A stretch of 64,000 nucleotides of DNA from Hyalangium gracile (GTDB taxonomy: Bacteria > Myxococcota > Myxococcia > Myxococcales > Myxococcaceae). The number at the start of each line of letters is the position of its first letter. Position 1 is the first letter of the stretch. Shown here one piece after another: positions 1-64,000 of this stretch. The position numbers and the translations under genes are program-made. A model generated the notes under the pieces. The model did not search any database and was not told the DNA's origin. It was given only the letters and a program-made list of their open reading frames with translations. The DNA lies in assembly GCF_020103725.1 (NCBI RefSeq), contig NZ_JAHXBG010000008.1, positions 62,001-126,000 of the forward strand, read 5' to 3'.

Positions 1-1249
1 CGGCTCTCCCGCGCCCCAGGCGCAGGCCTCGCCCCCGCTTCCGGCGAGCTTCACGCCTCCCACCAACATGGACTTCGGCATGCTCGGCGACGAGCATATG
101 CCGGCGGGGGCGGATCCGTTCGCGGCTCCCGCGGGCGCGCCGGGCATGGCCGATCCGTTCGCGGCTCCCGCGGGCGCGCCGGGCATGGCCGATCCGTTCG
201 CGGCTCCTGCTGGAGCGCCGGGCTTCGCCGATCCGTTCGCGGCGCAGGCGGCCCAGGCCTCGGGGATCCCGGATCCGTTCGCGGCTCCCGCGGGAGCTCC
301 TGGCTTCGCCGATCCGTTCGCGGCGCAGGCGGCCCAGGCCTCGGGGATTGCGGATCCGTTCGCCACGGCGGAGCCTGCCTTCTCGCCCACGACGACGGGG
401 CGGCAGATGCTCGGCAGTGGGAGCCCCTCCGAGGGCTTCCTCACCCAGACCGATACCAGCCACCAGACCATCGGCCCCACCGAGACGGGGCGCCACCGGC
501 TCGACATTCCGCAGCCCGAGGGCGCCCAGCCGGGTCCGGGCGAGGAGTTCGGTGCGCCCGCGTCCCGCGAGCTGATCGATCTGCCGCAGCAGCCCCAGGA
601 GGCCGCTGCGCCAGAGGCGAGGCCCGTGCCGACGCTGGCCGCTCCCGCCATTGCCCGCCCCGCGGGCCGTCCGGCGGACATGGGCATCCCCGAGCGGCGC
701 AAGCCCACCGCGGCCCAGCAGGTGACGGGACAGGTGGCCTACCTGACCATCGCCGCCGGGTTGCTGCTGGCGCTCACGGCCGTCGGTGGCGTGTACCTGA
801 AGGAGGGCAAGGTGGACGCGGACGCCCTGTCGCCCGCGCACCTGATGGAGCTGCTGACGCCCCGCGACTTCGTCATGCGCAACGTCACCAACGGCCTCTA
901 TGACACGCGCGGCGGCGGCTCGGTCTTCTATGTCCGCGGCGAGGCGGAGAACCGCAGCTCGAAGCCCGTGAAGGTGAAGGTCCAGGCGGGACTCTTCGAT
1001 GGCGGTCAGCGGGTGAAGTCGGCGGAGGGGCTCGCGGGGGCGATCCCCTCGCCCGAGGAGCTGCACGCCGTCAACAGCCCCGAGGCCGCAACGCAGCTGC
1101 GCACCCGGCTGGACGAGAGCGCCACGGTGGTGGCTCCCGGCGGCAAGGCGCCCTTCTTCATCGTGTTCCAGGAGTACCCCCAGGAGCTCAGCGCGTTCCG
1201 GCTCCGTGTCACCCTGGAGCCGGCTCCCGAGGAGGGGAGCAAGCCGTAG
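1..1249 (+). CDS. DUF3426-type membrane protein, 5' end missing
   Basis: The reading frame is open from the left edge (first full codon at base 2), so the N-terminus is outside the window. Myxobacterial proteins of this build usually begin with an MJ0042-type zinc ribbon; that is inference here. The visible part starts with a low-complexity tract of 13-14-residue repeats (bases 110-364), then a Thr/Gly/Pro linker, one membrane helix at about bases 730-800 (VAYLTIAAGLLLALTAVGGV), and a C-terminal beta-rich domain resembling DUF3426 (FYVRGEAENRSSKPVKVKV, then FFIVFQEYP). The layout suggests a cytoplasmic sensor-like N-terminus anchored in the inner membrane with a periplasmic domain. The function is unknown. 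It is 13 bases upstream of the next gene and probably co-transcribed with it. Confidence 0.7.
   Translation, partial: GSPAPQAQASPPLPASFTPPTNMDFGMLGDEHMPAGADPFAAPAGAPGMADPFAAPAGAPGMADPFAAPAGAPGFADPFAAQAAQASGIPDPFAAPAGAPGFADPFAAQAAQASGIADPFATAEPAFSPTTTGRQMLGSGSPSEGFLTQTDTSHQTIGPTETGRHRLDIPQPEGAQPGPGEEFGAPASRELIDLPQQPQEAAAPEARPVPTLAAPAIARPAGRPADMGIPERRKPTAAQQVTGQVAYLTIAAGLLLALTAVGGVYLKEGKVDADALSPAHLMELLTPRDFVMRNVTNGLYDTRGGGSVFYVRGEAENRSSKPVKVKVQAGLFDGGQRVKSAEGLAGAIPSPEELHAVNSPEAATQLRTRLDESATVVAPGGKAPFFIVFQEYPQELSAFRLRVTLEPAPEEGSKP
110..364 (+). repeat. in-frame tandem repeat ADPFAAPAGAPG / ADPFAAQAAQASG
   Basis: Three 39-bp units (110, 149, 188) encode ADPFAAPAGAPG plus M or F. They are followed by 42-bp ADPFAAQAAQASGI units at 227 and 308 alternating with another 39-bp unit at 269, and a partial unit at 350. 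The first two units are almost identical at the DNA level, which points to recent slippage or unequal exchange. The copy number probably varies between strains. Confidence 0.9.
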
Positions 1250-1262
1250 GGAAGCAGCGGCC

Positions 1263-2015
1263 ATGCCCACCCAGGAACAGGCCCGGAACCTCGCGCTGCG
1301 GCTGCACGGCCTGGGCGGCGGCAGCGAGATCCTCCGCAAGGCGGCGGCGCGCGAGCTGGCGCGGTTCGATCCGCTCGACGCCAACGAGCTGATCAGCCAC
1401 CTCATCTCCCTGGCCCGCCTGGGCTGGGAGCCCGCGACGCACGTGCTCTCGGCCTTCGTGGCCGCCCTGGGCATGGAGGCGCAGCAGATCCCCTACGCGG
1501 ACGAGCTGCGGCGGCTGGCGCAGATCCAGTCGCTGCCCACGGTGGCGGACCTCTTCGCCCAGGGCCCCGCCCGCCAGGAGCTGGATGCGGGCGCGGCGGC
1601 CAAGGCGGACGCGCGCCTCTTCACCCAGTCGCTGGGGCACCTGAAGCAGCAGGCGCGCCTCACGAGGGATCCGGACGTGCTGTCCCGGCTCGCCACGGCG
1701 AGCAACCCGTCGGTGGTGCGCAACGCGCTGCTCAACCCCCGCCTCACCGAGCCGCTCGTGGTGCGCATGGCCGCGCGCCGCCCGGCTCGGCCGGAGCCGC
1801 TGGTGGAGATCTGGAAGTCTCCGCGCTGGTCGATGCGCCACTCCGTGCGCCGGGCGCTCGTCTTCAACCCGTACCTGCCGCCCGAGGTGGGGGCGAAGAT
1901 CGTCCCCCTGCTCAACGCCACGGACCTGGCGGAGCTGGCCGCGGACTCCTCCGTGCACCCCTCGCTGCGGGAGCAGGCCGCCCGGCTCCTGGAGCAGGGG
2001 CCGCTGAGCGGGTAG
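1263..2015 (+). CDS. alpha-helical repeat protein of unknown function
   Basis: A 250-residue protein. The ATG at 1263 (MPTQEQARN) was chosen over an upstream start that would overlap the previous gene. It has no signal peptide or membrane helix. The sequence is almost all amphipathic helix with short repeated elements (VLSRLATASNPSVVRNALLNP, then RHSVRRALVFNPYLPPEV, then ADSSVHPSLREQAARLL), in the style of HEAT or leucine-rich-variant repeats. Such proteins are usually scaffolds. It follows the DUF3426 gene by 13 bases, so the two probably form an operon. No enzymatic motif was recognised. Confidence 0.65.
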   Translation: MPTQEQARNLALRLHGLGGGSEILRKAAARELARFDPLDANELISHLISLARLGWEPATHVLSAFVAALGMEAQQIPYADELRRLAQIQSLPTVADLFAQGPARQELDAGAAAKADARLFTQSLGHLKQQARLTRDPDVLSRLATASNPSVVRNALLNPRLTEPLVVRMAARRPARPEPLVEIWKSPRWSMRHSVRRALVFNPYLPPEVGAKIVPLLNATDLAELAADSSVHPSLREQAARLLEQGPLSG

Positions 2016-2128
2016 GGACTGGCGCTGCTGGAGCCTCCAGCGTTTCATGGGGGCGCCAAAGCGCCCGTGCTCACCTTCGAGCCGCTCCCTGCAGAGCCCC
2101 TCGGGTCCCAACACTGGAGATGCATCGC

Positions 2129-2617
2129 ATGAGCAAGCATCCGTTGCCTGGACTCACCCGTGTCGATCACGTCGGCCTGACGGTGCCGGACCTGGACGCC
2201 GCCGTGAGCTTCTACACGGAGACGCTCGGGGCCACCGAGCTGTTCCGCCTGGGGCCCTTCGACGCGAAGGAGCTGCCGCGGATGGCGGATGGTCGAGACT
2301 GGACGGAGGCCCACATCAACGTCCCGGGCGCGCGGCTGTCGATCGCGATGCTCCAGCTCTGCGCCAACCTGAGGCTGGAGTTGTTCCGGTACGAGCTGCC
2401 CCAGGACGCGCGGACCACGCCGCCGCGCAACTGCGACATCGGCGGGCATCACCTGGCGCTCAAGGTGAGCGATCTGGACGCGGCGGTGGCGCACCTGCGC
2501 TCGCGAGGGGTGCGGGTGATGGATGGGTGCATCGCCGTGCCCAGGATGGGGCTGCGGGCCCACTACTTCCTGGATCCGTGGGGCAACCAGCTCGAGCTGG
2601 TGGAGTACAAGGACTAG
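2129..2617 (+). CDS. VOC (glyoxalase/dioxygenase) family protein
   Basis: About 162 residues from ATG 2129 (MSKHPLPGL); an ATG nine bases upstream is possible. It has the two beta-alpha-beta-beta-beta halves of the vicinal oxygen chelate fold: VDHVGLTVPDLDAAVSFYTE at the start, HHLALKVSDLDAAVAHLRSRG in the second half and the closing DPWGNQLELVEY. Metal-ligand candidates are the His of VDHVG, the His of GGHHLALK and the Glu of LELVEY. VOC proteins include glyoxalase I, extradiol dioxygenases and resistance proteins, and the substrate cannot be told here. The gene converges on tatA, and the two stop codons interlock in a single CTAG. Confidence 0.8.
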   Translation: MSKHPLPGLTRVDHVGLTVPDLDAAVSFYTETLGATELFRLGPFDAKELPRMADGRDWTEAHINVPGARLSIAMLQLCANLRLELFRYELPQDARTTPPRNCDIGGHHLALKVSDLDAAVAHLRSRGVRVMDGCIAVPRMGLRAHYFLDPWGNQLELVEYKD

Positions 2618-2835
2618 CCCTTCTTGGGGTCCGTGTAGTCGGCGTCGGTGGTGCCGCGCCGGCTGTTGGGAGGCAGGGGCTTCACGTCCACGAAGTCCTC
2701 GCCCTTGGAGGCCTTCTTGAAGGAGTAGACGAACTTGCCCACGGCATTGCCGAGCTGACCCATCCTCGAGGCGGAGAACACCACCACCAGGATGAAACCG
2801 AGGACGATCATCTCTCCGAGGCCCAGCCCGAACAT
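2614..2835 (-). CDS. tatA: Sec-independent translocase subunit TatA
   Basis: A 73-residue protein starting at ATG 2835 (MFGLGLGEMIVL). It has the TatA/E plan: a short N-terminal membrane helix (IVLGFILVVVFSASRMG), the hinge, an amphipathic helix (LGNAVGKFVYSFKKASKG) and a charged tail. TatA oligomers form the variable pore through which folded twin-arginine substrates cross the inner membrane. tatB/tatC are not nearby, so tatA stands alone. The stop overlaps that of the convergent VOC gene, and the phosphodiesterase gene starts divergently about 110 bases away. Confidence 0.88.
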   Translation of the reverse strand: MFGLGLGEMIVLGFILVVVFSASRMGQLGNAVGKFVYSFKKASKGEDFVDVKPLPPNSRRGTTDADYTDPKKG

Positions 2836-2945
2836 GGGCCCAACAGTGCAGCAAAGCCCTGGGCGAGGCAAGCCACCTGTCGGTGGAAGACGGAAGGGCG
2901 TACTTCTCCCGTCCCTTCGGGGCGGTTCTGACGCAGACTGGCCGC

Positions 2946-3671
2946 ATGCTCCTGCTCGCTCACCGGGGCGCCAGCGCCGACGCCCCCGAGAACACCCTGG
3001 ACGCCTTCACCGAGGCCGTGAGGCAGGGGGCCGACGGCGTCGAGCTGGACGCCATGGTGTGTGGCTCCGGCGAGGTGGTGGTCTGCCACGACGAGCGGCT
3101 GGACCGGCTCGCTCGCCTGCCCTGGGAGGTGCGCACCACGGCCTGGTGGAAGCTCCAGCGGGCGGACGTGGGCACGCCCCTGGGGTTCCGCCCCGCCCGG
3201 ATTCCCCTGCTGGAGGAGGTGCTGGACGTGCTGCCCTCGCACTTCCTGGTCAACATCGAGCTGAAGTGCGACCACTTCGATGATGGGGGCCTGGCGAAGA
3301 AGGTGGCACAGATCGTCACGCGGCGGAGGATGGCCGAGCGGGTGGTCATCTCCAGCTTCAACCCGCTGTGCCTGTTCCGGCTGCTGGCCGCCGCGCCCAT
3401 GCTGCGCCGAGGCTTCCTGATCGATCCGGACAAGCCGTGGGGGCCACAGGCGTACGTGGTGAGCCCACTGGTGTCCTCGCACTCGGTGCACCCCTTCCAC
3501 GAGGCGTGCACGCCGGAGCGGGTGGCGCAGTGGACCGCGGCGGGCCTGCGCGTGGCCGTGTGGACGGTGGATGACCCGGAGCGGGCCCGGCAGCTGGAGG
3601 AGCTGGGCGTCTCCTACCTCATCACCAACCGGCCCGGAGCCATGCGCGAGGCCCTGCGCCGGGCGGCGTAG
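2946..3671 (+). CDS. glycerophosphodiester phosphodiesterase
   Basis: 241 residues from ATG 2946 (MLLLAHRGASADAPENT), the conserved beginning of GDPD proteins. Motifs are HRG with APENT (catalytic His and substrate contact), GVELDAMV (metal-binding Glu/Asp), VVCHDERLDRL (second catalytic His), NIELK, and the terminal VAVWTVDDPERARQLEELGVSYLITNRP. The enzyme hydrolyses glycerophosphodiesters to glycerol-3-phosphate and an alcohol in phospholipid turnover. No export signal is visible, so it is probably cytoplasmic. A DUF3396 remnant lies downstream. Confidence 0.92.
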   Translation: MLLLAHRGASADAPENTLDAFTEAVRQGADGVELDAMVCGSGEVVVCHDERLDRLARLPWEVRTTAWWKLQRADVGTPLGFRPARIPLLEEVLDVLPSHFLVNIELKCDHFDDGGLAKKVAQIVTRRRMAERVVISSFNPLCLFRLLAAAPMLRRGFLIDPDKPWGPQAYVVSPLVSSHSVHPFHEACTPERVAQWTAAGLRVAVWTVDDPERARQLEELGVSYLITNRPGAMREALRRAA

Positions 3672-3890
3672 AGACCAGGGACCATGCAACTGGGGCAGCA
3701 GAAGCACGTGCTCGCCCTTCAATGCGTGCAGGAGGAGCTGGAGCAGCTGTGGCCCGCGCCGTTCAGCTGAGCCGCGGTGGACACGGTATCGAGAGAACAG
3801 TGCCTATGCTGGTTTCAGCCAGGGGGAGATCTATCAGCAAGCGCTGGGTGCAAAGGCAGTGATCCTCTCGCCACGGTCGGGGGTGATTCG
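3672..3890 (+). other. non-coding stretch upstream of the DUF3396 remnant
   Basis: It contains a 28-codon ORF (3684-3770, beginning MQLGQQKHV, Leu/Glu/Gln rich) that I do not recognise and that could be debris. No convincing promoter or terminator was seen. The stretch reads as decayed sequence between the phosphodiesterase gene and a broken gene. Confidence 0.4.
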
Positions 3891-4158
3891 GTGAGGGGGC
3901 ACATTCCCGTCATCCGCTTGCGGAACAGGAGTGGCGTTCTGATGGCCCGTGACGGCGTCGTCGTCTGCTTCTTCATGCGCCGCCCCCATGGCGAGGTCGC
4001 GGCGCCTACTGGCTGACCTTACGGCGAAGCCCCAAAGCCTGCCGCGGTATCGGGCGCTGGCACACCTGCTGGAGCCCTTCCTCTATGAGGAGCGCACCGG
4101 CTGGTTCTCCCAGGACAAGGAGAACCTGCGGCGCTGGCTGCGGCGGCTCTGCCAGTGA
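3891..4158 (+). pseudogene. remnant of a DUF3396 (type VI immunity-like) gene
   Basis: The first part (GTG 3891; HIPVIRLRNRSGVLMARDG then VVVCFFMRRPHGEVA) looks like the N-terminus of myxobacterial DUF3396 proteins, and ends at a stop near 4016. In another frame, 4012-4158 encodes RYRALAHLLEPFLYEERTGW and ENLRRWLRRL, which resembles the C-terminus of the same family. The middle (over 200 residues in intact members, from memory) is missing and the two ends are out of frame, so this is an internal deletion. DUF3396 proteins are often annotated as toxin-immunity proteins; no partner toxin is nearby. The family assignment is from recalled sequence features. Confidence 0.55.
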
Positions 4159-4185
4159 CGGGCAGAGGCCGTGAAGCTGCTGAGC

Positions 4186-5112
4186 CTAGAAGTCCAGGCC
4201 CAGCGAGGTGTTGAAGGTGACGACGGTGGGCAGGGCCCGCGTCTCGCCCTCCTCGGCATTGGGGTCCAGCTTCACGCTACCCAGCCGAGAGAAAGAGATC
4301 TCCGCGCCCAGCTGCAGCACGCCGCCGATGAAGCGCGCGCCGCCGTAGATGCGCTGGGTCATGTTGTCCGAGAGCTTCACGCGCTTGTAGACGCCCGTGT
4401 CCTGGAACGCGGCCAGCGAATCTCCCTCAAGCGACTCGTTGTAGGGGCGGTCCGGGTTGAAGTCGAGGGTGCTCGTGTCGGCGCCGACGAAGTTGAAGTC
4501 CAGGCCGCCGTACGGGGTGAGGGTGATCATCCCTCCCAGCGGGAACTGCTTGCCGATGCCCAGATCCAGGCCCGCCGACGTGAGCCCGAAGTCGCGCACG
4601 CCCATCAGCCGCGTGACGTGGGCGCGCACGCCCAGGTCCGGCAGGTACGTGAAGCCCTCGTTGACGGCCCACTTCAGCTCGCCGGTGGCCGCCACCATGC
4701 GGCTCTTCTCCACCCAGCCCACGCGCCCGCCCATCTCGATGGAGAAGGGCAGTCCCTTGCGGATGTGGAACGAGGGCACCAGCACCGTGCTCGGCTGCGT
4801 GCCCTCCGTGGGGATGGCGATGCTGCTCGGCAGGCTGACGACGGACAGCTCCAAGTTGAGGTTGAAGCCCGCGTGCCCCAGCGTCTCCGGCGGCATCAGG
4901 TTCGTCGAGGCAATGCCTGCGGCGAAGGCGCGCGCGAAGGCCTGGAACCGCGAGTTGCCCGTGGCGCACGTCTCCAGCTGCTCCTGGTTGCACTCCCCCG
5001 GCAGCTCATCCGGCTTACCCAGCAGGGTGATCCGCAAATCGTTCTGATCCGCGTACGCGGCGACCCCCGACAGGAGCGTCGCAAGGGCCAACCACCGACT
5101 GAACGCGTGCAT
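4186..5112 (-). CDS. outer-membrane beta-barrel-like protein
   Basis: 308 residues from ATG 5112 (MHAFSRWLALATLLSG), with a signal peptide ending near AAYA/D. The mature part alternates hydrophobic and polar residues with many Gly and aromatic residues (GELKWAVNEGFTYLPDLGVR, MITLTPYGGLDFNFVGADT, QRIYGGARFIGGVLQLGAEI). It ends in an aromatic residue (SLGLDF), as outer-membrane barrels do. A Cys pair (ECNQEQLETC) lies near the mature N-terminus. The function is unknown. A promoter candidate (5164-5193) lies about 50 bases ahead, next to the terminator of the S41 protease gene. Confidence 0.7.
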   Translation of the reverse strand: MHAFSRWLALATLLSGVAAYADQNDLRITLLGKPDELPGECNQEQLETCATGNSRFQAFARAFAAGIASTNLMPPETLGHAGFNLNLELSVVSLPSSIAIPTEGTQPSTVLVPSFHIRKGLPFSIEMGGRVGWVEKSRMVAATGELKWAVNEGFTYLPDLGVRAHVTRLMGVRDFGLTSAGLDLGIGKQFPLGGMITLTPYGGLDFNFVGADTSTLDFNPDRPYNESLEGDSLAAFQDTGVYKRVKLSDNMTQRIYGGARFIGGVLQLGAEISFSRLGSVKLDPNAEEGETRALPTVVTFNTSLGLDF

Positions 5113-5163
5113 CCTCAAACTGCCTCCCAGGCCCCTGCCGGCAACAGGTGCCAATCCGGCAGG

Positions 5164-5193
5164 ACGCTAACGTGCGCTCGCCGAGAGCGTCAA
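5164..5193 (-). promoter_or_regulatory. sigma-70-like promoter candidate for the barrel gene
   Basis: On the minus strand TTGACG (5193-5188), an 18-base spacer and TAGCGT (5169-5164) precede the ATG at 5112, leaving a leader of about 45 bases. The -35 overlaps the T-tract of the upstream terminator, so termination of one gene and initiation of the next are packed together. The -10 is a weak match. Confidence 0.4.
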
Positions 5194-5241
5194 CAAAACG
5201 GGCGGCCCGCCAGGAGGCCTACGCCTCCGGGAGAGCCGCCC
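5192..5241 (-). terminator. intrinsic terminator after the S41 protease gene
   Basis: Outer arms GGGCGGC (5200-5206) and GCCGCCC (5235-5241) enclose a second hairpin, GGAGGC (5213-5218) with GCCTCC (5223-5228). Read on the minus strand the structure is followed by GTTTTGTTG. This fits rho-independent termination of the protease transcript ending at 5268. Confidence 0.7.
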
Positions 5242-5267
5242 GGGATGAGCCCTGAATGTGGGTGCGG

Positions 5268-8200
5268 TTACTGCGCCTTCGGAGTCTCCACCGGGGTGGG
5301 CGTCGCCAGCTTCTGCGCCACCGCCTCCGGCCGGCGCCGGATGACCAGCGTCTTCCGGCTGGCGAAGTCCTGGTCCTCGCGCGCCACCACCAGCACGTTG
5401 TTGTTGCCCTCCTTCAGCGCGAACTCCGCAGTGAACTTCATCTTGCGCGGCTCCGTGCTCTTCGGGTCCGACGCCTTGAAGTACACCTTCTGGTCGTTCA
5501 CCAGCACGTACATGTCCAGCAGGCCCTGCGGGTCCGCCACCGTGCCGCTGAGGGTGTAGCGATCGCCCGCGGCGATCACCCCGCCGCGAGAGGTGTCCAC
5601 ATCCAGGTGGATGTCCGGCGGCTGCAGGCTGGTCACCCAGTCCACCTTCTTGGGCAGCACGGCCTTGCCCACCCGCTGCTCCTTCGCGTCCGCGGTGCGC
5701 ACGAAGGCGAAGCGGTCATCCTGCAAGGAGACCTTGTAGAAGCCCTTGCCCACCGCCACCGCGGGCAGCACCGCCTGCGTCGGCACCCGGGCCACCGCCA
5801 GCGCGTCCGGCAGCGGCGAGGCCAGCAGCTCCGTCTTCTCCGCCAGCTTCACCATCGTCTTGGTGGGCTCCAGCGCCAGGGCGGGCGCGTCACGCACCGG
5901 CAGCTCGAGCTTCTCGGTGACGAACTCCTCCAGCGGCTCGTCGATGATGGCCAGCTTCAGCGGGAAGGTGTCGCCCTTGTAGCCCTTCTTCACCTGGAGC
6001 TGGAAGCGCGCGGACTTCGTCTCGCCAGCGGCCAGCTCGCCCAGCTTGAAGCGCCCCTTCTCGATGAAGACGTTCGGGTCGCCCGCGTTCTTGATCTGCG
6101 CGAACGAGTCCATCGCCACGCCGGTGCCCACGTTGGTGACGTCGAGCACCACGGTGATGTCCTCGCCCAGCTGCGCCACGCCGTCGCCGTTGCAGCCGGA
6201 GCAGTCATCCAGCACCTGCCAGTTGAAGGCGAAGGCCGGACGCGGCAGCTCCAGGAAGCCCACCTCGCTCACCAGTGTCTTGTTCAGCGCCCCGCTGTCG
6301 TCGAAGAACTTCACCGTCACGTCGTCCCGGCGCGAGGTCAGGTCCTTCGGCAGCTTCACCGGCACCTTCCACGTCTTCTTCTCGCCCGGAGCGATGGCGC
6401 CGAAGATGAACTCGCGGCGATCGATGAAGACGTTGTCGCTCTCGGTCCACGCGCGCACGCGCTTGAGCGGCTCGGTGCCCTTGTTCTCGGCGGTGATGAC
6501 CAGCTCCAGCGTCTCACCGGCGCGCACCGGCTGATCGGCGCCCGGAGAGAAGGTGGCGTCCAGCTGCACGTTCTTCGGCGTGGGGCCCGCGCTCCAGTCC
6601 ACGCCCAGCCCCGCGATGGCGGAGCTGATGCGCTGCTCCTCCTCCTGGCGCTTCTGGTCGATGAAGGCCTTGCCCTGCTTGAGCTGCTGCAGGCGGTTGG
6701 TGGAGGTGGCCTTGAGCACGAAGTCCCGGGCGAACGTCACCTCGAAGTCCTCCTTGATCTCGTCCTGGCTCTCCGCGTCGAGCTGATCGTCCAGGTCCTC
6801 GGTCTGGCCGGCCACGTCCACGTCCAGCAGCGGATCCTTCTCGCCGTGCTTGGCGGCGTCCTTCGGATCCTTCTGGGCGGTGCGCGGGTTCTTCTCGGCC
6901 GTCTCCTTGTCCTTGGCCTTCTTCTCGGCGGCGGCCTGGGCCACCTTCTTCTCGTCGATCTTCAGGTACTTGAGGCTCTCGGCGGCCTTCTCGCGATCCA
7001 GCACCTCCTCGCGCTTCTTGGCCACCTTGTCCGAATCCGGGTTGCCGAAGTGCTGATCCAGGTCCGCCTCGCCGATGGAGCGGCGCGGAGCGAACACGTC
7101 GATGCTGGCCTGGGTGACGCGCGTGGGCACCAGCTGGATGTCCGGGATGATGCCCACCTCCTGGATGGAGACGTCGCCCGGCGTCAGGTACTTGGCGATG
7201 GTCAGCTTCAGCGCGCTGTCGTCCGGGAAGTCATACAGCACCTGCACGCTGCCCTTGCCGAACGTCTGCCGGCCGATGATGACCGCGCGGTTCAGGTTCT
7301 TCAGCGCGCCGGCCACGATCTCGGAGGCCGAGGCGCTGCCGGAGTTCACCAGCACCGCGATGGGGAAGGCGTCCTCGCCCTCCTGAGCCCGCGCGCGCTT
7401 CTCCTCGCGCAGCTTGTCGGACAGGCCCACCGTGGCCACCAGCACGCCGTTGGAGATGAAGGTGTCGGACACCTGGATGGCCTGCTCCAGCAGGCCGCCC
7501 GGGTTGCCGCGCATGTCCAGCACCAGGCCCTTCATGGTGCCGCCCTTGGCCTCGGCCTGCTTGCGGATGTCCGCCAGCGCCGCCTCGAGGTCCCTCGTGG
7601 TGTTGCCCTGGAAGTTCTTCAGGCGCACGTAGCCGACGTTGTGGGCCAGCAGCTTGTGCTGCACGCTCTCGATGGAGATGGTGGCGCGGCTGAGCGTCAT
7701 CACGTGCGGCTTGTCCCAGCCCTTGCGCTCCACGGTGATGGTGATCTTGCTGTCCACCGGGCCGCGCAGCTTGGACACCGCCTCGTTGAGGTCCATGTTG
7801 ACGGTGGACTCCTCGCCAATCTTCTTGATCTGGTCGTCCTTCTGGATGCCCGCGCGGTGCGCCGGCGTCTTGGGCAGCACCTTGACGACGGTGAGGTTGC
7901 CCTCGCGCATCTGGATGACGAAGCCCAGGCCGCCGAACTCACCCTTGGTGGACAGCTTCATCTCCCGGTAGAGCTCCGGGCGCAGCAGCACCGAGTGCGG
8001 ATCCAGCGTGGACAGCATGCCGTTGATGGCCGCGTACTCGATGTCGCGCGTGTCCTCCATGGGACGCATGTTCTTGGAGATGAAGTCGAAGACGTCCTTG
8101 AGCGTGAAGGACAGCTTCCAGGGCGAGTCCACGTGGCTGATGTCGAACTCGCGCTGCTTGCCGTTGACGTTGAGGCTGAGCTTGCCCGTCTCGGCGTTGC

Positions 8201-8510
8201 CGTCCACGAGCACGTCCGGCACGCTCTTCTCCACGTACTCCAGCGCGGCGATCATCATCTCCTTGGGCTTCACGCGCTTGGGGTCTACGTAGTTGTCCTT
8301 CACGTAGAGGATGACCTTGGTGAAGACGCGCAGGGCGGACAGATCATGCTGAGGCTTCTCGCCCTTCTGCTGGGCGAGCGAGCCCTGCCAGCCTTGACTC
8401 GCCTGGGCGGCCCCCATGGTGAGGGGAATGGGCGCCCGGTCACTGCCCACGAGGGCCCAGGCGCCGAGGAGGACAGCGACGGCGATGATCCGGCGAAGCA
8501 TTCGCGGCAT
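5268..8510 (-). CDS. large S41-family C-terminal processing peptidase with PDZ and Ig-like tail
   Basis: About 1080 residues, more than twice the usual Ctp length. Start ATG 8510 (MPRMLRRI) or 8522. Numbered from 8522: signal or anchor helix at 10-26, Ctp N-terminal region 60-190, PDZ about 195-280 (GGLGFVIQ ... AHRAGIQKDDQI), S41 catalytic domain about 285-465 with Ser398 in GSASASE and Lys423 in FGKGS, the usual Ser/Lys dyad. A charged coil (about 490-600) and two or more CARDB/Ig-like modules follow (ELVITAENKGTEPLKRVRAW; ITVVLDVTNVGTGVAMDSF). A CSGCNGDG motif lies between modules. It probably cleaves periplasmic or surface proteins at C-termini; the target is unknown. It is a single-gene transcript ending in the terminator at 5192-5241. 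Confidence 0.88.
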   Translation of the reverse strand: MPRMLRRIIAVAVLLGAWALVGSDRAPIPLTMGAAQASQGWQGSLAQQKGEKPQHDLSALRVFTKVILYVKDNYVDPKRVKPKEMMIAALEYVEKSVPDVLVDGNAETGKLSLNVNGKQREFDISHVDSPWKLSFTLKDVFDFISKNMRPMEDTRDIEYAAINGMLSTLDPHSVLLRPELYREMKLSTKGEFGGLGFVIQMREGNLTVVKVLPKTPAHRAGIQKDDQIKKIGEESTVNMDLNEAVSKLRGPVDSKITITVERKGWDKPHVMTLSRATISIESVQHKLLAHNVGYVRLKNFQGNTTRDLEAALADIRKQAEAKGGTMKGLVLDMRGNPGGLLEQAIQVSDTFISNGVLVATVGLSDKLREEKRARAQEGEDAFPIAVLVNSGSASASEIVAGALKNLNRAVIIGRQTFGKGSVQVLYDFPDDSALKLTIAKYLTPGDVSIQEVGIIPDIQLVPTRVTQASIDVFAPRRSIGEADLDQHFGNPDSDKVAKKREEVLDREKAAESLKYLKIDEKKVAQAAAEKKAKDKETAEKNPRTAQKDPKDAAKHGEKDPLLDVDVAGQTEDLDDQLDAESQDEIKEDFEVTFARDFVLKATSTNRLQQLKQGKAFIDQKRQEEEQRISSAIAGLGVDWSAGPTPKNVQLDATFSPGADQPVRAGETLELVITAENKGTEPLKRVRAWTESDNVFIDRREFIFGAIAPGEKKTWKVPVKLPKDLTSRRDDVTVKFFDDSGALNKTLVSEVGFLELPRPAFAFNWQVLDDCSGCNGDGVAQLGEDITVVLDVTNVGTGVAMDSFAQIKNAGDPNVFIEKGRFKLGELAAGETKSARFQLQVKKGYKGDTFPLKLAIIDEPLEEFVTEKLELPVRDAPALALEPTKTMVKLAEKTELLASPLPDALAVARVPTQAVLPAVAVGKGFYKVSLQDDRFAFVRTADAKEQRVGKAVLPKKVDWVTSLQPPDIHLDVDTSRGGVIAAGDRYTLSGTVADPQGLLDMYVLVNDQKVYFKASDPKSTEPRKMKFTAEFALKEGNNNVLVVAREDQDFASRKTLVIRRRPEAVAQKLATPTPVETPKAQ

Positions 8511-8670
8511 TGGTTCATCCAAGCTGGGGCGGGTGGCGCCCCGGGGTGTTGCGTGAAGAAAAACCTTTAGATTTCAGGTGCTTGTCGAGGAAAGAAGAAG
8601 ATCGAAAGCAGCCGGCCAAGCCTAATCATGGACTTCGGGTGCTTCAAGGCGTCCGCTGCTCGGTATCGAT

Positions 8671-8684
8671 CAGGAACGTTCCTG
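8671..8684. promoter_or_regulatory. 14-bp perfect palindrome upstream of the S41 protease gene
   Basis: CAGGAAC followed directly by GTTCCTG lies in the 245-base gap between the protease start and the stop of the EI24 gene. It could bind a dimeric repressor controlling the protease. The rest of the gap shows a T-rich patch on the minus strand but no clear promoter. Confidence 0.35.
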
Positions 8685-8755
8685 GGAGGCACTGCGTTCC
8701 CGGGGGCCATTGGAGGCAGGGGGCGTCTTCCAGCGGAGACACCTGGGGCGGGCGT

Positions 8756-9568
8756 TTATTTCAGGAGCGGGTCGGGGTCGGGGGGCGGGGGCAGCTGCCC
8801 CGCGGCCACCAGGCCCCGGTAGAGCAGCGTCCCGGCGACGATGGCCACCGGCAGGAAGAAGGTGTTGAGGACGGGCACCCAGAGCAGCAGGTAGACGCCC
8901 GCGCCGAACCCCAGGCAGAGGGCCGTGCGCTGCCGCAGCATTCGACGCACCTCGGCAAAGGGGTAGAGGTGGCGCGTCATGGGCCCGGCCAGGTGCTCGC
9001 CGGCCATCCACATCATGCTCCACAGGCTGCCCAGCACGGTCCACAGGATGCTGCCTGCGACGGGGATCAGGTTCAGGGGCAGGAGCACGAGCAGCCCCAG
9101 CAGCAGGAAGAAGATGCGGGCCAGGGTGTGTGCGATTCCCGTCACCAGCCCCCGGAGGAAGCCCCCCAGGCTGAAGGGCGGGGAGGGCGGGCCGCCGCAC
9201 AGCTCCTCGGTCGTCTCGGACAGCGGGTCCTGCAGCGGCGCCAGGAGCAGGGGCGGGACGGTGTTGGCGCCCACCACCAGGAGCACGACGAAGGTGAGGG
9301 TCAGCACCGCGTACCACGCGGCCTTGCCGTACCAGGCCTCCGGGCGGGCGAAGAAGCTGCCGACCAGCTCCGGGGTGTAGCGCCACAGCAGCGCCACCAG
9401 TCCTACCAGGGCCACCAGCGTGACGAGGGCGCACAGGGCCGACAGGAGGAAGAGCTTGCCGGAGCGGAAGATGAGGCCGAAGGCGCGCCCCAGCAACCCG
9501 ACTCCCTGGAAGAAGTCCTTGAGGGAGGGGCGGGCGGCGATCTGCGGGACCAGGGAGGGTGGATTCAT
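8756..9568 (-). CDS. EI24 / CysZ-like integral membrane protein
   Basis: 270 residues from ATG 9568. The N-terminal motif with FFQGVGLLGRAFGLIF then LFLLSALCALVTLVAL is typical of EI24-domain proteins. At least five membrane segments are visible (about residues 42-64, 86-110, 138-170, 172-192, 218-250). Conserved features include PPLLLAPLQDPLSE and LNLIPVAGSILW. E. coli CysZ imports sulfate; distant EI24 members have unknown roles. It is divergent from gshA, 59 bases between starts. A link between sulfate uptake and glutathione synthesis is tempting but unproven. Confidence 0.8.
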   Translation of the reverse strand: MNPPSLVPQIAARPSLKDFFQGVGLLGRAFGLIFRSGKLFLLSALCALVTLVALVGLVALLWRYTPELVGSFFARPEAWYGKAAWYAVLTLTFVVLLVVGANTVPPLLLAPLQDPLSETTEELCGGPPSPPFSLGGFLRGLVTGIAHTLARIFFLLLGLLVLLPLNLIPVAGSILWTVLGSLWSMMWMAGEHLAGPMTRHLYPFAEVRRMLRQRTALCLGFGAGVYLLLWVPVLNTFFLPVAIVAGTLLYRGLVAAGQLPPPPDPDPLLK

Positions 9569-9612
9569 CCGGGGGGCGGTGCGTAATTGGGAGCGACGGG
9601 TTCAACGCACGT

Positions 9613-9618
9613 TATATA
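9613..9618 (+). promoter_or_regulatory. TATA-like -10 element for gshA
   Basis: TATATA ends nine bases before the gshA ATG at 9628 and there is no Shine-Dalgarno sequence in between. If used as a -10, the mRNA would start within a few bases of the ATG. No good -35 at 17-18 bases was found (TTGGGA is 20 bases away). Confidence 0.35.
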
Positions 9619-9627
9619 GGCGCGGCC

Positions 9628-10968
9628 ATGTCCCTGGATCTCAAACGAGCGGTCGCCCAACCCATTACCTCCGTTGACGCGCTGGTGGACGTGTTCCGGG
9701 AGGCGGAGAAACCCCGGGCCGAGCACCGGCTGGGCATCGAGCACGAGAAGTTCGTCTACCCCAAGGCGGTGGCGAAGCCCGTGCCCTACGAGGGGCCGTC
9801 GGGCATCGGGGCGCTGCTGGAGAAGATGGCGGCGGGGGGCGGCTACACCCCGTTCCGCGAGACGCCGGACTCGCCTGTCATTGCGCTCCAGCGGGGCATG
9901 GAGACGGTGTCCCTGGAGCCGGGCGGGCAGCTCGAGCTGTCCGGAAGTCCCTTCTTCACCGCGCGTGAGGCCCACGCGGAGAACCTGCGGCACCTGGCCG
10001 AGGCGAAGGCCGCCGGCGATTCGCTCGGGCTGCAGCTGGTGGCGCTGGGGTACCGGCCCTTCGGTACGACGGCGGACATCCCGTGGATGCCGAAGACCCG
10101 GTACAAGGTGATGCGGCGCACGCTGCCGGAGCGCGGGCGGCTGGCGCTGAACATGATGCTGAACACCTCGACGGGGCAGGCCTCGTACGACTGGGCGGAC
10201 GAGGAGGACTGTGTCCGCAAGACGGTGCTGGTGGCGCGGCTGGCCCCGCTGATGGTGGCCCTGTACGCCAACAGCCCGCTGGTGGAGGGCAAGCCCTCGG
10301 GGTGGATGACGTTCCGCAGCCGCGTCTGGGAGGAGGTGGATCCCACCCGCTGTGGCTACCTGCCGGCGTTCTTCGACGGCTCCTTCTCCTACCGGGCCTA
10401 CGTGGAGTGGGCGCTGGATGCGCCGCTGCTCTTCCTGCGCCGGCGTGGGGAGTACCTCCACCCGAAGCTCTCGTTCCGCCAGCTCCTGAAGGAGGGCTTC
10501 GAGGGCCAGCCGGCGGACATGGGCGACTGGACGGACCACCTGTCCACGCTGTTCCCCGAGGTGCGGCTCAAGAAGGTCATCGAGGTGCGCGGCGCGGACT
10601 GCGTGTCGGCGGAGATGACGGGGGCGCTCGGCGCGCTGTGGCGCGGGCTGCTGTACGACAGGACGGCGCTGGAGGAGGGCGAGCGGCTGCTGCCGAAGCT
10701 GTCCTTCACCGAGCACCAGGCCTTCCATCAGACGGCGCGGCAGCAGGGGCTGGCCGGACGGCTGGGCCAGCAGGAGCTGCACCGGCTCACCGCGGAGATG
10801 GTGGCGATTGCGCGCCGTGGGCTGGAGCGGCTGGATCCGCGGGATGCGCCGCTGCTGGAGCCGCTGGCGCGGGTGGCGGCCTCGGGTCGGTCGCCGGCCC
10901 AGGCGGTATTGGATGCCTGGGAGAAGGACCCGCGCCCGGAGGCGCTGCTGTCGCGCTTCACGCTCTAG
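9628..10968 (+). CDS. gshA: glutamate-cysteine ligase (GCS2, plant/alphaproteobacterial type)
   Basis: 446 residues from ATG 9628 (MSLDLKRAV). The start is supported by the family-typical beginning and by the divergent gene. Motifs: LGIEHEKFVY (nucleotide/metal site), SLEPGGQLELSG (Glu/Gln ligands), YRPFGTTADIPWMPKTRY and LNMMLNTSTGQASYDW, all characteristic of GCS2 enzymes. It catalyses ATP-dependent formation of gamma-glutamylcysteine, the first step of glutathione synthesis, in the cytoplasm. gshB is not adjacent. It converges on the second barrel gene with only 24 bases between stops. Confidence 0.93.
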   Translation: MSLDLKRAVAQPITSVDALVDVFREAEKPRAEHRLGIEHEKFVYPKAVAKPVPYEGPSGIGALLEKMAAGGGYTPFRETPDSPVIALQRGMETVSLEPGGQLELSGSPFFTAREAHAENLRHLAEAKAAGDSLGLQLVALGYRPFGTTADIPWMPKTRYKVMRRTLPERGRLALNMMLNTSTGQASYDWADEEDCVRKTVLVARLAPLMVALYANSPLVEGKPSGWMTFRSRVWEEVDPTRCGYLPAFFDGSFSYRAYVEWALDAPLLFLRRRGEYLHPKLSFRQLLKEGFEGQPADMGDWTDHLSTLFPEVRLKKVIEVRGADCVSAEMTGALGALWRGLLYDRTALEEGERLLPKLSFTEHQAFHQTARQQGLAGRLGQQELHRLTAEMVAIARRGLERLDPRDAPLLEPLARVAASGRSPAQAVLDAWEKDPRPEALLSRFTL

Positions 10969-10992
10969 GCGCGGGTCGGAGGCCGGGGCGGG

Positions 10993-11613
10993 CTAGAAGC
11001 GTCCGCCCAGGGTGACGCTGGCGTTGAGCAGGTTGCCGCCGTTGTTGCCGGGGAAGGCGTCGTCGGCGAAGCCCTCGTTGAACATCAGCCGGTAGGTGGC
11101 TCGCGCTCCGGCGAAGATGTTGCCGAAGTTGTAGTCCAAGCCCGCGGCGAGGGGCACTTCCTGGGTGATGTCGTTGTCGAACACCGCCTCCGCGCCATCG
11201 CTGGCGTTGAAGTAGCTCAGGCCCACGCCCGCGCCGACGAAGGGCCGCCAGTGCCGCTCGATGAGCGGGCCGGCCTTGGCCAGCAGGCCCACGTTGTGGC
11301 GGTAGAGCGCCTCTCCGTCGCCCACGAGCGTGTCATTGATGGGGAGACGCTGTCCCTCGTAGCCCACCTCGACTCCGAGCAGGGGGTAGATCTGCGCTCC
11401 CGCCGCGATGCCCAGGAGCGGACCTGTGTCGAGCTGGTCTCCGATGTCGCCCGTCATCCCTCCCAGGCCGAGCCGGACATCCAGCCCCACTCGAGGCTCC
11501 TGCTCGTCGAGCTTGAGCCTGCTGCCCACCTCCGTGGCTTCCACCGCCAGCGCCGGGCCCGCGCACAGCACGAGGGCTGCCGCCAGGCCTCCCATCACCG
11601 AACGAATCGTCAT
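10993..11613 (-). CDS. small outer-membrane beta-barrel protein
   Basis: 206 residues from ATG 11613, which has GGAGG five bases ahead; the GTG immediately upstream is less likely. The signal peptide (GGLAAALVLCAGPALA) is cleaved before VEATEV. The body has alternating beta strands (VGLDVRLGLGGMTGDIG, GAQIYPLLGVEVGYEGQ, FVGAGVGLSYFNASDG, LDYNFGNIFAGARATYRLMF) and ends in LGGRF with a terminal Phe, the outer-membrane insertion signature. It resembles eight-stranded OmpW/OmpX-like barrels. No function can be assigned. Confidence 0.75.
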   Translation of the reverse strand: MTIRSVMGGLAAALVLCAGPALAVEATEVGSRLKLDEQEPRVGLDVRLGLGGMTGDIGDQLDTGPLLGIAAGAQIYPLLGVEVGYEGQRLPINDTLVGDGEALYRHNVGLLAKAGPLIERHWRPFVGAGVGLSYFNASDGAEAVFDNDITQEVPLAAGLDYNFGNIFAGARATYRLMFNEGFADDAFPGNNGGNLLNASVTLGGRF

Positions 11614-11777
11614 CACGTCCTCCCGAAATGTGATTCAGGGGACAATCTCTGGACCCGCCCTTCTCAGGGGAAGAGGCGGCACAGGTGGGAGCCGCTCGAG
11701 GGGTGGCGCGTGCGCGAGGTGCCCGAGGTGGAGGGCCGAGGCCCGACTGCTCGCATGCGGCGCGAGGGAGGGGGCGC

Positions 11778-14540
11778 CTACTTCTTCCCGAAGAGCTTTC
11801 GCAGCCCGGAGAAGAGCCCGGCGGGGCTCTCCTTGGTCTCGGTCGCGAAGGGAGAGCGGGCGATGAGGGCCTCTCGGGCCGCGTCGTCCAGCTCCTCCGT
11901 GGCGAGCGTCACCGGCTGCCGCTTCGCTCCAGGCAGCGTGGCCGCCAGCGAGAGGGTGCCGTCCTGGGACAGCGAGAAGTGGATCTCCGCCTCACCCGCG
12001 CGCTCGAGCTGGAAGTGGAGCGCTCCGAGGTACTCGTTCTCGGAGGTGACGGGAGAGGACCCCTGGAAGAGGGCCAGCGAGAGCGGGCCCGGGGTGACGG
12101 GGATGACGAGCGTCTTGTCGGCGGGCAGGCGCGTGTTGCGCTCGAAGACGCGGCGGAGGCCTCCTCCGCGCTCCGCCACGCCGAGCGGGACGGAGAGGAC
12201 GTCCGACACGGTGGCGCCCGGCTTGCCGGAAGCGATCTGCAGCAGCGAGTGACCCAGCAGCGCCGCGCCGAGCGCCACGGCGCCGAGCGGATCCACGTCC
12301 GAGCGCACCGGCACGCCCAGGCTCTCCTCGAGCCGCCGCCGCACCAGCGGAGCCCGGCTCTGGCCGCCCACCAGCACCACCGCGTCGAGCCCCTGCGGCG
12401 TGAGCGAGCTGGACTCGAGCACCTCGCGGGTGGCCTCCGTCACGCGCTGGGCGAGATCCGCGGTGAGCGCCTCCACGCGCTCGCGGTTGAGGGTGGGGCC
12501 GGTGCCTTCCCGGAGCCGGACGGGAGCCTCCTCCTGCTCGCTGAGGAGCACCTTGGCGGACTCGGCCGCGGCGCGCAGCGGGCCCCACTCGAGGGCCGCT
12601 TCCGAGGAGGAGGCCGCACCCTGGGAGCGAAGCTCGCTGACCAGGGCCTCGGTGATGCGCGCGTCGAAGTCCATGCCCCCGAGCGTCGGATCGCTGCCGG
12701 TGGTGACGACCTCGAGGTCATCTCCGGTCACCTGCACGACGGAGACCTCGAAGCCCCCTCCGCCCAGGTCCAGCACGAGGACGCGCTTGCGAGCCAGCCC
12801 CCGGCCATGCCCGTAGGCGAGCGTGGCCGCGGCGGGCGCATTGAGGATGCGCAGGATGGTGAGGCCGGCGCGCTCGGCCGCCTCGCGCAGGGCGGCACGC
12901 TGGCGGGCATCGAAGTAGGCGGGGACGCACAGCACCGCGCGCGTCGGCTCGCGGCCGAGGAACGCGGTGGCGGCGGACTTGAGCTCACGCAGGATCTGGG
13001 CGGCGTAGTCCGTGAGCGGGACGACGCGCCCGTTCAGCTCGATGCCCGCGTCGCCGCGCGGATCGGCCGCGACGGCGTAGGGGAGCCCCACGAAGCCGCG
13101 CAGTCGAGGAGAACGCGCGCGAAGCCCGAGCAGGCGCTTGAGGCCCACGGCGGCATGGCGAGGCGCGCGCTCGGCCTCGGCGATCGCCGCCGCCCCGACC
13201 AGCACCTGGCCCGAGGCATCCACGGCGAGCGCGGAGGGGAGGCTGCGGCTGTCTGAGCCCGGGATGGGGACGAGCCGGACCTCTCCCTCATGGAACACCG
13301 CGACGCGGGCCTGCGAGGTGCCCACGTCGATGCCGAGCACCACCTCGGGCAAGGAGGGCGCCACGGGAGCAGCGACGGGCACCTCGAGCACGGTCCTCCG
13401 ACGGCTCCTGCCCTCGAGGCCTCGACCCGGGGGCTCCGGAGTACGCGGCTCGGGAGGCAGGGAGGGCGCCGCCGGCTGACGAGCGCCGGGAGGCTCGACA
13501 GGAAGAGCCGGGGCAGGCGTGGCGGAGGCGGGAGCCGCGGGAGCGAGCGTGGGAGCCGGCTCGACAGGAAGAGCCGGGGCAGGCGCGGCGGGGGCGGGAG
13601 CTGCGGGAGCGGGCGTGGGAGTCGGCTCGACCCGCGCGCTGGGAGGACTGACGCTGGTGGGGGGAACTGGCGGCGCGGGAGGTGGAGCCGCCGCCACCTC
13701 GGACAGCGCGGCGCTGAGCGAGGGGAGCGGTGTGGCGGGAGCCGGAAGAGGCTTCGCGGGAGTCTGACTCCTGGGCGGTGGCTCCGCGCGAGGTACCGGT
13801 GCTGGAACCGCGGGAGCGGACGCCTCCTGAGCCCTGGCGGGAGTCGGAGGTGCCAGTGGTGGCTCCACGGGCGGAGCCGAGGGAGCGGTTGGCGAGGGAA
13901 TCGCCCACATCCGAACCGTCGGAGCCTTGGGCTCCTGAACCGGCGCCGAGCGCTGGACGGGGGCGGCGGGAGGCGCGGCGGGGGGAGCCGCCGGAGGAGC
14001 AGGCGGCGTGGCCTGTGGAGGCGCGGGCGCGGTGGGAGGCGGAGCCGTCCGACGCACCATTCCCGGAGGAGGGGCCACGGGTCGAGGCGTCGGCGGGCTC
14101 GGAGCCGAAGCAGGAGCGGGAGCAGACGCGGGCACCGCGGGCAGGCGCATCGACACGGCCGGCGGCGGAGTCGCTACCGGAGCTGGCACCGGAGGAGGAG
14201 TCGCCACCTGCGGAGAAGGCGGTTCCGCGCGCCGTGCCACCACGCGATCGATGAGGGCCTTGCTCGCCGCATCCAGCTTCGCGAAGCGCACGGTCATGCC
14301 CGAGCGTCCGCCACCCTCATCGGCCTGGGCCTTCACGACGATGCCCTCGCCGCGCAGCAGCCGGGTGCCGTCGGCGAGGATGAACTCGAACGCGATCGCG
14401 GTGCCCTCTTCCTTGAGGGCCCGGGTGGCGATGAACACACCGCCACGCCCCACGTTCGAGCCGTACTTGTCGATGAACTCCTCCTCCGTGGTGTACGGGA
14501 GGCGGATGCGCAACGGGAGGAGCTTGGGCGCGACCGTCAC
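11778..14540 (-). CDS. PilZ-like (TIGR02266) domain fused to an Hsp70/DnaK-like ATPase
   Basis: 920 residues, GTG start at 14540. Residues 1-100 are a PilZ-like domain of the myxobacterial TIGR02266 type (GSNVGRGGVFIAT, then GMTVRFAKLD). The classical RxxxR c-di-GMP motif is not obvious. Residues about 105-395 are a Pro/Ala-rich linker. From residue 400 an Hsp70 nucleotide-binding domain follows: VLGIDVGTSQARVAVF (phosphate 1), LCVPAYFDARQRAALREAA, VLVLDLGGGGFEVSVV (phosphate 2) and VVLVGGQSRAPLV. After it comes a short beta substrate-binding part without the full DnaK lid. It is the last gene of the operon alaS - lipoprotein - this gene. The role is unknown; a chaperone gated by a second messenger or protein partner is inference. 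Confidence 0.85.
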   Translation of the reverse strand: MTVAPKLLPLRIRLPYTTEEEFIDKYGSNVGRGGVFIATRALKEEGTAIAFEFILADGTRLLRGEGIVVKAQADEGGGRSGMTVRFAKLDAASKALIDRVVARRAEPPSPQVATPPPVPAPVATPPPAVSMRLPAVPASAPAPASAPSPPTPRPVAPPPGMVRRTAPPPTAPAPPQATPPAPPAAPPAAPPAAPVQRSAPVQEPKAPTVRMWAIPSPTAPSAPPVEPPLAPPTPARAQEASAPAVPAPVPRAEPPPRSQTPAKPLPAPATPLPSLSAALSEVAAAPPPAPPVPPTSVSPPSARVEPTPTPAPAAPAPAAPAPALPVEPAPTLAPAAPASATPAPALPVEPPGARQPAAPSLPPEPRTPEPPGRGLEGRSRRRTVLEVPVAAPVAPSLPEVVLGIDVGTSQARVAVFHEGEVRLVPIPGSDSRSLPSALAVDASGQVLVGAAAIAEAERAPRHAAVGLKRLLGLRARSPRLRGFVGLPYAVAADPRGDAGIELNGRVVPLTDYAAQILRELKSAATAFLGREPTRAVLCVPAYFDARQRAALREAAERAGLTILRILNAPAAATLAYGHGRGLARKRVLVLDLGGGGFEVSVVQVTGDDLEVVTTGSDPTLGGMDFDARITEALVSELRSQGAASSSEAALEWGPLRAAAESAKVLLSEQEEAPVRLREGTGPTLNRERVEALTADLAQRVTEATREVLESSSLTPQGLDAVVLVGGQSRAPLVRRRLEESLGVPVRSDVDPLGAVALGAALLGHSLLQIASGKPGATVSDVLSVPLGVAERGGGLRRVFERNTRLPADKTLVIPVTPGPLSLALFQGSSPVTSENEYLGALHFQLERAGEAEIHFSLSQDGTLSLAATLPGAKRQPVTLATEELDDAAREALIARSPFATETKESPAGLFSGLRKLFGKK

Positions 14541-14562
14541 CGTTCACCGCCTCACGAGGAGC

Positions 14563-15194
14563 TCACCGGAGCGCGAGGCGGACGTCCCCGCTGCTCGCCG
14601 GAAGCACCAGCGTCAGGCCGGAGTCGAGGGCCTTGGGAGGGATTTCGAAGAAGAGCACCACCTCGGCACGCTCCTGGGGGCCCCAGGTGTGCGCCAGCTC
14701 GCGCGTCCCCGCGGCGATCTGCGCATCCCGCGCCACCGCATGCTCCTTGCCCTCCGCGTCCACCAGCCGAGCCTTGTCCAGCGCCAGGGGCGCCGGCGCC
14801 GCGCCCACGTTCTGGGCGATGAGCTGCACGCGCAGGAAGAGCTCCTCGGTGGTGAGGCTCAGCTTTCCTCCTTTGACCGAGTGCGAGGACTCCAAGGCCA
14901 TGAGCTTCATGGCCACCGAGTCCACATGGATGGTGTCGTTGGGCTCGGGCAGCTTCAGCTTCTGCCCGGCGGCGGACTCGTCCGCCGTGGCCAGATCCGC
15001 CAGCTTCGCGTTGGGATCCTCGGGCGGCTGGAGCTGAGGAGGGGGCGCCGCGGGCACCCCTCCCTTGTTGACGCGCTCGGCCTCGGCCCGCAGCTTGGCC
15101 AGGGTGCGGTCATCCCGGGGCGGTTCCTCCTCCTTCGTGCAGCCCCACGCGAGGGCCGCCGCCAGGAGCATCCAGGAGGGGGAAGGGCGCCCGC

Positions 15195-15198
<4 letters not shown>
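14563..15198 (-). CDS. lipoprotein of unknown function (DUF4352-like)
   Basis: 211 residues from ATG 15198, which overlaps the alaS stop as ATGA, so it is probably translationally coupled. A type II signal peptide ends in the lipobox LAWGC; the next residues (TKEEE) contain no Asp at +2, favouring the outer membrane. After a charged, Pro-rich segment comes a beta-sandwich-like region (LFLRVQLIAQNVGAAPAPL, LVDAEGKEHAVARDAQ, ERAEVVLFFEIPPKAL) similar in layout to DUF4352 domains. The partner and role are unknown. The PilZ/Hsp70 gene follows after 22 bases. Confidence 0.7.
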
Positions 15199-17882
<2,684 letters not shown>

Positions 17883-18060
17883 GGTGTGGGTATATGCCAC
17901 AAGAGGGCGCCCCGCAGGAGTTCTTGCTCACCTGTGGCCCCCCAGCCGGGCAGCCGAGCGGCGGGGGAGGGCGGGAGCCCCGTGCGCAAGGGCCGGGTAG
18001 GGAAGACTGGGAGATCATTCCAGCGGGCGGGCCCGGTGCGCTAGACTGCCGGGCCACCCC

Positions 18061-18792
18061 ATGCGGTTGCTGACCATTGCGCTCCTGCTGTTGGCCCTGC
18101 CTGCCCTGGCGCAGGTGGATGCCCGCGTGGCCTTCCTCACGAAGCAGCTCGAGAAGGGCAAGGATCCCCGCGCCCGCTCCCAGGCGGCCCTGGTGCTGGG
18201 CGCCACCGAGGAGCCCGAGGCCGTCCAGCCCTTGTGCACGGGGCTGGGGGATGCCAGCGAGCTGGTCCGCGCCGCCGCCGCCAAGGGGCTGGCCACGCTG
18301 CGGGAGATGGCCGGGCTGGACTGCCTGAAGAAGCACAAGGAGACGGACGCGGCCACCCTGGTGGCCGTCCGCGAGGCCATCAAGGCGCTCGAGGACTTCA
18401 AGGCCCGGCCCCCGCGCATCTACGTGGACTTCACCGGCGTGAAGGACAAGACCGGCGCGCTGCCGGCGCAGCTGGTGAAGGTCACCGAGGAGCGCCTCAA
18501 GCGGCGGCTCATCCAGGCCGGCGCGCTGCTGGCTCCAGCCAAGGAGCCGAAGAAGGCCGCCCAGGGCGTCCTCAAGAAGCACAACATCTCCGGCTTCCGC
18601 CTCAGCGCGGAGATCCAGACCACCGAGAGCGGAGGGTTGCGTATCGCACTTCTCTGCCTCAGCTATCCGGATCTGGCCCTGCTCGGTCAGGTAGACGTGC
18701 AGGCGAGCGGAGCCGGTCCCGAAGACCTCCTCAAGGCGCTGGTGCCCAAGGCCATCCAGGACGTCGCGCAAACCTTCGAGTGGAAGACATGA
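18061..18792 (+). CDS. secreted HEAT-repeat protein
   Basis: 243 residues from ATG 18061, with a signal peptide (LLTIALLLLALPALAQ). Residues about 25-115 form HEAT-like helical pairs (DPRARSQAALVLGATEEPEAV; ASELVRAAAAKGLATLREM). The C-terminal part (RIYVDFTGVKDKTG ... ALLCLSYPDLALLGQVDVQ) is alpha/beta and resembles periplasmic domains that bind or assemble at the envelope. It is predicted periplasmic. The stop overlaps the next ATG (ATGA), so the two products probably act together. A weak -10-like TAGACT lies at 18042-18047. Confidence 0.7.
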   Translation: MRLLTIALLLLALPALAQVDARVAFLTKQLEKGKDPRARSQAALVLGATEEPEAVQPLCTGLGDASELVRAAAAKGLATLREMAGLDCLKKHKETDAATLVAVREAIKALEDFKARPPRIYVDFTGVKDKTGALPAQLVKVTEERLKRRLIQAGALLAPAKEPKKAAQGVLKKHNISGFRLSAEIQTTESGGLRIALLCLSYPDLALLGQVDVQASGAGPEDLLKALVPKAIQDVAQTFEWKT

Positions 18793-19520
18793 GAGACAAC
18801 TCCCAACAGGACGGCAGCAAGAAGCGCCGGTGGCGCAACTTCCTCATCGAGCCGAAGTTCCAGCTCAAGTTCGCGGCCTACCTCATCGCCGTGACGCTGG
18901 TGGTGGCGGCGGTGCTGGGGGTGTTCCTCTTCAAGAACACGCAGGCGCTGCTGGACGAGGCCAGCCACTCGCTGGAGGCCCGCTCGCGCGCCGCGGAGGC
19001 CAGCCGCGAGCTGTCCAACACCGCCCTGTCCAACGAGCTCATCAAGAAGATGGGGGACCCCGTCTTCGTGGCGCAGCTGCAGTCCACCTCGAAGGCCATC
19101 GACGAGCGCTACGAGGCCGAGCGGACCGCCATCGTCGCCCAGCGCGAGGCGCTGGTGCAGCGCCAGCGCACCCTGTGGCTGGTGTTCTCGGGCACGCTGA
19201 TCGGGTTCCTCGTCTTCGTCTCGCTGACCACCATCGTGCTCACCCACCGGGTGGCCGGGCCGCTGATGCGCATCCGCCGCATGGTGAAGGACGTGGCCGC
19301 CGGGCAGATCCGTCCGCCGCCCTATGGCCTGCGCGAGACGGACGAGCTCAAGGACATCTTCGACGCCACGCGTGGCATGATGCACGTGCTGCGCAAGCAG
19401 CACGAGGATGACGTGCTGGTCATCTCGCACGCGCTGGAGCGCGCGCAGGCGGAGGGGGTCAAGGGCGAGTGGGTCGACGACCTGCGCACCCTGGAGTCCC
19501 GTATCCGGGGCCGGCTCTGA
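18789..19520 (+). CDS. two-helix membrane protein with HAMP domain
   Basis: 243 residues from ATG 18789, overlapping the upstream stop by four bases. TM1 is at about 28-50 (FAAYLIAVTLVVAAVLGVFL) and TM2 at about 125-147 (LWLVFSGTLIGFLVFVSLTT), enclosing a coiled-coil periplasmic loop. A HAMP linker follows (HRVAGPLMRIRRMVKDVAAG; LRETDELKDIF), then a short helical tail. There is no kinase, cyclase or methyl-accepting domain, so it is a HAMP-only sensor or adaptor. With the HEAT protein it forms a two-gene membrane module; its output partner is not evident. Confidence 0.75.
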   Translation: MRDNSQQDGSKKRRWRNFLIEPKFQLKFAAYLIAVTLVVAAVLGVFLFKNTQALLDEASHSLEARSRAAEASRELSNTALSNELIKKMGDPVFVAQLQSTSKAIDERYEAERTAIVAQREALVQRQRTLWLVFSGTLIGFLVFVSLTTIVLTHRVAGPLMRIRRMVKDVAAGQIRPPPYGLRETDELKDIFDATRGMMHVLRKQHEDDVLVISHALERAQAEGVKGEWVDDLRTLESRIRGRL

Positions 19521-19641
19521 CGCCCGAGCCGGGACGCGGCGGCTGACGTCTAAGCGACGCTCCGTGAATTCCGCGCCGCTTGGCTGTTGTCAGGAAGGCA
19601 TTCGCTGCGCATTAAAGGGGTTCTCCGCCATGAGCTGGCGC

Positions 19642-19658
19642 GGGGGAGGACCTGCTTG
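19642..19658 (+). promoter_or_regulatory. ribosome binding site deciding a TTG start for bphP
   Basis: GGGGGAGGA (19642-19650) stands five bases ahead of TTG 19656, the best start signal in the region. There is no ATG or GTG between this point and the conserved chromophore-binding segment. Confidence 0.7.
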
Positions 19659-21944
19659 CACGACGCCTTCAAGGGCACGCTACCGCCTGGGCAGAAGATC
19701 GACCTGACGAACTGTGATCGGGAACCCATCCACATTCCCGGCCACATCCAGGCCCACGGCGTGCTCCTGGCGCTGGAGCCCTCGAGCCTGAACATCCTCC
19801 AGGCGAGCGACAACACGCTCCAGTACCTGGGGGTGCCCGTGGACGCCGTCCTGGGCAAGGGCGTGGATGCCCTGCTGGACACCGAGCAGCTGGTCTTCCT
19901 GCGGAGCACCCTGCGCACCGAGCGGCTGGAGGACAACCCGCTCTACGCCTTCACCGCCTACGTGCTCGGCAGCGGGCCCTTCCACGTCATCGTCCACCTG
20001 CATGACGGGCTGCTCATGATGGAGCTCGAGCCGGTGCGCGCCAGCTCCGTGCGCCAGCCGGACTTCTATGAGCTGATGAAGCGCGGCGTGGCGCGCTTCC
20101 AGTCCGCTCGGACGGTGCGCGAGTTCTGCCAGATGGTGGCCGAGGAGATCCGGCGCGTCAGCGGCTACGACCGGGTGATGATCTACAAGTTCCAGAAGGA
20201 CTGGAGCGGCCACGTCATCGCGGAGGACATGGCCCGGGACATGGGCCTGCCCTCGTACCTGGATCTCCACTACCCGGCGAGCGACATCCCCTCCCAGGCG
20301 CGGGCGCTCTTCCTGCTCAACACGGTGCGGATGCTGCCGGACGCGCAATACGCCCCCTCCCGGGTGGTGCCGGAGCTCAACCCGCTCACGGGCAAGCCGC
20401 TGGACATGAGCTTCGGCTTCCTGCGCGGCGCCTCGCGGATGTACACCGAGTACCTCATCAACATGGGCGTGAGGGCCTCGCTCACCCTGGCCATCTCTGC
20501 GGGCGACAAGCTGTGGGGCCTGGTGGCGTGCCACCACTACAGCCCCCGTCAGGTGCCGTATGACGTGCGCACCGCGTGCGAGGTGATGTCCCGCGTCGTC
20601 TCGCTGCAGGTGGTGGACAAGGGCCGCCACGAGGACGCGCGCTACCGGGAGCGGATGAGCAACGTCCACCGGTGCATGGTCCAGAGCGCGGCCCGGCAGG
20701 AGCGTCTGCTGGAGGTGCTGACCGCGTGCCAGCCCGGGCTGGGAGACTTCATGGAGTGTGGCGGCGCGGCCATGCTGGCCGAGGGCGAGTGCCGGCTGCT
20801 GGGGACCACCCCGAGCGAGGCCCAGGTGCGCCTGCTGGTGGAGTGGCTCAGGAGCTCGCACGGCAGCGAGCTCTTCGCCACGGACATGCTGCCGGAGCTC
20901 TACCCGCCCGCGGAGGCCTTCAAGGACACCGCGTGTGGCGTGCTGGCAGTGCCCATCTCCCGCCCGCGGGGAGAGTACGTCCTGTGGTTCCGGCCGGAGA
21001 CGATCCAGACCGTCAACTGGGCGGGCGATCCCTACAAGCCCGTGGAGATCGGGCCCATGGGCGACAGGCTGACGCCCCGCAAGTCCTTCGAGCTCTGGAA
21101 GCAGACCGTCGAGCGCCGCTCCCTGCCCTGGCTCGACGTGGAGCTGGAGGCCGCCCAGCTCTTGCGCGACGCCCTGACGGAGATCGTCTTCCGCCGCAGC
21201 GAGGAGATCTCCCGCCTCAACCTGGAGCTGTTCCGCAGCAACGAGGAGCTGGACTCCTTCGCCTACGTGGCCAGCCACGATCTCAAGGAGCCGCTGCGCG
21301 GCATCTACAACTACGCCACCTTCCTGACGGAGGACTACGCGCAGACGCTGGACGAGGAGGGGCGCCAGAAGCTGGCCACGGTGGTCCGGCTGAGCAAGCG
21401 CATGCAGGCCCTCATCGACTCGCTCCTGCACTTCTCCCGGCTGGGCAAGAGCCCGCTCCACCTCGAGCCGCTCGAGCTGGGGGCCCTGGTGAACGACGCC
21501 CTGGAGATGGTGGGCGCGCGTGTGACGGAGACGGGCACGGAGGTGTCGATCCCCCGGCCCCTGCCCACCGTCCACGCGGATCGCACGGGCCTGCTCGAGG
21601 TGTACTCCAACCTCCTGTCCAACGCCCTCAAGTACAACGACAAGCCCGAGCGCAAGGTGGAGCTCGGCTACGTGGCCGCGGGTGAGCCCGGCTTCCCGAA
21701 GGAGGCCGAGGGCGCCCGGCTGTGTCTCTACGTGAAGGACAACGGCATCGGCATTCCCGAGGACTCCCGGGAGGAGATCTTCCGCCTCTTCAAGCGGCTG
21801 CACCCCCAGACGGAGTATGGCGGAGGCACGGGGATGGGCCTCACCATCATCCGCAAGGTGATCGAGCGCCACGGGGGAAGGATCTGGCTCGCCTCTCGCG
21901 AGGGAGCGGGGACGACCTTCTACTTCACCCTCGGAAGGGAGTAG
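19656..21944 (+). CDS. bphP: bacteriophytochrome histidine kinase
   Basis: 762 residues with a TTG start at 19656. Order: PAS (about 15-120), GAF (about 140-310), PHY (about 325-500), HisKA and HATPase. Cys20 in TNCDREPIHIPG is the biliverdin attachment Cys of bacteriophytochromes. Asp210 of PASDIP, His293 of ACHH and the PHY tongue PRKSF are present. By ungapped comparison with DrBphP from memory, the His260 position is Tyr263 (SRMYTEYL) and Tyr216 is Phe219. Kinase: phospho-acceptor His in YVASHDLKEPLR, N-box LLSNALKYN, G-boxes DNGIGIP and GGTGMGL. It is a red/far-red light sensor followed by two response-regulator genes. No heme oxygenase gene is adjacent. Confidence 0.93.
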   Translation: MHDAFKGTLPPGQKIDLTNCDREPIHIPGHIQAHGVLLALEPSSLNILQASDNTLQYLGVPVDAVLGKGVDALLDTEQLVFLRSTLRTERLEDNPLYAFTAYVLGSGPFHVIVHLHDGLLMMELEPVRASSVRQPDFYELMKRGVARFQSARTVREFCQMVAEEIRRVSGYDRVMIYKFQKDWSGHVIAEDMARDMGLPSYLDLHYPASDIPSQARALFLLNTVRMLPDAQYAPSRVVPELNPLTGKPLDMSFGFLRGASRMYTEYLINMGVRASLTLAISAGDKLWGLVACHHYSPRQVPYDVRTACEVMSRVVSLQVVDKGRHEDARYRERMSNVHRCMVQSAARQERLLEVLTACQPGLGDFMECGGAAMLAEGECRLLGTTPSEAQVRLLVEWLRSSHGSELFATDMLPELYPPAEAFKDTACGVLAVPISRPRGEYVLWFRPETIQTVNWAGDPYKPVEIGPMGDRLTPRKSFELWKQTVERRSLPWLDVELEAAQLLRDALTEIVFRRSEEISRLNLELFRSNEELDSFAYVASHDLKEPLRGIYNYATFLTEDYAQTLDEEGRQKLATVVRLSKRMQALIDSLLHFSRLGKSPLHLEPLELGALVNDALEMVGARVTETGTEVSIPRPLPTVHADRTGLLEVYSNLLSNALKYNDKPERKVELGYVAAGEPGFPKEAEGARLCLYVKDNGIGIPEDSREEIFRLFKRLHPQTEYGGGTGMGLTIIRKVIERHGGRIWLASREGAGTTFYFTLGRE

Positions 21945-21952
21945 CGGCGGCC

Positions 21953-22390
21953 ATGCAGCAGCGCCCGATTCTGCTCGTCGAGGACAGCCCCGAGGACGTG
22001 GAGGTGCTGCGGCGCGCCTTCCGCAAGCTGAACTTCACCCGGCCCGTCCAGCACTGCGACACGGCGCGCAACGCCTGGGCCTACCTGCGCGGCCCGAGCG
22101 CCGCGCTCGAGGCTCCCACGCGCCCCTGCCTCGTCCTGCTGGACCTGAACCTGCCGGGCGAGGACGGCCGCTCCTTCCTCCAGCAGCTGAAGGCCAGCGA
22201 GGACTTCAAGTCCCTGCCCGTCGTGATCTTCTCCACCTCCGCCAACCTCCGGGACGTGGACTTCTGCTATCGCCACGGCGCCGCCGCCTATCAGGTGAAG
22301 CTCATGGATATGGAGGAGCAGGTGCGCCACCTCCGCGCGATGCTGGACTACTGGTTCGGTGCCGCTGTTCTGCCCTCGAGGGGAGCGTAG
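21953..22390 (+). CDS. single-domain response regulator (phytochrome-associated, Rcp1-like)
   Basis: 145 residues from ATG 21953, eight bases after the phytochrome stop. It is a complete receiver domain with no output: acidic pocket VEDS, phospho-acceptor Asp64 in LLDLNLPGEDG, switch Ser/Thr in VIFSTS and conserved Lys in YQVKLMD (Leu replaces the usual Pro after Lys). The extended loop LRGPSAALEAPTRP is typical of Rcp1-type regulators next to phytochrome kinases. It probably takes phosphate from BphP and acts by protein contact or as a phosphate shuttle. Confidence 0.9.
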   Translation: MQQRPILLVEDSPEDVEVLRRAFRKLNFTRPVQHCDTARNAWAYLRGPSAALEAPTRPCLVLLDLNLPGEDGRSFLQQLKASEDFKSLPVVIFSTSANLRDVDFCYRHGAAAYQVKLMDMEEQVRHLRAMLDYWFGAAVLPSRGA

Positions 22391-22402
22391 AAGGAACCGG
22401 CG

Positions 22403-24844
22403 ATGAAGCCCCAGCGGCGTATCCTGATCGTGGATGACAGCAGGGAGGACCGTGTCGCCTTCAGGCGCTTCCTCCTGCGGGACGTGGAGCACCAGAACCT
22501 CGTGGAGGAGGCGCCCACGGGGGATGTCGGCGTCGAGGCCTGTCGGAGGGAGACCTTCGACGCCGTGCTGCTCGACCACCACATGCCTCGCATGGGGGGC
22601 CTGGAGACGCTTCGGGCCCTGCGCGCCCTGCCTGGGTGGAACACGCCCGTCGTCGCGCTGACGAGCACCGGGCGCGCGGACGTCGCCCGCCAGATGCTCG
22701 AGGCCGGGGCCACCGACTTCCTCTTCAAGGACGACGTCACCGCCTCGTCCCTCAACCGGGCCATCACCAACGCCATCACGAAGGACCGGCTCCAGCGCCG
22801 GGTGGAGAAGGCGGCCTGGCGCACCGCCCGGCTGCAGCAGGTGACGGCGGAGCTGTCGCGCGCGCGGCTGCCTCGGCAGGTGGTCGACGTCTTCCTGCAG
22901 CAGGCGATGGATGCGCTGGGCGCGGCGGCGGCCTACCTGGCGCTGCTCTCCCGGGACGGGGACTCCCTCGAGCTGGACGCCAGCACGGGCTTCCAGCAGG
23001 AGGAGCTCCAGGACTGGAAGCGCATCCTGCTCAACGTCGCGCTCCCCATCACGGATGCGGCGCGCACGGGAGCGCTCATCACCAGCGAGAGCCTGGAGGA
23101 TCGCGTCTCCCGCTATCCGGTCCTGAAGGGGGTTCATCCCCAGTACCCGGCGCTGGCGGCGCTCTCGCTGCGCGTGGGGGATCAGCGGCTGGGCGCCGTC
23201 ATCTTCTTCTTCTCCCAGCCGCGCGTCTTCGAGGAAGAGGAGCGGGACTTCATCCTCGTGCTCGCGCGCCAGTGCGCCCAGGCGCTGGATCGAGCGCGCA
23301 TGTACGAGGAAGCGCGCCTGGCGCGCGACTCGGCCCGGCTGGAAGAGGAGCGCTTCCGGGCGCTCATCCTGGCCTCTTCGCCCGTGGTGTGGCGCGCGGA
23401 TGCGTCCGGCCAGGGGGCCACCAACATCACCGTCCACGAGGGGCGGTTGGGGCAGTCCCTTGAGCGGTCGACGGGGCTGCAGTGGATGGATGCCCTCCAT
23501 CCGGAGGACCAGGAAGCCGTCCTGCGGCAGTGGAGCGAGGCCGTCCGGACGGAGCAGCTGTTCCGGGCGGAGTTCCGCGTCCGCGCGCGAGATGGGAGCT
23601 GGCGGATCCACCTCTCCCAGGGCGTCCCCGTGCGAGGCTCGGATGGGGTGGTGCGCGAGTGGATCGGCGCCAACTGGGACGTGACGGAGGAGCGGGGCGC
23701 GGAGGCCGAGCGCGCCCGGCTCTACGCGGCGCTCCAGGAGAGCGAGACGCAGCGGCGCATGGCGCTGGAGGCGGGCCGGCTCGGTACCTGGGCATGGGAG
23801 CTCGCGGCGGATCGCATCGACATGGACACGGTGGGCAGGGCGCTCCTGGGGCTGCCTGAGCAGGTGCCGCTCTCCGCGGGGATGCTGAGCGAGCACGTGC
23901 ACCCCGAGGATCTGACCCGGGAGCGGGCCTTCTTCCAGGACTTCCTGAGGGCGGGCTCGAAGTCGGAGTATGAGCTGGAGTTTCGCGTCCTGCCGCCGGG
24001 AGGAGGCCTGCGCTGGGTCGTCTGCAGGGGCAGCATGATCCGCGACGGGCGAGATCCCCCCAAGCGCATCCTCGGCGTCTGCTACGACATCACCGAGCGA
24101 AAGACATTGGAGCTCGACCTGCTGCGCCAGAGGGAGGCCGAGCGCAAACGCGCGGACTTCGAGCGGCAGCTCGTCGGCATCGTCAGCCATGACTTGAAGA
24201 ACCCGCTGTCGGCCATCCTCATGCAGTCGGCCATGGCCGTGGTCCAGGGGGGCCTGGACGAGCGCACCCTGAAGATGATGACGCGCATCCAGTCCTCCGC
24301 GGAGCGCGCGAGCCGGATGATCCGCGACCTGCTCGACTTCACCCAGGCGCGGCTGGGAGGCGGCATCCCCCTGCAGGTGCGCGAGCTCGACGCGCGCGAG
24401 GTCGTCGCCCAGGTGCTGGAGGAGGTGCGCCAGGCCTTCCCGTACCGGCGGCTCAGCCTCGAGGCGACGGGAGACACGGCTGGCGCGTGGGATGGGGATC
24501 GGCTGGCGCAGGTGCTCACCAACCTCCTCCAGAACGCGCTGAAGTACAGCCCCGAGGACACGGGCATCCAGGTCCGCCTGCACGGGGAGGGCGCGGAGGT
24601 GGAGCTGTCCGTCCACAACCAGGGCGCGCCCATTCCCGCCGAGCGGCTGCCGCACCTCTTCGAGCCCATGCAGCGCGCCACCTCCCAGGAGGACAAGGCC
24701 AGCCGGAGCGTGGGCCTGGGGCTCTACATCGTGAAGCACATCGTGGAGGCCCACCGCGGCACCGTCTCCGTCAGCTCGCGGGAGGGCGAGGGCACCGTGT
24801 TCAGGGTGCGTCTGCCTCGGCGGGGGCAGGCGCCTCGCCCGTGA
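22403..24844 (+). CDS. REC-GAF-PAS-PAS histidine kinase
   Basis: 813 residues from ATG 22403, 12 bases after the response regulator. Domains: receiver 5-125 (DD at 11-12, phospho-acceptor Asp58 in LLDHHMP), GAF about 145-300, PAS about 316-432, PAS about 453-565 (each closing in DVTEER / DITERK), HisKA with His596 in IVSHDLKNPLSAI, and HATPase (LLQNALKYSPED, SVGLGLYIVKHIV). The N-terminal receiver suggests that BphP or the shuttle regulator controls this kinase, forming a phosphorelay. No transmembrane segment is visible, so it is cytoplasmic. The 3' end overlaps the convergent hsdS gene by 44 bases. Its final output regulator is not in the window. Confidence 0.9.
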   Translation: MKPQRRILIVDDSREDRVAFRRFLLRDVEHQNLVEEAPTGDVGVEACRRETFDAVLLDHHMPRMGGLETLRALRALPGWNTPVVALTSTGRADVARQMLEAGATDFLFKDDVTASSLNRAITNAITKDRLQRRVEKAAWRTARLQQVTAELSRARLPRQVVDVFLQQAMDALGAAAAYLALLSRDGDSLELDASTGFQQEELQDWKRILLNVALPITDAARTGALITSESLEDRVSRYPVLKGVHPQYPALAALSLRVGDQRLGAVIFFFSQPRVFEEEERDFILVLARQCAQALDRARMYEEARLARDSARLEEERFRALILASSPVVWRADASGQGATNITVHEGRLGQSLERSTGLQWMDALHPEDQEAVLRQWSEAVRTEQLFRAEFRVRARDGSWRIHLSQGVPVRGSDGVVREWIGANWDVTEERGAEAERARLYAALQESETQRRMALEAGRLGTWAWELAADRIDMDTVGRALLGLPEQVPLSAGMLSEHVHPEDLTRERAFFQDFLRAGSKSEYELEFRVLPPGGGLRWVVCRGSMIRDGRDPPKRILGVCYDITERKTLELDLLRQREAERKRADFERQLVGIVSHDLKNPLSAILMQSAMAVVQGGLDERTLKMMTRIQSSAERASRMIRDLLDFTQARLGGGIPLQVRELDAREVVAQVLEEVRQAFPYRRLSLEATGDTAGAWDGDRLAQVLTNLLQNALKYSPEDTGIQVRLHGEGAEVELSVHNQGAPIPAERLPHLFEPMQRATSQEDKASRSVGLGLYIVKHIVEAHRGTVSVSSREGEGTVFRVRLPRRGQAPRP

Positions 24845-26081
24845 GCAGCCAGGGCAGCAGCAGCTCCCGGAGCTGCAGCAGCGTCCGGCCCTCCTCGATG
24901 TTGGCGAGCAGCTTGTCGAAGAGGGGGCGCGTGAGTCGGTCGAACGCCGCGACGCACGGCTCGTCCGGCAGGGCGATGGGGTAGCGCGCCATGCGCTCCC
25001 AGCTCGTGCGAGGCATCCGCGTACCATCGGAGCCGGCGTTGGCGAAGCTGACGAACTCGACGCTGGAGAGGTGTCCGAGCACGAAGCTGAAGAAGGACTC
25101 CTCGAAGGGCTCCACCACGAGGATGTCGGTGGAGCAGACGCCCTCGACGGGGGCGATGCCCACCTTGTGGAAGTAGGGGCGCAGCTTGCCGAACAGCACG
25201 TGCCCCTTGCGGAAGCGGGACTTCTGGCTCTGCACCTGCGCGGCGGTGCCCCAGTGGGCCAGGGTGATGGAGCGCTGGGGCATGTGCTCCAGGCCGATAT
25301 AGGGCGTGGAGCCCTCGAGCCCTCCCGGGCGTGTCCGCTCGCGCACCTGCCGCGCGACGTCTCCCAGCGTGCCCCAGCGCCAGCCCTGGGGCAGCGGGTC
25401 GCCCTCCGTCATGACGAGCTCGTCCGGGAACAGCGCCGCGACCTCTTCGCTCATTCCCAGCGGCTGCCGTCCCTCGGACTTCGCCACCACGGGGTAGAAC
25501 TCGACGAACCAGGCCTGGAACAGCTTCGAGGCCAGCGCCTCGAGCGTGCGGTTGAGCTGCCGGGCGAGCTCGATGCGCTCGTCGATCGTCCCGAGCACCT
25601 CCGCGATGCGCCGCTGCTCCTGGAGCGCAGGCAGCTCCACCTCGATCTGCTCCAGCACGGACGCCTTGAGGTACGGCAGGGCCGAGCCCTCGATCTGCTC
25701 CTCGAAGTCGAGCGTGCACAGCAGGTAGTAGAGGAAGCGGGGCTCCACGCCCTCCCGGGGGACGGCGGCCATCAGGTTGTTGTCCAGCAGCGTGGGGCGC
25801 GTGGTCAACCGCTTGCGGTTCTGCCGGATCGCCTCGCCCACCTTGGCGAAGATGATGGAGGAGGCCGGCACGGGCCTGGCCCTCAAGGCGGAGGCGGTCT
25901 CCGCGTCCACCCAGTGCTCGGCGCGAGAGATGAACAGCTCGTTGCCCGGGCGGCTCAGGTCGCTGACCTTGATGAACGGGAAGTCGCCCCGGGGCCGCCC
26001 CTGGTACCGGAGCGGGAAGGCCACTCCGCCGCGGAACTCGCAGAGCTCTCCCAGCGTCACGGTCCGGCGCTCACGCCCCAC
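24801..26081 (-). CDS. hsdS: type I restriction-modification specificity subunit
   Basis: 426 residues, GTG start at 26081, overlapping the hsdM stop by 11 bases. Two target-recognition domains are present: VTLGELCEFRGGVAF with FIKVSDL in the first half, and WRWGTLGDVARQV with TPYIGLEHMPQ in the second. Each is followed by a helical conserved region (LPALQEQRRIAEVLGTIDERIE; FDRLTRPLFDKLLANIEEGRTL). A full two-TRD HsdS defines a bipartite DNA target. With HsdM it forms the M2S methyltransferase. No hsdR lies on either side. The C-terminal end overlaps the convergent hybrid kinase gene by 44 bases. Confidence 0.92.
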   Translation of the reverse strand: MGRERRTVTLGELCEFRGGVAFPLRYQGRPRGDFPFIKVSDLSRPGNELFISRAEHWVDAETASALRARPVPASSIIFAKVGEAIRQNRKRLTTRPTLLDNNLMAAVPREGVEPRFLYYLLCTLDFEEQIEGSALPYLKASVLEQIEVELPALQEQRRIAEVLGTIDERIELARQLNRTLEALASKLFQAWFVEFYPVVAKSEGRQPLGMSEEVAALFPDELVMTEGDPLPQGWRWGTLGDVARQVRERTRPGGLEGSTPYIGLEHMPQRSITLAHWGTAAQVQSQKSRFRKGHVLFGKLRPYFHKVGIAPVEGVCSTDILVVEPFEESFFSFVLGHLSSVEFVSFANAGSDGTRMPRTSWERMARYPIALPDEPCVAAFDRLTRPLFDKLLANIEEGRTLLQLRELLLPWLLTGEAPAPAEADAP

Positions 26082-27606
26082 GGAGGAGGTCCTTCACCAG
26101 CGCGCGGAGCCGCTCGTCCAGGCTCTCGGCCCTGGCGAGCTCCTTCTCCAGCTGCGCGGTCAGCCGGGGCAGTCGCTCCTCGAAGTCCTCCGCCTCCTCG
26201 ACGTCGGCGGACCCCACGTAGCGCCCGGGCGTGAGGGCATAGGCGTGGTCGCGCACCTCCTGGAGGGTGGCCACTCGCGCGAAGCCCGGCACCTCCTCGG
26301 GGCGGCCGGTGCTGCGGAACTCGCGGTAGACGGACGCGATGCGCTCCACGTCCTCGTCGCTGAGCTGCCGCTGCTTGCGCGAGCCCGGAATCATGGCTCC
26401 CAGCGCTCGCCCGTCGATGAAGAGGAGCTCTCCCTGCCGCTTGCGGCCGCCCCGTCCCCCGGCGCGGGCCTTCGAGAGGAACCACAGGGTGCACGGGATC
26501 TGCGTGTTGGCGAAGAGCTGCGAGGAGAGCTGCACCACGCAGTCCACGAAGTCGGACTCGATGAGGGTGGAGCGCACCTCGAGCCGCCCCGCGTGGTTGT
26601 TGGAGAGCTCTCCGGCCGCCATGACGAAGCCCGCCGAGCCGCCCTCCTTGAGGTGATGCAGGAAGTGCATCATCCACATCGGGTTGGCGTTGCGGGACGC
26701 GAGCGGCATCCGCTTGCCGGCGATCTCCAGGCGGGGATCCTCCTCGGAGAGCTTGTCGGCGCCCCAGCCCTCGCGGCCCTTGGAGCCATCATTGAAGGGC
26801 GGGTTGGACAGGATGTAGTCGGCCTTCAGCGTGGGGTGCTTGTCCTCGAAGTAGGTGTTGCCCAGGCGGATGTCGCCATCCAGGCCGTGGATGAACAGGT
26901 TCATCCGGCACAGGCGGTAGGTGAACTCCTTGCTCTCCTGGCCGAAGAACGCGAGCTGACGGCTGTGCTGGGCGAAGAGATCCGACTGCACGAACATGCC
27001 GCCCGAGCCGCAGCACGGATCGTAGACGACGCCCCGCATCGGCTCGAGCATGGCGACGAGCAGGCGCACGATGCTGGCCGGGGTGAAGTACTCGCCGCCG
27101 CGCTTGCCCTCGGAGGAGGCGAACTCGCCGATGAAGTACTCGTAGACGCGCCCGAGCAGATCCTCTCCGCCCAGCCCTCGGATGAAGACCTCGCGGGAGA
27201 ACAGGCGGAGCAGCTGCGCCACGTTGTGCCGGTCCATGTTCGACGCGGCATAGAGCCTCGGCAGCAGGCCTCGCAGCCTCTCGGGGTAGGCCTCTTCCAG
27301 CGCCTCCAGCGCGTCGTCGAGGCGGACCTTGATGTCCTCCTCGTCGGCGTGCGCGAGCAGCTCGCTCCACCGCGCCTTCCGGGGCACGGCGAAGGCGCCC
27401 GGGCGGCGGTGCTCGTGTCGCAGCGAGAGGAAGCGCAGGAAGATGAGCGGCAGGACGAAGCGCTTGTACTCGGCCGGCTCGATGGAGCCGCGGAGCGTGA
27501 CGGCGGCCTGCCAGAGCTCCTTGACGAGCTCCGCGACACCAGTGCCGGTGGGTTCCCGGACCGGGTGGGCTTGTTTCCGGACTCCGCGTGCTGGGTTCCT
27601 GGACAA
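26071..27606 (-). CDS. hsdM: type I DNA adenine methyltransferase subunit
   Basis: No ATG or GTG fits the start. TTG 27606 is preferred because a G-run (GGGGGGGAACG) sits ahead of it; TTG 27657 is an alternative. Conserved sequence begins at ELVKELWQAAVTLRGSIEP (HsdM N-terminal domain). SAM motif I is DPCCGSGGMF, the catalytic N6-adenine motif is NPPF (ILSNPPFND), and KRGGEYFTP is the usual HsdM contact motif. It methylates adenine in the sequence chosen by HsdS. The restriction subunit is missing from the neighbourhood, so the pair may act as a solitary methyltransferase or use a distant hsdR. Confidence 0.92.
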   Translation of the reverse strand: MSRNPARGVRKQAHPVREPTGTGVAELVKELWQAAVTLRGSIEPAEYKRFVLPLIFLRFLSLRHEHRRPGAFAVPRKARWSELLAHADEEDIKVRLDDALEALEEAYPERLRGLLPRLYAASNMDRHNVAQLLRLFSREVFIRGLGGEDLLGRVYEYFIGEFASSEGKRGGEYFTPASIVRLLVAMLEPMRGVVYDPCCGSGGMFVQSDLFAQHSRQLAFFGQESKEFTYRLCRMNLFIHGLDGDIRLGNTYFEDKHPTLKADYILSNPPFNDGSKGREGWGADKLSEEDPRLEIAGKRMPLASRNANPMWMMHFLHHLKEGGSAGFVMAAGELSNNHAGRLEVRSTLIESDFVDCVVQLSSQLFANTQIPCTLWFLSKARAGGRGGRKRQGELLFIDGRALGAMIPGSRKQRQLSDEDVERIASVYREFRSTGRPEEVPGFARVATLQEVRDHAYALTPGRYVGSADVEEAEDFEERLPRLTAQLEKELARAESLDERLRALVKDLLRGA

Positions 27607-27635
27607 CGTTCCCCCCCAATGGGAATGCTCCGCGA

Positions 27636-27707
27636 GTGTATCACTTGCGGCACCCAACTCCCATGGGACCCGTGTATACAGCGAAACGATACATTTTTGG
27701 ATGTATC
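27636..27707. promoter_or_regulatory. inverted repeat and TGTAT-type repeats upstream of hsdM
   Basis: A locally A+T-richer patch between the helicase stop and hsdM contains an inverted repeat, GATACAT (27688-27694), six bases, ATGTATC (27701-27707). Two related words lie closer to hsdM: GTGTATAC (27672-27679) and GTGTATC (27636-27642). This looks like a multi-site operator, possibly controlling hsdMS. No controller gene is adjacent. Confidence 0.5.
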
Positions 27708-27730
27708 ACCCCGGAGGTGAGGATTTGTCC

Positions 27731-30679
27731 TCAGGGTCGCGTCAGGTCCACTGTGAGACCCATGGCGCGCAGCTCCGCGTGGAGCTTCAGCCGGGCCTGG
27801 GCCCAGGGCAGGGCCTCCACCCGGTAGCCGGAGAGCGCGTCGAGCAGGTGGCCCCGGTAGCTCGGGTTGCCGGGGTCGGCAATCACCACCACGCCGCGGT
27901 CGGCATGGGAGCGGATGAGCCGGCCCACGCCCTGGCGCAGCAGCAGCAGGGCCCGGGGCAGCCGGTACTGGACGAAGCCCAGGTAGTCGCTGCCGCCGCG
28001 CGTCAACGCCTCCTCGCGAGCGGCCACCAGCGGCCGGCTGGGGGGCTCCAGCGGCAGCTTGTCGATGAAGACGCACCCCACGCCGCGCCCGGGGATGTCC
28101 ACGCCCTGCCAGAAGCTCTTCGTCCCCAGCAGCACCGTGCCGGCGTCGCGCTCCTGCCGGGCCACCAGCGAGCGCCCGTGGCCGCGCGTCTGCCGCAGCA
28201 CCTCGATGCCCAGCGGCTCCAGCCGTGTCTGCACCTCGCGCGCCACGCGCTCCATGCGCCGCGTGGAGGCGAACAGCCCCAGCAGCCGGCCGCCCATGGC
28301 CTGGGCCAGCCCGGAGATGCGCATCGCCGCCCAGTCCACGAAGGGCTCCTCGTGGGCGCGCGGCGCGTCCGTCACCAGCACCACCAGCGCCTGCTCGCGC
28401 AGCCGGAACGGGGAGGTGGCTCGCAGCAGCCGGGGCGGGGGGAGCTCTCCGCGCCCGTTCAGCCCCAGGCGCCGCAGGACGAAGGGGCTCTCGGGGCCCG
28501 TGCTCAGCGTCGCCGAGGTGAGCACCAGCGCCCGCTTCTGCGCCGCGAAGTCGCGCGACACGTACGCCGAGACGTCCACCGGCTGGGCTCCCACGCTCCA
28601 CCGCTGCCGCTTCGGCTCGGCCGTGGCCGCGTAGCACCGCCCCTGGGCAGGCTCACCGGCCAGCTCCTCCGCCAGCGCCGTCAGGTCCGCCAGCTCCGAC
28701 ACCGCGCCGGACAGCTCGCGCTCCAGCGCCGGCTGCCGCACCGCCAGCTCGGGCAACGCCTCCAGCAGCCGCACCGAGAGCAGCTTGTGCAGCTCCCGCA
28801 GCGCGGCGTGCACCTCCTGGATGCCGTCGCGTACGGGGGCCCAGGCGGGCTGGGCGCGCACCGCCTCCGTCACGCGCAGCTCGGGCGCGTAGGCCGCCTC
28901 GTCCGAGTCCTCGTTGGGCGCCGCGGCGGGCTCGCACAGCGTCGTCACCCGGTCTCCCAGCTCCCGGGCCGCGGAGAGCAGGGCATTGAGCGCGGACTCC
29001 ACCTCGCTCATCAGCACGCGCCCCTCCGCCTTGCGCGTGCTGGCCAGGGCCTTGCGAAGCTCGGCGAAGAGGCCGCGCCGCCCGTCCCGCCCGTGCAGCC
29101 GCTCGGTGAGCCGGAAGAAGGCCGCATCCGACAGCTCCACCGTGAGGGCGGTGGTGGCCACGTCCTCCACCTCGTGCGCCTCGTCCAGCACCAGGTGATC
29201 CAGCTTGGGGTAGCGCGGCGGCCAGGCGAAGGCCAGGGACTGGTTGATGACGAGCACGTCCGCGGCTCGCGCCTGCGCCACCGCCGAGTGGTAGTAGCAG
29301 CGGTGGTAGTGGGGGCAGCGCTCGCCCAGCGTCGTCGCCGCCTCCGAGCGCACCGCCGGCACCAGGCTGTTGAGCACCGGGAAGCGCTCGCGGAACCAGT
29401 GGCTCAGGCGATCCAAGTCTCCATCCGGGCTGCGCCGCAGGAAGGCCCGCAGGTACGCGCGAGGGGCGCGGGCCTCGTGCCGCATGCCCGGCTCCACCAG
29501 CGTCGCGTCCAGCGCGCGGCGGCGGCAGATGTAGTTCGTCTGCCCCTTGAGCAGCGCGTAGCCGAAGGCGCCGCCCGTGGCGCGGTGCAGCCGTGGCAGG
29601 TCCTTCTCGATGAGCTGGTCCTGCAGCGTCTTGGTGTGCGGCGCCACCGCCACCTTCCGGCCGTTGCGCGCCGCGAACAGCGCCGCCGGGGCCAGGTAGG
29701 CCAGGGACTTGCCGGTGCCGGTGCTCGCCTCCACCGCCAGCTGTCCGCCCTCGGAGAGCGTGCGCGCCACCGCCTGGGACATCTCGAGCTGGGCCGGCCG
29801 GCTCTTGAAGCCGCCTTCCTCCATCCGCTCCAGCGCGCCGCCAGGGCCGAGCAGCGCCGCCACCTCGTCCGCCTTCACGGGCTGCACCGGCGTCCCGGGC
29901 TCGGGCTCGGGCGGAGCCTTGGCGCCTCCCGCGCGCAGCCGCTCGGGCCGTCCCGCCAGGAAGCCGCCGGTCATCTCCAGCTTCAGGGACACCGGCGTCG
30001 CGCGGCACGCCTCCCACAGGCGGGAGAGCATCGCCACCAGGGGGCGCTCCTCGGAGGCACCCTCCAGCTCCGCCTCACCCGCCTCCACCTGGGCCAGCCG
30101 CAGCGCCGCGCGAGGGCGGGGGTCCAGCGTCGTCAGGAGGTCCGCGACGTCGTCCGCGCGGCCCTCGCGGATGTAGCCGTCCAGCGCGTGCACCAGCACC
30201 GCGTGCGTCGCCAGGCAGTCGGTCACCACGCGGTGCGCGGTGCGCGGCTTCTGCCCCGCCCACCGCAGCATGGCCTCCAGCGAGTGGCTCGACAGCTCCG
30301 GGTGCAGGTAGTGCAGCAGCTCGCACGAGTCGAGCACCGGAGCGCGGATGGGCCCTAGCAGCTCCGGCAGGAAGCCCTTCTCGAAGGGCGCGTTGTGGGC
30401 CACCACCGTCCAGCCGGCGAGCGCCTCGCGCAGCTCGGCCACGTCGCTGCCGAAGCGCGGCCTGCCCGCGATCATCCCATCGTCGATGCCGGTCAGCCGG
30501 CGGATGGTGATGGGCAGGGGGCGAGAGGCCGAGTACAGCCGGGCGATGCGGCGCACCTCCTGGCCGTTCTCGAAGAAGAGGGCACCCAGCTCGATGACCT
30601 CGTCCACGCGGGGATCGAGCCCCGTCGTCTCGAGGTCGAGGAACACATGCCGAGTGAAGAGCTCCGCCGCACCGCCCAT
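27731..30679 (-). CDS. dinG: DnaQ-like exonuclease / DinG-type DNA helicase
   Basis: 982 residues from ATG 30679. Residues 1-175 are a DEDD 3'-5' exonuclease (FLDLETTGLD, VVAHNAPFEKGFL, HRVVTDCLAT). Residues about 290-970 are an XPD/DinG superfamily 2 helicase: Q-like RPAQLEMSQAV, Walker A EASTGTGKS, DEAH box LVLDEAHEVED, motif V/VI KSFWQGVDIPG and QGVGRLIRS. Iron-sulfur ligands: Cys385, Cys455 and Cys461 are present, but the position corresponding to the second Cys is Thr450. The exonuclease-DinG fusion is known from Gram-positive DinG. It probably acts in unwinding or processing damaged DNA. It is not HsdR. Confidence 0.92.
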   Translation of the reverse strand: MGGAAELFTRHVFLDLETTGLDPRVDEVIELGALFFENGQEVRRIARLYSASRPLPITIRRLTGIDDGMIAGRPRFGSDVAELREALAGWTVVAHNAPFEKGFLPELLGPIRAPVLDSCELLHYLHPELSSHSLEAMLRWAGQKPRTAHRVVTDCLATHAVLVHALDGYIREGRADDVADLLTTLDPRPRAALRLAQVEAGEAELEGASEERPLVAMLSRLWEACRATPVSLKLEMTGGFLAGRPERLRAGGAKAPPEPEPGTPVQPVKADEVAALLGPGGALERMEEGGFKSRPAQLEMSQAVARTLSEGGQLAVEASTGTGKSLAYLAPAALFAARNGRKVAVAPHTKTLQDQLIEKDLPRLHRATGGAFGYALLKGQTNYICRRRALDATLVEPGMRHEARAPRAYLRAFLRRSPDGDLDRLSHWFRERFPVLNSLVPAVRSEAATTLGERCPHYHRCYYHSAVAQARAADVLVINQSLAFAWPPRYPKLDHLVLDEAHEVEDVATTALTVELSDAAFFRLTERLHGRDGRRGLFAELRKALASTRKAEGRVLMSEVESALNALLSAARELGDRVTTLCEPAAAPNEDSDEAAYAPELRVTEAVRAQPAWAPVRDGIQEVHAALRELHKLLSVRLLEALPELAVRQPALERELSGAVSELADLTALAEELAGEPAQGRCYAATAEPKRQRWSVGAQPVDVSAYVSRDFAAQKRALVLTSATLSTGPESPFVLRRLGLNGRGELPPPRLLRATSPFRLREQALVVLVTDAPRAHEEPFVDWAAMRISGLAQAMGGRLLGLFASTRRMERVAREVQTRLEPLGIEVLRQTRGHGRSLVARQERDAGTVLLGTKSFWQGVDIPGRGVGCVFIDKLPLEPPSRPLVAAREEALTRGGSDYLGFVQYRLPRALLLLRQGVGRLIRSHADRGVVVIADPGNPSYRGHLLDALSGYRVEALPWAQARLKLHAELRAMGLTVDLTRP

Positions 30680-30722
30680 GGGTAGGGCCCAGCCTAGCCG
30701 CCTTCCGGCGTCGGGCCGAGCC

Positions 30723-31145
30723 TCACTCCACCATGAACGCGCCGCTGATCATCTGCCCCATCGCGCAGCCGTAGGTGAGCGTTCCCGACTTGTTCGGGGT
30801 GAACGCGATTTCCACGGGCTGGTTGAGCGGGAGCGGGGTGTTGATGTTGTAGTCCTTCATCACCAGCTCGGTGGCGCAGGTGTGGTCCGTGGTCCGGGTC
30901 ACCACCAGCTTCACCGGCTCGTCCTTCTTCAGGGTGATGGGGCTGGGCTCGTAGCCCTTCTCCGTCACGCTGAGGGTGATGACGCGGGGCCCATCACCGG
31001 GCTTGCGGGCCTGCGCGGGGGCCGCTGCCGCGGCGGCGGGGGCCGACTCGGCCTTCTGCTCCTTGGAGCACCCCTGCTGGGCGAGGACGGCTCCGGCGAG
31101 CGCCAGGGCCAGCAGCGGCTTGATCATCTTCGAAAAGAAACGCAT
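30723..31145 (-). CDS. cupredoxin-fold lipoprotein
   Basis: 140 residues from ATG 31145. A type II signal peptide ends in the lipobox LAQQGC and is followed by an Ala-rich linker. The remaining 95 residues form a cupredoxin-like beta-sandwich (VITLSVTEKGYEPSPITLKK, PVKLVVTRTTDHTC, GTLTYGCAMGQMISGAFMV). Ligand candidates are His and Cys of DHTC, Cys of YGCAMG and the nearby Met. Similar domains occur in EfeO/copper-binding envelope proteins, so periplasmic copper or iron handling is plausible but not proven. It lies 12 bases after the Sm-tail gene on the same strand. Confidence 0.75.
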   Translation of the reverse strand: MRFFSKMIKPLLALALAGAVLAQQGCSKEQKAESAPAAAAAAPAQARKPGDGPRVITLSVTEKGYEPSPITLKKDEPVKLVVTRTTDHTCATELVMKDYNINTPLPLNQPVEIAFTPNKSGTLTYGCAMGQMISGAFMVE

Positions 31146-31157
31146 GCGGTTCTCGGC

Positions 31158-32342
31158 TCAGGCCTCGGAGTCCGGCTCGGAGGGAGCCTGGGCCTCGAAG
31201 CGCAGGATGGCGTGGAGCGGGACGAAGAGCTCGCTCCCGGGCTCGCCCAGGAGCAGGTCGAACCGCCCCGCCTTCTGCAGCGGCATCTTCAAGGTGATGC
31301 CGTTGCGCAGCACCAGGCGAACGGTCTGCCCCACCTGCGGCAGGAAGGGGCGCGGATCGGAGAACGGGCGCTTGTCTGGCTGCCGGGCCACGCTGGCGGG
31401 CTTCTGGGTGAGCTTCTGGTCGCGCTCCAGCGTGGGCAGCAGCTTCTCCCAGTCCGAGCGGCGCGCCAGCAGCACCACCTGGAGCTTCTCCAGCCGCCCC
31501 GTCCGCTCGAAGGAGAAGGCGATGGGCTCCTCGGCCCTGAGGGTGTCCAGCACCGTCCGCTCGGCCAGCACCACCGCCACTTCCGTCTTGGCGGACACCA
31601 GGCCGGCCAGGAAGTCGGCCACCGCGGCGTTGTCCACCTCGCCGCGCGCCTGCTTGATGGCCGCCTTGCGCTGGGTGCGCTCCTTGCGCGCCATGAACTC
31701 CGCGACGGTCATCCCGCTCTGCAGCACGCCGAACGCGTCCCCGAGCGACAGCCCGGGGTTCTGGCCCATCAGCTCGTACACCTGGTCGAAGCGCTTGGCC
31801 TCCTCGGCGTGCAGCTTGCGCCAGATGCGGCACTTCATCTTCCCCTCGAGCTCGCCCTTGGCGATGCGCGCCGGGACGTGCTCCTTCTGGGCCAGCGCCT
31901 GGATCTGCTCGGGCGTGGGAGGCGGCCTGGGAGCCCCTCGCGGCGGCGGGCGTCCGCCCATGGGGCGTGACCCGAACCCCGAGCCGCCGGGCCGGGGGCC
32001 ACTGGAAGGACGGGGCGAAGGGCCCGCGGGCCGGGGGCCCGGCGCGGGAGCGCCCACCGAGGGCTTCGGCGCGGGAGCCGGGGCAGGGGCGCTCGGAGCC
32101 GGTCGCGCCGTGGGCGGCGGCGCAGGAACGCTGGCGGCGGGCCGGACGGTGGGCGCCGGCACCGGAGCGCTGGGACTGGGGCTGGGAGGCCTCGGGGTGG
32201 GCGATGCCGCCGTGGGCCGTGGCGTGGGGCTGGGACTCGGGGTCGGGGACTGCGTGGGGGACACGCTGCCCGGCGTCGCCGCTGCTGGGCGCCGGATGAC
32301 CTCGACTGCGGGAGCCACCCGCCGTGGTTTCCGATCGTTCAC
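31158..32342 (-). CDS. Pro-rich protein with C-terminal Sm/Hfq-like domain
   Basis: 394 residues, GTG start at 32342 (the codon before NDRKPRR). Residues 15-145 are a Pro/Ser/Ala low-complexity tract ending in Arg/Gly-rich sequence. Residues about 150-320 are charged helices with no recognised family (KCRIWRKLHAEEAKRFDQVY, TVAEFMARKERTQRKAAIKQ). The last 55 residues (VRLVLRNGITLKMPLQKAG, then RFDLLLGEPGSELFVPLHAI) have the five-strand pattern of an Sm/Hfq domain: nG in loop 3, hydrophobic strand 4 and a terminal xHAI. An RNA-binding role is inference. It is flanked by small lipoprotein genes in a same-strand series. Confidence 0.6.
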   Translation of the reverse strand: MNDRKPRRVAPAVEVIRRPAAATPGSVSPTQSPTPSPSPTPRPTAASPTPRPPSPSPSAPVPAPTVRPAASVPAPPPTARPAPSAPAPAPAPKPSVGAPAPGPRPAGPSPRPSSGPRPGGSGFGSRPMGGRPPPRGAPRPPPTPEQIQALAQKEHVPARIAKGELEGKMKCRIWRKLHAEEAKRFDQVYELMGQNPGLSLGDAFGVLQSGMTVAEFMARKERTQRKAAIKQARGEVDNAAVADFLAGLVSAKTEVAVVLAERTVLDTLRAEEPIAFSFERTGRLEKLQVVLLARRSDWEKLLPTLERDQKLTQKPASVARQPDKRPFSDPRPFLPQVGQTVRLVLRNGITLKMPLQKAGRFDLLLGEPGSELFVPLHAILRFEAQAPSEPDSEA

Positions 32343-32388
32343 GGTCTCACGCTACCTGATAGCCATGGCTTGGGGGAGCACAAGGGGC

Positions 32389-32793
32389 TCATGGCTTGAG
32401 AGATTCTGATAGGTCAATCTTCCATCCCGAGGGCTCGCGGACCAGCTTCACCTCGCGCTCCTGCCCCGAAGAGAGCACGCGGACGGTTGCTACGTCCCCT
32501 TCCTCACGGACCAACGTAACTTCCGTAACATCCGACGGCGGAGCGGAATTCGTGAACAGCAGGTCATACGGCTCGGCCTTCAGGCTCCCGCCGGAGCTGT
32601 CCTTCAGGGCCTGGGTCCGGGCTGACAGCGCATCCCGGGTGGGCTGGGACAGCCCGGCATAGGCCTTCTTGTAGTCCCCCTTCTTCACCAGCTCATGGAA
32701 GGTGGTGTAGGCATTCACCGGTGTATCGGCGCGCTTGCAGCCGCCGAAGGCGAGCAGGGCCAGCACGAGGAGCGGCATCGCGGAGGGGCGCAT
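32389..32793 (-). CDS. small lipoprotein, DUF4878/NTF2-like
   Basis: 134 residues from ATG 32793 (MRPSAMPLLVLALLAFGGC). The signal peptide and lipobox FGGC are clear. The mature part (NAYTTFHELVKKGDYKKAYAG, PTRDAL, EVTLVREEGDVATVRVLS, VREPSGWKIDL) has the pattern of DUF4878/NTF2-like lipoproteins with a cone-shaped fold. The role is unknown. A -10-like TAGATC sits about nine bases before the ATG. The diguanylate cyclase gene ends 47 bases upstream. Confidence 0.7.
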   Translation of the reverse strand: MRPSAMPLLVLALLAFGGCKRADTPVNAYTTFHELVKKGDYKKAYAGLSQPTRDALSARTQALKDSSGGSLKAEPYDLLFTNSAPPSDVTEVTLVREEGDVATVRVLSSGQEREVKLVREPSGWKIDLSESLKP

Positions 32794-32840
32794 GCAAGCA
32801 GATCTAGGGCAAAGTGCGCCCGCCGCAAAGCGCCTCGGTG

Positions 32841-33890
32841 TCACTCTTCATGCTGGCGAACGCGATTGCGGCCTGCTCCCTTGGCCGCATAGAGGCACTC
32901 GTCGGCCGCGCGTAGCAGGTCCTGGGAGGTCTGAAGGGTAGGGGAGGGGATGGAGGCCACCCCCAGCGACGCGGTGCAGCGCACCGTCCGCTTCGAGCCG
33001 TCCAGGCCCTGGTACTCCAGCTGCAGGGCCTCGATGGCCTCGCGTACCCGCTCGCAGGCAATCAACGCGTCCGCGGGGCTCGTCTCCGGCAGCAGGGCGA
33101 TGAGCTCCTCGCCGCCGTAGCGCGCCAGCAGGTCCACCTCTCGCAGCCGGGCCCGCGTCACCTGGGCCACGGCGCGCAGCACCTCGTCCCCGAACGGGTG
33201 GCCGAAGGTGTCGTTGATGCGCTTGAAATAGTCGATGTCCAACATCACCAGCGACAGCGGCGAGCGGTAGCGCCGGGCGCGGGCGAACTCCTCCTCCAGC
33301 CGCTCCTCGAAGTAGCGGCGGTTGGACAGGTGGGTGAGCGGATCGGTCCGGCTGAGCGCCAGGAGCTCCTCGCGCTTGCGGGCCAGCTCCTTGTTGGCCC
33401 GGTCCAACTCGCGGTTCTTCTCGATGAGCGCGTCCTGCAGCGCCTTGAGCCGCAGCATGGACTTCACCCGGGCGCCCAGCTCCAGCATGTCGAAGGGCTT
33501 CACCAGGTAGTCGTCCGCGCCCAGCTCCAGCCCCTCGACTTTTCCGGCCGCCTGGCGCGCCGTCATGAGGATGACGGGGATGAAGCCGAAGCCGCCCTCG
33601 CCCGAGTTGGCCTTGATGATGCGGCACACCTCCACGCCGCCCAGGCCGGGCATCTCCACATCCATCAGGATGAGGTCCGGCCGGTGCTCGCGGATGGCGG
33701 ACAGCGCCTGCGCTCCGTCCCGGGCCTCCCGGAAGCGGTAGCCGTGAGGGGCCAGGCCCTCCCGCACGTGCTGCACGTGCGCCGGATCGTCGTCGACGAT
33801 CAGGACGGTTCGGTCCGAATACTCTCCCGTGGGCCCCGCTCGGCGGCCGCCCTCCGGGGTCCTCTTGGTGGCACTGCTCTCCGGCATCAT
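32841..33890 (-). CDS. response regulator with GGDEF diguanylate cyclase output
   Basis: 349 residues from ATG 33890 (MMPESSATK). Receiver domain about 27-145 with Asp77 in ILMDVEMPG, Thr in LMTAR and Lys in LVKPFD. A coiled-coil linker follows (ALIEKNRELDRANKELARKR), then the GGDEF domain: RTDPLTHLSNRRYFEE, LDIDYFKRINDTFGH and the active site YGGEEL. An inhibitory I-site RxxD (REVD) stands five residues before GGEEL, so product inhibition is expected. This is the PleD/WspR architecture, making c-di-GMP from GTP on phosphorylation. It lies about 2 kb from pilB. c-di-GMP affects T4P motility in myxobacteria, but a direct link to this locus is inference. Confidence 0.93.
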   Translation of the reverse strand: MMPESSATKRTPEGGRRAGPTGEYSDRTVLIVDDDPAHVQHVREGLAPHGYRFREARDGAQALSAIREHRPDLILMDVEMPGLGGVEVCRIIKANSGEGGFGFIPVILMTARQAAGKVEGLELGADDYLVKPFDMLELGARVKSMLRLKALQDALIEKNRELDRANKELARKREELLALSRTDPLTHLSNRRYFEERLEEEFARARRYRSPLSLVMLDIDYFKRINDTFGHPFGDEVLRAVAQVTRARLREVDLLARYGGEELIALLPETSPADALIACERVREAIEALQLEYQGLDGSKRTVRCTASLGVASIPSPTLQTSQDLLRAADECLYAAKGAGRNRVRQHEE

Positions 33891-33984
33891 CTTCCCCACC
33901 CCCGAAGAACCCTCATGCCGCACGGGCGTTCCCGGATTCTCTCCGGGTGGATGGGCGATGCCAAGTCGCCCCCTTGGGGATTCG

Positions 33985-34605
33985 TCAGGCAGGCTTGACG
34001 AGCCGCCCCCTGTAGACGGGCTCGCCGCTCTGGAGGTAGCGCCGCTCGCGCGTGGAGGGCACCTCCTCCGGATCATACGGATGGAACACGCCCTGCCCCA
34101 GCGGGTTGACGAAGCCGGCCTCCTCCAGCACGGCGAGCATGGTGCGGCCGCGGTCCTCCACGTCCGTGCGCATGTCGAACCGGCCTCCCGGGGCCAGTCT
34201 GTCCAGCAGCAGACGCGCGAACTCCGGCTGGATGATGGCGCGCTTGAAGTGGGCGCGCTTCCACCACGGGTCGGGGAACTGGAGGTGGACGGCGGAAAGC
34301 GAGCCGGAGGCGAAGATGCGGGGCACCACCGCGCGGGCATCGGCCTCGATGACGCGCAGGTTCTTCAGCCCCAGCTTCTCGCCGCGCGACTGGGTGTCGC
34401 GGGCGTACTTCTTGCGCCACTCGAAGGCCACGTAGCGGACGTGGGGGTTGCGGCGGCAGTACTCCAGGGCGTGGCCGCCGGCGCCGGAGCCGATCTCCAG
34501 CTCCAGCGGCCCGGAGAAGCCGAACTCCGCGTCCCAGTCCGGAGGGGCTTCGAGCTTGACGAACTTCAGGCCGACCGGGTCGGGCAGCAGGCGGGGACGA
34601 GCCAT
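33985..34605 (-). CDS. trmB: tRNA (guanine-46-N7)-methyltransferase
   Basis: 206 residues from ATG 34605. Motifs: LELEIGSGAGGHALEY (SAM motif I), VAFEWRKKYARDT, VIEADARAVVP, and the TrmB signature HLQFPDPWWKRAHFKRAII; the C-terminal STRERRYLQSGEPVYR ends the family alignment. It methylates N7 of G46 in the variable loop of tRNAs. It is divergent from ribF with 80 bases between starts. The diguanylate cyclase gene follows on the same strand after 94 bases. Confidence 0.93.
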   Translation of the reverse strand: MARPRLLPDPVGLKFVKLEAPPDWDAEFGFSGPLELEIGSGAGGHALEYCRRNPHVRYVAFEWRKKYARDTQSRGEKLGLKNLRVIEADARAVVPRIFASGSLSAVHLQFPDPWWKRAHFKRAIIQPEFARLLLDRLAPGGRFDMRTDVEDRGRTMLAVLEEAGFVNPLGQGVFHPYDPEEVPSTRERRYLQSGEPVYRGRLVKPA

Positions 34606-34685
34606 GACGTAGGCGGCGCTCTATGCCCCAGGGCGGCGGGCTTGAACAGGGCAAAAGCGCGGGGTTGAAGGTATATCCACGGCCC

Positions 34686-35609
34686 ATGAAGGTCTTCCAC
34701 TCGGTGTCGGAGGCGCGGGAGCTGGCCGGCGGGGCCGTCGCGCTGGGCAACTTCGACGGTGTCCACGTGGGCCACCAGGCCCTCTTCGCGGAGGCGCTTC
34801 GCCACGCGCCCGCCGCCGCGGTCACCTTCCAGCCCCATCCGGGCAAGGTGCTCCAGCCGGAGCTGGCCCCCAAGCTCATCACCCTCCTGCCGCGCAAGCT
34901 GGAGCTGTTCGCCGCCCACGGCCTCACCGCCGCGGTGGTGCAGCCCTTCACCCGCGAGTACGCGCGCACGCCGGCCGCCGCCTTCGAGGAGTCCCTGCTG
35001 GACGTGCTGGGCGCCCGGCACGTGGTGGTGGGCAGCGACTTCACCTACGGAGCGGCGCGCGCGGGCACGGTGGCCACCCTGCGCCAGGCGGCGGCCCAGC
35101 GCGGCGCCCAGGTGCACGTGGTGTCGCCCGTCACCGTGGACGGGGTGGTGGCCTCCTCCAGCAAGGTGCGCGAGTACATCCTCGAGGGCCGGGTGGCCGC
35201 GGCGCAGAAGCTGCTCGGGCGGCCCTTTGATCTGGACGGCACGGTGGTGCCGGGCGCGGGCCGGGGCAGGGGCATCGGCTTTCCCACCGCCAACGTGGAC
35301 ACGCAGAACGAGCTGCGGCCCGCTCCGGGGGTCTACGCCATCCGCGTGCGGCTCTCGGAGGACCCGCCCACGCAGTGGCGCCCCGCCGTGGCCAACATCG
35401 GCGTCAAACCCACCTTTGGCGGCTCGGTGGTCACCATCGAGGCCCACCTGCTGGACTTCCAGGGGGATCTCTATGGCAGGGAATTGCGGGTGCAGTTCCT
35501 GGAGCGGCTGCGCGCCGAGCAGCGTTTTGGCTCCGTGGCCGAGCTCGCGGGCCAGATCAAGCGGGACGTTGAGTCTGCCCGGACGGTCATCGCCCGAGCG
35601 GACGTCTGA
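34686..35609 (+). CDS. ribF: bifunctional riboflavin kinase / FAD synthetase
   Basis: 307 residues from ATG 34686 (MKVFHSVSEAR). The N-terminal FAD synthetase domain has ALGNFDGVHVGHQ, FQPHPGKVL and VVGSDFTYGAARAG with SSSKVREYI. The C-terminal riboflavin kinase domain has GIGFPTANV, GVYAIRV, NIGVKPTFGG and EAHLLDFQGDLYG. It converts riboflavin to FMN and FAD using ATP. A TATA-like word (34672-34677) ends eight bases before the ATG with no close Shine-Dalgarno. pilB follows after 199 bases that contain a good promoter. Confidence 0.95.
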   Translation: MKVFHSVSEARELAGGAVALGNFDGVHVGHQALFAEALRHAPAAAVTFQPHPGKVLQPELAPKLITLLPRKLELFAAHGLTAAVVQPFTREYARTPAAAFEESLLDVLGARHVVVGSDFTYGAARAGTVATLRQAAAQRGAQVHVVSPVTVDGVVASSSKVREYILEGRVAAAQKLLGRPFDLDGTVVPGAGRGRGIGFPTANVDTQNELRPAPGVYAIRVRLSEDPPTQWRPAVANIGVKPTFGGSVVTIEAHLLDFQGDLYGRELRVQFLERLRAEQRFGSVAELAGQIKRDVESARTVIARADV

Positions 35610-35676
35610 GGGTTTTCACGGGGTTTCCCGTGTCGGTTCAATGGTTTGCCGCTTCTGGAAGGTTCCGGCAGTTACC

Positions 35677-35706
35677 TTGACAGGCCGTGCATGGGTTCTC
35701 TCTAAT
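35677..35706 (+). promoter_or_regulatory. sigma-70 promoter of the pilB operon
   Basis: TTGACA (35677-35682), an 18-base spacer and TCTAAT (35701-35706) give a perfect -35 and a five-of-six -10. Transcription would start near 35713, about 95 bases before the pilB ATG. It is the best vegetative promoter in the window and likely drives pilB-T-C-S-R. Confidence 0.7.
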
Positions 35707-35808
35707 CCGGGGCGGATTCTGACAACAGGTCCGTTCCACCCTGCCTCTCGGCAGCGCCCAGCGCTCCAGGGGCAACTGCGCGTCTTTCCTACTGCTCGAG
35801 GCTGCTGA

Positions 35809-37512
35809 ATGTCCGGTCGACTTGGTGAACTGCTGGTCCGCGAGAACCTCATCACCGTGCAAGCGCTACGCAAAGCGCAAGAGGAGTCGCAGAAGAGCGG
35901 TGCGCGCATCGGCACGGCCCTCATCAAGACGGGGGCCATCGAGGAGTCCAAGCTCACGGACTTCCTGTCCAAGCAGTATGGCGTGCCGGCCATCAACCTG
36001 AAGGACTTCGACATCGACCCGGAGATCATCAAGCTGGTCCCCAAGGAGGTCGCCGAGAAGCACCTGGTCATCCCCGTCAACCGCGCCGGCCCGTCGCTCA
36101 TCGTCGCGATGTGCGATCCGTCCAACATCTACGCGGTGGACGACCTGAAGTTCCTCACCGGCTACAACATCGAGTCGGTGGTGGCCTCGGAGATCTCCAT
36201 CCGCGAGGCCATCGAGCGCTACTACGCGGAGAAGGGCCCCTCGCTGGACGCCATCGTCGGCGAGCTGAACGACGCGGACATCGAGGTCGCCAAGGAAGAG
36301 GACGACAACATCGAGGAGATGGCCAAGGCCGCGGACGACGCGCCGGTGGTCAAGCTGGTGAACCTCATCCTCATGGACGCCATCAAGAAGGGCGCGTCCG
36401 ACATCCACGTGGAGCCGTACGAGAAGGACTTCCGCGTGCGCTTCCGCATCGACGGCTCGCTGTACGAAGTCATGCGCCCGCCGATGAAGCTGCGCAACGC
36501 CATCACCAGCCGTCTGAAGATCATGGCGGAGCTGGACATCTCCGAGCGCCGCCTGCCGCAGGACGGCCGCATCAAGATCAAGATGGGTGGCGGCAAGGAG
36601 ATGGACTTCCGCGTCAGCGTGTGCCCCACGCTGTTCGGCGAGAAGGTCGTCATGCGTCTGTTGGACAAGTCGAACCTCCAGCTGGACATGACGAAGCTGG
36701 GCTTCGATCCGCAGCCGCTGGCCTGGTTCCAGGAGGCCATCAACCGTCCATACGGCATGGTGCTGGTGACGGGCCCCACGGGCTCCGGCAAGACGACGAC
36801 GCTGTACTCGGCGCTCTCGTCGCTCAACCAGATCGACACCAACATCTCCACCGCCGAGGACCCGGTCGAGTTCAACTTCGCCGGCATCAACCAGGTGCAG
36901 ATGCATGAAGACATCGGCCTGAACTTCGCCGCGGCGCTGCGCTCCTTCCTGCGTCAGGACCCCGACATCATCATGATCGGCGAGATCCGAGACTTCGAGA
37001 CGGGCGAGATCGCGGTGAAGGCGGCGCTCACGGGCCACCTGGTGCTCTCCACGCTGCACACCAACGACGCCCCGGGCACGGTGAGCCGTCTGCTCAACAT
37101 GGGCATCGAGCCCTTCCTCGTGACGGCCTCGCTGAACCTCATTCTGGCCCAGCGTCTGTGCCGCCGTCTGTGCAAGGAGTGCAAGCGCCCGGCGGCCGAC
37201 GTGGACGAGAAGGCCCTCATCGACGCGGGCGTGCCCCCGGAGAAGATCGGCACCTTCACCATGTACGAGAAGGTTGGCTGCCGCGAGTGCAATGACCGTG
37301 GCTACCGTGGCCGCGTGGCCGTCTACGAGGTCATGCCCTTCTGGGACGGCCTCAAGGAGCTGGTCATCAACGGCGCCTCGGCCAGCGAGCTCAAGCAGGA
37401 GGCCATCCGCCTCGGAATGAGCTCCCTGCGCATGTCCGCCCTGGCGAAGATGATGGACGGCGTCACCACGCTCGAAGAGGTGGTGGGCAACACCGCTCCG
37501 GACCGCTTCTAG
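35809..37512 (+). CDS. pilB: type IV pilus extension ATPase PilB
   Basis: 567 residues from ATG 35809. The N-terminal GSPII_E domain occupies about 1-160 (MSGRLGELLVRENLIT, YGVPAINL). An acidic linker (EVAKEEDDNIEEM) precedes the ATPase: SDIHVEPY, Walker A GPTGSGKTT, Asp box, Walker B IIMIGEIRD and the His box HLVLSTLHTNDAP. Four Cys form the PilB zinc site (CRRLCKEC and CREC). It is a hexameric ATPase that drives pilin polymerisation at the inner face of the membrane. The N-terminal type domain binds c-di-GMP in some PilB/MshE proteins. It leads the pilB-T-C-S-R run. Confidence 0.97.
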   Translation: MSGRLGELLVRENLITVQALRKAQEESQKSGARIGTALIKTGAIEESKLTDFLSKQYGVPAINLKDFDIDPEIIKLVPKEVAEKHLVIPVNRAGPSLIVAMCDPSNIYAVDDLKFLTGYNIESVVASEISIREAIERYYAEKGPSLDAIVGELNDADIEVAKEEDDNIEEMAKAADDAPVVKLVNLILMDAIKKGASDIHVEPYEKDFRVRFRIDGSLYEVMRPPMKLRNAITSRLKIMAELDISERRLPQDGRIKIKMGGGKEMDFRVSVCPTLFGEKVVMRLLDKSNLQLDMTKLGFDPQPLAWFQEAINRPYGMVLVTGPTGSGKTTTLYSALSSLNQIDTNISTAEDPVEFNFAGINQVQMHEDIGLNFAAALRSFLRQDPDIIMIGEIRDFETGEIAVKAALTGHLVLSTLHTNDAPGTVSRLLNMGIEPFLVTASLNLILAQRLCRRLCKECKRPAADVDEKALIDAGVPPEKIGTFTMYEKVGCRECNDRGYRGRVAVYEVMPFWDGLKELVINGASASELKQEAIRLGMSSLRMSALAKMMDGVTTLEEVVGNTAPDRF

Positions 37513-37560
37513 GCTTCACCTTCCTCCTCACACTTCACCGCAGCTCGAAGGACTTCCTCC

Positions 37561-38673
37561 GTGGCAAACCTGCACCAGCTTCTGAAGGCGATGGTCGAGA
37601 AGGGCGCTTCCGACCTCCACATCACCACTGGCTCCCCGCCGCAGCTCCGCGTGGACGGAGAGTTGGTGCCGCTGAAGACGGCGCCCCTCACGCCGGTGGA
37701 GACCAAGCAGCTCTGCTACTCGATCCTCACGGACGCCCAGAAGCACAAGTTCGAGGAGGACAACGAGCTGGACCTGTCCTTCGGCGTGAAGGGCCTGTCG
37801 CGCTTCCGCGCCAACATCTACATGCAGCGCGGCGCGGTGGCCGGCGCGTTCCGGACCATTCCGTTCAAGATCCTGACGTTCGCCGAGCTGGGGCTGCCGC
37901 CGGTGGTGGCGGAGCTGGTGAAGCGTCCTCGCGGCCTCATCCTGGTGACGGGCCCCACGGGCTCGGGCAAGTCCACGACGCTGGCCTCGATGATCGACAA
38001 GATCAACACCGAGCGTCATGAGCACATCATGACGATCGAGGACCCGATCGAGTACCTGCACCCGCACAAGAACTGCCTGGTGAACCAGCGCGAGGTGGGC
38101 GCGGACACGCGCAACTTCAAGACGGCGCTCAAGTACATCCTGCGTCAGGACCCGGACGTGGTGCTGGTGGGCGAGCTGCGAGACCTGGAGACCATCGAGG
38201 CGGCGCTCACCATCGCGGAGACGGGCCACACCTGCTACGCCACGCTGCACACCAACAGCGCGGTGCAGACCATCAACCGCGTGCTGGACGTGTTCCCGCC
38301 GTACCAGCAGCCGCAGGTGCGCGCCCAGCTCTCCTTCGTGCTCGAGGGCGTGATGAGCCAGTCGCTGGTGGCCAAGGCGGGCGGCCCCGGCCGCGTGCTG
38401 GCGCTGGAGGTGATGGTGCCCACGCCCGCTATCCGCAACCTCATCCGCGAGGACAAGGTGCACCAGGTGTACTCCTCGATGCAGGTCGGCCAGGCCAAGT
38501 ACGGCATGCAGACCTTCAACCAGGCCCTGGCGGCGCTGTTGGCGCGGCGGCTGATCAGCCAGGAAGAGGCCTTTGGCCGCTCGAGTGATCCCGAGGAGTT
38601 GCGCAACATCCTGGCGGGCAGTGTTCCCGGTGGTGCCCCGCAGCGGCCAGGCGGCGGAGCCCCCGGCCGTTAG
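37561..38673 (+). CDS. pilT: type IV pilus retraction ATPase PilT
   Basis: 370 residues, GTG start at 37561 with AAGGA eight bases ahead. Family features: KGASDLHIT and FRANIYMQRGAVAGAFR in the N-terminal PAS-like domain, Walker A GPTGSGKST, Asp box MTIEDPIEYLH, Walker B VVLVGELRDLET, His box CYATLHTNSA, and AIRNLIREDKVHQVYSSMQ near the C-terminus, a retraction-ATPase signature. It ends in a Gly/Pro tail. PilT depolymerises the pilus to pull the cell forward in S-motility. It sits 48 bases after pilB. Confidence 0.97.
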   Translation: MANLHQLLKAMVEKGASDLHITTGSPPQLRVDGELVPLKTAPLTPVETKQLCYSILTDAQKHKFEEDNELDLSFGVKGLSRFRANIYMQRGAVAGAFRTIPFKILTFAELGLPPVVAELVKRPRGLILVTGPTGSGKSTTLASMIDKINTERHEHIMTIEDPIEYLHPHKNCLVNQREVGADTRNFKTALKYILRQDPDVVLVGELRDLETIEAALTIAETGHTCYATLHTNSAVQTINRVLDVFPPYQQPQVRAQLSFVLEGVMSQSLVAKAGGPGRVLALEVMVPTPAIRNLIREDKVHQVYSSMQVGQAKYGMQTFNQALAALLARRLISQEEAFGRSSDPEELRNILAGSVPGGAPQRPGGGAPGR

Positions 38674-38729
38674 TTATGGGTTTTGAAGACGCGCGGTAGA
38701 GTGGCAGTCCCCCGCGGAGGTCCAGAGTC

Positions 38730-39968
38730 ATGGCGGCACCAGCACAGAAGCAGGCAATTCAAAAGAAGACCACCCAATGGCTCTGGGAGGCCAAGACCAA
38801 GGGCGGGGAGACCAAGAAGGGAGAGATGGAGGCCGGTGACGCCGAGGCGGTCAACGCGCGCCTCAAGTCCCTGGGTCTCAATCCCGTCAAGGTCAAGAAG
38901 AAGCCTTACGAGATCAACATCAACATCGGCAGCGGAGTGACGGGCAAGGACATCCTCGTCTTCACCCGTCAGTTCGCGACGATGATCGACGCCGGCCTCC
39001 CGCTGGTGCAGTGTCTGGACATCCTGGGCAGCCAGATGGACAACCCCGCCTTCAAGCGCGTGGTGTTCGCCATCAAGGGCAAGGTGGAGCAGGGCTCCAC
39101 CTTCGCGGACGCGCTCAAGGAGCACCCCAAGGTCTTCGACGAGCTCTTCGTGCAGCTGTGCGCCGCGGGCGAGGTGGGCGGTATCCTCGACACCATCCTC
39201 AACCGTCTGGCGGCCTACCGCGAGAAGGCGGAGAAGCTCAAGCGCAAGGTCAAGAGCGCGATGACCTACCCGGCCATCGTCATCCTGGTCGCCATCGGCG
39301 TGACGGCGCTGCTACTGCTCAAGGTGACGCCAGTGTTCGCCAAGATGTTCGCGGACTTCGGCTCGGCGCTGCCGGCACCCACCCAGTTCGTGGTGGACAT
39401 GTCCGAGTGGCTGCAGAACTACATCTTCCACCTGCTGGGCAGCATCGGCTCGGTCGTCTTCTTCTTCGTCTACACCTACAAGAACCCGAAGGGTCGGAAG
39501 ATCCTGGACAAGGTGATGCTGAAGATGCCGCTGTTCGGGCCCGTCATCCGCAAGGTGGCGGTGGCGCGCTTCACCCGTACGCTCGGCACGATGATCTCCT
39601 CGGGCGTGCCCATCCTGGACGCGCTGGACGTGACGGCGAAGACGGCCGGTAACCGCACGGTGGAAGAGGCCATCTATTACGTCCGCGGGAAGATCGCCGA
39701 GGGTAAGAACATCGCCGGCCCGCTGCTGGAGACGGGCGTGTTCCCCTCCATGGTGGTGCAGATGATCGGCGTCGGCGAGGCGACGGGCGCCATGGACGCG
39801 ATGCTCAACAAGATCGCCGACTTCTACGACGACGAGGTGGACACGGCCGTCGCCGGCCTCACGGCGATGATCGAGCCGCTGCTGATGGTGTTCCTGGGCG
39901 GCGTGGTGGGTGGCTTCCTCATCGCGATGTACCTGCCCATCTTCTCCATCGCCGGCGCCATCAAGTAG
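38730..39968 (+). CDS. pilC: type IV pilus inner-membrane platform protein PilC
   Basis: 412 residues from ATG 38730 with GGAGG nine bases ahead. Two GspF domains are each followed by membrane helices (about 170-190 and 220-240, then 375-400). Motifs are LVFTRQFATMIDAGLPLVQ and RFTRTLGTMISSGVPILDAL, with the paired FxEP/GE element VGEATGAMDAML. An N-terminal segment (WLWEAKTKGGETKKGEMEA) matches other PilC proteins. PilC sits in the inner membrane and couples PilB/PilT rotation to pilin insertion or removal. Confidence 0.97.
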   Translation: MAAPAQKQAIQKKTTQWLWEAKTKGGETKKGEMEAGDAEAVNARLKSLGLNPVKVKKKPYEININIGSGVTGKDILVFTRQFATMIDAGLPLVQCLDILGSQMDNPAFKRVVFAIKGKVEQGSTFADALKEHPKVFDELFVQLCAAGEVGGILDTILNRLAAYREKAEKLKRKVKSAMTYPAIVILVAIGVTALLLLKVTPVFAKMFADFGSALPAPTQFVVDMSEWLQNYIFHLLGSIGSVVFFFVYTYKNPKGRKILDKVMLKMPLFGPVIRKVAVARFTRTLGTMISSGVPILDALDVTAKTAGNRTVEEAIYYVRGKIAEGKNIAGPLLETGVFPSMVVQMIGVGEATGAMDAMLNKIADFYDDEVDTAVAGLTAMIEPLLMVFLGGVVGGFLIAMYLPIFSIAGAIK

Positions 39969-39978
39969 AGCCTCGCCG

Positions 39979-41602
39979 GTGACATCCAGTCGAGCCGCGG
40001 TGCTCCCTCCGCTGCCGGGGGAGCCCGAGCTGCGCGTCCGGTTGACGTGGCTCACCGTCTTCCGGACCGTCGCGACCAGTCTGCTCCTGGCGGTGTTCGC
40101 GCTGCGGCTGCTCGCCTCGTCTCCCACGAGCGAGCTGTCGCGCCAGGACACGCTGGGCTTCGTCGGAATCGGGACGGTCTACCTCCTCACCCTCATCTAC
40201 GGGCTGTGGCTGCGGCGAGGCCAGGTGGGCCGGGTCGCGGCGATGGTGCAGGTGGCGGGGGACGTGCTGATCGCCTCGGGCCTGGTGTCCATCACCGGCG
40301 GGGCGGACTCGCCGTTCAGCTTCACGTACTCGCTGGCCGTCATCGCCGCCTCCATCCTCCTGTCGCAGCGGGGGGCCTTCGTGACGGCGGCGGCGTGCTC
40401 GGGGGCGTATGGGGCCATCGTCCTCACGCACCTGCTGCGGCTGAGCGCGCATCCGCCCGCGGCCATGGTGGTGCGCTTCAGCTTCACCTTCGCCAGCAAC
40501 GTCCTGGCGCACTTCCTGATCGCCGTGCTGGCCGGCTACCTCAGCCGGCAGCTGCTGGCGGCCGGTGGGCGGCTGTCGGCGAGCCAGGCGGACCTCAAGC
40601 GGCTGGCCACGCTCCACGAGCAGATCCTCGACAGCACGCCCTCGGGGCTGCTCACGTGCGAGGAGGACGGGAGCGTCACCTTCATCAACCGCGCGGCCCT
40701 GAGCATCCTCGGCCTGGAGGAGGGGGCGGTGAGCCACCGGCAGGTGCAGGAGCTGTTGCCCGGGCTGCCGGGGATGGAGCGGGTGCCGCGCTCCGAGCTG
40801 AAGGTGGAGACGCCGAAGGGGCCTCGCATCCTGGGGCTGACGCTGGCGCCGCTGGAGGGCACGGGCCGCGCCACGCGCCTCATCGTCTTCCAGGACTTGA
40901 CGGCGCTGCGGCGCGCCGAGGACGAGCTGCGGCGGGCGGACCGGCTGGCGGCGCTGGGGACGCTGGCGGCGCAGCTGGCGCATGAGATTCGCAACCCGCT
41001 GGCGGCGATGCGCGGCTCGGCGCAGATGCTCGCGCAGGACGGCTCGGAGGATCCGGGGGTGTCGCGGCTGACGGCCATCCTGCTGCGCGAGTCGGACAGG
41101 CTCTCTCGGCTGGTGGAGGAGTTCCTGCGCTTCGCGCGGCCGCCGAAGCCGGTGCGCCGGGGGGTGGAGCTGGAGCAGCTCGTCCAGGAGACGATGGAGA
41201 TGCTCCAGACGGATCCGCTCAGCCGGGGGGTGGAGCTGGAGATGGACCTGCGGCCGGTGTCGGCCACGGTGGATCCGGATCAGCTGCGGCAGGTGCTCCT
41301 CAACCTGGCGCGCAACGCCTTCGAGGCGGCGGGAGCGGGGGGGCGGGTGCGCGTGTCCCTGGCGGGGGAGGGAGGGATGGCGCGGCTGTGTGTGTGGGAC
41401 TCGGCGGGGGCCATTCCGGAGTCACACCTGGGGCGTATCTTCGAGCCATTCTTCACCACGCGCAGTGGCGGGACGGGATTGGGGCTGGCTACGGCATACT
41501 CCATCGTGCGGTCGCACGAGGGCCGTCTCCAGGTGACGTCCACCCCCGAGGCGGGGACGGAGTTCACGGTGGAGCTGCCGCTGGCCGCGGAGGAGGTGCA
41601 GG

Positions 41603-41625
<23 letters not shown>
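39979..41625 (+). CDS. pilS: sensor histidine kinase PilS
   Basis: 548 residues, GTG start at 39979, ten bases after pilC; earlier in-frame codons would overlap pilC. Six short membrane helices (about 20-175) make the PilS sensor region. A PAS domain follows (ILDSTPSGLLTCEEDGSVTFIN), then HisKA with the acceptor His in LAHEIRNPLAAMRGS, N-box NLARNAFEAAG and GTGLGLATAYSIV. In M. xanthus PilS negatively affects pilA expression through PilR, and in Pseudomonas PilS senses pilin in the membrane. The 3' end overlaps pilR by 23 bases. Confidence 0.93.
41591..41605 (+). promoter_or_regulatory. ribosome binding site for the GTG start of pilR
   Basis: AGGAGGT (41591-41597) lies five bases before GTG 41603, inside the 3' end of pilS. 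This near-perfect site fixes the pilR start and couples its translation to pilS. Confidence 0.75.
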
Positions 41626-42997
<1,372 letters not shown>

Positions 42998-43043
42998 GCC
43001 CCGGAAGGGAGGGAGGGCTCTCGAGAGGCCCTCCCCGTTCGCC

Positions 43044-43814
43044 TTACTTGAAGTCGCGGCGCGAGAAGAGGATGACGGCGATGCCGATCATCACCGCGGC
43101 GTAGGCCACCGCGTAGAGCATGGAGGGCGCCAGCTCCGAGAAGGGCGTGGGTAGCTCGTACGTGGCCTGGACGCGGTAGTTGAGCCGCGAGAGGTTGGGC
43201 AGCGCGTAGTAGACGCCCTTGCCCACCCACTGGAGCAGGGGGCTGTCGGCCTTGCGCGACATCTCGTAGATGTCGCCGCCCAGGTGGCCGGCGAAGTACG
43301 CGCCGATCGTCACCGTGGCGGACACCATCTGGCTGGAGAAGCTGGACATCGCGAAGCCGATGCTGCTGAGCACCAGCAGCTCGAAGAAGAGCATGAAGAT
43401 GGCGACGAGCTGGGCCTGGGTGAAGACCGTCCCATAGAGGGCGATCTGCCCGAAGAAGAGCAGCCCCATGGCCACCAGCAGCACTCCCAGCGTCAGCATG
43501 TTGCCGGCGAAGCGCGCGGTGAGGAACAGCCCGCGGGAGATGGGCTTGGAGACGATGAGGAAGAGCGTCTTGCGCTCGATCTCCCGGCTCAGCATGCCGC
43601 TGGACAGGAAGACGGCGAGCAGCACCAGCACGATGCTCATCACCCCGATGCCCACATCGGTGAGCACGCGGTCGAAGGTGGAGACGCTCAGGTTGGTGAG
43701 CAGCGTGGAGGCCACCAGGAGCCCGAAGGCGAAGGCGCCCACCACCACGGTGACGCGGTTGCGGCGGGCCTCCCGGAAGCCGTTGAGCGTGAGAGCAAGG
43801 AACGGCCGCATCAT
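43044..43814 (-). CDS. pilI: ABC transporter permease PilI
   Basis: 256 residues from ATG 43814; this start overlaps the pilH stop. About six membrane helices in ABC-2 style (VTVVVGAFAFGLLVASTLL, VGIGVMSIVLVLLAVFLSSGML, MLTLGVLLVAMGLLFFGQIAL, VAIFMLFFELLVLSSIGFAM). The motif SREIERKTLFLIVSKPISR is shared by ABC-2 permeases. In M. xanthus PilG-H-I are required for pilus assembly or PilA export. The gene lies on the minus strand directly after pilR, in tail-to-tail orientation with it. Confidence 0.9.
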   Translation of the reverse strand: MMRPFLALTLNGFREARRNRVTVVVGAFAFGLLVASTLLTNLSVSTFDRVLTDVGIGVMSIVLVLLAVFLSSGMLSREIERKTLFLIVSKPISRGLFLTARFAGNMLTLGVLLVAMGLLFFGQIALYGTVFTQAQLVAIFMLFFELLVLSSIGFAMSSFSSQMVSATVTIGAYFAGHLGGDIYEMSRKADSPLLQWVGKGVYYALPNLSRLNYRVQATYELPTPFSELAPSMLYAVAYAAVMIGIAVILFSRRDFK

Positions 43815-44782
43815 GACTGAATCTCTCCTCCGACAGTGCCGTGCTTGGCCTCGCTCATCGCCTGGAGGAACAGGTCCTCCAGCGAGAAGCGGGATGGCTG
43901 CAGCTTGGTGACGCGGCCGCCCGCGCTCAGCACGCTCTTGAGCAGCGGCTGCACGTGGGCATCTCCGGCGCGCACCAGCACGCGGTTGGTCAAGTCCTGC
44001 ACCTGCTCGAGCGGGTGGCCCAGGCCGCGCAGCGCCTCCAGCGACAGGCCCTCGATGGTGAGCTCCACCTGCGGCACCTGCGTCGTGAGCAGCTCCTGCA
44101 CGCTGCCCTCGCGCGCAAGCTTGCCGTTGACGAGCACCGCCACCCGGTTACAGAGCGCCTCCACGTCCGGGATGATGTGCGTGCAGAAGAGCACCGTGGT
44201 GCCGCGCTCGCGCTCCTGGAGGATGAGATCGCGGATCTCCCGCCGTCCCACCGGATCCAGGCCGCTGGTCGGCTCGTCCAGGATGAGCAGCTTGGGCCGG
44301 CCGACGATGGCCTGCGCCAGGCCGATGCGCTGCACCATGCCCTTGGAGTAGCGGCGGATCTGCAGGCCGCCGGTGCGGGCCATGCCCACCGCGCCCAGCA
44401 CCTCCTTCACCCGCTGATCCAGGTCCTGCCCGCTCAGCCCCACGAGCTGGCCGGCCAGGCGGACGAACTCCTCGCCCGTGAGGTACTCGTACGGGGCGGG
44501 GTTCTCCGGCAGGAAGCCCACGTTGCGGCGGGCCTCCTTCGCGTCCGGCGCGTGCCCGAAGATGCGGGCCATGCCGCTCGTCGCCTGGACGAGGTTCATG
44601 AGGATCTTGATGGTGGTGGACTTGCCGGCGCCATTGGGGCCGAGCAGGCCATAGACCTGCCCGGGCTGGATGGAGAGGGTGAGGCCCTGAAGTGCCAGAA
44701 CCCGCTTGTTCATCCAGAAGCCCAGCCGATACGTCTTCGACAGGTCCCGGGTCTCGATGGCTAGCGTGTCGGGAGCGCTCAT
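43811..44782 (-). CDS. pilH: ABC transporter ATPase PilH
   Basis: 323 residues from ATG 44782, overlapping the pilG stop by four bases (ATGA). Motifs: Walker A LLGPNGAGKSTT, Q-loop FLPENPAPYEYLT, signature RRYSKGMVQR, Walker B LLILDEPTSGLDP and H-loop FCTHIIPD. The C-terminal 90 residues form the accessory domain often found in ABC-2 exporters. It provides energy for the PilI permease. pilG-pilH-pilI overlap one another and must be translated as one unit. Confidence 0.93.
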   Translation of the reverse strand: MSAPDTLAIETRDLSKTYRLGFWMNKRVLALQGLTLSIQPGQVYGLLGPNGAGKSTTIKILMNLVQATSGMARIFGHAPDAKEARRNVGFLPENPAPYEYLTGEEFVRLAGQLVGLSGQDLDQRVKEVLGAVGMARTGGLQIRRYSKGMVQRIGLAQAIVGRPKLLILDEPTSGLDPVGRREIRDLILQERERGTTVLFCTHIIPDVEALCNRVAVLVNGKLAREGSVQELLTTQVPQVELTIEGLSLEALRGLGHPLEQVQDLTNRVLVRAGDAHVQPLLKSVLSAGGRVTKLQPSRFSLEDLFLQAMSEAKHGTVGGEIQS

Positions 44783-45699
44783 GGGGTGTTTTGGGCTGCG
44801 TCCTGTTGTTGCTGCTGTTGCTTCTGAAGCTTCTTGTCGAACTCCGGCGGCCGCAGGCGGACGCGCCTCATGCTGGAGTAGCTCTTTCCGTCCGGCTCGA
44901 AGCCGATGTAGCCGCCCATGGGATCGGGGGGAATCTCCGGCAGGTCTCCCTTGGCCACCAGCTCCGACATCGTCGCGGGCATCCGGCCCTCGCGCTTCTT
45001 GAAGGCCGCGATGGCGTCGTCCACCTTCACCAGCAGCTGCTCGAGCTGGATCTCCGCGACGCGCTCCTCGAACATCTCGCGCATCTCCGGATCCGTCTCG
45101 TTGTCTCGGAACGCCTCCACCAGCGCGAGCGCGGCGTCGAAGCGGCGGTTGAACGCCAGCATGCGCGAGGCGAACTCCGGCACGTACTTGTTCCGGTTGG
45201 GCAGCGTGGCGGCGATGCGCAGGTGCTCGGCGGCGGCCTCGTGCTCCTCGAAGAAGTAGCTCAGGTTGTAGGCGAGGAACAGGCGCAGGTTGGCGTCCTC
45301 GGGGAACTGCTTCACGCCCTTCTCGAGGATCTTCCGCGCCTCCGCCGTGTTCACCCACTGCTCACGGCCCAGGTTCGTGGGGATGGTGTTGCCCGCGTAC
45401 TGGTAGACCTTGTGGAACTTCGGGTCCAGGTCGGTGACGAGGTCCGCGTAGTAGAAGAGGTCCAGGTACCGGGTGGGGTCCTTGCTCTCGCTGCCACGGC
45501 CGGCGGCCTGGATGGCCTGCAGCCAGTAGTAGTCCGTCACGAGCGAGCGCTGTCCGGCACCCAGCACGCGCAGCATCTCGAGGCGGGGGAGCAGGGGGGC
45601 CCGGTAGGGACCGCGGGGTGGGTCTCGGGGAGGCTCCGAGAGCGCGACCACGGTCCCAAGTCCAGAGAGGATGATCGCCAGTGTCAGGAGGGACTTCAT
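44779..45699 (-). CDS. pilG: TPR-containing PilG
   Basis: 306 residues from ATG 45699. An N-terminal hydrophobic segment (LLTLAIILSGLGTVVALS) acts as signal or anchor. The body contains TPR-like helices (LYYAD-type FYYADLVTDLDPKFHKVY, EARKILEKGVKQFPEDANLRLFLAYNLSYFFEE, LAFNRRFDAALALVEAF). It ends in GGYIGFEPDGKSYSSM and a Gln run (KLQKQQQQQQD) encoded by a CAG/CAA repeat. PilG is the third PilG-H-I component needed for pilus formation in M. xanthus, probably in the periplasm. The upstream neighbour is pilA. Confidence 0.87.
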   Translation of the reverse strand: MKSLLTLAIILSGLGTVVALSEPPRDPPRGPYRAPLLPRLEMLRVLGAGQRSLVTDYYWLQAIQAAGRGSESKDPTRYLDLFYYADLVTDLDPKFHKVYQYAGNTIPTNLGREQWVNTAEARKILEKGVKQFPEDANLRLFLAYNLSYFFEEHEAAAEHLRIAATLPNRNKYVPEFASRMLAFNRRFDAALALVEAFRDNETDPEMREMFEERVAEIQLEQLLVKVDDAIAAFKKREGRMPATMSELVAKGDLPEIPPDPMGGYIGFEPDGKSYSSMRRVRLRPPEFDKKLQKQQQQQQDAAQNTP

Positions 45700-45777
45700 G
45701 GCTTTGTGTGCCGCACACTACCGGCGGGGCGCGCAGCAGACCAGAGGGAGCTCAATCCGCAAGAAGCGTTCGGTTGC

Positions 45778-46416
45778 CTAGTCGCAGTTGACGTCGTTGT
45801 TGACGTTGAACGGCTCGCCGGCGGCAACATTCTCGGCAACGCCACCCGTCGTGGGGCACGCAGGGGTGAGCTGTCCATCCGATGACGAGACCAGCCAGGT
45901 GTCCGCCGAATCGGTAGGGGTGTTGTCTACATCTCCCGCCGCGAAGCCCAGGAAGTCCCAGTTCTCGCCCGTGCCGCGCAGGCCGGGCGACATGGCCAGG
46001 CCGTTCTGGGTGGCCTTGGTGTTCCAGGTGGCGGACAGCGGAGAGACCCAGGTGAAGGTCGGCGGGAAGGAGGTGAACTTGAAGGTGTCCACCCCGACGC
46101 AGTCATCATTGGGGTTCTGGACGATGTTGACGGTGGTCCGATCCTCCACGGTCGTGCAGGGATCGTTCATGTGGTAGCTGTAGCGGTTGCCACGCTCGGG
46201 CGAGAAGCCCGGGACGCGGATCTCCGGGTTGGGCCGCTTGGACAGTGTGCGGAACCCGGTGAACAGCGTCTTGAGGTTGGAGTTGGCCTCGGACTGCCTT
46301 GCGCGTGCCTGGAATCGCAGGAAGTTCGGAATGGCGATGGCCGCCAGGATGCCGATGATGGCAACGACGATCATCAACTCGATCAGCGTGAAGCCGCGCG
46401 AACTCTGCCGGGGCAT
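45778..46416 (-). CDS. pilA: type IV major-type pilin PilA, distal copy
   Basis: 212 residues from ATG 46416. The prepilin leader MPRQSSRG is cleaved before Phe, followed by [20 protein letters not shown] with Glu5. The globular domain ends in [13 protein letters not shown]. Cys are in DPCTT, DDCVG, ACPTT and NCD. It is close to the upstream copy in the N-terminal third and the C-terminal end but differs between. It lacks two Cys that the other copy has. Its start is 22 bases from the terminator of the other copy, so expression probably depends on read-through. pilG follows after 78 bases. Confidence 0.95.
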
Positions 46417-46437
46417 GCGGAGGTCCTCCCAAACAAA

Positions 46438-46471
46438 AACAGGCCGGGATGAACGATCATCCCGGCCTGTT
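46438..46471 (-). terminator. perfect hairpin terminator between the two pilA genes
   Basis: Arms 46438-46452 and 46457-46471 are perfect 15-base inverted repeats (core ACAGGCCGGGATGA) with a four-base ACGA loop. On the minus strand a T-rich stretch (TTTTTGTTT) follows. It is an intrinsic terminator for the promoter-proximal pilA placed just ahead of the second pilA. Confidence 0.88.
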
Positions 46472-46497
46472 CAGACATGTTCAGCGATGCGCTGAAA

Positions 46498-47139
46498 TCA
46501 GTCGCAGTTCACGTCGTTGTAGATGTTGAACGGCTCGCCGGCGGCGACGTTCTCGGCGGCGCCCGTGGCAGGGCAGGTCGCCTGGAGCTGGCCGTCGGAG
46601 GAAGCGATGGACCAGGTGTCAGCCTTGTCGTTGGCCGGGGTGTTGTCCACGTCGCCCGCGCCGTAGGCGAGGAAGCACCAGTCGTCCTGGCTGCCGTGGA
46701 TACCGGACTGAACGGCCATGCCGTTGGTGGTGCACTTGGTGTTCCAGGTCGCGCCGCCCAGGGCCTCAACCGTGAACGTCTGGGGGAACGAGGTGAACTT
46801 GAACTGGTCCACGCCGATGCAGGTGTCGGTGTTGTTCTGCACCGCGTTCACCTGGCTGCGGTCCTCGACGGAGGCGCAGTTGTCCTCGAGGTGGTAGCTG
46901 TAGCGGTTGCCGCGCTCAGGAGCGAAGCTGGTCGCGCGGATGGCCGCGGGGGGCTTGCGCTGCTGGGTCCGCAGACCCGTGAAGAGGCTCTTGAGGTTGG
47001 TGTTCACCTCGGACTGGCGCGCACGGGCCTGGAACCGGATGAAGTTCGGGATCGCGATGGCCGCGAGGATGCCGATGATCGCCACCACGATCATCAGCTC
47101 GATGAGGGTAAAGCCACGGTTGCGACGGGTCTGGGTCAT
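46498..47139 (-). CDS. pilA: type IV major pilin PilA, promoter-proximal copy
   Basis: 213 residues from ATG 47139 with AGGAG eight bases ahead. Leader MTQTRRNRG, then [20 protein letters not shown] and the C-terminal end GEPFNIYNDVNCD. Relative to the distal copy it has two extra Cys (TKCTTNG and DWCFLAY where the other has TKATQNG and NWDFLGF), so an additional disulfide is likely. It has a sigma-54 promoter element at 47195-47210 and a terminator 27 bases after the stop, the signals of a highly expressed main pilin. It is processed by PilD, which is encoded divergently. Confidence 0.96.
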   Translation of the reverse strand: MTQTRRNRGFTLIELMIVVAIIGILAAIAIPNFIRFQARARQSEVNTNLKSLFTGLRTQQRKPPAAIRATSFAPERGNRYSYHLEDNCASVEDRSQVNAVQNNTDTCIGVDQFKFTSFPQTFTVEALGGATWNTKCTTNGMAVQSGIHGSQDDWCFLAYGAGDVDNTPANDKADTWSIASSDGQLQATCPATGAAENVAAGEPFNIYNDVNCD

Positions 47140-47194
47140 ATCTGCTGCTCCTTGCAGTCGGCGAGGACTGGGGGTGAACGACAGGCTCAGTCAT

Positions 47195-47210
47195 AGCAAG
47201 GGAAGGGCCA
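47195..47210 (-). promoter_or_regulatory. sigma-54 (-24/-12) promoter for pilA
   Basis: On the minus strand TGGCCC, five bases, TTGCT reads from 47210 to 47195, with GG and GC at the exact ten-base sigma-54 spacing. Transcription would begin near 47184, about 45 bases before the pilA ATG. PilR is the expected activator. Confidence 0.68.
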
Positions 47211-47291
47211 CCCACGCCAGATCTGCTAAGTGGGCTGATCTCCTGGAATGGGGCCCAGGGGTGCCGGATCACGTCAGGCGGTGATCGACAA

Positions 47292-47343
47292 AATTTGGCA
47301 CCCAGCGACGAATTTGGGCACCCGGACCAGAGAGGCTAGCCTC
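47292..47343. promoter_or_regulatory. direct repeats and palindrome in the pilA-pilD divergent region
   Basis: AATTTGGCACCC (47292-47303) is repeated as AATTTGGGCACCC (47311-47323), a spacing of about two helical turns and 100-140 bases upstream of the pilA start site, where an NtrC-type enhancer would be. GAGGCTAGCCTC (47332-47343) is a perfect 12-base palindrome just before pilD and includes a -10-like TAGCCT. Confidence 0.45.
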
Positions 47344-47355
47344 GGAAACCGCGCT

Positions 47356-48420
47356 ATGGCTCAGGAGCTACCGCCCTTTTTCTTCTCTCTGCTGACGGTC
47401 TGGCTCTTCGTATTGGGCCTGTGCGTCGGCAGTTTCTTGAATGTCGTCATTGCCCGCGTGCCGCACGGAGAAAGCGTCGTCCATCCGCGCTCCCGCTGCC
47501 CGAAGTGTGGGCACTCGTTGTCCTGGTACGAGAACATTCCACTCATTTCGTGGCTGGCCTTGAGGGGCCGCTGCCGGAACTGCAAAGCCCCCATCTCTAT
47601 TCGCTACCCTTTAGTGGAGCTGCTCGTCGGCCTGCTCTTCCTGGCGTGCGTGCGGCGCTTCGACTTCACCTGGGAGCTCGTCTCCGCGCTGGTGCTCGTC
47701 TCGCTGCTGGTGCCGCTCACCTTTATTGATCTGGAGCACTGGATTCTCCCCTTCTCCCTCACCATCCCGGGGATCGTCGCCGGAGTGGCGCTGGCCGTAC
47801 CCAGGGGGATGGAGGCGCTGCGGGACGCGGCCCTGGGCGCCGGGGTGGGATTCCTGGCCTTCCGCCTGATGGAGTACCTGGGCTGGAAGATGTTCAAGAA
47901 GGAGGCGCTCGGGGGCGGCGACAAGTTCCTGGTGGCGCTGCTGGGCGCGTTCCTCTCATGGCGGGCGCTGCTGGGCATCCTCTTCCTCTCCTCTCTCCAG
48001 GGGGCGGTGGTGGGCGTGCTGTTGATTGCGCTCACCGGCCGGGCGGGCCCTCGCGCCGAGCCCGAGCCTGGGAAGCAGGGCACTCCGGGGCCGGAGGCTC
48101 CCGAGGCAGCAGCTCCCGAGGCAGCAGCCCCCGAGGAGGAGCCGCCCGAGCCCGAGCTGACGATGACGTGGGAGTTCACGAAGCCGGGCATCCCGCTCTG
48201 GAAGCGGCTGCTGCTGGTGCCCTGGTGCCTGCTCGTCCAGCCCATCCCGGACGAGCCGAAGGACGAGGCCGGGGAGGAGATCGACTGGGTGCCGGGCAAG
48301 ACGAACATCCCCTTCGGGCCGTGGCTGGCGCTGGCGGGCCTGGAGCTGCTGCTGATGACGCCGTGGCTGGCCCGGGTGCTGCCGCCGCAGTTCGCGCTGC
48401 TGCTGGGGGGCATGCGGTGA
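47356..48420 (+). CDS. pilD: prepilin peptidase / N-methyltransferase PilD
   Basis: 354 residues from ATG 47356. Features: GLCVGSFLNVVIARVP, the four-Cys zinc module CPKC ... CRNC, ENIPLISWLALRGRC, first catalytic Asp in LTFIDLEHWILP and second in GGGDKF, plus seven or eight membrane helices. A Pro/Glu/Ala-rich insert of roughly 80 residues (about 235-315) precedes the conserved NIPFGPWLALAGLEL helix and is longer than in typical PilD. It cleaves the leader of PilA and minor pilins and methylates the new Phe1. Confidence 0.94.
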   Translation: MAQELPPFFFSLLTVWLFVLGLCVGSFLNVVIARVPHGESVVHPRSRCPKCGHSLSWYENIPLISWLALRGRCRNCKAPISIRYPLVELLVGLLFLACVRRFDFTWELVSALVLVSLLVPLTFIDLEHWILPFSLTIPGIVAGVALAVPRGMEALRDAALGAGVGFLAFRLMEYLGWKMFKKEALGGGDKFLVALLGAFLSWRALLGILFLSSLQGAVVGVLLIALTGRAGPRAEPEPGKQGTPGPEAPEAAAPEAAAPEEEPPEPELTMTWEFTKPGIPLWKRLLLVPWCLLVQPIPDEPKDEAGEEIDWVPGKTNIPFGPWLALAGLELLLMTPWLARVLPPQFALLLGGMR

Positions 48421-48436
48421 GCGGGGCTCGGACGAG

Positions 48437-49555
48437 ATGAAGTGGCGCATCGCCAGCGTGGCCTTTCTGCTGGCCTCGCTCACCACGGGGCTCTCGTGGC
48501 TCACACTCCAGCCGGTGCTCATCCAGCTGGTGGAAGTGGTGCGCAGACTGGCCCCTCCGGGCAGCCCCGAGGCCGAGACGCTCTCTCGCGTGCGGGGCTT
48601 CCTTCCCTTCGCGCTGGGGTTGGATCTGCTCCTGCTGGGCGCGCTGGTGTACTTCATCCTGGACTTCACCGTGGGCCGCCCGCTGCGCAGCACGGAGGCG
48701 GCGGTGGAGCAGCTCGGGCGGCTCGAGCTGGACCTGGCCCCGGTGTCCCAGGGCGGGCCCCTGCTGTCGCGCATCCAGAGCGCGCTCAACCGCATGGCCG
48801 AGGCGCTGCGCCTGGAGCAGGCCAAGACGCGCTCGCAGCTCGAGGCGCTCCAGCAGGCCAACGCCCGGCTCTCGCGAGCCCAGACGGAGCTGGTGTCCGC
48901 CGAGCGCCTGGCCACCGTGGGCAAGCTGGCCGCGGGCGTGGCGCACGAGGTGGGCAACCCGCTGGCCGGCATTCTCGGCTACCTGTCCCTGGCGCGCATG
49001 CGGGCCCCCACGCCCGAGCTGAAGGACTACCTGCAGCGCATCGATCACGAGGTGCAGCGCATCGACGGCATCGTCCGGGGGCTGCTGGACCTGGGGCGCC
49101 CGAAGCCCGCCACGCTGACGCCCGTGGACGTGAGCCAGGTGGTGGAGACGTGCGTGAAGCTGGTGCGCGCCGGGCCGGAGCTGTCCCAGGTGAAGGTGGA
49201 CTTCGCGCTCGAGCCAGGGCTGCTGGCGCGCGCGGACGCGGGCCCGCTGTCGCAGATCGTCATCAACCTCATGCTCAACGCCGCGCAGGCCATGGGAGGG
49301 GAGGGCGGTGTGCGCGTCTCCACCCGGCGCGAGGGTAGCGAGGTGCGGCTGGAGGTGGAGGACACCGGCCCGGGCATCCCCGCGGACGTCATGCCGCGCC
49401 TCTTCGAGCCCTTCTTCACCACGAAGGAGGGCAAGGGCACGGGGCTGGGACTCGCGGTGTCCATGCACCTGGCGCAGAGCATGGGCGGCCGGCTCACCGC
49501 GGAGAACGTTCCGGGCGGCGGCGCTCGCTTCTGCGTCCACCTGACGGCCCCATGA
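48437..49555 (+). CDS. pilS2: sensor histidine kinase (PilS2)
   Basis: 372 residues from ATG 48437, 16 bases after pilD. Two membrane helices (about 5-25 and 56-76) flank a short periplasmic loop. A HAMP-like segment (DFTVGRPLRSTEAAVEQL) and coiled coil follow, then HisKA with His in GVAHEVGNPLAGILGYL, N-box NLMLNAAQAMGG and GTGLGLAVSMHLA. This corresponds to the second kinase of the M. xanthus pil locus. Unlike PilS it lacks a PAS domain and the multi-helix sensor, so it detects something different. The paired regulator follows after 55 bases. Confidence 0.9.
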   Translation: MKWRIASVAFLLASLTTGLSWLTLQPVLIQLVEVVRRLAPPGSPEAETLSRVRGFLPFALGLDLLLLGALVYFILDFTVGRPLRSTEAAVEQLGRLELDLAPVSQGGPLLSRIQSALNRMAEALRLEQAKTRSQLEALQQANARLSRAQTELVSAERLATVGKLAAGVAHEVGNPLAGILGYLSLARMRAPTPELKDYLQRIDHEVQRIDGIVRGLLDLGRPKPATLTPVDVSQVVETCVKLVRAGPELSQVKVDFALEPGLLARADAGPLSQIVINLMLNAAQAMGGEGGVRVSTRREGSEVRLEVEDTGPGIPADVMPRLFEPFFTTKEGKGTGLGLAVSMHLAQSMGGRLTAENVPGGGARFCVHLTAP

Positions 49556-49610
49556 ATCGAGAACTCCCTTTCGTCAGGGCGCTGGGGGATGATGAGGCTC
49601 CGGCCTGATC

Positions 49611-51017
<1,407 letters not shown>

Positions 51018-51044
51018 GCGTCCGGCGGAGCACACTGTGGGGAT

Positions 51045-51073
51045 TTGACGGCGCGCGTCCCAGGCCAGAAAAT
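51045..51073 (+). promoter_or_regulatory. weak sigma-70 promoter candidate for pilM-Q
   Basis: TTGACG (51045-51050), 17 bases and GAAAAT (51068-51073) lie in the 198-base gap between pilR2 and pilM. The -35 is good and the -10 matches four of six. No terminator was seen after pilR2. Confidence 0.35.
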
Positions 51074-51215
51074 CGGCAGTCGCGGCGTTACGAGGGGAGC
51101 GGCCGAAGGGTACCTGTTCGTGCCCGACCGGCCGCGGAGCGAGCGGGCGCCGGTCAACTTTTAGGCGGGGTTGCGCGCTGATGCTACGCTGGCGCCCTCT
51201 CCACGGGAGAACTGC

Positions 51216-52298
51216 ATGGCGAAGGGCAAACTGGCACTCGGTCTGGATATCGGATCGACCTCTGTGAAGATGATCCTCCTCAAGGAACAGCGCAAGCGCG
51301 GCGAGGTCGGCTACGCGCTGCAGAGCTTCGGCATGAAGCCGCTGCCTCCGGAGGCCATCGTCGACGGCGCGCTGATGAACTCCACCGCCATCGTTCAGGC
51401 GGTGCAGGAGCTGATGAACGAGCTGAAGGTGAAGAACAAGGAGGTCGCCATCGGCGTCTCCGGCCACTCGGTCATCATCAAGAAGATCCAGATGCCCCGC
51501 ATGAGCCAGGAAGAGCTCGAGGAGAGCATCCAGTGGGAGGCGGAGCAGTACATCCCCTTCGACGTCAAGGACGTGAACATCGACACGCAGATCCTCGACG
51601 CGGGCGCCAATGACGCCACCGGCCAGATGGATGTGCTGCTGGTGGCCGCCAAGAAGGACATGATCAACGACTACACCACCGTGGTCTCCGAGGCGGGACT
51701 TGCCCCGGTGGTGGTGGACGTGGACGCCTTCGCCGTCCAGAACATGTTCGCCGCCAACTACGACATCCCCGAGAAGGAGACCGTGGTCCTCATCAACGCG
51801 GGCGCCTCGGTGGTGAACATCAACATCATCGCCAACGGCATCACCGTCTTCACCCGCGACGTGACGATCGGCGGCAATCAGTTCACCGAGGAGATCCAGA
51901 AGCAGCTCAACGTCTCCTACGAGGAGGCCGAGGCGCTGAAGATCGGCGGCAACCGCAACGACGCGGACGCCGTGGTGCCTCAGGACGTGGAGCGCGTGCT
52001 GACCAGCGTCGCCGAGCAGGTGGCCGGTGAGATCCAGCGCTCGCTGGACTTCTACGCGGGCACCGCCGCCGACGCCAACTTCAGCAAGGTGTTCCTGTCC
52101 GGCGGCACCGCGAAGATCCCCGCGCTGTTCAAGACCATCGAGGCGCGCGTGGGCGTTCCGGTCGAGATCCTCAACCCGTTCCGGAAGATCGAAGTCGACA
52201 ACCGCAAGTTCGATCCGGCCTTCATCATGGACGTGGCTCCCATGGCGGCCGTGGCGGTGGGCCTGGCGCTGCGCCGTCCGGGCGACAAGCTGAACTGA
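51216..52298 (+). CDS. pilM: type IV pilus alignment protein PilM
   Basis: 360 residues from ATG 51216 (MAKGKLALG); GGGAGA is about six bases ahead. It has the actin/FtsA-like fold: LGLDIGSTSVKMI (phosphate 1), QWEAEQYIPFDVKDVNID, VVLINAGASVVNINII (phosphate 2) and VFLSGGTAKIPAL (adenosine motif). PilM is cytoplasmic, binds the N-terminal tail of PilN, and links PilN-O-P-Q to the motor. It starts the pilM-N-O-P-Q operon. Confidence 0.96.
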   Translation: MAKGKLALGLDIGSTSVKMILLKEQRKRGEVGYALQSFGMKPLPPEAIVDGALMNSTAIVQAVQELMNELKVKNKEVAIGVSGHSVIIKKIQMPRMSQEELEESIQWEAEQYIPFDVKDVNIDTQILDAGANDATGQMDVLLVAAKKDMINDYTTVVSEAGLAPVVVDVDAFAVQNMFAANYDIPEKETVVLINAGASVVNINIIANGITVFTRDVTIGGNQFTEEIQKQLNVSYEEAEALKIGGNRNDADAVVPQDVERVLTSVAEQVAGEIQRSLDFYAGTAADANFSKVFLSGGTAKIPALFKTIEARVGVPVEILNPFRKIEVDNRKFDPAFIMDVAPMAAVAVGLALRRPGDKLN

Positions 52299-52336
52299 GA
52301 CCCCTCTCTCCCTGATTATCGAAGGAACCGACGCAT

Positions 52337-53023
52337 ATGATGATCCGCATCAATCTGTTGCCCGTCCGGGTGACGAAGAAGCGAGAGATGGGCAGGCAGA
52401 TCCTGGTCCTCTTCGCCATCATTCTGGTGGGCGCGTTCGTGGGTAACTACATGTGGTACGCGGACCGCAAGGCGGAGTTCGACCAGAACGCCCAGGGCAT
52501 CGCCCAGGTCAAGGCGAAGATCACCGAGCTCGAGAAGGTCATCGGCGAGGTGAGCAAGATCAACGACCGCAAGGCCGAGGTGGAGAAGAAGCTCGGCGTG
52601 CTGGACAACCTGCGCAAGGGCCGCGCCGGCCCGGTGAAGATGATGGACGCGCTGGCCTCGTCCATTCCCAAGAAGCTGTGGCTCAAGGGCTTCACCGAGG
52701 AGAAGGGCGGCGTGAAGATCTCCGGAGCGGCCATCAGCCATGACGAGGTCGCCGAGTTCATGAGCAACCTGGGCCACATGGTGTGGACGCCCAAGGGCAT
52801 GGGCCGCCTGGTGGAGTCTCGCAAGGACTCGCCCACCTCGCGCGTGGAGCTGCTCACCCCCGACGCCGCCATCGAGGAGTTCCCGGTGTCCGCGGTGAAG
52901 ACGTTCTTCACCAACATCGAGCTGAAGGACGCGGTGCAGAAGACGTCCGGCAGCAGCAGCGACCCGAACTCGTTCCCCACGGTCGAGTTCAACATCAACC
53001 TTTCGGCCAACTACGCCATCTGA
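52337..53023 (+). CDS. pilN: type IV pilus alignment protein PilN
   Basis: 228 residues from ATG 52337. The conserved cytoplasmic tail MMIRINLLPVR is the PilM-binding motif. A membrane helix follows (ILVLFAIILVGAFVGNYMW), then a coiled coil (QGIAQVKAKITELEKVIGEV) and a ferredoxin-like periplasmic domain (DALASSIPKKLWLKGFTEEKG). It pairs with PilO in the inner membrane. Confidence 0.94.
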   Translation: MMIRINLLPVRVTKKREMGRQILVLFAIILVGAFVGNYMWYADRKAEFDQNAQGIAQVKAKITELEKVIGEVSKINDRKAEVEKKLGVLDNLRKGRAGPVKMMDALASSIPKKLWLKGFTEEKGGVKISGAAISHDEVAEFMSNLGHMVWTPKGMGRLVESRKDSPTSRVELLTPDAAIEEFPVSAVKTFFTNIELKDAVQKTSGSSSDPNSFPTVEFNINLSANYAI

Positions 53024-53038
53024 GAGGACCTGGCATTC

Positions 53039-53662
53039 ATGGAACAGTACCTGGACAAGATTGCCAAGGCTCCGGCCGGCGTGAAGTACGGCGGCCTGGC
53101 CGCGGCGGTGGTGTTGCTCACGGCCGCCAACTTCTTCGCCCTCATCCAGCCGACCGAGGCGCAGATCAAGCAGCAGGTGGAGCAGCGCCGCAAGCTGGAC
53201 ACCGACCTGGCCGAGAAGAGCGAGATCGCCCAGAACCTCAACGAGCGCCGGCGCGAGATGGACGTGCTGGAGCAGAAGCTCGCCGAGGCGCTCACCGAGC
53301 TGCCCGAGAAGAAGGAGATCGACGAGCTGCTCGCGCAGATCAACGACATCGGCAAGAAGTCCGGTCTCGAGATCGCTCGCGTGGAGCCGGGCAAGGAGGC
53401 GCCGGGCGAGTTCTTCGCGCGCATCCCCATCAAGATGACGGTGAGCGGCAACTACCATGAGATCGCCATGTTCATGCAGGAGATCGCGAACATGCGCCGC
53501 ATCGTGAACGTGAACGGGATCGACCTCGGCAAGCCGACGGTGAAGAACGAGAAGGTCATCCTGCAGAGCTCCTTCGTGGCGACGACGTTCCGGTTCGTGG
53601 AGCAACCGAAGACCGTTGATCCGAAGCAAAAAGGCCAGAAAGTTGCGCCGCCCAAGAAATAG
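53039..53662 (+). CDS. pilO: type IV pilus alignment protein PilO
   Basis: 207 residues from ATG 53039, 15 bases after pilN. One membrane helix (YGGLAAAVVLLTAANFFALI) is followed by a long coiled coil (QVEQRRKLDTDLAEKSEIAQ, RREMDVLEQKLAEALTELP) and a compact domain (IPIKMTVSGNYHEIAMFMQEI, RIVNVNGIDLG). It heterodimerises with PilN and contacts PilP in the periplasm. Confidence 0.94.
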   Translation: MEQYLDKIAKAPAGVKYGGLAAAVVLLTAANFFALIQPTEAQIKQQVEQRRKLDTDLAEKSEIAQNLNERRREMDVLEQKLAEALTELPEKKEIDELLAQINDIGKKSGLEIARVEPGKEAPGEFFARIPIKMTVSGNYHEIAMFMQEIANMRRIVNVNGIDLGKPTVKNEKVILQSSFVATTFRFVEQPKTVDPKQKGQKVAPPKK

Positions 53663-53683
53663 GGTGACAAGAGGAACCAGAGG

Positions 53684-54235
53684 ATGAAGACGCTCAAGTT
53701 CAAGATGACTACGGTTGCGCTGGCCTTGACGCTGGCCGCCTGCGGGGGCAAGCAGTCCGCCGCCCCCAGGCCGCCGCCGCCCAAGCCGCCCGCGACGACC
53801 GCGGCCGCGCCGAAGGACGCGCAGGCCGAATCCTCCGTCAATTACTCGTACAACCCGGTGGGCAAGCGCGACCCGTTCCGCAGCCCGCTGGAGGAGCTGG
53901 GTCGCTCGCGTAACGAGGGGCAGGTGCAGCAGTGCGGCGAGCCGCTGTGCGCGTGGGACCTCGATCAGCTCAAGCTGGTGGCCGTCGTCACGGGCGACGC
54001 CAACCCGATCGCGATGGTGGAGGACCCGCTCGGACGCGGGCATGTCGTGCGCCGCAATGCACGCATGGGAAGGCAAGGGGGCAGGGTGACCCAGATCCTT
54101 CGGGACTCGGTGACGGTGACCGAGTACATCCCGACGGAGGGAAAGGTCATCCCCAATCCCGTGAGCCTCCAGCTCAAGCAGGATAACAAGCGGGACCCGA
54201 TGTACGACTTGTCCACGGGCAAGAACTGGGAGTAG
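53684..54235 (+). CDS. pilP: type IV pilus lipoprotein PilP
   Basis: 183 residues from ATG 53684. Lipobox LAAC after a short signal, then a Pro-rich tether (PRPPPPKPPATTAAAP), the motif YNPVGKRDPFRSPL and the beta-sandwich homology region (LDQLKLVAVVTGDANPIAMVEDPLGRG, VRRNARMG). PilP bridges PilN/PilO to the N-terminal part of the PilQ secretin. A Cys pair (QQCGEPLCAWD) sits at the start of the folded domain. Confidence 0.94.
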   Translation: MKTLKFKMTTVALALTLAACGGKQSAAPRPPPPKPPATTAAAPKDAQAESSVNYSYNPVGKRDPFRSPLEELGRSRNEGQVQQCGEPLCAWDLDQLKLVAVVTGDANPIAMVEDPLGRGHVVRRNARMGRQGGRVTQILRDSVTVTEYIPTEGKVIPNPVSLQLKQDNKRDPMYDLSTGKNWE

Positions 54236-54284
54236 CGCCGACGGGCCGGCAGCTCAGCCCGATTCCAACTTGTAGAGGGGTAGC

Positions 54285-57143
54285 ATGCTCGGGAAGAGCG
54301 ATGTGACGAGGGGCAAGTGGATGATTGCGGCCGCGTTTGCGGTCGCAATCTTGGGCGCCAGGGCCGAAGGCGCCGAACTCAACACGCTGAAGGACCTGAA
54401 GGTCATCCCGACAGGTTCTGGCGCTCAAGTGGTCGTCGCGGGGACCCGCCCGCCGACCTTCACCGTGTTCCGGCTCAGTGGGCCGGAGCGGCTGGTGGTC
54501 GACCTCTCGTCGACGGACGCCACGGGAATCAAGGGGCACCACGATGGAGCCGGCCCTGTGTCGGGCATCGTGGCCTCCCAGTTCTCGGACGAGCGCGCGA
54601 GCGTGGGCCGGGTGCTGGTGGCGCTCGACAAGGCCTCCCAGTACGACGTGCGCGCCGACGGCAACCGGGTGATCATCTCGGTGGACGGCGCCACGGTGGA
54701 GGCCATCACCGCCAAGGCGGACAAGCTCGAGGCCAGCCCGCAGGCGCCTCAGGCCCAGCCCGCCCCGGCCATCGCCCAGGCGCCGGCCGAGAAGGCTCCG
54801 GCTCCGCTGGCCGAGAAGGCTCCGGAGAAGGCGCCGGTGGCCGAGAAGGCTCCGGCCGTCGCTCAGGCGCCCGCGCCCGCGCCCGCCACGCCGGCTCCGG
54901 TGGTGGCGCAGGCCTCCGCGCCCCAGGCCGCCCCGGTGGTGGTGGAGGCCGGTGAGCCGCAGTCGGCTCCCGCGGCCGCGCTGCCCGAGAACGTGGTGGC
55001 GGCCGAGGCCGACGAGCGCGAGGTGGCGCACCCGGCCAGGCGCATCACGGGCATCACCTTCGCTCGCGACACGCTGGCCGTCCGCACCGACGGCGAGGTC
55101 GCCCGCTACGAGGTGCTCGAGCTGGCGGATCCGCCGCGCCTGGCGGTGGACGTCTACGGCGTGGATCTGTCCGCCAAGACGCCGCGCGTCCACGGCAAGA
55201 CGCTGAAGGGCCTGCGCGTCGGCGCCCACGCGGAGAAGGTCCGCCTGGTGCTGGACGTGCCGGGCGGCATGCCCACCTACCGCGTGGATCGCGCCAGGCG
55301 CGGCCTGGAGATCCTCCTGGGCGCCGCGGTGGCCCGCAAGGCTCCGCCCGCGTCCGCTCCCGCCGAGGAGCCTCGCGAGCTGGTGGCCGAGAGCGCTCCG
55401 CTGCGCCCGGCGACCGCCTCCGCCGAGCCCGCGTCGTCCGCGGTGGTGGACGTCAAGGAGCTCACCTTCGACGAGAGCGACGGCGGCGGCCGCGTGCAGC
55501 TCAAGATGTCCGGCCCGGCCACATGGAAGGTGGACCGTCCGGATCCCCGCAGCGCGGTGCTGACGCTGGACAATGCCCGCCTGCCGCGCAAGCTGGAGCG
55601 CAGCCTGGACACCAGCGCGCTGAGCACCCCGGTGAAGATGATCAGCGCCTTCACGGTGCCCGGCGAGGGCAACCGCGTGCGCGTGGTGGTGGCGGCTGAC
55701 GGCGCCATCGAGGAGTCGGTCATCCAGAGCGGCGGAGCGCTGAGCTGGAACCTGTCGGTGCAGGGCGTGAAGACGGAGCAGGTGGCCGTCACGCAGCGCA
55801 CCGCCGGCTTCACCGCCGAGGCGCCGGCCTACGCCGCCGAGGGCGCGCCCCAGCAGGCCCGCTACCGCGGCAAGCGCGTGTCCTTCGAGTTCAAGGACAT
55901 CGACATCCAGAACCTGCTGCGCGTCATCGCGGAGATCTCGAAGAAGAACATCGTGGTCGCCGACGACGTGAGCGGCAAGGTGACGATCCGCCTGCGCAAC
56001 GTGCCCTGGGACCAGGCGCTGGACCTCATCCTGCGCACCAAGAACCTGGGCAAGGAGGAGGTGGGCAACATCATCCGCATCGCCCCGCTGAAGACCCTGG
56101 AGGAGGAGGCGCGCCTGCGCCACGAGCGCAAGAAGTCCCTGCAGCAGCAGGAGGACCTGCTCGTCAACCTCATCCCGGTCAACTACGCGGTGGCCAACGA
56201 GATGTCCCAGCGCGTGAAGGACATCCTGTCCGAGCGTGGTTCGGTGTCGGTGGACACGCGCACCAACGTCCTCATCGTGAAGGACGTGCGCGCCAACATC
56301 GAGAAGGTGCGCGCCCTGGTGCGCAACCTGGACACCCAGACGCCGCAGGTGCTCATCGAGAGCCGCATCGTCGAGGCGACGACTTCCTTCACCCGCCAGA
56401 TCGGTGTGCAGTGGGGCGGTCGTGGCCAGGCCAACGCGGCCACCGGCAACACCACGGGCCTCATCTTCCCGAACTCGGTGAACGTGTTCGGTTCCGCGCC
56501 GGGCCAGGAGCCCCAGGGCTTCGACGTCGACCCGAACTTCGCCGTCAACCTGCCGGCGGCGACCAACCTCGGTATCGGTGGCGCGCTCGGCATGACGTTC
56601 GGCTCGGCCGGCGGCGCGCTGCAGCTCAACCTGCGTCTGTCCGCCGCGGAGAACGAGGGCTACGTGAAGACGATCTCCGCGCCCAAGGTGACCACGCTGG
56701 ACAACAACACGGCGCGCATCAGCCAGGGCGTGTCCATCCCGTTCAGCCAGACGTCGGCCCAGGGTACCAACACCATCTTCGTCGAGGCGCGTCTGTCGCT
56801 CGAGGTGACGCCGCACATCACCCAGGACGGCAGCATCCTCATGAACATCACCGCCCAGAACAACCAGCCGGACCCGGCGAACACGGGCGCCAACGGTCAG
56901 CCCGCCATCCAGCGCAAGGAGGCCCAGACGCAGGTGCTCGTCAAGGACGGCGACACCACGGTCATCGGCGGCATCTACGTGCGCCGTGGCAGCACCGCGA
57001 CCGCGGCCATCCCGTTCCTGTCGAAGATTCCGGTGCTGGGCTACTTCTTCCGTCAGGAAACGGAGCGTGACGATCGGCAGGAGTTGCTGATCTTCATCAC
57101 TCCTCGCATCCTCAACCGGCAGACCATCGCGCAGTCCCTGTGA
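54285..57143 (+). CDS. pilQ: type IV pilus secretin PilQ
   Basis: 952 residues from ATG 54285 with GAGGGG ahead. A signal peptide is followed by AMIN domains (VVVAGTRPPTFTVFRL, FARDTLAVRTDGEVARYEV, VKELTFDESDGGGRVQLK). An Ala/Pro/Glu linker with AEKAP repeats (about 150-225) separates the first two. N0/N1 secretin domains (VSFEFKDIDIQNLLRVIAEIS; LLVNLIPVNYA) and the C-terminal gate domain (VLIESRIVEATTSFTRQIGVQW, ITPRIL) follow. PilQ forms the outer-membrane pore for the pilus and in M. xanthus needs the Tgl lipoprotein for assembly. Tgl is not in this window. Confidence 0.97.
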   Translation: MLGKSDVTRGKWMIAAAFAVAILGARAEGAELNTLKDLKVIPTGSGAQVVVAGTRPPTFTVFRLSGPERLVVDLSSTDATGIKGHHDGAGPVSGIVASQFSDERASVGRVLVALDKASQYDVRADGNRVIISVDGATVEAITAKADKLEASPQAPQAQPAPAIAQAPAEKAPAPLAEKAPEKAPVAEKAPAVAQAPAPAPATPAPVVAQASAPQAAPVVVEAGEPQSAPAAALPENVVAAEADEREVAHPARRITGITFARDTLAVRTDGEVARYEVLELADPPRLAVDVYGVDLSAKTPRVHGKTLKGLRVGAHAEKVRLVLDVPGGMPTYRVDRARRGLEILLGAAVARKAPPASAPAEEPRELVAESAPLRPATASAEPASSAVVDVKELTFDESDGGGRVQLKMSGPATWKVDRPDPRSAVLTLDNARLPRKLERSLDTSALSTPVKMISAFTVPGEGNRVRVVVAADGAIEESVIQSGGALSWNLSVQGVKTEQVAVTQRTAGFTAEAPAYAAEGAPQQARYRGKRVSFEFKDIDIQNLLRVIAEISKKNIVVADDVSGKVTIRLRNVPWDQALDLILRTKNLGKEEVGNIIRIAPLKTLEEEARLRHERKKSLQQQEDLLVNLIPVNYAVANEMSQRVKDILSERGSVSVDTRTNVLIVKDVRANIEKVRALVRNLDTQTPQVLIESRIVEATTSFTRQIGVQWGGRGQANAATGNTTGLIFPNSVNVFGSAPGQEPQGFDVDPNFAVNLPAATNLGIGGALGMTFGSAGGALQLNLRLSAAENEGYVKTISAPKVTTLDNNTARISQGVSIPFSQTSAQGTNTIFVEARLSLEVTPHITQDGSILMNITAQNNQPDPANTGANGQPAIQRKEAQTQVLVKDGDTTVIGGIYVRRGSTATAAIPFLSKIPVLGYFFRQETERDDRQELLIFITPRILNRQTIAQSL

Positions 57144-57175
57144 GCCGGGGCCCGCACACAATGGAGTCGATTCCT

Positions 57176-57796
57176 ATGAAGCGCCTGTTGGTCATCGCGA
57201 TCCTCTCGGCCGCCGCGACGGCCTGTGTCGAAGGCAACAACCCGGTCCAGCTCATCGGGGCCAGGCCGCTCAGCGCCACCGAGTGCGGCACGCGGGCGGG
57301 CGACATCGACCAGTACCGCGGCTCGTTGGACTTCGCCCTCAGCAAGCACTACTACATGACCTTTGGTCTGTACTCTCCGCTGAACCAGGAGCAGTCCACG
57401 GTCGGTACGGGCTTCATCGGTGAGGAGATCGTCTACAACTACGAGTCGCTGGGCGTGAAGGGCAGCTTCAAGGAAGAGACGCTGCCCATCTACTTCGTGG
57501 TGGGCGCGGGCGCGGACCCGGATGAGTCCTTCATCGCCGTGGATCTGATCGGCGCGGATGCGCGCACCAAGCTGGAGTCGCTGGTGCCCGCCGAGCCGGA
57601 CGTCATGACGCTGCTGGCGACCATCAAGATCAAGGGCAAGCTGGCCTCCGGCCGGGGCGTGGAGACCAACGAGGTGACCTACCCCATCGAGCTCACTCGG
57701 GGGGTGGGGTGCCTGGAGAACCAGACCGCCAGGCCGACGGCGGACTTCCCGTGCGCCAACCCCGGTCAGGACGGCGCCCCGTACGTGTGCCAGTAG
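57176..57796 (+). CDS. lipoprotein following pilQ
   Basis: 206 residues from ATG 57176, 32 bases after pilQ. Signal peptide LLVIAILSAAATAC has a lipobox ATAC; the residue after Cys is Val. The mature domain is beta-rich (LDFALSKHYYMTFGLYSP, GFIGEEIVYNYESLGVKGSF, LPIYFVVGAGADPDESFIAVDLI) and has Cys pairs near both ends (TECGT; VGCLE, FPCAN, YVCQ). A gene of this kind occupies the same place after pilQ in M. xanthus as I recall it. A role in PilQ function is plausible from position only. Confidence 0.7.
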   Translation: MKRLLVIAILSAAATACVEGNNPVQLIGARPLSATECGTRAGDIDQYRGSLDFALSKHYYMTFGLYSPLNQEQSTVGTGFIGEEIVYNYESLGVKGSFKEETLPIYFVVGAGADPDESFIAVDLIGADARTKLESLVPAEPDVMTLLATIKIKGKLASGRGVETNEVTYPIELTRGVGCLENQTARPTADFPCANPGQDGAPYVCQ

Positions 57797-57836
57797 GCTT
57801 GACGGGCTCCTCTTCTTTGCCTAAGCGCACCCCGCC

Positions 57837-58199
57837 ATGTCCTTCCGCGCACACCTAGAGTCGGTGGTCAATCAGGTCGACGGTGCCCTTGCGTGCAGTG
57901 TGATGGGCTTCGACGGCATCTCCGTGGAGACGTACCAGAAGGACGAGGCGGGGGAGCTGGAGCTCAACGGCGCCTGGGTCGAGTATGCCAACCTGCTCAC
58001 CCAGCTGAAGAACGCCGCGGACGTGCTCAAGACGGGCGCCGTCACCGAGCTGAGTGTCAACAGCGAGAAAGTGTTGACCATCATCCGCATGGTGTCGCCC
58101 GAGTACTTCCTGGTGCTGGCGCTCAAGGCGGAGGGCAACTACGGCAAGGGCCGCTACGTGCTGCGGGTCACCGCGCCGAAGGTCCGCGCCGAGCTGTAA
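57837..58199 (+). CDS. roadblock/LC7 domain protein
   Basis: 120 residues from ATG 57837. The entire protein is one roadblock domain: VNQVDGALACSVMGFDGISVE, a central helix (WVEYANLLTQLKNAADVL), TELSVNSEKVLTIIRMVSPEYFLVLAL and GRYVLRVTAPKV. Roadblock proteins include MglB, the GTPase-activating partner of MglA, and other regulators of small Ras-like GTPases. It lies between pilQ and sgmX, whose product binds MglA-GTP in M. xanthus, so a polarity or motility role is possible. No GTPase gene is adjacent. Confidence 0.82.
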   Translation: MSFRAHLESVVNQVDGALACSVMGFDGISVETYQKDEAGELELNGAWVEYANLLTQLKNAADVLKTGAVTELSVNSEKVLTIIRMVSPEYFLVLALKAEGNYGKGRYVLRVTAPKVRAEL

Positions 58200-58235
58200 G
58201 GCGGGCAGGCGCTCGACGCGCCGCCCCACCGCTTT

Positions 58236-58251
58236 CCCCTTTCCAAAGGGG
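58236..58251. promoter_or_regulatory. short palindrome ahead of efp
   Basis: CCCCTTT (58236-58242), two bases, AAAGGGG (58245-58251) is a perfect inverted repeat in the roadblock-efp gap, 12 bases before a -10-like TAGACA (58264-58269). It could be an operator or the end of the roadblock transcript, although no T-tract follows. Confidence 0.3.
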
Positions 58252-58306
58252 AGTTCCATCGGCTAGACACCCCGGACTTTTTCAGCAGTCCGAAGGAGCT
58301 GTTCCC

Positions 58307-58885
58307 ATGGCCGGTGTCATTGATACCTCCGAGTTCCGCAAGGGCCTCAAGATCGAGATCGACGGCGAGCCGTTCGAGATCGTCGACTTCCAGCACGTCA
58401 AGCCGGGCAAGGGCGCCGCCATCGTGCGCACCTCCATCCGCAGCCTCATCTCGGGCCGCCTGCTGACACCGACGATGAAGTCGGGCGACAAGGTGGGCCG
58501 GCCGGACATCGAGGAGAAGGAGATGCAGTACCTCTATGTCCAGGGAGAGGACTTCTACTTCATGGACACCCGCAACTACGAGCAGACCTTCCTCAGTGAG
58601 AAGGAGCTCGGGGATGCGAAGAACTACCTGAAGGAGAACATCAACGTCTCGGTGCTCTTCTACAACGGGAAGGCCATCGGCGTGACGCTGCCCAACTCGG
58701 TGGACCTGAAGGTCACCAAGTGCGATCCGGGCGTGCGCGGCGACACGGTGTCCGGCGCGCTGAAGCCGGCCACGCTCGAGACGGGCTACACGGTCAACGT
58801 CCCGCTCTTCATCAACGAGGGGGACATCCTGAAGATCGACACGCGCGACGGGAAGTACCTCACGCGCGTGGCCACCGGGGGATAG
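58307..58885 (+). CDS. efp: elongation factor P
   Basis: 192 residues from ATG 58307 with AAGGAG nine bases ahead. Three beta-barrel domains: [20 protein letters not shown], the loop [31 protein letters not shown], and the C-terminal [19 protein letters not shown]. The tip Lys of PGKG indicates the Lys-modified class (beta-lysylation by EpmA in enterobacteria); modification genes are not here. EF-P relieves ribosome stalling at polyproline, which fits the many Pro-rich proteins in this window. Confidence 0.96.
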
Positions 58886-58917
58886 TCCGGGCAGCTGCCC
58901 GGGTCGGGAGGGGACGC

Positions 58918-59514
<597 letters not shown>

Positions 59515-59565
59515 TCCGTCAGGCCGGCCACGCGCCGGCCGCGGGGCCCACGAGGAGGGCAGGGC

Positions 59566-60951
<1,386 letters not shown>

Positions 60952-61017
60952 GCCCGCCTGCCCGGCGTCCGCTCGCGCAACCCCCTGATCCGCCTTGGGG
61001 CCGGGGGTGGCGATTTC

Positions 61018-61047
61018 TTGACCCGCGAGAGCGGATTCCGTTAGCCT
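61018..61047 (+). promoter_or_regulatory. sigma-70-like promoter candidate for sgmX
   Basis: TTGACC (61018-61023), 18 bases and TAGCCT (61042-61047) resemble the barrel-gene promoter (TTGACG, 18, TAGCGT). The leader contains an AACCCC/GGGGTT hairpin (61084-61089 with 61100-61105) before the ATG. Confidence 0.42.
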
Positions 61048-61128
61048 CCAGTTTCCCTCGCTGGATCCCTGAAGGACGCAGGAAACCCCGAAGTTCCAAG
61101 GGGTTAGCCCAGTCGGAAGCCCTGCTCG

Positions 61129-64000
61129 ATGGACAAGAACAAGATCATCGAAGCCGCCGCGAAGCTCGTCGCGAAGGGCGCCTACGACAAGGCCATCAAG
61201 GAGTACCAGAAGGTCCTCGAGGTGGACGCGAAGGATGTGCGCGTCCTGCAGAAGATGGGGGAGCTGTACCAGAAGAAGAACGACAACCCCCAGGCGGCGC
61301 ACTACTTCACCAAGGTTGCCGAGAGCTACTCCTCGGACGGCTTCTTCCTGAAGGCCGTCGCGCTCTACAAGCAGGTCCTCAAGCTCAACCCGAACCTGCT
61401 GGACGTGAACCTGAAGCTGGCGGAGCTCCACCAGCAGCTCGGGCTGATGTCCGAGGCGATGGCGTACTTCCAGATCGTCGCCAACCACTACGACAAGCAG
61501 GGCGACACCAAGCAGCTGCTCGACACGCTCAAGCGGATGGTCGACCTCGACCCCGAGAACGTGGCGTCGAAGATCAAGCTGGGCGAGCTGTACGCCAAGG
61601 AGAACATGCAGAAGGAGGCGGTGGCCGAGTTCAAGCGCGCCGCCGAGTACCTCAAGCGCAACGCCCGCACGGATGACTACGTGCGCGTGGCCGAGCGCCT
61701 CGCCGCGCTGGAGCCGGAGAACATCGCGCTCTCCAAGGAGCTGGCGAGCACCTACCTGAGCAAGGGCGACCAGAAGCGCGCCCTGGCCCGGCTCCAGGTG
61801 GCCTTCAAGGCGGATGGCCGCGACGTCGAGACGCTGAACATGCTGGCCCAGGCGTTCCAGGGGCTGGGCCAGACGTCCAAGACGGTCTCCGTCTACAAGG
61901 AGCTGGCCAAGGTCTACCAGGACTCCGGCCGGACCCAGGATGCCAACGGCGTCTGGGACAGGATCGCCGAGATCGATCCGCAGGACGCGGACCTGCTCGC
62001 GCGCAGTGCTCCGGCCGCCGCGCCCGCGCGCGGTCCCGCTCCGGCCCGGGCGCCTGCTCGCGCCCCTGAGCCAGCGCCCGCTCCCGCGCGTGCCCCGGCC
62101 CCCGCGCCCGCGCCTGCTCCCGCCGCCGCTGCGCCCGCGCGTGCTCCTGCCCCTGCCGCGCGTGCGCCCGAGCCTGTCCGCGCGCCCGAGCCTGCTCGCC
62201 CGGCCGCGGTGGCGGCTCCCACGCGCCCGGCCATCGCCGCGCCGGTGACGGCCACGCCCGCGCCGGTGGGCCCGCTCACGCGCGAGCAGCTGGCCAAGCT
62301 GCTCACGGAGACCGACGTCTACGTCAAGTACGGCCTCCACGACAAAGCGCTCGAGCACCTGCGGAAGATCTTCGCCGTCGATCCCGAGAACCTCGACGCG
62401 CACGAGAAGGCCTACAACATCTACGTCGCCGCCGGGAACACGGTGCAGGCGTCCGAGCAGCTGCTCAACGTGCTGCGCCTGTGCACCCGCCGCGAGGAGG
62501 TGCGGCGCGCGCAGCCGTACCTGGCCACCATCCTCCAGCAGAACCCCGCCCACCCCGAGGTGCCCGCCTTCCTCGCCGTGCTGCGCTCGGATCAGGCCGA
62601 GGCGCCCGCGGCGCAGGTGGAGTCGCTCAGCGAGGACGAGATCCTCGTGGAGTCCAACGACGAGGAGATCGTCGTCGCCGAGGCCCCCGAGGATGCGCTC
62701 GCGCAGCCGCCCGGAGACGACCTGGCGCTGGCCACGCTCGGCGCGCCCGAGTCCGAGGAGATCGTCGAGGAGGGCTCCTCCGAGACGGTCATCAGCGACG
62801 AGGCGCTGGTGGGCGAGACGATCGTCTCCGGCGAGAGCGAGTTCTACGGCGCCGACGCCAACGCCGGGGCCGATGAGGCGCTGGTGGCCGACGAGACCAC
62901 GTCCACCAACCTGATGGACGAGCCGCTCGTCGCGGGCGCCGCGGACGACGAGATGTCCTTCGCCGACGTGGCGACGGCGACGTCCTCCGAGTACGTGGTG
63001 GACGAGCCTGGCGTCGCCGTGGAGGACGAGCCCATCGTCGACGATCCGGCGCTGATGGGCACGGCGCTCGGCGACGACGAGCCGCCTCCCACCCGTCCGT
63101 CCATGCCCTCCGCGGAGCTGCTCCAGAGCTCCACCAACACCGGCAGACGGCACGCGCTGGGGGACGAGCAGGAGGTCCCCACTCGCGTCACGCGCCGCGT
63201 GGAGCCCGTGGAGGACGACTTCACCGACTCCGAGGTCACCTCGTCCGGCGCCGTGGCGTTCGAGCCCGAGGAGGCCACCGTCGTCGGCGCGGTGCTGGGC
63301 GTGGAGGCCGAGCCCGAGGCCCCGGTGGACGAGTCCTTCGCGACGGACTACTCCGAGCCCGAGGCCGTCACCCATCCCACCGAGGCGGTGGCGTCCTCCG
63401 CGCCCGAGGAGGAGCCGGCGTCCGAGGAGTGCGACGAGGCGAGCTTCTTCCTCGATCAGGGGCTGACCGAGGAGGCGCGCGAGATCCTCGAGACCGTGAT
63501 GATCGCCTTCCCGGGCCACGCGCGCGCCAGCGAGCTGATGGCTCGGCTGGAGGCGCTCGAAGCCGGCGGCGGGGCCACGTCCACGACGGAGGAGACCGAG
63601 GCCGAGCCGGCGTCGGTGCCCTCCGTGGAGCCGATGGGAGAGGCGCCCGCGGAGAGCAGCGCGTTCGACCTGGCGGCGGAGCTGGCCGAGGACTTCGGCG
63701 GGCTGGCCGACGAGACGCCCGCGCCGACCTCGTCCGACGACGACTTCCAGTACTCGGTCGAGGAGGTGTTCGCCGAGTTCAAGAAGGGCCTGGAGAAGGT
63801 CGTCAAGCCCGAGGACGTGGACACGCACTACGATCTGGGCATCGCGTACAAGGAGATGGGCCTGTCCGACGACGCGCTGGGCGAGTTCGCCGTGGCGCGC
63901 AAGGGCTGTGCCGGCACCAAGCGCGAGCTGGACTGCATCACGATGATTGGCATGCTCCACGGCATGCGCGGCGAGCACGCGGAGGCCGTCAAGGTCTTCA
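61129..64000 (+). CDS. sgmX: TPR protein SgmX, 3' end outside window
   Basis: 957 codons from ATG 61129 are open to the right edge. Residues 1-290 are tandem TPRs (AKLVAKGAYDKAIKEYQKVL, AVALYKQVLKLNPNLLDVNL, EAVAEFKRAAEYLKRNA). Residues about 294-384 are Ala/Pro/Arg-rich. A further TPR pair (HDKALEHLRKIFAVDPENLD) precedes a long acidic segment (about 500-765, rich in DE, LVADE, IVDD), and more TPRs begin at about 770 (CDEASFFLDQGLTEEAREIL). Its position seven genes after pilQ matches M. xanthus sgmX (MXAN_5766) as I recall it. SgmX is recruited by MglA-GTP to the leading pole and stimulates pilus formation. Its long antisense ORF is a composition shadow. Confidence 0.82.
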   Translation, partial: MDKNKIIEAAAKLVAKGAYDKAIKEYQKVLEVDAKDVRVLQKMGELYQKKNDNPQAAHYFTKVAESYSSDGFFLKAVALYKQVLKLNPNLLDVNLKLAELHQQLGLMSEAMAYFQIVANHYDKQGDTKQLLDTLKRMVDLDPENVASKIKLGELYAKENMQKEAVAEFKRAAEYLKRNARTDDYVRVAERLAALEPENIALSKELASTYLSKGDQKRALARLQVAFKADGRDVETLNMLAQAFQGLGQTSKTVSVYKELAKVYQDSGRTQDANGVWDRIAEIDPQDADLLARSAPAAAPARGPAPARAPARAPEPAPAPARAPAPAPAPAPAAAAPARAPAPAARAPEPVRAPEPARPAAVAAPTRPAIAAPVTATPAPVGPLTREQLAKLLTETDVYVKYGLHDKALEHLRKIFAVDPENLDAHEKAYNIYVAAGNTVQASEQLLNVLRLCTRREEVRRAQPYLATILQQNPAHPEVPAFLAVLRSDQAEAPAAQVESLSEDEILVESNDEEIVVAEAPEDALAQPPGDDLALATLGAPESEEIVEEGSSETVISDEALVGETIVSGESEFYGADANAGADEALVADETTSTNLMDEPLVAGAADDEMSFADVATATSSEYVVDEPGVAVEDEPIVDDPALMGTALGDDEPPPTRPSMPSAELLQSSTNTGRRHALGDEQEVPTRVTRRVEPVEDDFTDSEVTSSGAVAFEPEEATVVGAVLGVEAEPEAPVDESFATDYSEPEAVTHPTEAVASSAPEEEPASEECDEASFFLDQGLTEEAREILETVMIAFPGHARASELMARLEALEAGGGATSTTEETEAEPASVPSVEPMGEAPAESSAFDLAAELAEDFGGLADETPAPTSSDDDFQYSVEEVFAEFKKGLEKVVKPEDVDTHYDLGIAYKEMGLSDDALGEFAVARKGCAGTKRELDCITMIGMLHGMRGEHAEAVKVF

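Follow-up and report, generated by a model that had tools for sequence, protein, structure and literature searches.

Tyrosine takes the place of a pocket histidine that almost every bacteriophytochrome has, His260 of the Deinococcus radiodurans phytochrome DrBphP, in a bacteriophytochrome of Hyalangium gracile, and by sequence the same residue marks a phytochrome clade that spans several phyla. On balance we regard the protein as probably a working bacteriophytochrome that binds biliverdin and belongs to a distinct Tyr260 clade, in which tyrosine would replace the titratable His260 proton relay. The clade is apparently undescribed: searches of open PMC full text gave no account of a bacteriophytochrome with Tyr260. 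Below, ‘the window’ is the whole analysed stretch of 64,000 nucleotides from a host genome of 11.7 Mb. Coordinates refer to it, the phytochrome gene with its codons and the two genes downstream lie on the + strand, and pocket residues carry DrBphP numbers.

A bacteriophytochrome gene with tyrosine at position 260

Pfam domains and PDB matches identified a bacteriophytochrome histidine kinase gene at 19656–21944 (stop at 21944), enclosed in an open reading frame (19587–21944) whose translation contains ...GFLRGASRMYTEYLINMGVRASL.... TTG at 19656, with GGAGG just 5′ of it, is the likely start and agrees with the residue numbering of the original prediction; Cys20, Asp210, Phe219, Tyr263 and His293 of that numbering are residues 43, 233, 242, 286 and 316 of the reading frame. 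In the Pfam scan PAS_2, GAF, PHY, HisKA and HATPase_c each scored above cut-off, which gives the complete bacteriophytochrome architecture of photosensory core and output (PAS-GAF-PHY-HisKA-HATPase). The top-scoring NCBIfam family was the bacteriophytochrome BphP equivalog NF041576, with 347.4 bits against a cut-off of 1040, far too low for assignment to the equivalog and a point against the preferred reading. The typical motifs are all present, and the original prediction was right that they are intact: the Cys codon of the predicted biliverdin attachment site in LTNCDREP (19713–19715), the Asp of PASDIP aligned to Asp207 (20283–20285), the His aligned to His290 (20532–20534; His293 of the prediction) and the PRxSF tongue motif, here PRKSF (21075–21089).

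In a phmmer search against the PDB, SRMYTEYL of the window protein aligned without gaps to SPIHLEYL of SaBphP2 (8uph) and SaBphP1 (6bap, 6bao), and it matches SPMHMQYL of the DrBphP chains equally without gaps. This puts the Tyr codon TAC (20442–20444) at His260, with no His at the site, and Phe (20310–20312) at Tyr216. Both placements had been proposed from the sequence alone and are confirmed by the alignments, and the claim that the replaced residue is the histidine of the pyrrole water and of proton transfer is supported as well. The canonical pair of pocket histidines is thus retained at 290 only. The alignment also shows that Asp207, Arg222, Arg254, Ser257, Tyr263, Ser272, His290 and the Arg of PRxSF are kept and that Thr stands at 274. 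Misalignment of the site was ruled out, as the segment from PASDIP to ACHH is ungapped against several PDB sequences. Sequencing error or an isolated mutation was ruled out as well, by the same Tyr in an orthologue from another species of the genus (L022, genome G006; 87% identity over the photosensory core, no stop) and in a large Tyr clade.

The L022 orthologue is the sole phytochrome match at E 1e-30 in its genome. On contig C33 of the window's host, at about 90357–92584 (L002, L003, L031, L032), lies another phytochrome. It belongs to the SaBphP1 type, with His260 and with Thr at 290, and its reading frame shifts by one in a G run just after QLWG. This copy is either a pseudogene or the product of a sequencing error; if the frame change is real, the Tyr260 protein would be the only intact phytochrome of the genome.

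Distribution of Tyr260

We searched 84,980 genomes, one per species, using a DNA pattern that encodes Tyr-x-[Glu/Gln]-Tyr-Leu-x-Asn-Met-Gly-Val; this pattern overlooks Tyr genes with other neighbouring residues such as L253. The scan gave 63 matches, and by their translated context 56 are phytochrome-like genes with Tyr; the other seven (L040, L055, L073, L074, L078, L091 and L093) were judged not phytochrome-like by reading the context. The original prediction had treated the tyrosine as an oddity of one protein, and in this respect it has to be revised: the 56 genes come from Pseudomonadota, Myxococcota, Planctomycetota, Verrucomicrobiota, Gemmatimonadota and cyanobacteria, with records from Polaromonas, Rubrivivax, Massilia, Noviherbaspirillum, Methylococcaceae, Verrucomicrobia, Gemmatimonadaceae, Isosphaeraceae, Limnoglobus, Polyangiaceae and Hyalangium. 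Met or Ile directly precedes the Tyr in 51 of them, with no Pro two places before, and the remaining five (L036, L076, L039, L053 and L095) do have this Pro (SPIY, SPFY, APCY). Two of the 56 genes, L041 and L068, share one contig. Three Tyr260 genes (L038, L080 and L092) come from metagenome assemblies whose contigs bear the names Klebsiella pneumoniae and Akkermansia muciniphila; these hosts were left uncounted because the names seem to stem from mistakes in naming or binning. No Ramlibacter record was among the 63 matches, with the presence of this genome in the species set uncertain, and the idea that RtBphP1 of Ramlibacter tataouinensis is an already characterised Tyr260 member found no support.

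With a pattern accepting His or Tyr, 195 Myxococcota genomes gave 48 sites, four of them with Tyr, and 399 genomes of the Polaromonas family gave 71 sites, five of them with Tyr. Among newly fetched loci from protein searches, taken best-scoring first, Tyr was present in 4/29 from the Polaromonas family, in 1/7 from Planctomycetota and 1/25 from Alphaproteobacteria (in both cases the seed itself) and in 0/30 from cyanobacteria, where the seed's own Tyr gene ranked below those fetched.

Phylogeny and origins of the tyrosine

The tree was built from 64 rows (23 Tyr, 41 His) after removal of the alignment columns around the site and thinning of near-identical rows; nine of the His rows were excluded, four because they had been flagged as long and five because they were considered too divergent or incomplete, and so were the two Cys rows. 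In this site-blind tree the window protein groups with the Tyr260 clade, in a set of 18 Tyr rows and one His row with support of 97/92, although the bootstrap had not quite converged. Its closest rows, L068 and L141, are both Myxococcota from outside its genus. The Tyr/His label requires four changes on the tree, and the Pirellulaceae Tyr rows and one cyanobacterial Tyr row are placed outside the main clade. A single origin, with all 23 Tyr rows held as one clade, was rejected by the AU test (p 4.6e-73, lnL difference 260). Tyr260 arose more than once. A long-branch His row, L233, sits within the main clade, and holding the 20 main Tyr rows together without it gave p 0.047; either L233 has reverted to His or its long branch is misplaced.

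Tyrosine is dominant but not fixed

Since the first sequence set had been chosen for Tyr, its invariance there is circular. In protein searches blind to the residue we obtained 21 distinct main-clade proteins, with membership judged by identity: 18 carry Tyr at 260 (three of them the seeds G000, G195 and G202), two carry Cys (L250, L258) and one carries His (L256). Tyr is therefore dominant but not fixed, and the Cys and His members argue that it is not indispensable. Its frequency in this sample and across a multi-phylum clade argues that it was selected and is not a slip. L256 has lost the proline of PRxSF and L258 both His290 and PRxSF, while L250 (genome G1337) appears otherwise intact. 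Tandem phytochrome copies close together were observed at L061, L084, L041/L068 (also genomes G034/G203: L097, L136, L141), L088 and L094; of the copies outside the pattern selection, those at L061 and L084 have Tyr, whereas those at L088 and L094 have Cys.

A rival reading is that the window protein is a degenerate or light-independent sensor. Some outlying Tyr and Cys rows have decayed: the cyanobacterial L053 is without the PAS Cys and reads PHQSF, and the Cys copies L088 (578) and L258 are without His290. However, the window protein and most main-clade rows retain every other hallmark, and the L022 orthologue is highly conserved over the photosensory core and uninterrupted, so we consider degeneration very improbable.

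Residues that accompany Tyr260

We compared 54 main-clade rows, with the window counted once, to 127 His260-type rows. Apart from Tyr260 itself the largest differences were Met259 (53/54 versus 1/127), Gly255 (50/54 versus 5/127) and Thr261 (44/54 versus 1/127). Phe216 is present in 48/54 versus 20/127 and, given those 20 His260-type rows, is not unusual on its own. The hallmarks are nearly complete in the main clade, with Asp207 and Tyr263 in all 54 rows, His290 in 52, and both the PAS Cys and the tongue Arg in 50, the other four being gaps in each case. Several signature residues lie in or beside the helix Ser257–Val269, which in DrBphP moves within 1 ps of excitation and passes the signal via His260 and Tyr263 (PMC7164956).

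This block might indicate a compensated neutral swap, in which Phe216, Gly255, Met259, Thr261 and Thr274 re-tune the pocket, Tyr does the work of His260 and the protein runs an ordinary Pr/Pfr cycle. The concerted change of Met259, Gly255, Thr261 and Phe216 along with Tyr would fit such compensation, as would the tolerance of Cys and His within the clade. However, shared ancestry alone could explain the block: co-variation with positions 216, 258, 274 and 206 offers only four independent contrasts, with which significance is unreachable. Moreover, other residues at the site do alter the chromophore pKa in other phytochromes, which is lowered by Gln in Cph1 and by Ala in DrBphP (PMC12961729). 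A neutral swap is conceivable but, in our view, rather unlikely, and a functional replacement of the proton relay remains the reading we prefer.

Gene neighbourhood

The phytochrome gene is followed by a single-domain response regulator of the Rcp/BRR type (21953–22390; Pfam Response_reg) and then by a hybrid kinase with the Pfam order REC-GAF-PAS-PAS-HisKA-HATPase (22403–24844). Among PDB entries the response regulator matches RcpB best (1k66, E 7.6e-29), which is likewise a phytochrome response regulator, and further matches are RcpA, Rcp1, 5brj and 5ic5. The gene order is usual in the clade. Among 55 Tyr genes outside the four loci of separate origin, and counting only loci with room, a response regulator directly follows in 40/46 and a REC-hybrid gene lies downstream in 32/41. 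The operon of phytochrome and response regulator is not special to the Tyr clade, since a response regulator also follows 41/89 His-type genes. Heme oxygenase precedes 24/43 Tyr genes and 29/108 His-type genes, and Pfam confirmed the adjacent heme oxygenase in two loci. The neighbour search saw no heme oxygenase adjoining the window phytochrome; two heme-oxygenase genes, both above the Pfam cut-off, lie elsewhere in the host genome. The protein of 245 residues encoded upstream (18783–19520) had no Pfam match at E 0.001.

Structure model and dark state

The fold was predicted with AlphaFold2 from 46 Tyr-type sequences (pLDDT 91.6, pTM 0.89), and the model superimposes on DrBphP 5nm3 with Z 40.4 and 2.2 Å over 482 residues. 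Many Pfr structures rank above Pr structures for this model. Such a ranking would fit a bathy phytochrome with a Pfr dark state, as would Arg at PRXSF-3 and Gly at PRXSF-8, both found in the window protein and both enriched, not strictly, in bathy bacteriophytochromes; in these Gln at PASDIP-3 is likewise usual but not strict (PMC12362586). However, the window protein has Leu at PASDIP-3, and Arg at PRXSF-3 is also found in 85/127 His-type rows. The ranking itself was given little weight because it has exceptions, such as 5nwn (DrBphP Y263F, dark; Z 39.4, 2.5 Å), and covers a Tyr-type model only. A bathy state is thus improbable, if less so than decay of the sensor.

Proposed mechanism

For a functional Tyr260 phytochrome we propose that light would isomerise biliverdin and that Asp207, Tyr263 and the tongue with its PRxSF motif would carry the signal to the histidine kinase, which would pass it on to the adjoining response regulator of the Rcp type and to the REC-hybrid kinase. 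The substituted residue faces rings B and C. In canonical phytochromes this position is filled by an imidazole that has a pKa near 7.5 and hands on the proton of the chromophore; here it is filled by a phenol that should not titrate in this range. We would expect one pH-independent Pr population from about pH 6 to 9, with proton release and re-uptake changed or taking another route, and Tyr260 may stack on ring C, perhaps with more fluorescence.

Published work on the site makes an altered photocycle a reasonable prediction. Protonation of His260 splits Pr of Cph1 into two substates with a pKa of 7.5 (PMC11924222), and the equivalent His of Agp1 plays a part in proton re-uptake, not in release, and has been proposed as the first proton acceptor (PMC12961729). 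Evidence on tyrosine comes from cyanobacteriochromes, an imperfect comparison. In miRFP670nano3, Tyr87 at the equivalent position stacks on biliverdin and the pyrrole water is missing, but an Asp side chain occupies its place, so that the missing water is not attributable to the Tyr (PMC10357936). In SPI1085g3 C448S, a His-to-Tyr exchange is reported to have increased the incorporation of biliverdin, accompanied by a blue shift (PMC9378818). AnPixJg2_BV4 was ruled out as an H322Y case: the changes given for it are H293Y, F308T, H318Y and I336V, and His322 is kept (PMC8156171).

A bolder reading makes the clade a naturally occurring phytochrome class whose members activate without the His260 relay, with Tyr260 stacked on ring C, a single Pr population, Pr-to-Pfr conversion uncoupled from bulk proton exchange or served by another acceptor, and natural near-infrared fluorescence as a by-product. 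We hold this to be unlikely, slightly more so than a neutral swap. If such a class were real, Cys260 members such as L250 would have a second thiol next to the bilin; they could be natural dual-cysteine, blue-shifted phytochromes in which the thiol of L250 may give a second adduct. As the tyrosine marks a widespread group of sensors, it offers a natural test of whether His260 is necessary, and the proposal of a His260 relay can be examined without mutants that may merely damage the pocket. The clade may also yield near-infrared fluorescent scaffolds.

Comparison with related photoreceptors

SaBphP1 and SaBphP2 of Stigmatella aurantiaca (6bao/6bap and 8uph) are the best PDB matches by sequence and share the domain order of the window protein, and a response regulator also follows the SaBphP2-type genes of the genus (L027–L030). 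However, both have His260 where the window protein has Tyr. Identity of the window core to the SaBphP1 and SaBphP2 types is 37–44%, compared with 87% to L022, and the window protein is therefore not an orthologue of either. SaBphP1 carries Thr at the position of His290 (Thr289; PMC6126659), whereas the window protein keeps His there and lacks the Thr/Gly289 variant; this pocket change at the other histidine is a separate case, as the original prediction had held. DrBphP matches in all other pocket landmarks and, by the model, in fold, but has His260 and Tyr216 in place of Tyr and Phe. Its H260A mutant structure (7z9d) represents a laboratory change, whereas the window Tyr is natural.

RtBphP1 is encoded with a CheY-like response regulator and an atypical hybrid kinase in the same order as in the window, in an operon that includes heme oxygenase, and its Pr and Pfr states are reported at 708 nm and about 740 nm (PMC6848086). 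Its response regulator (5ic5) is not especially close to those of the window or of L065. Tyrosine at the same structural position is found naturally in the CY-motif cyanobacteriochrome NpF2164g5 (PMC9378818) and as Tyr87 in miRFP670nano3. However, the CY-motif and miRFPnano proteins are single GAF domains that bind their bilin via the Cys before the Tyr, whereas the window protein has Met before its Tyr, and hence no CY motif, and carries the PAS Cys instead.
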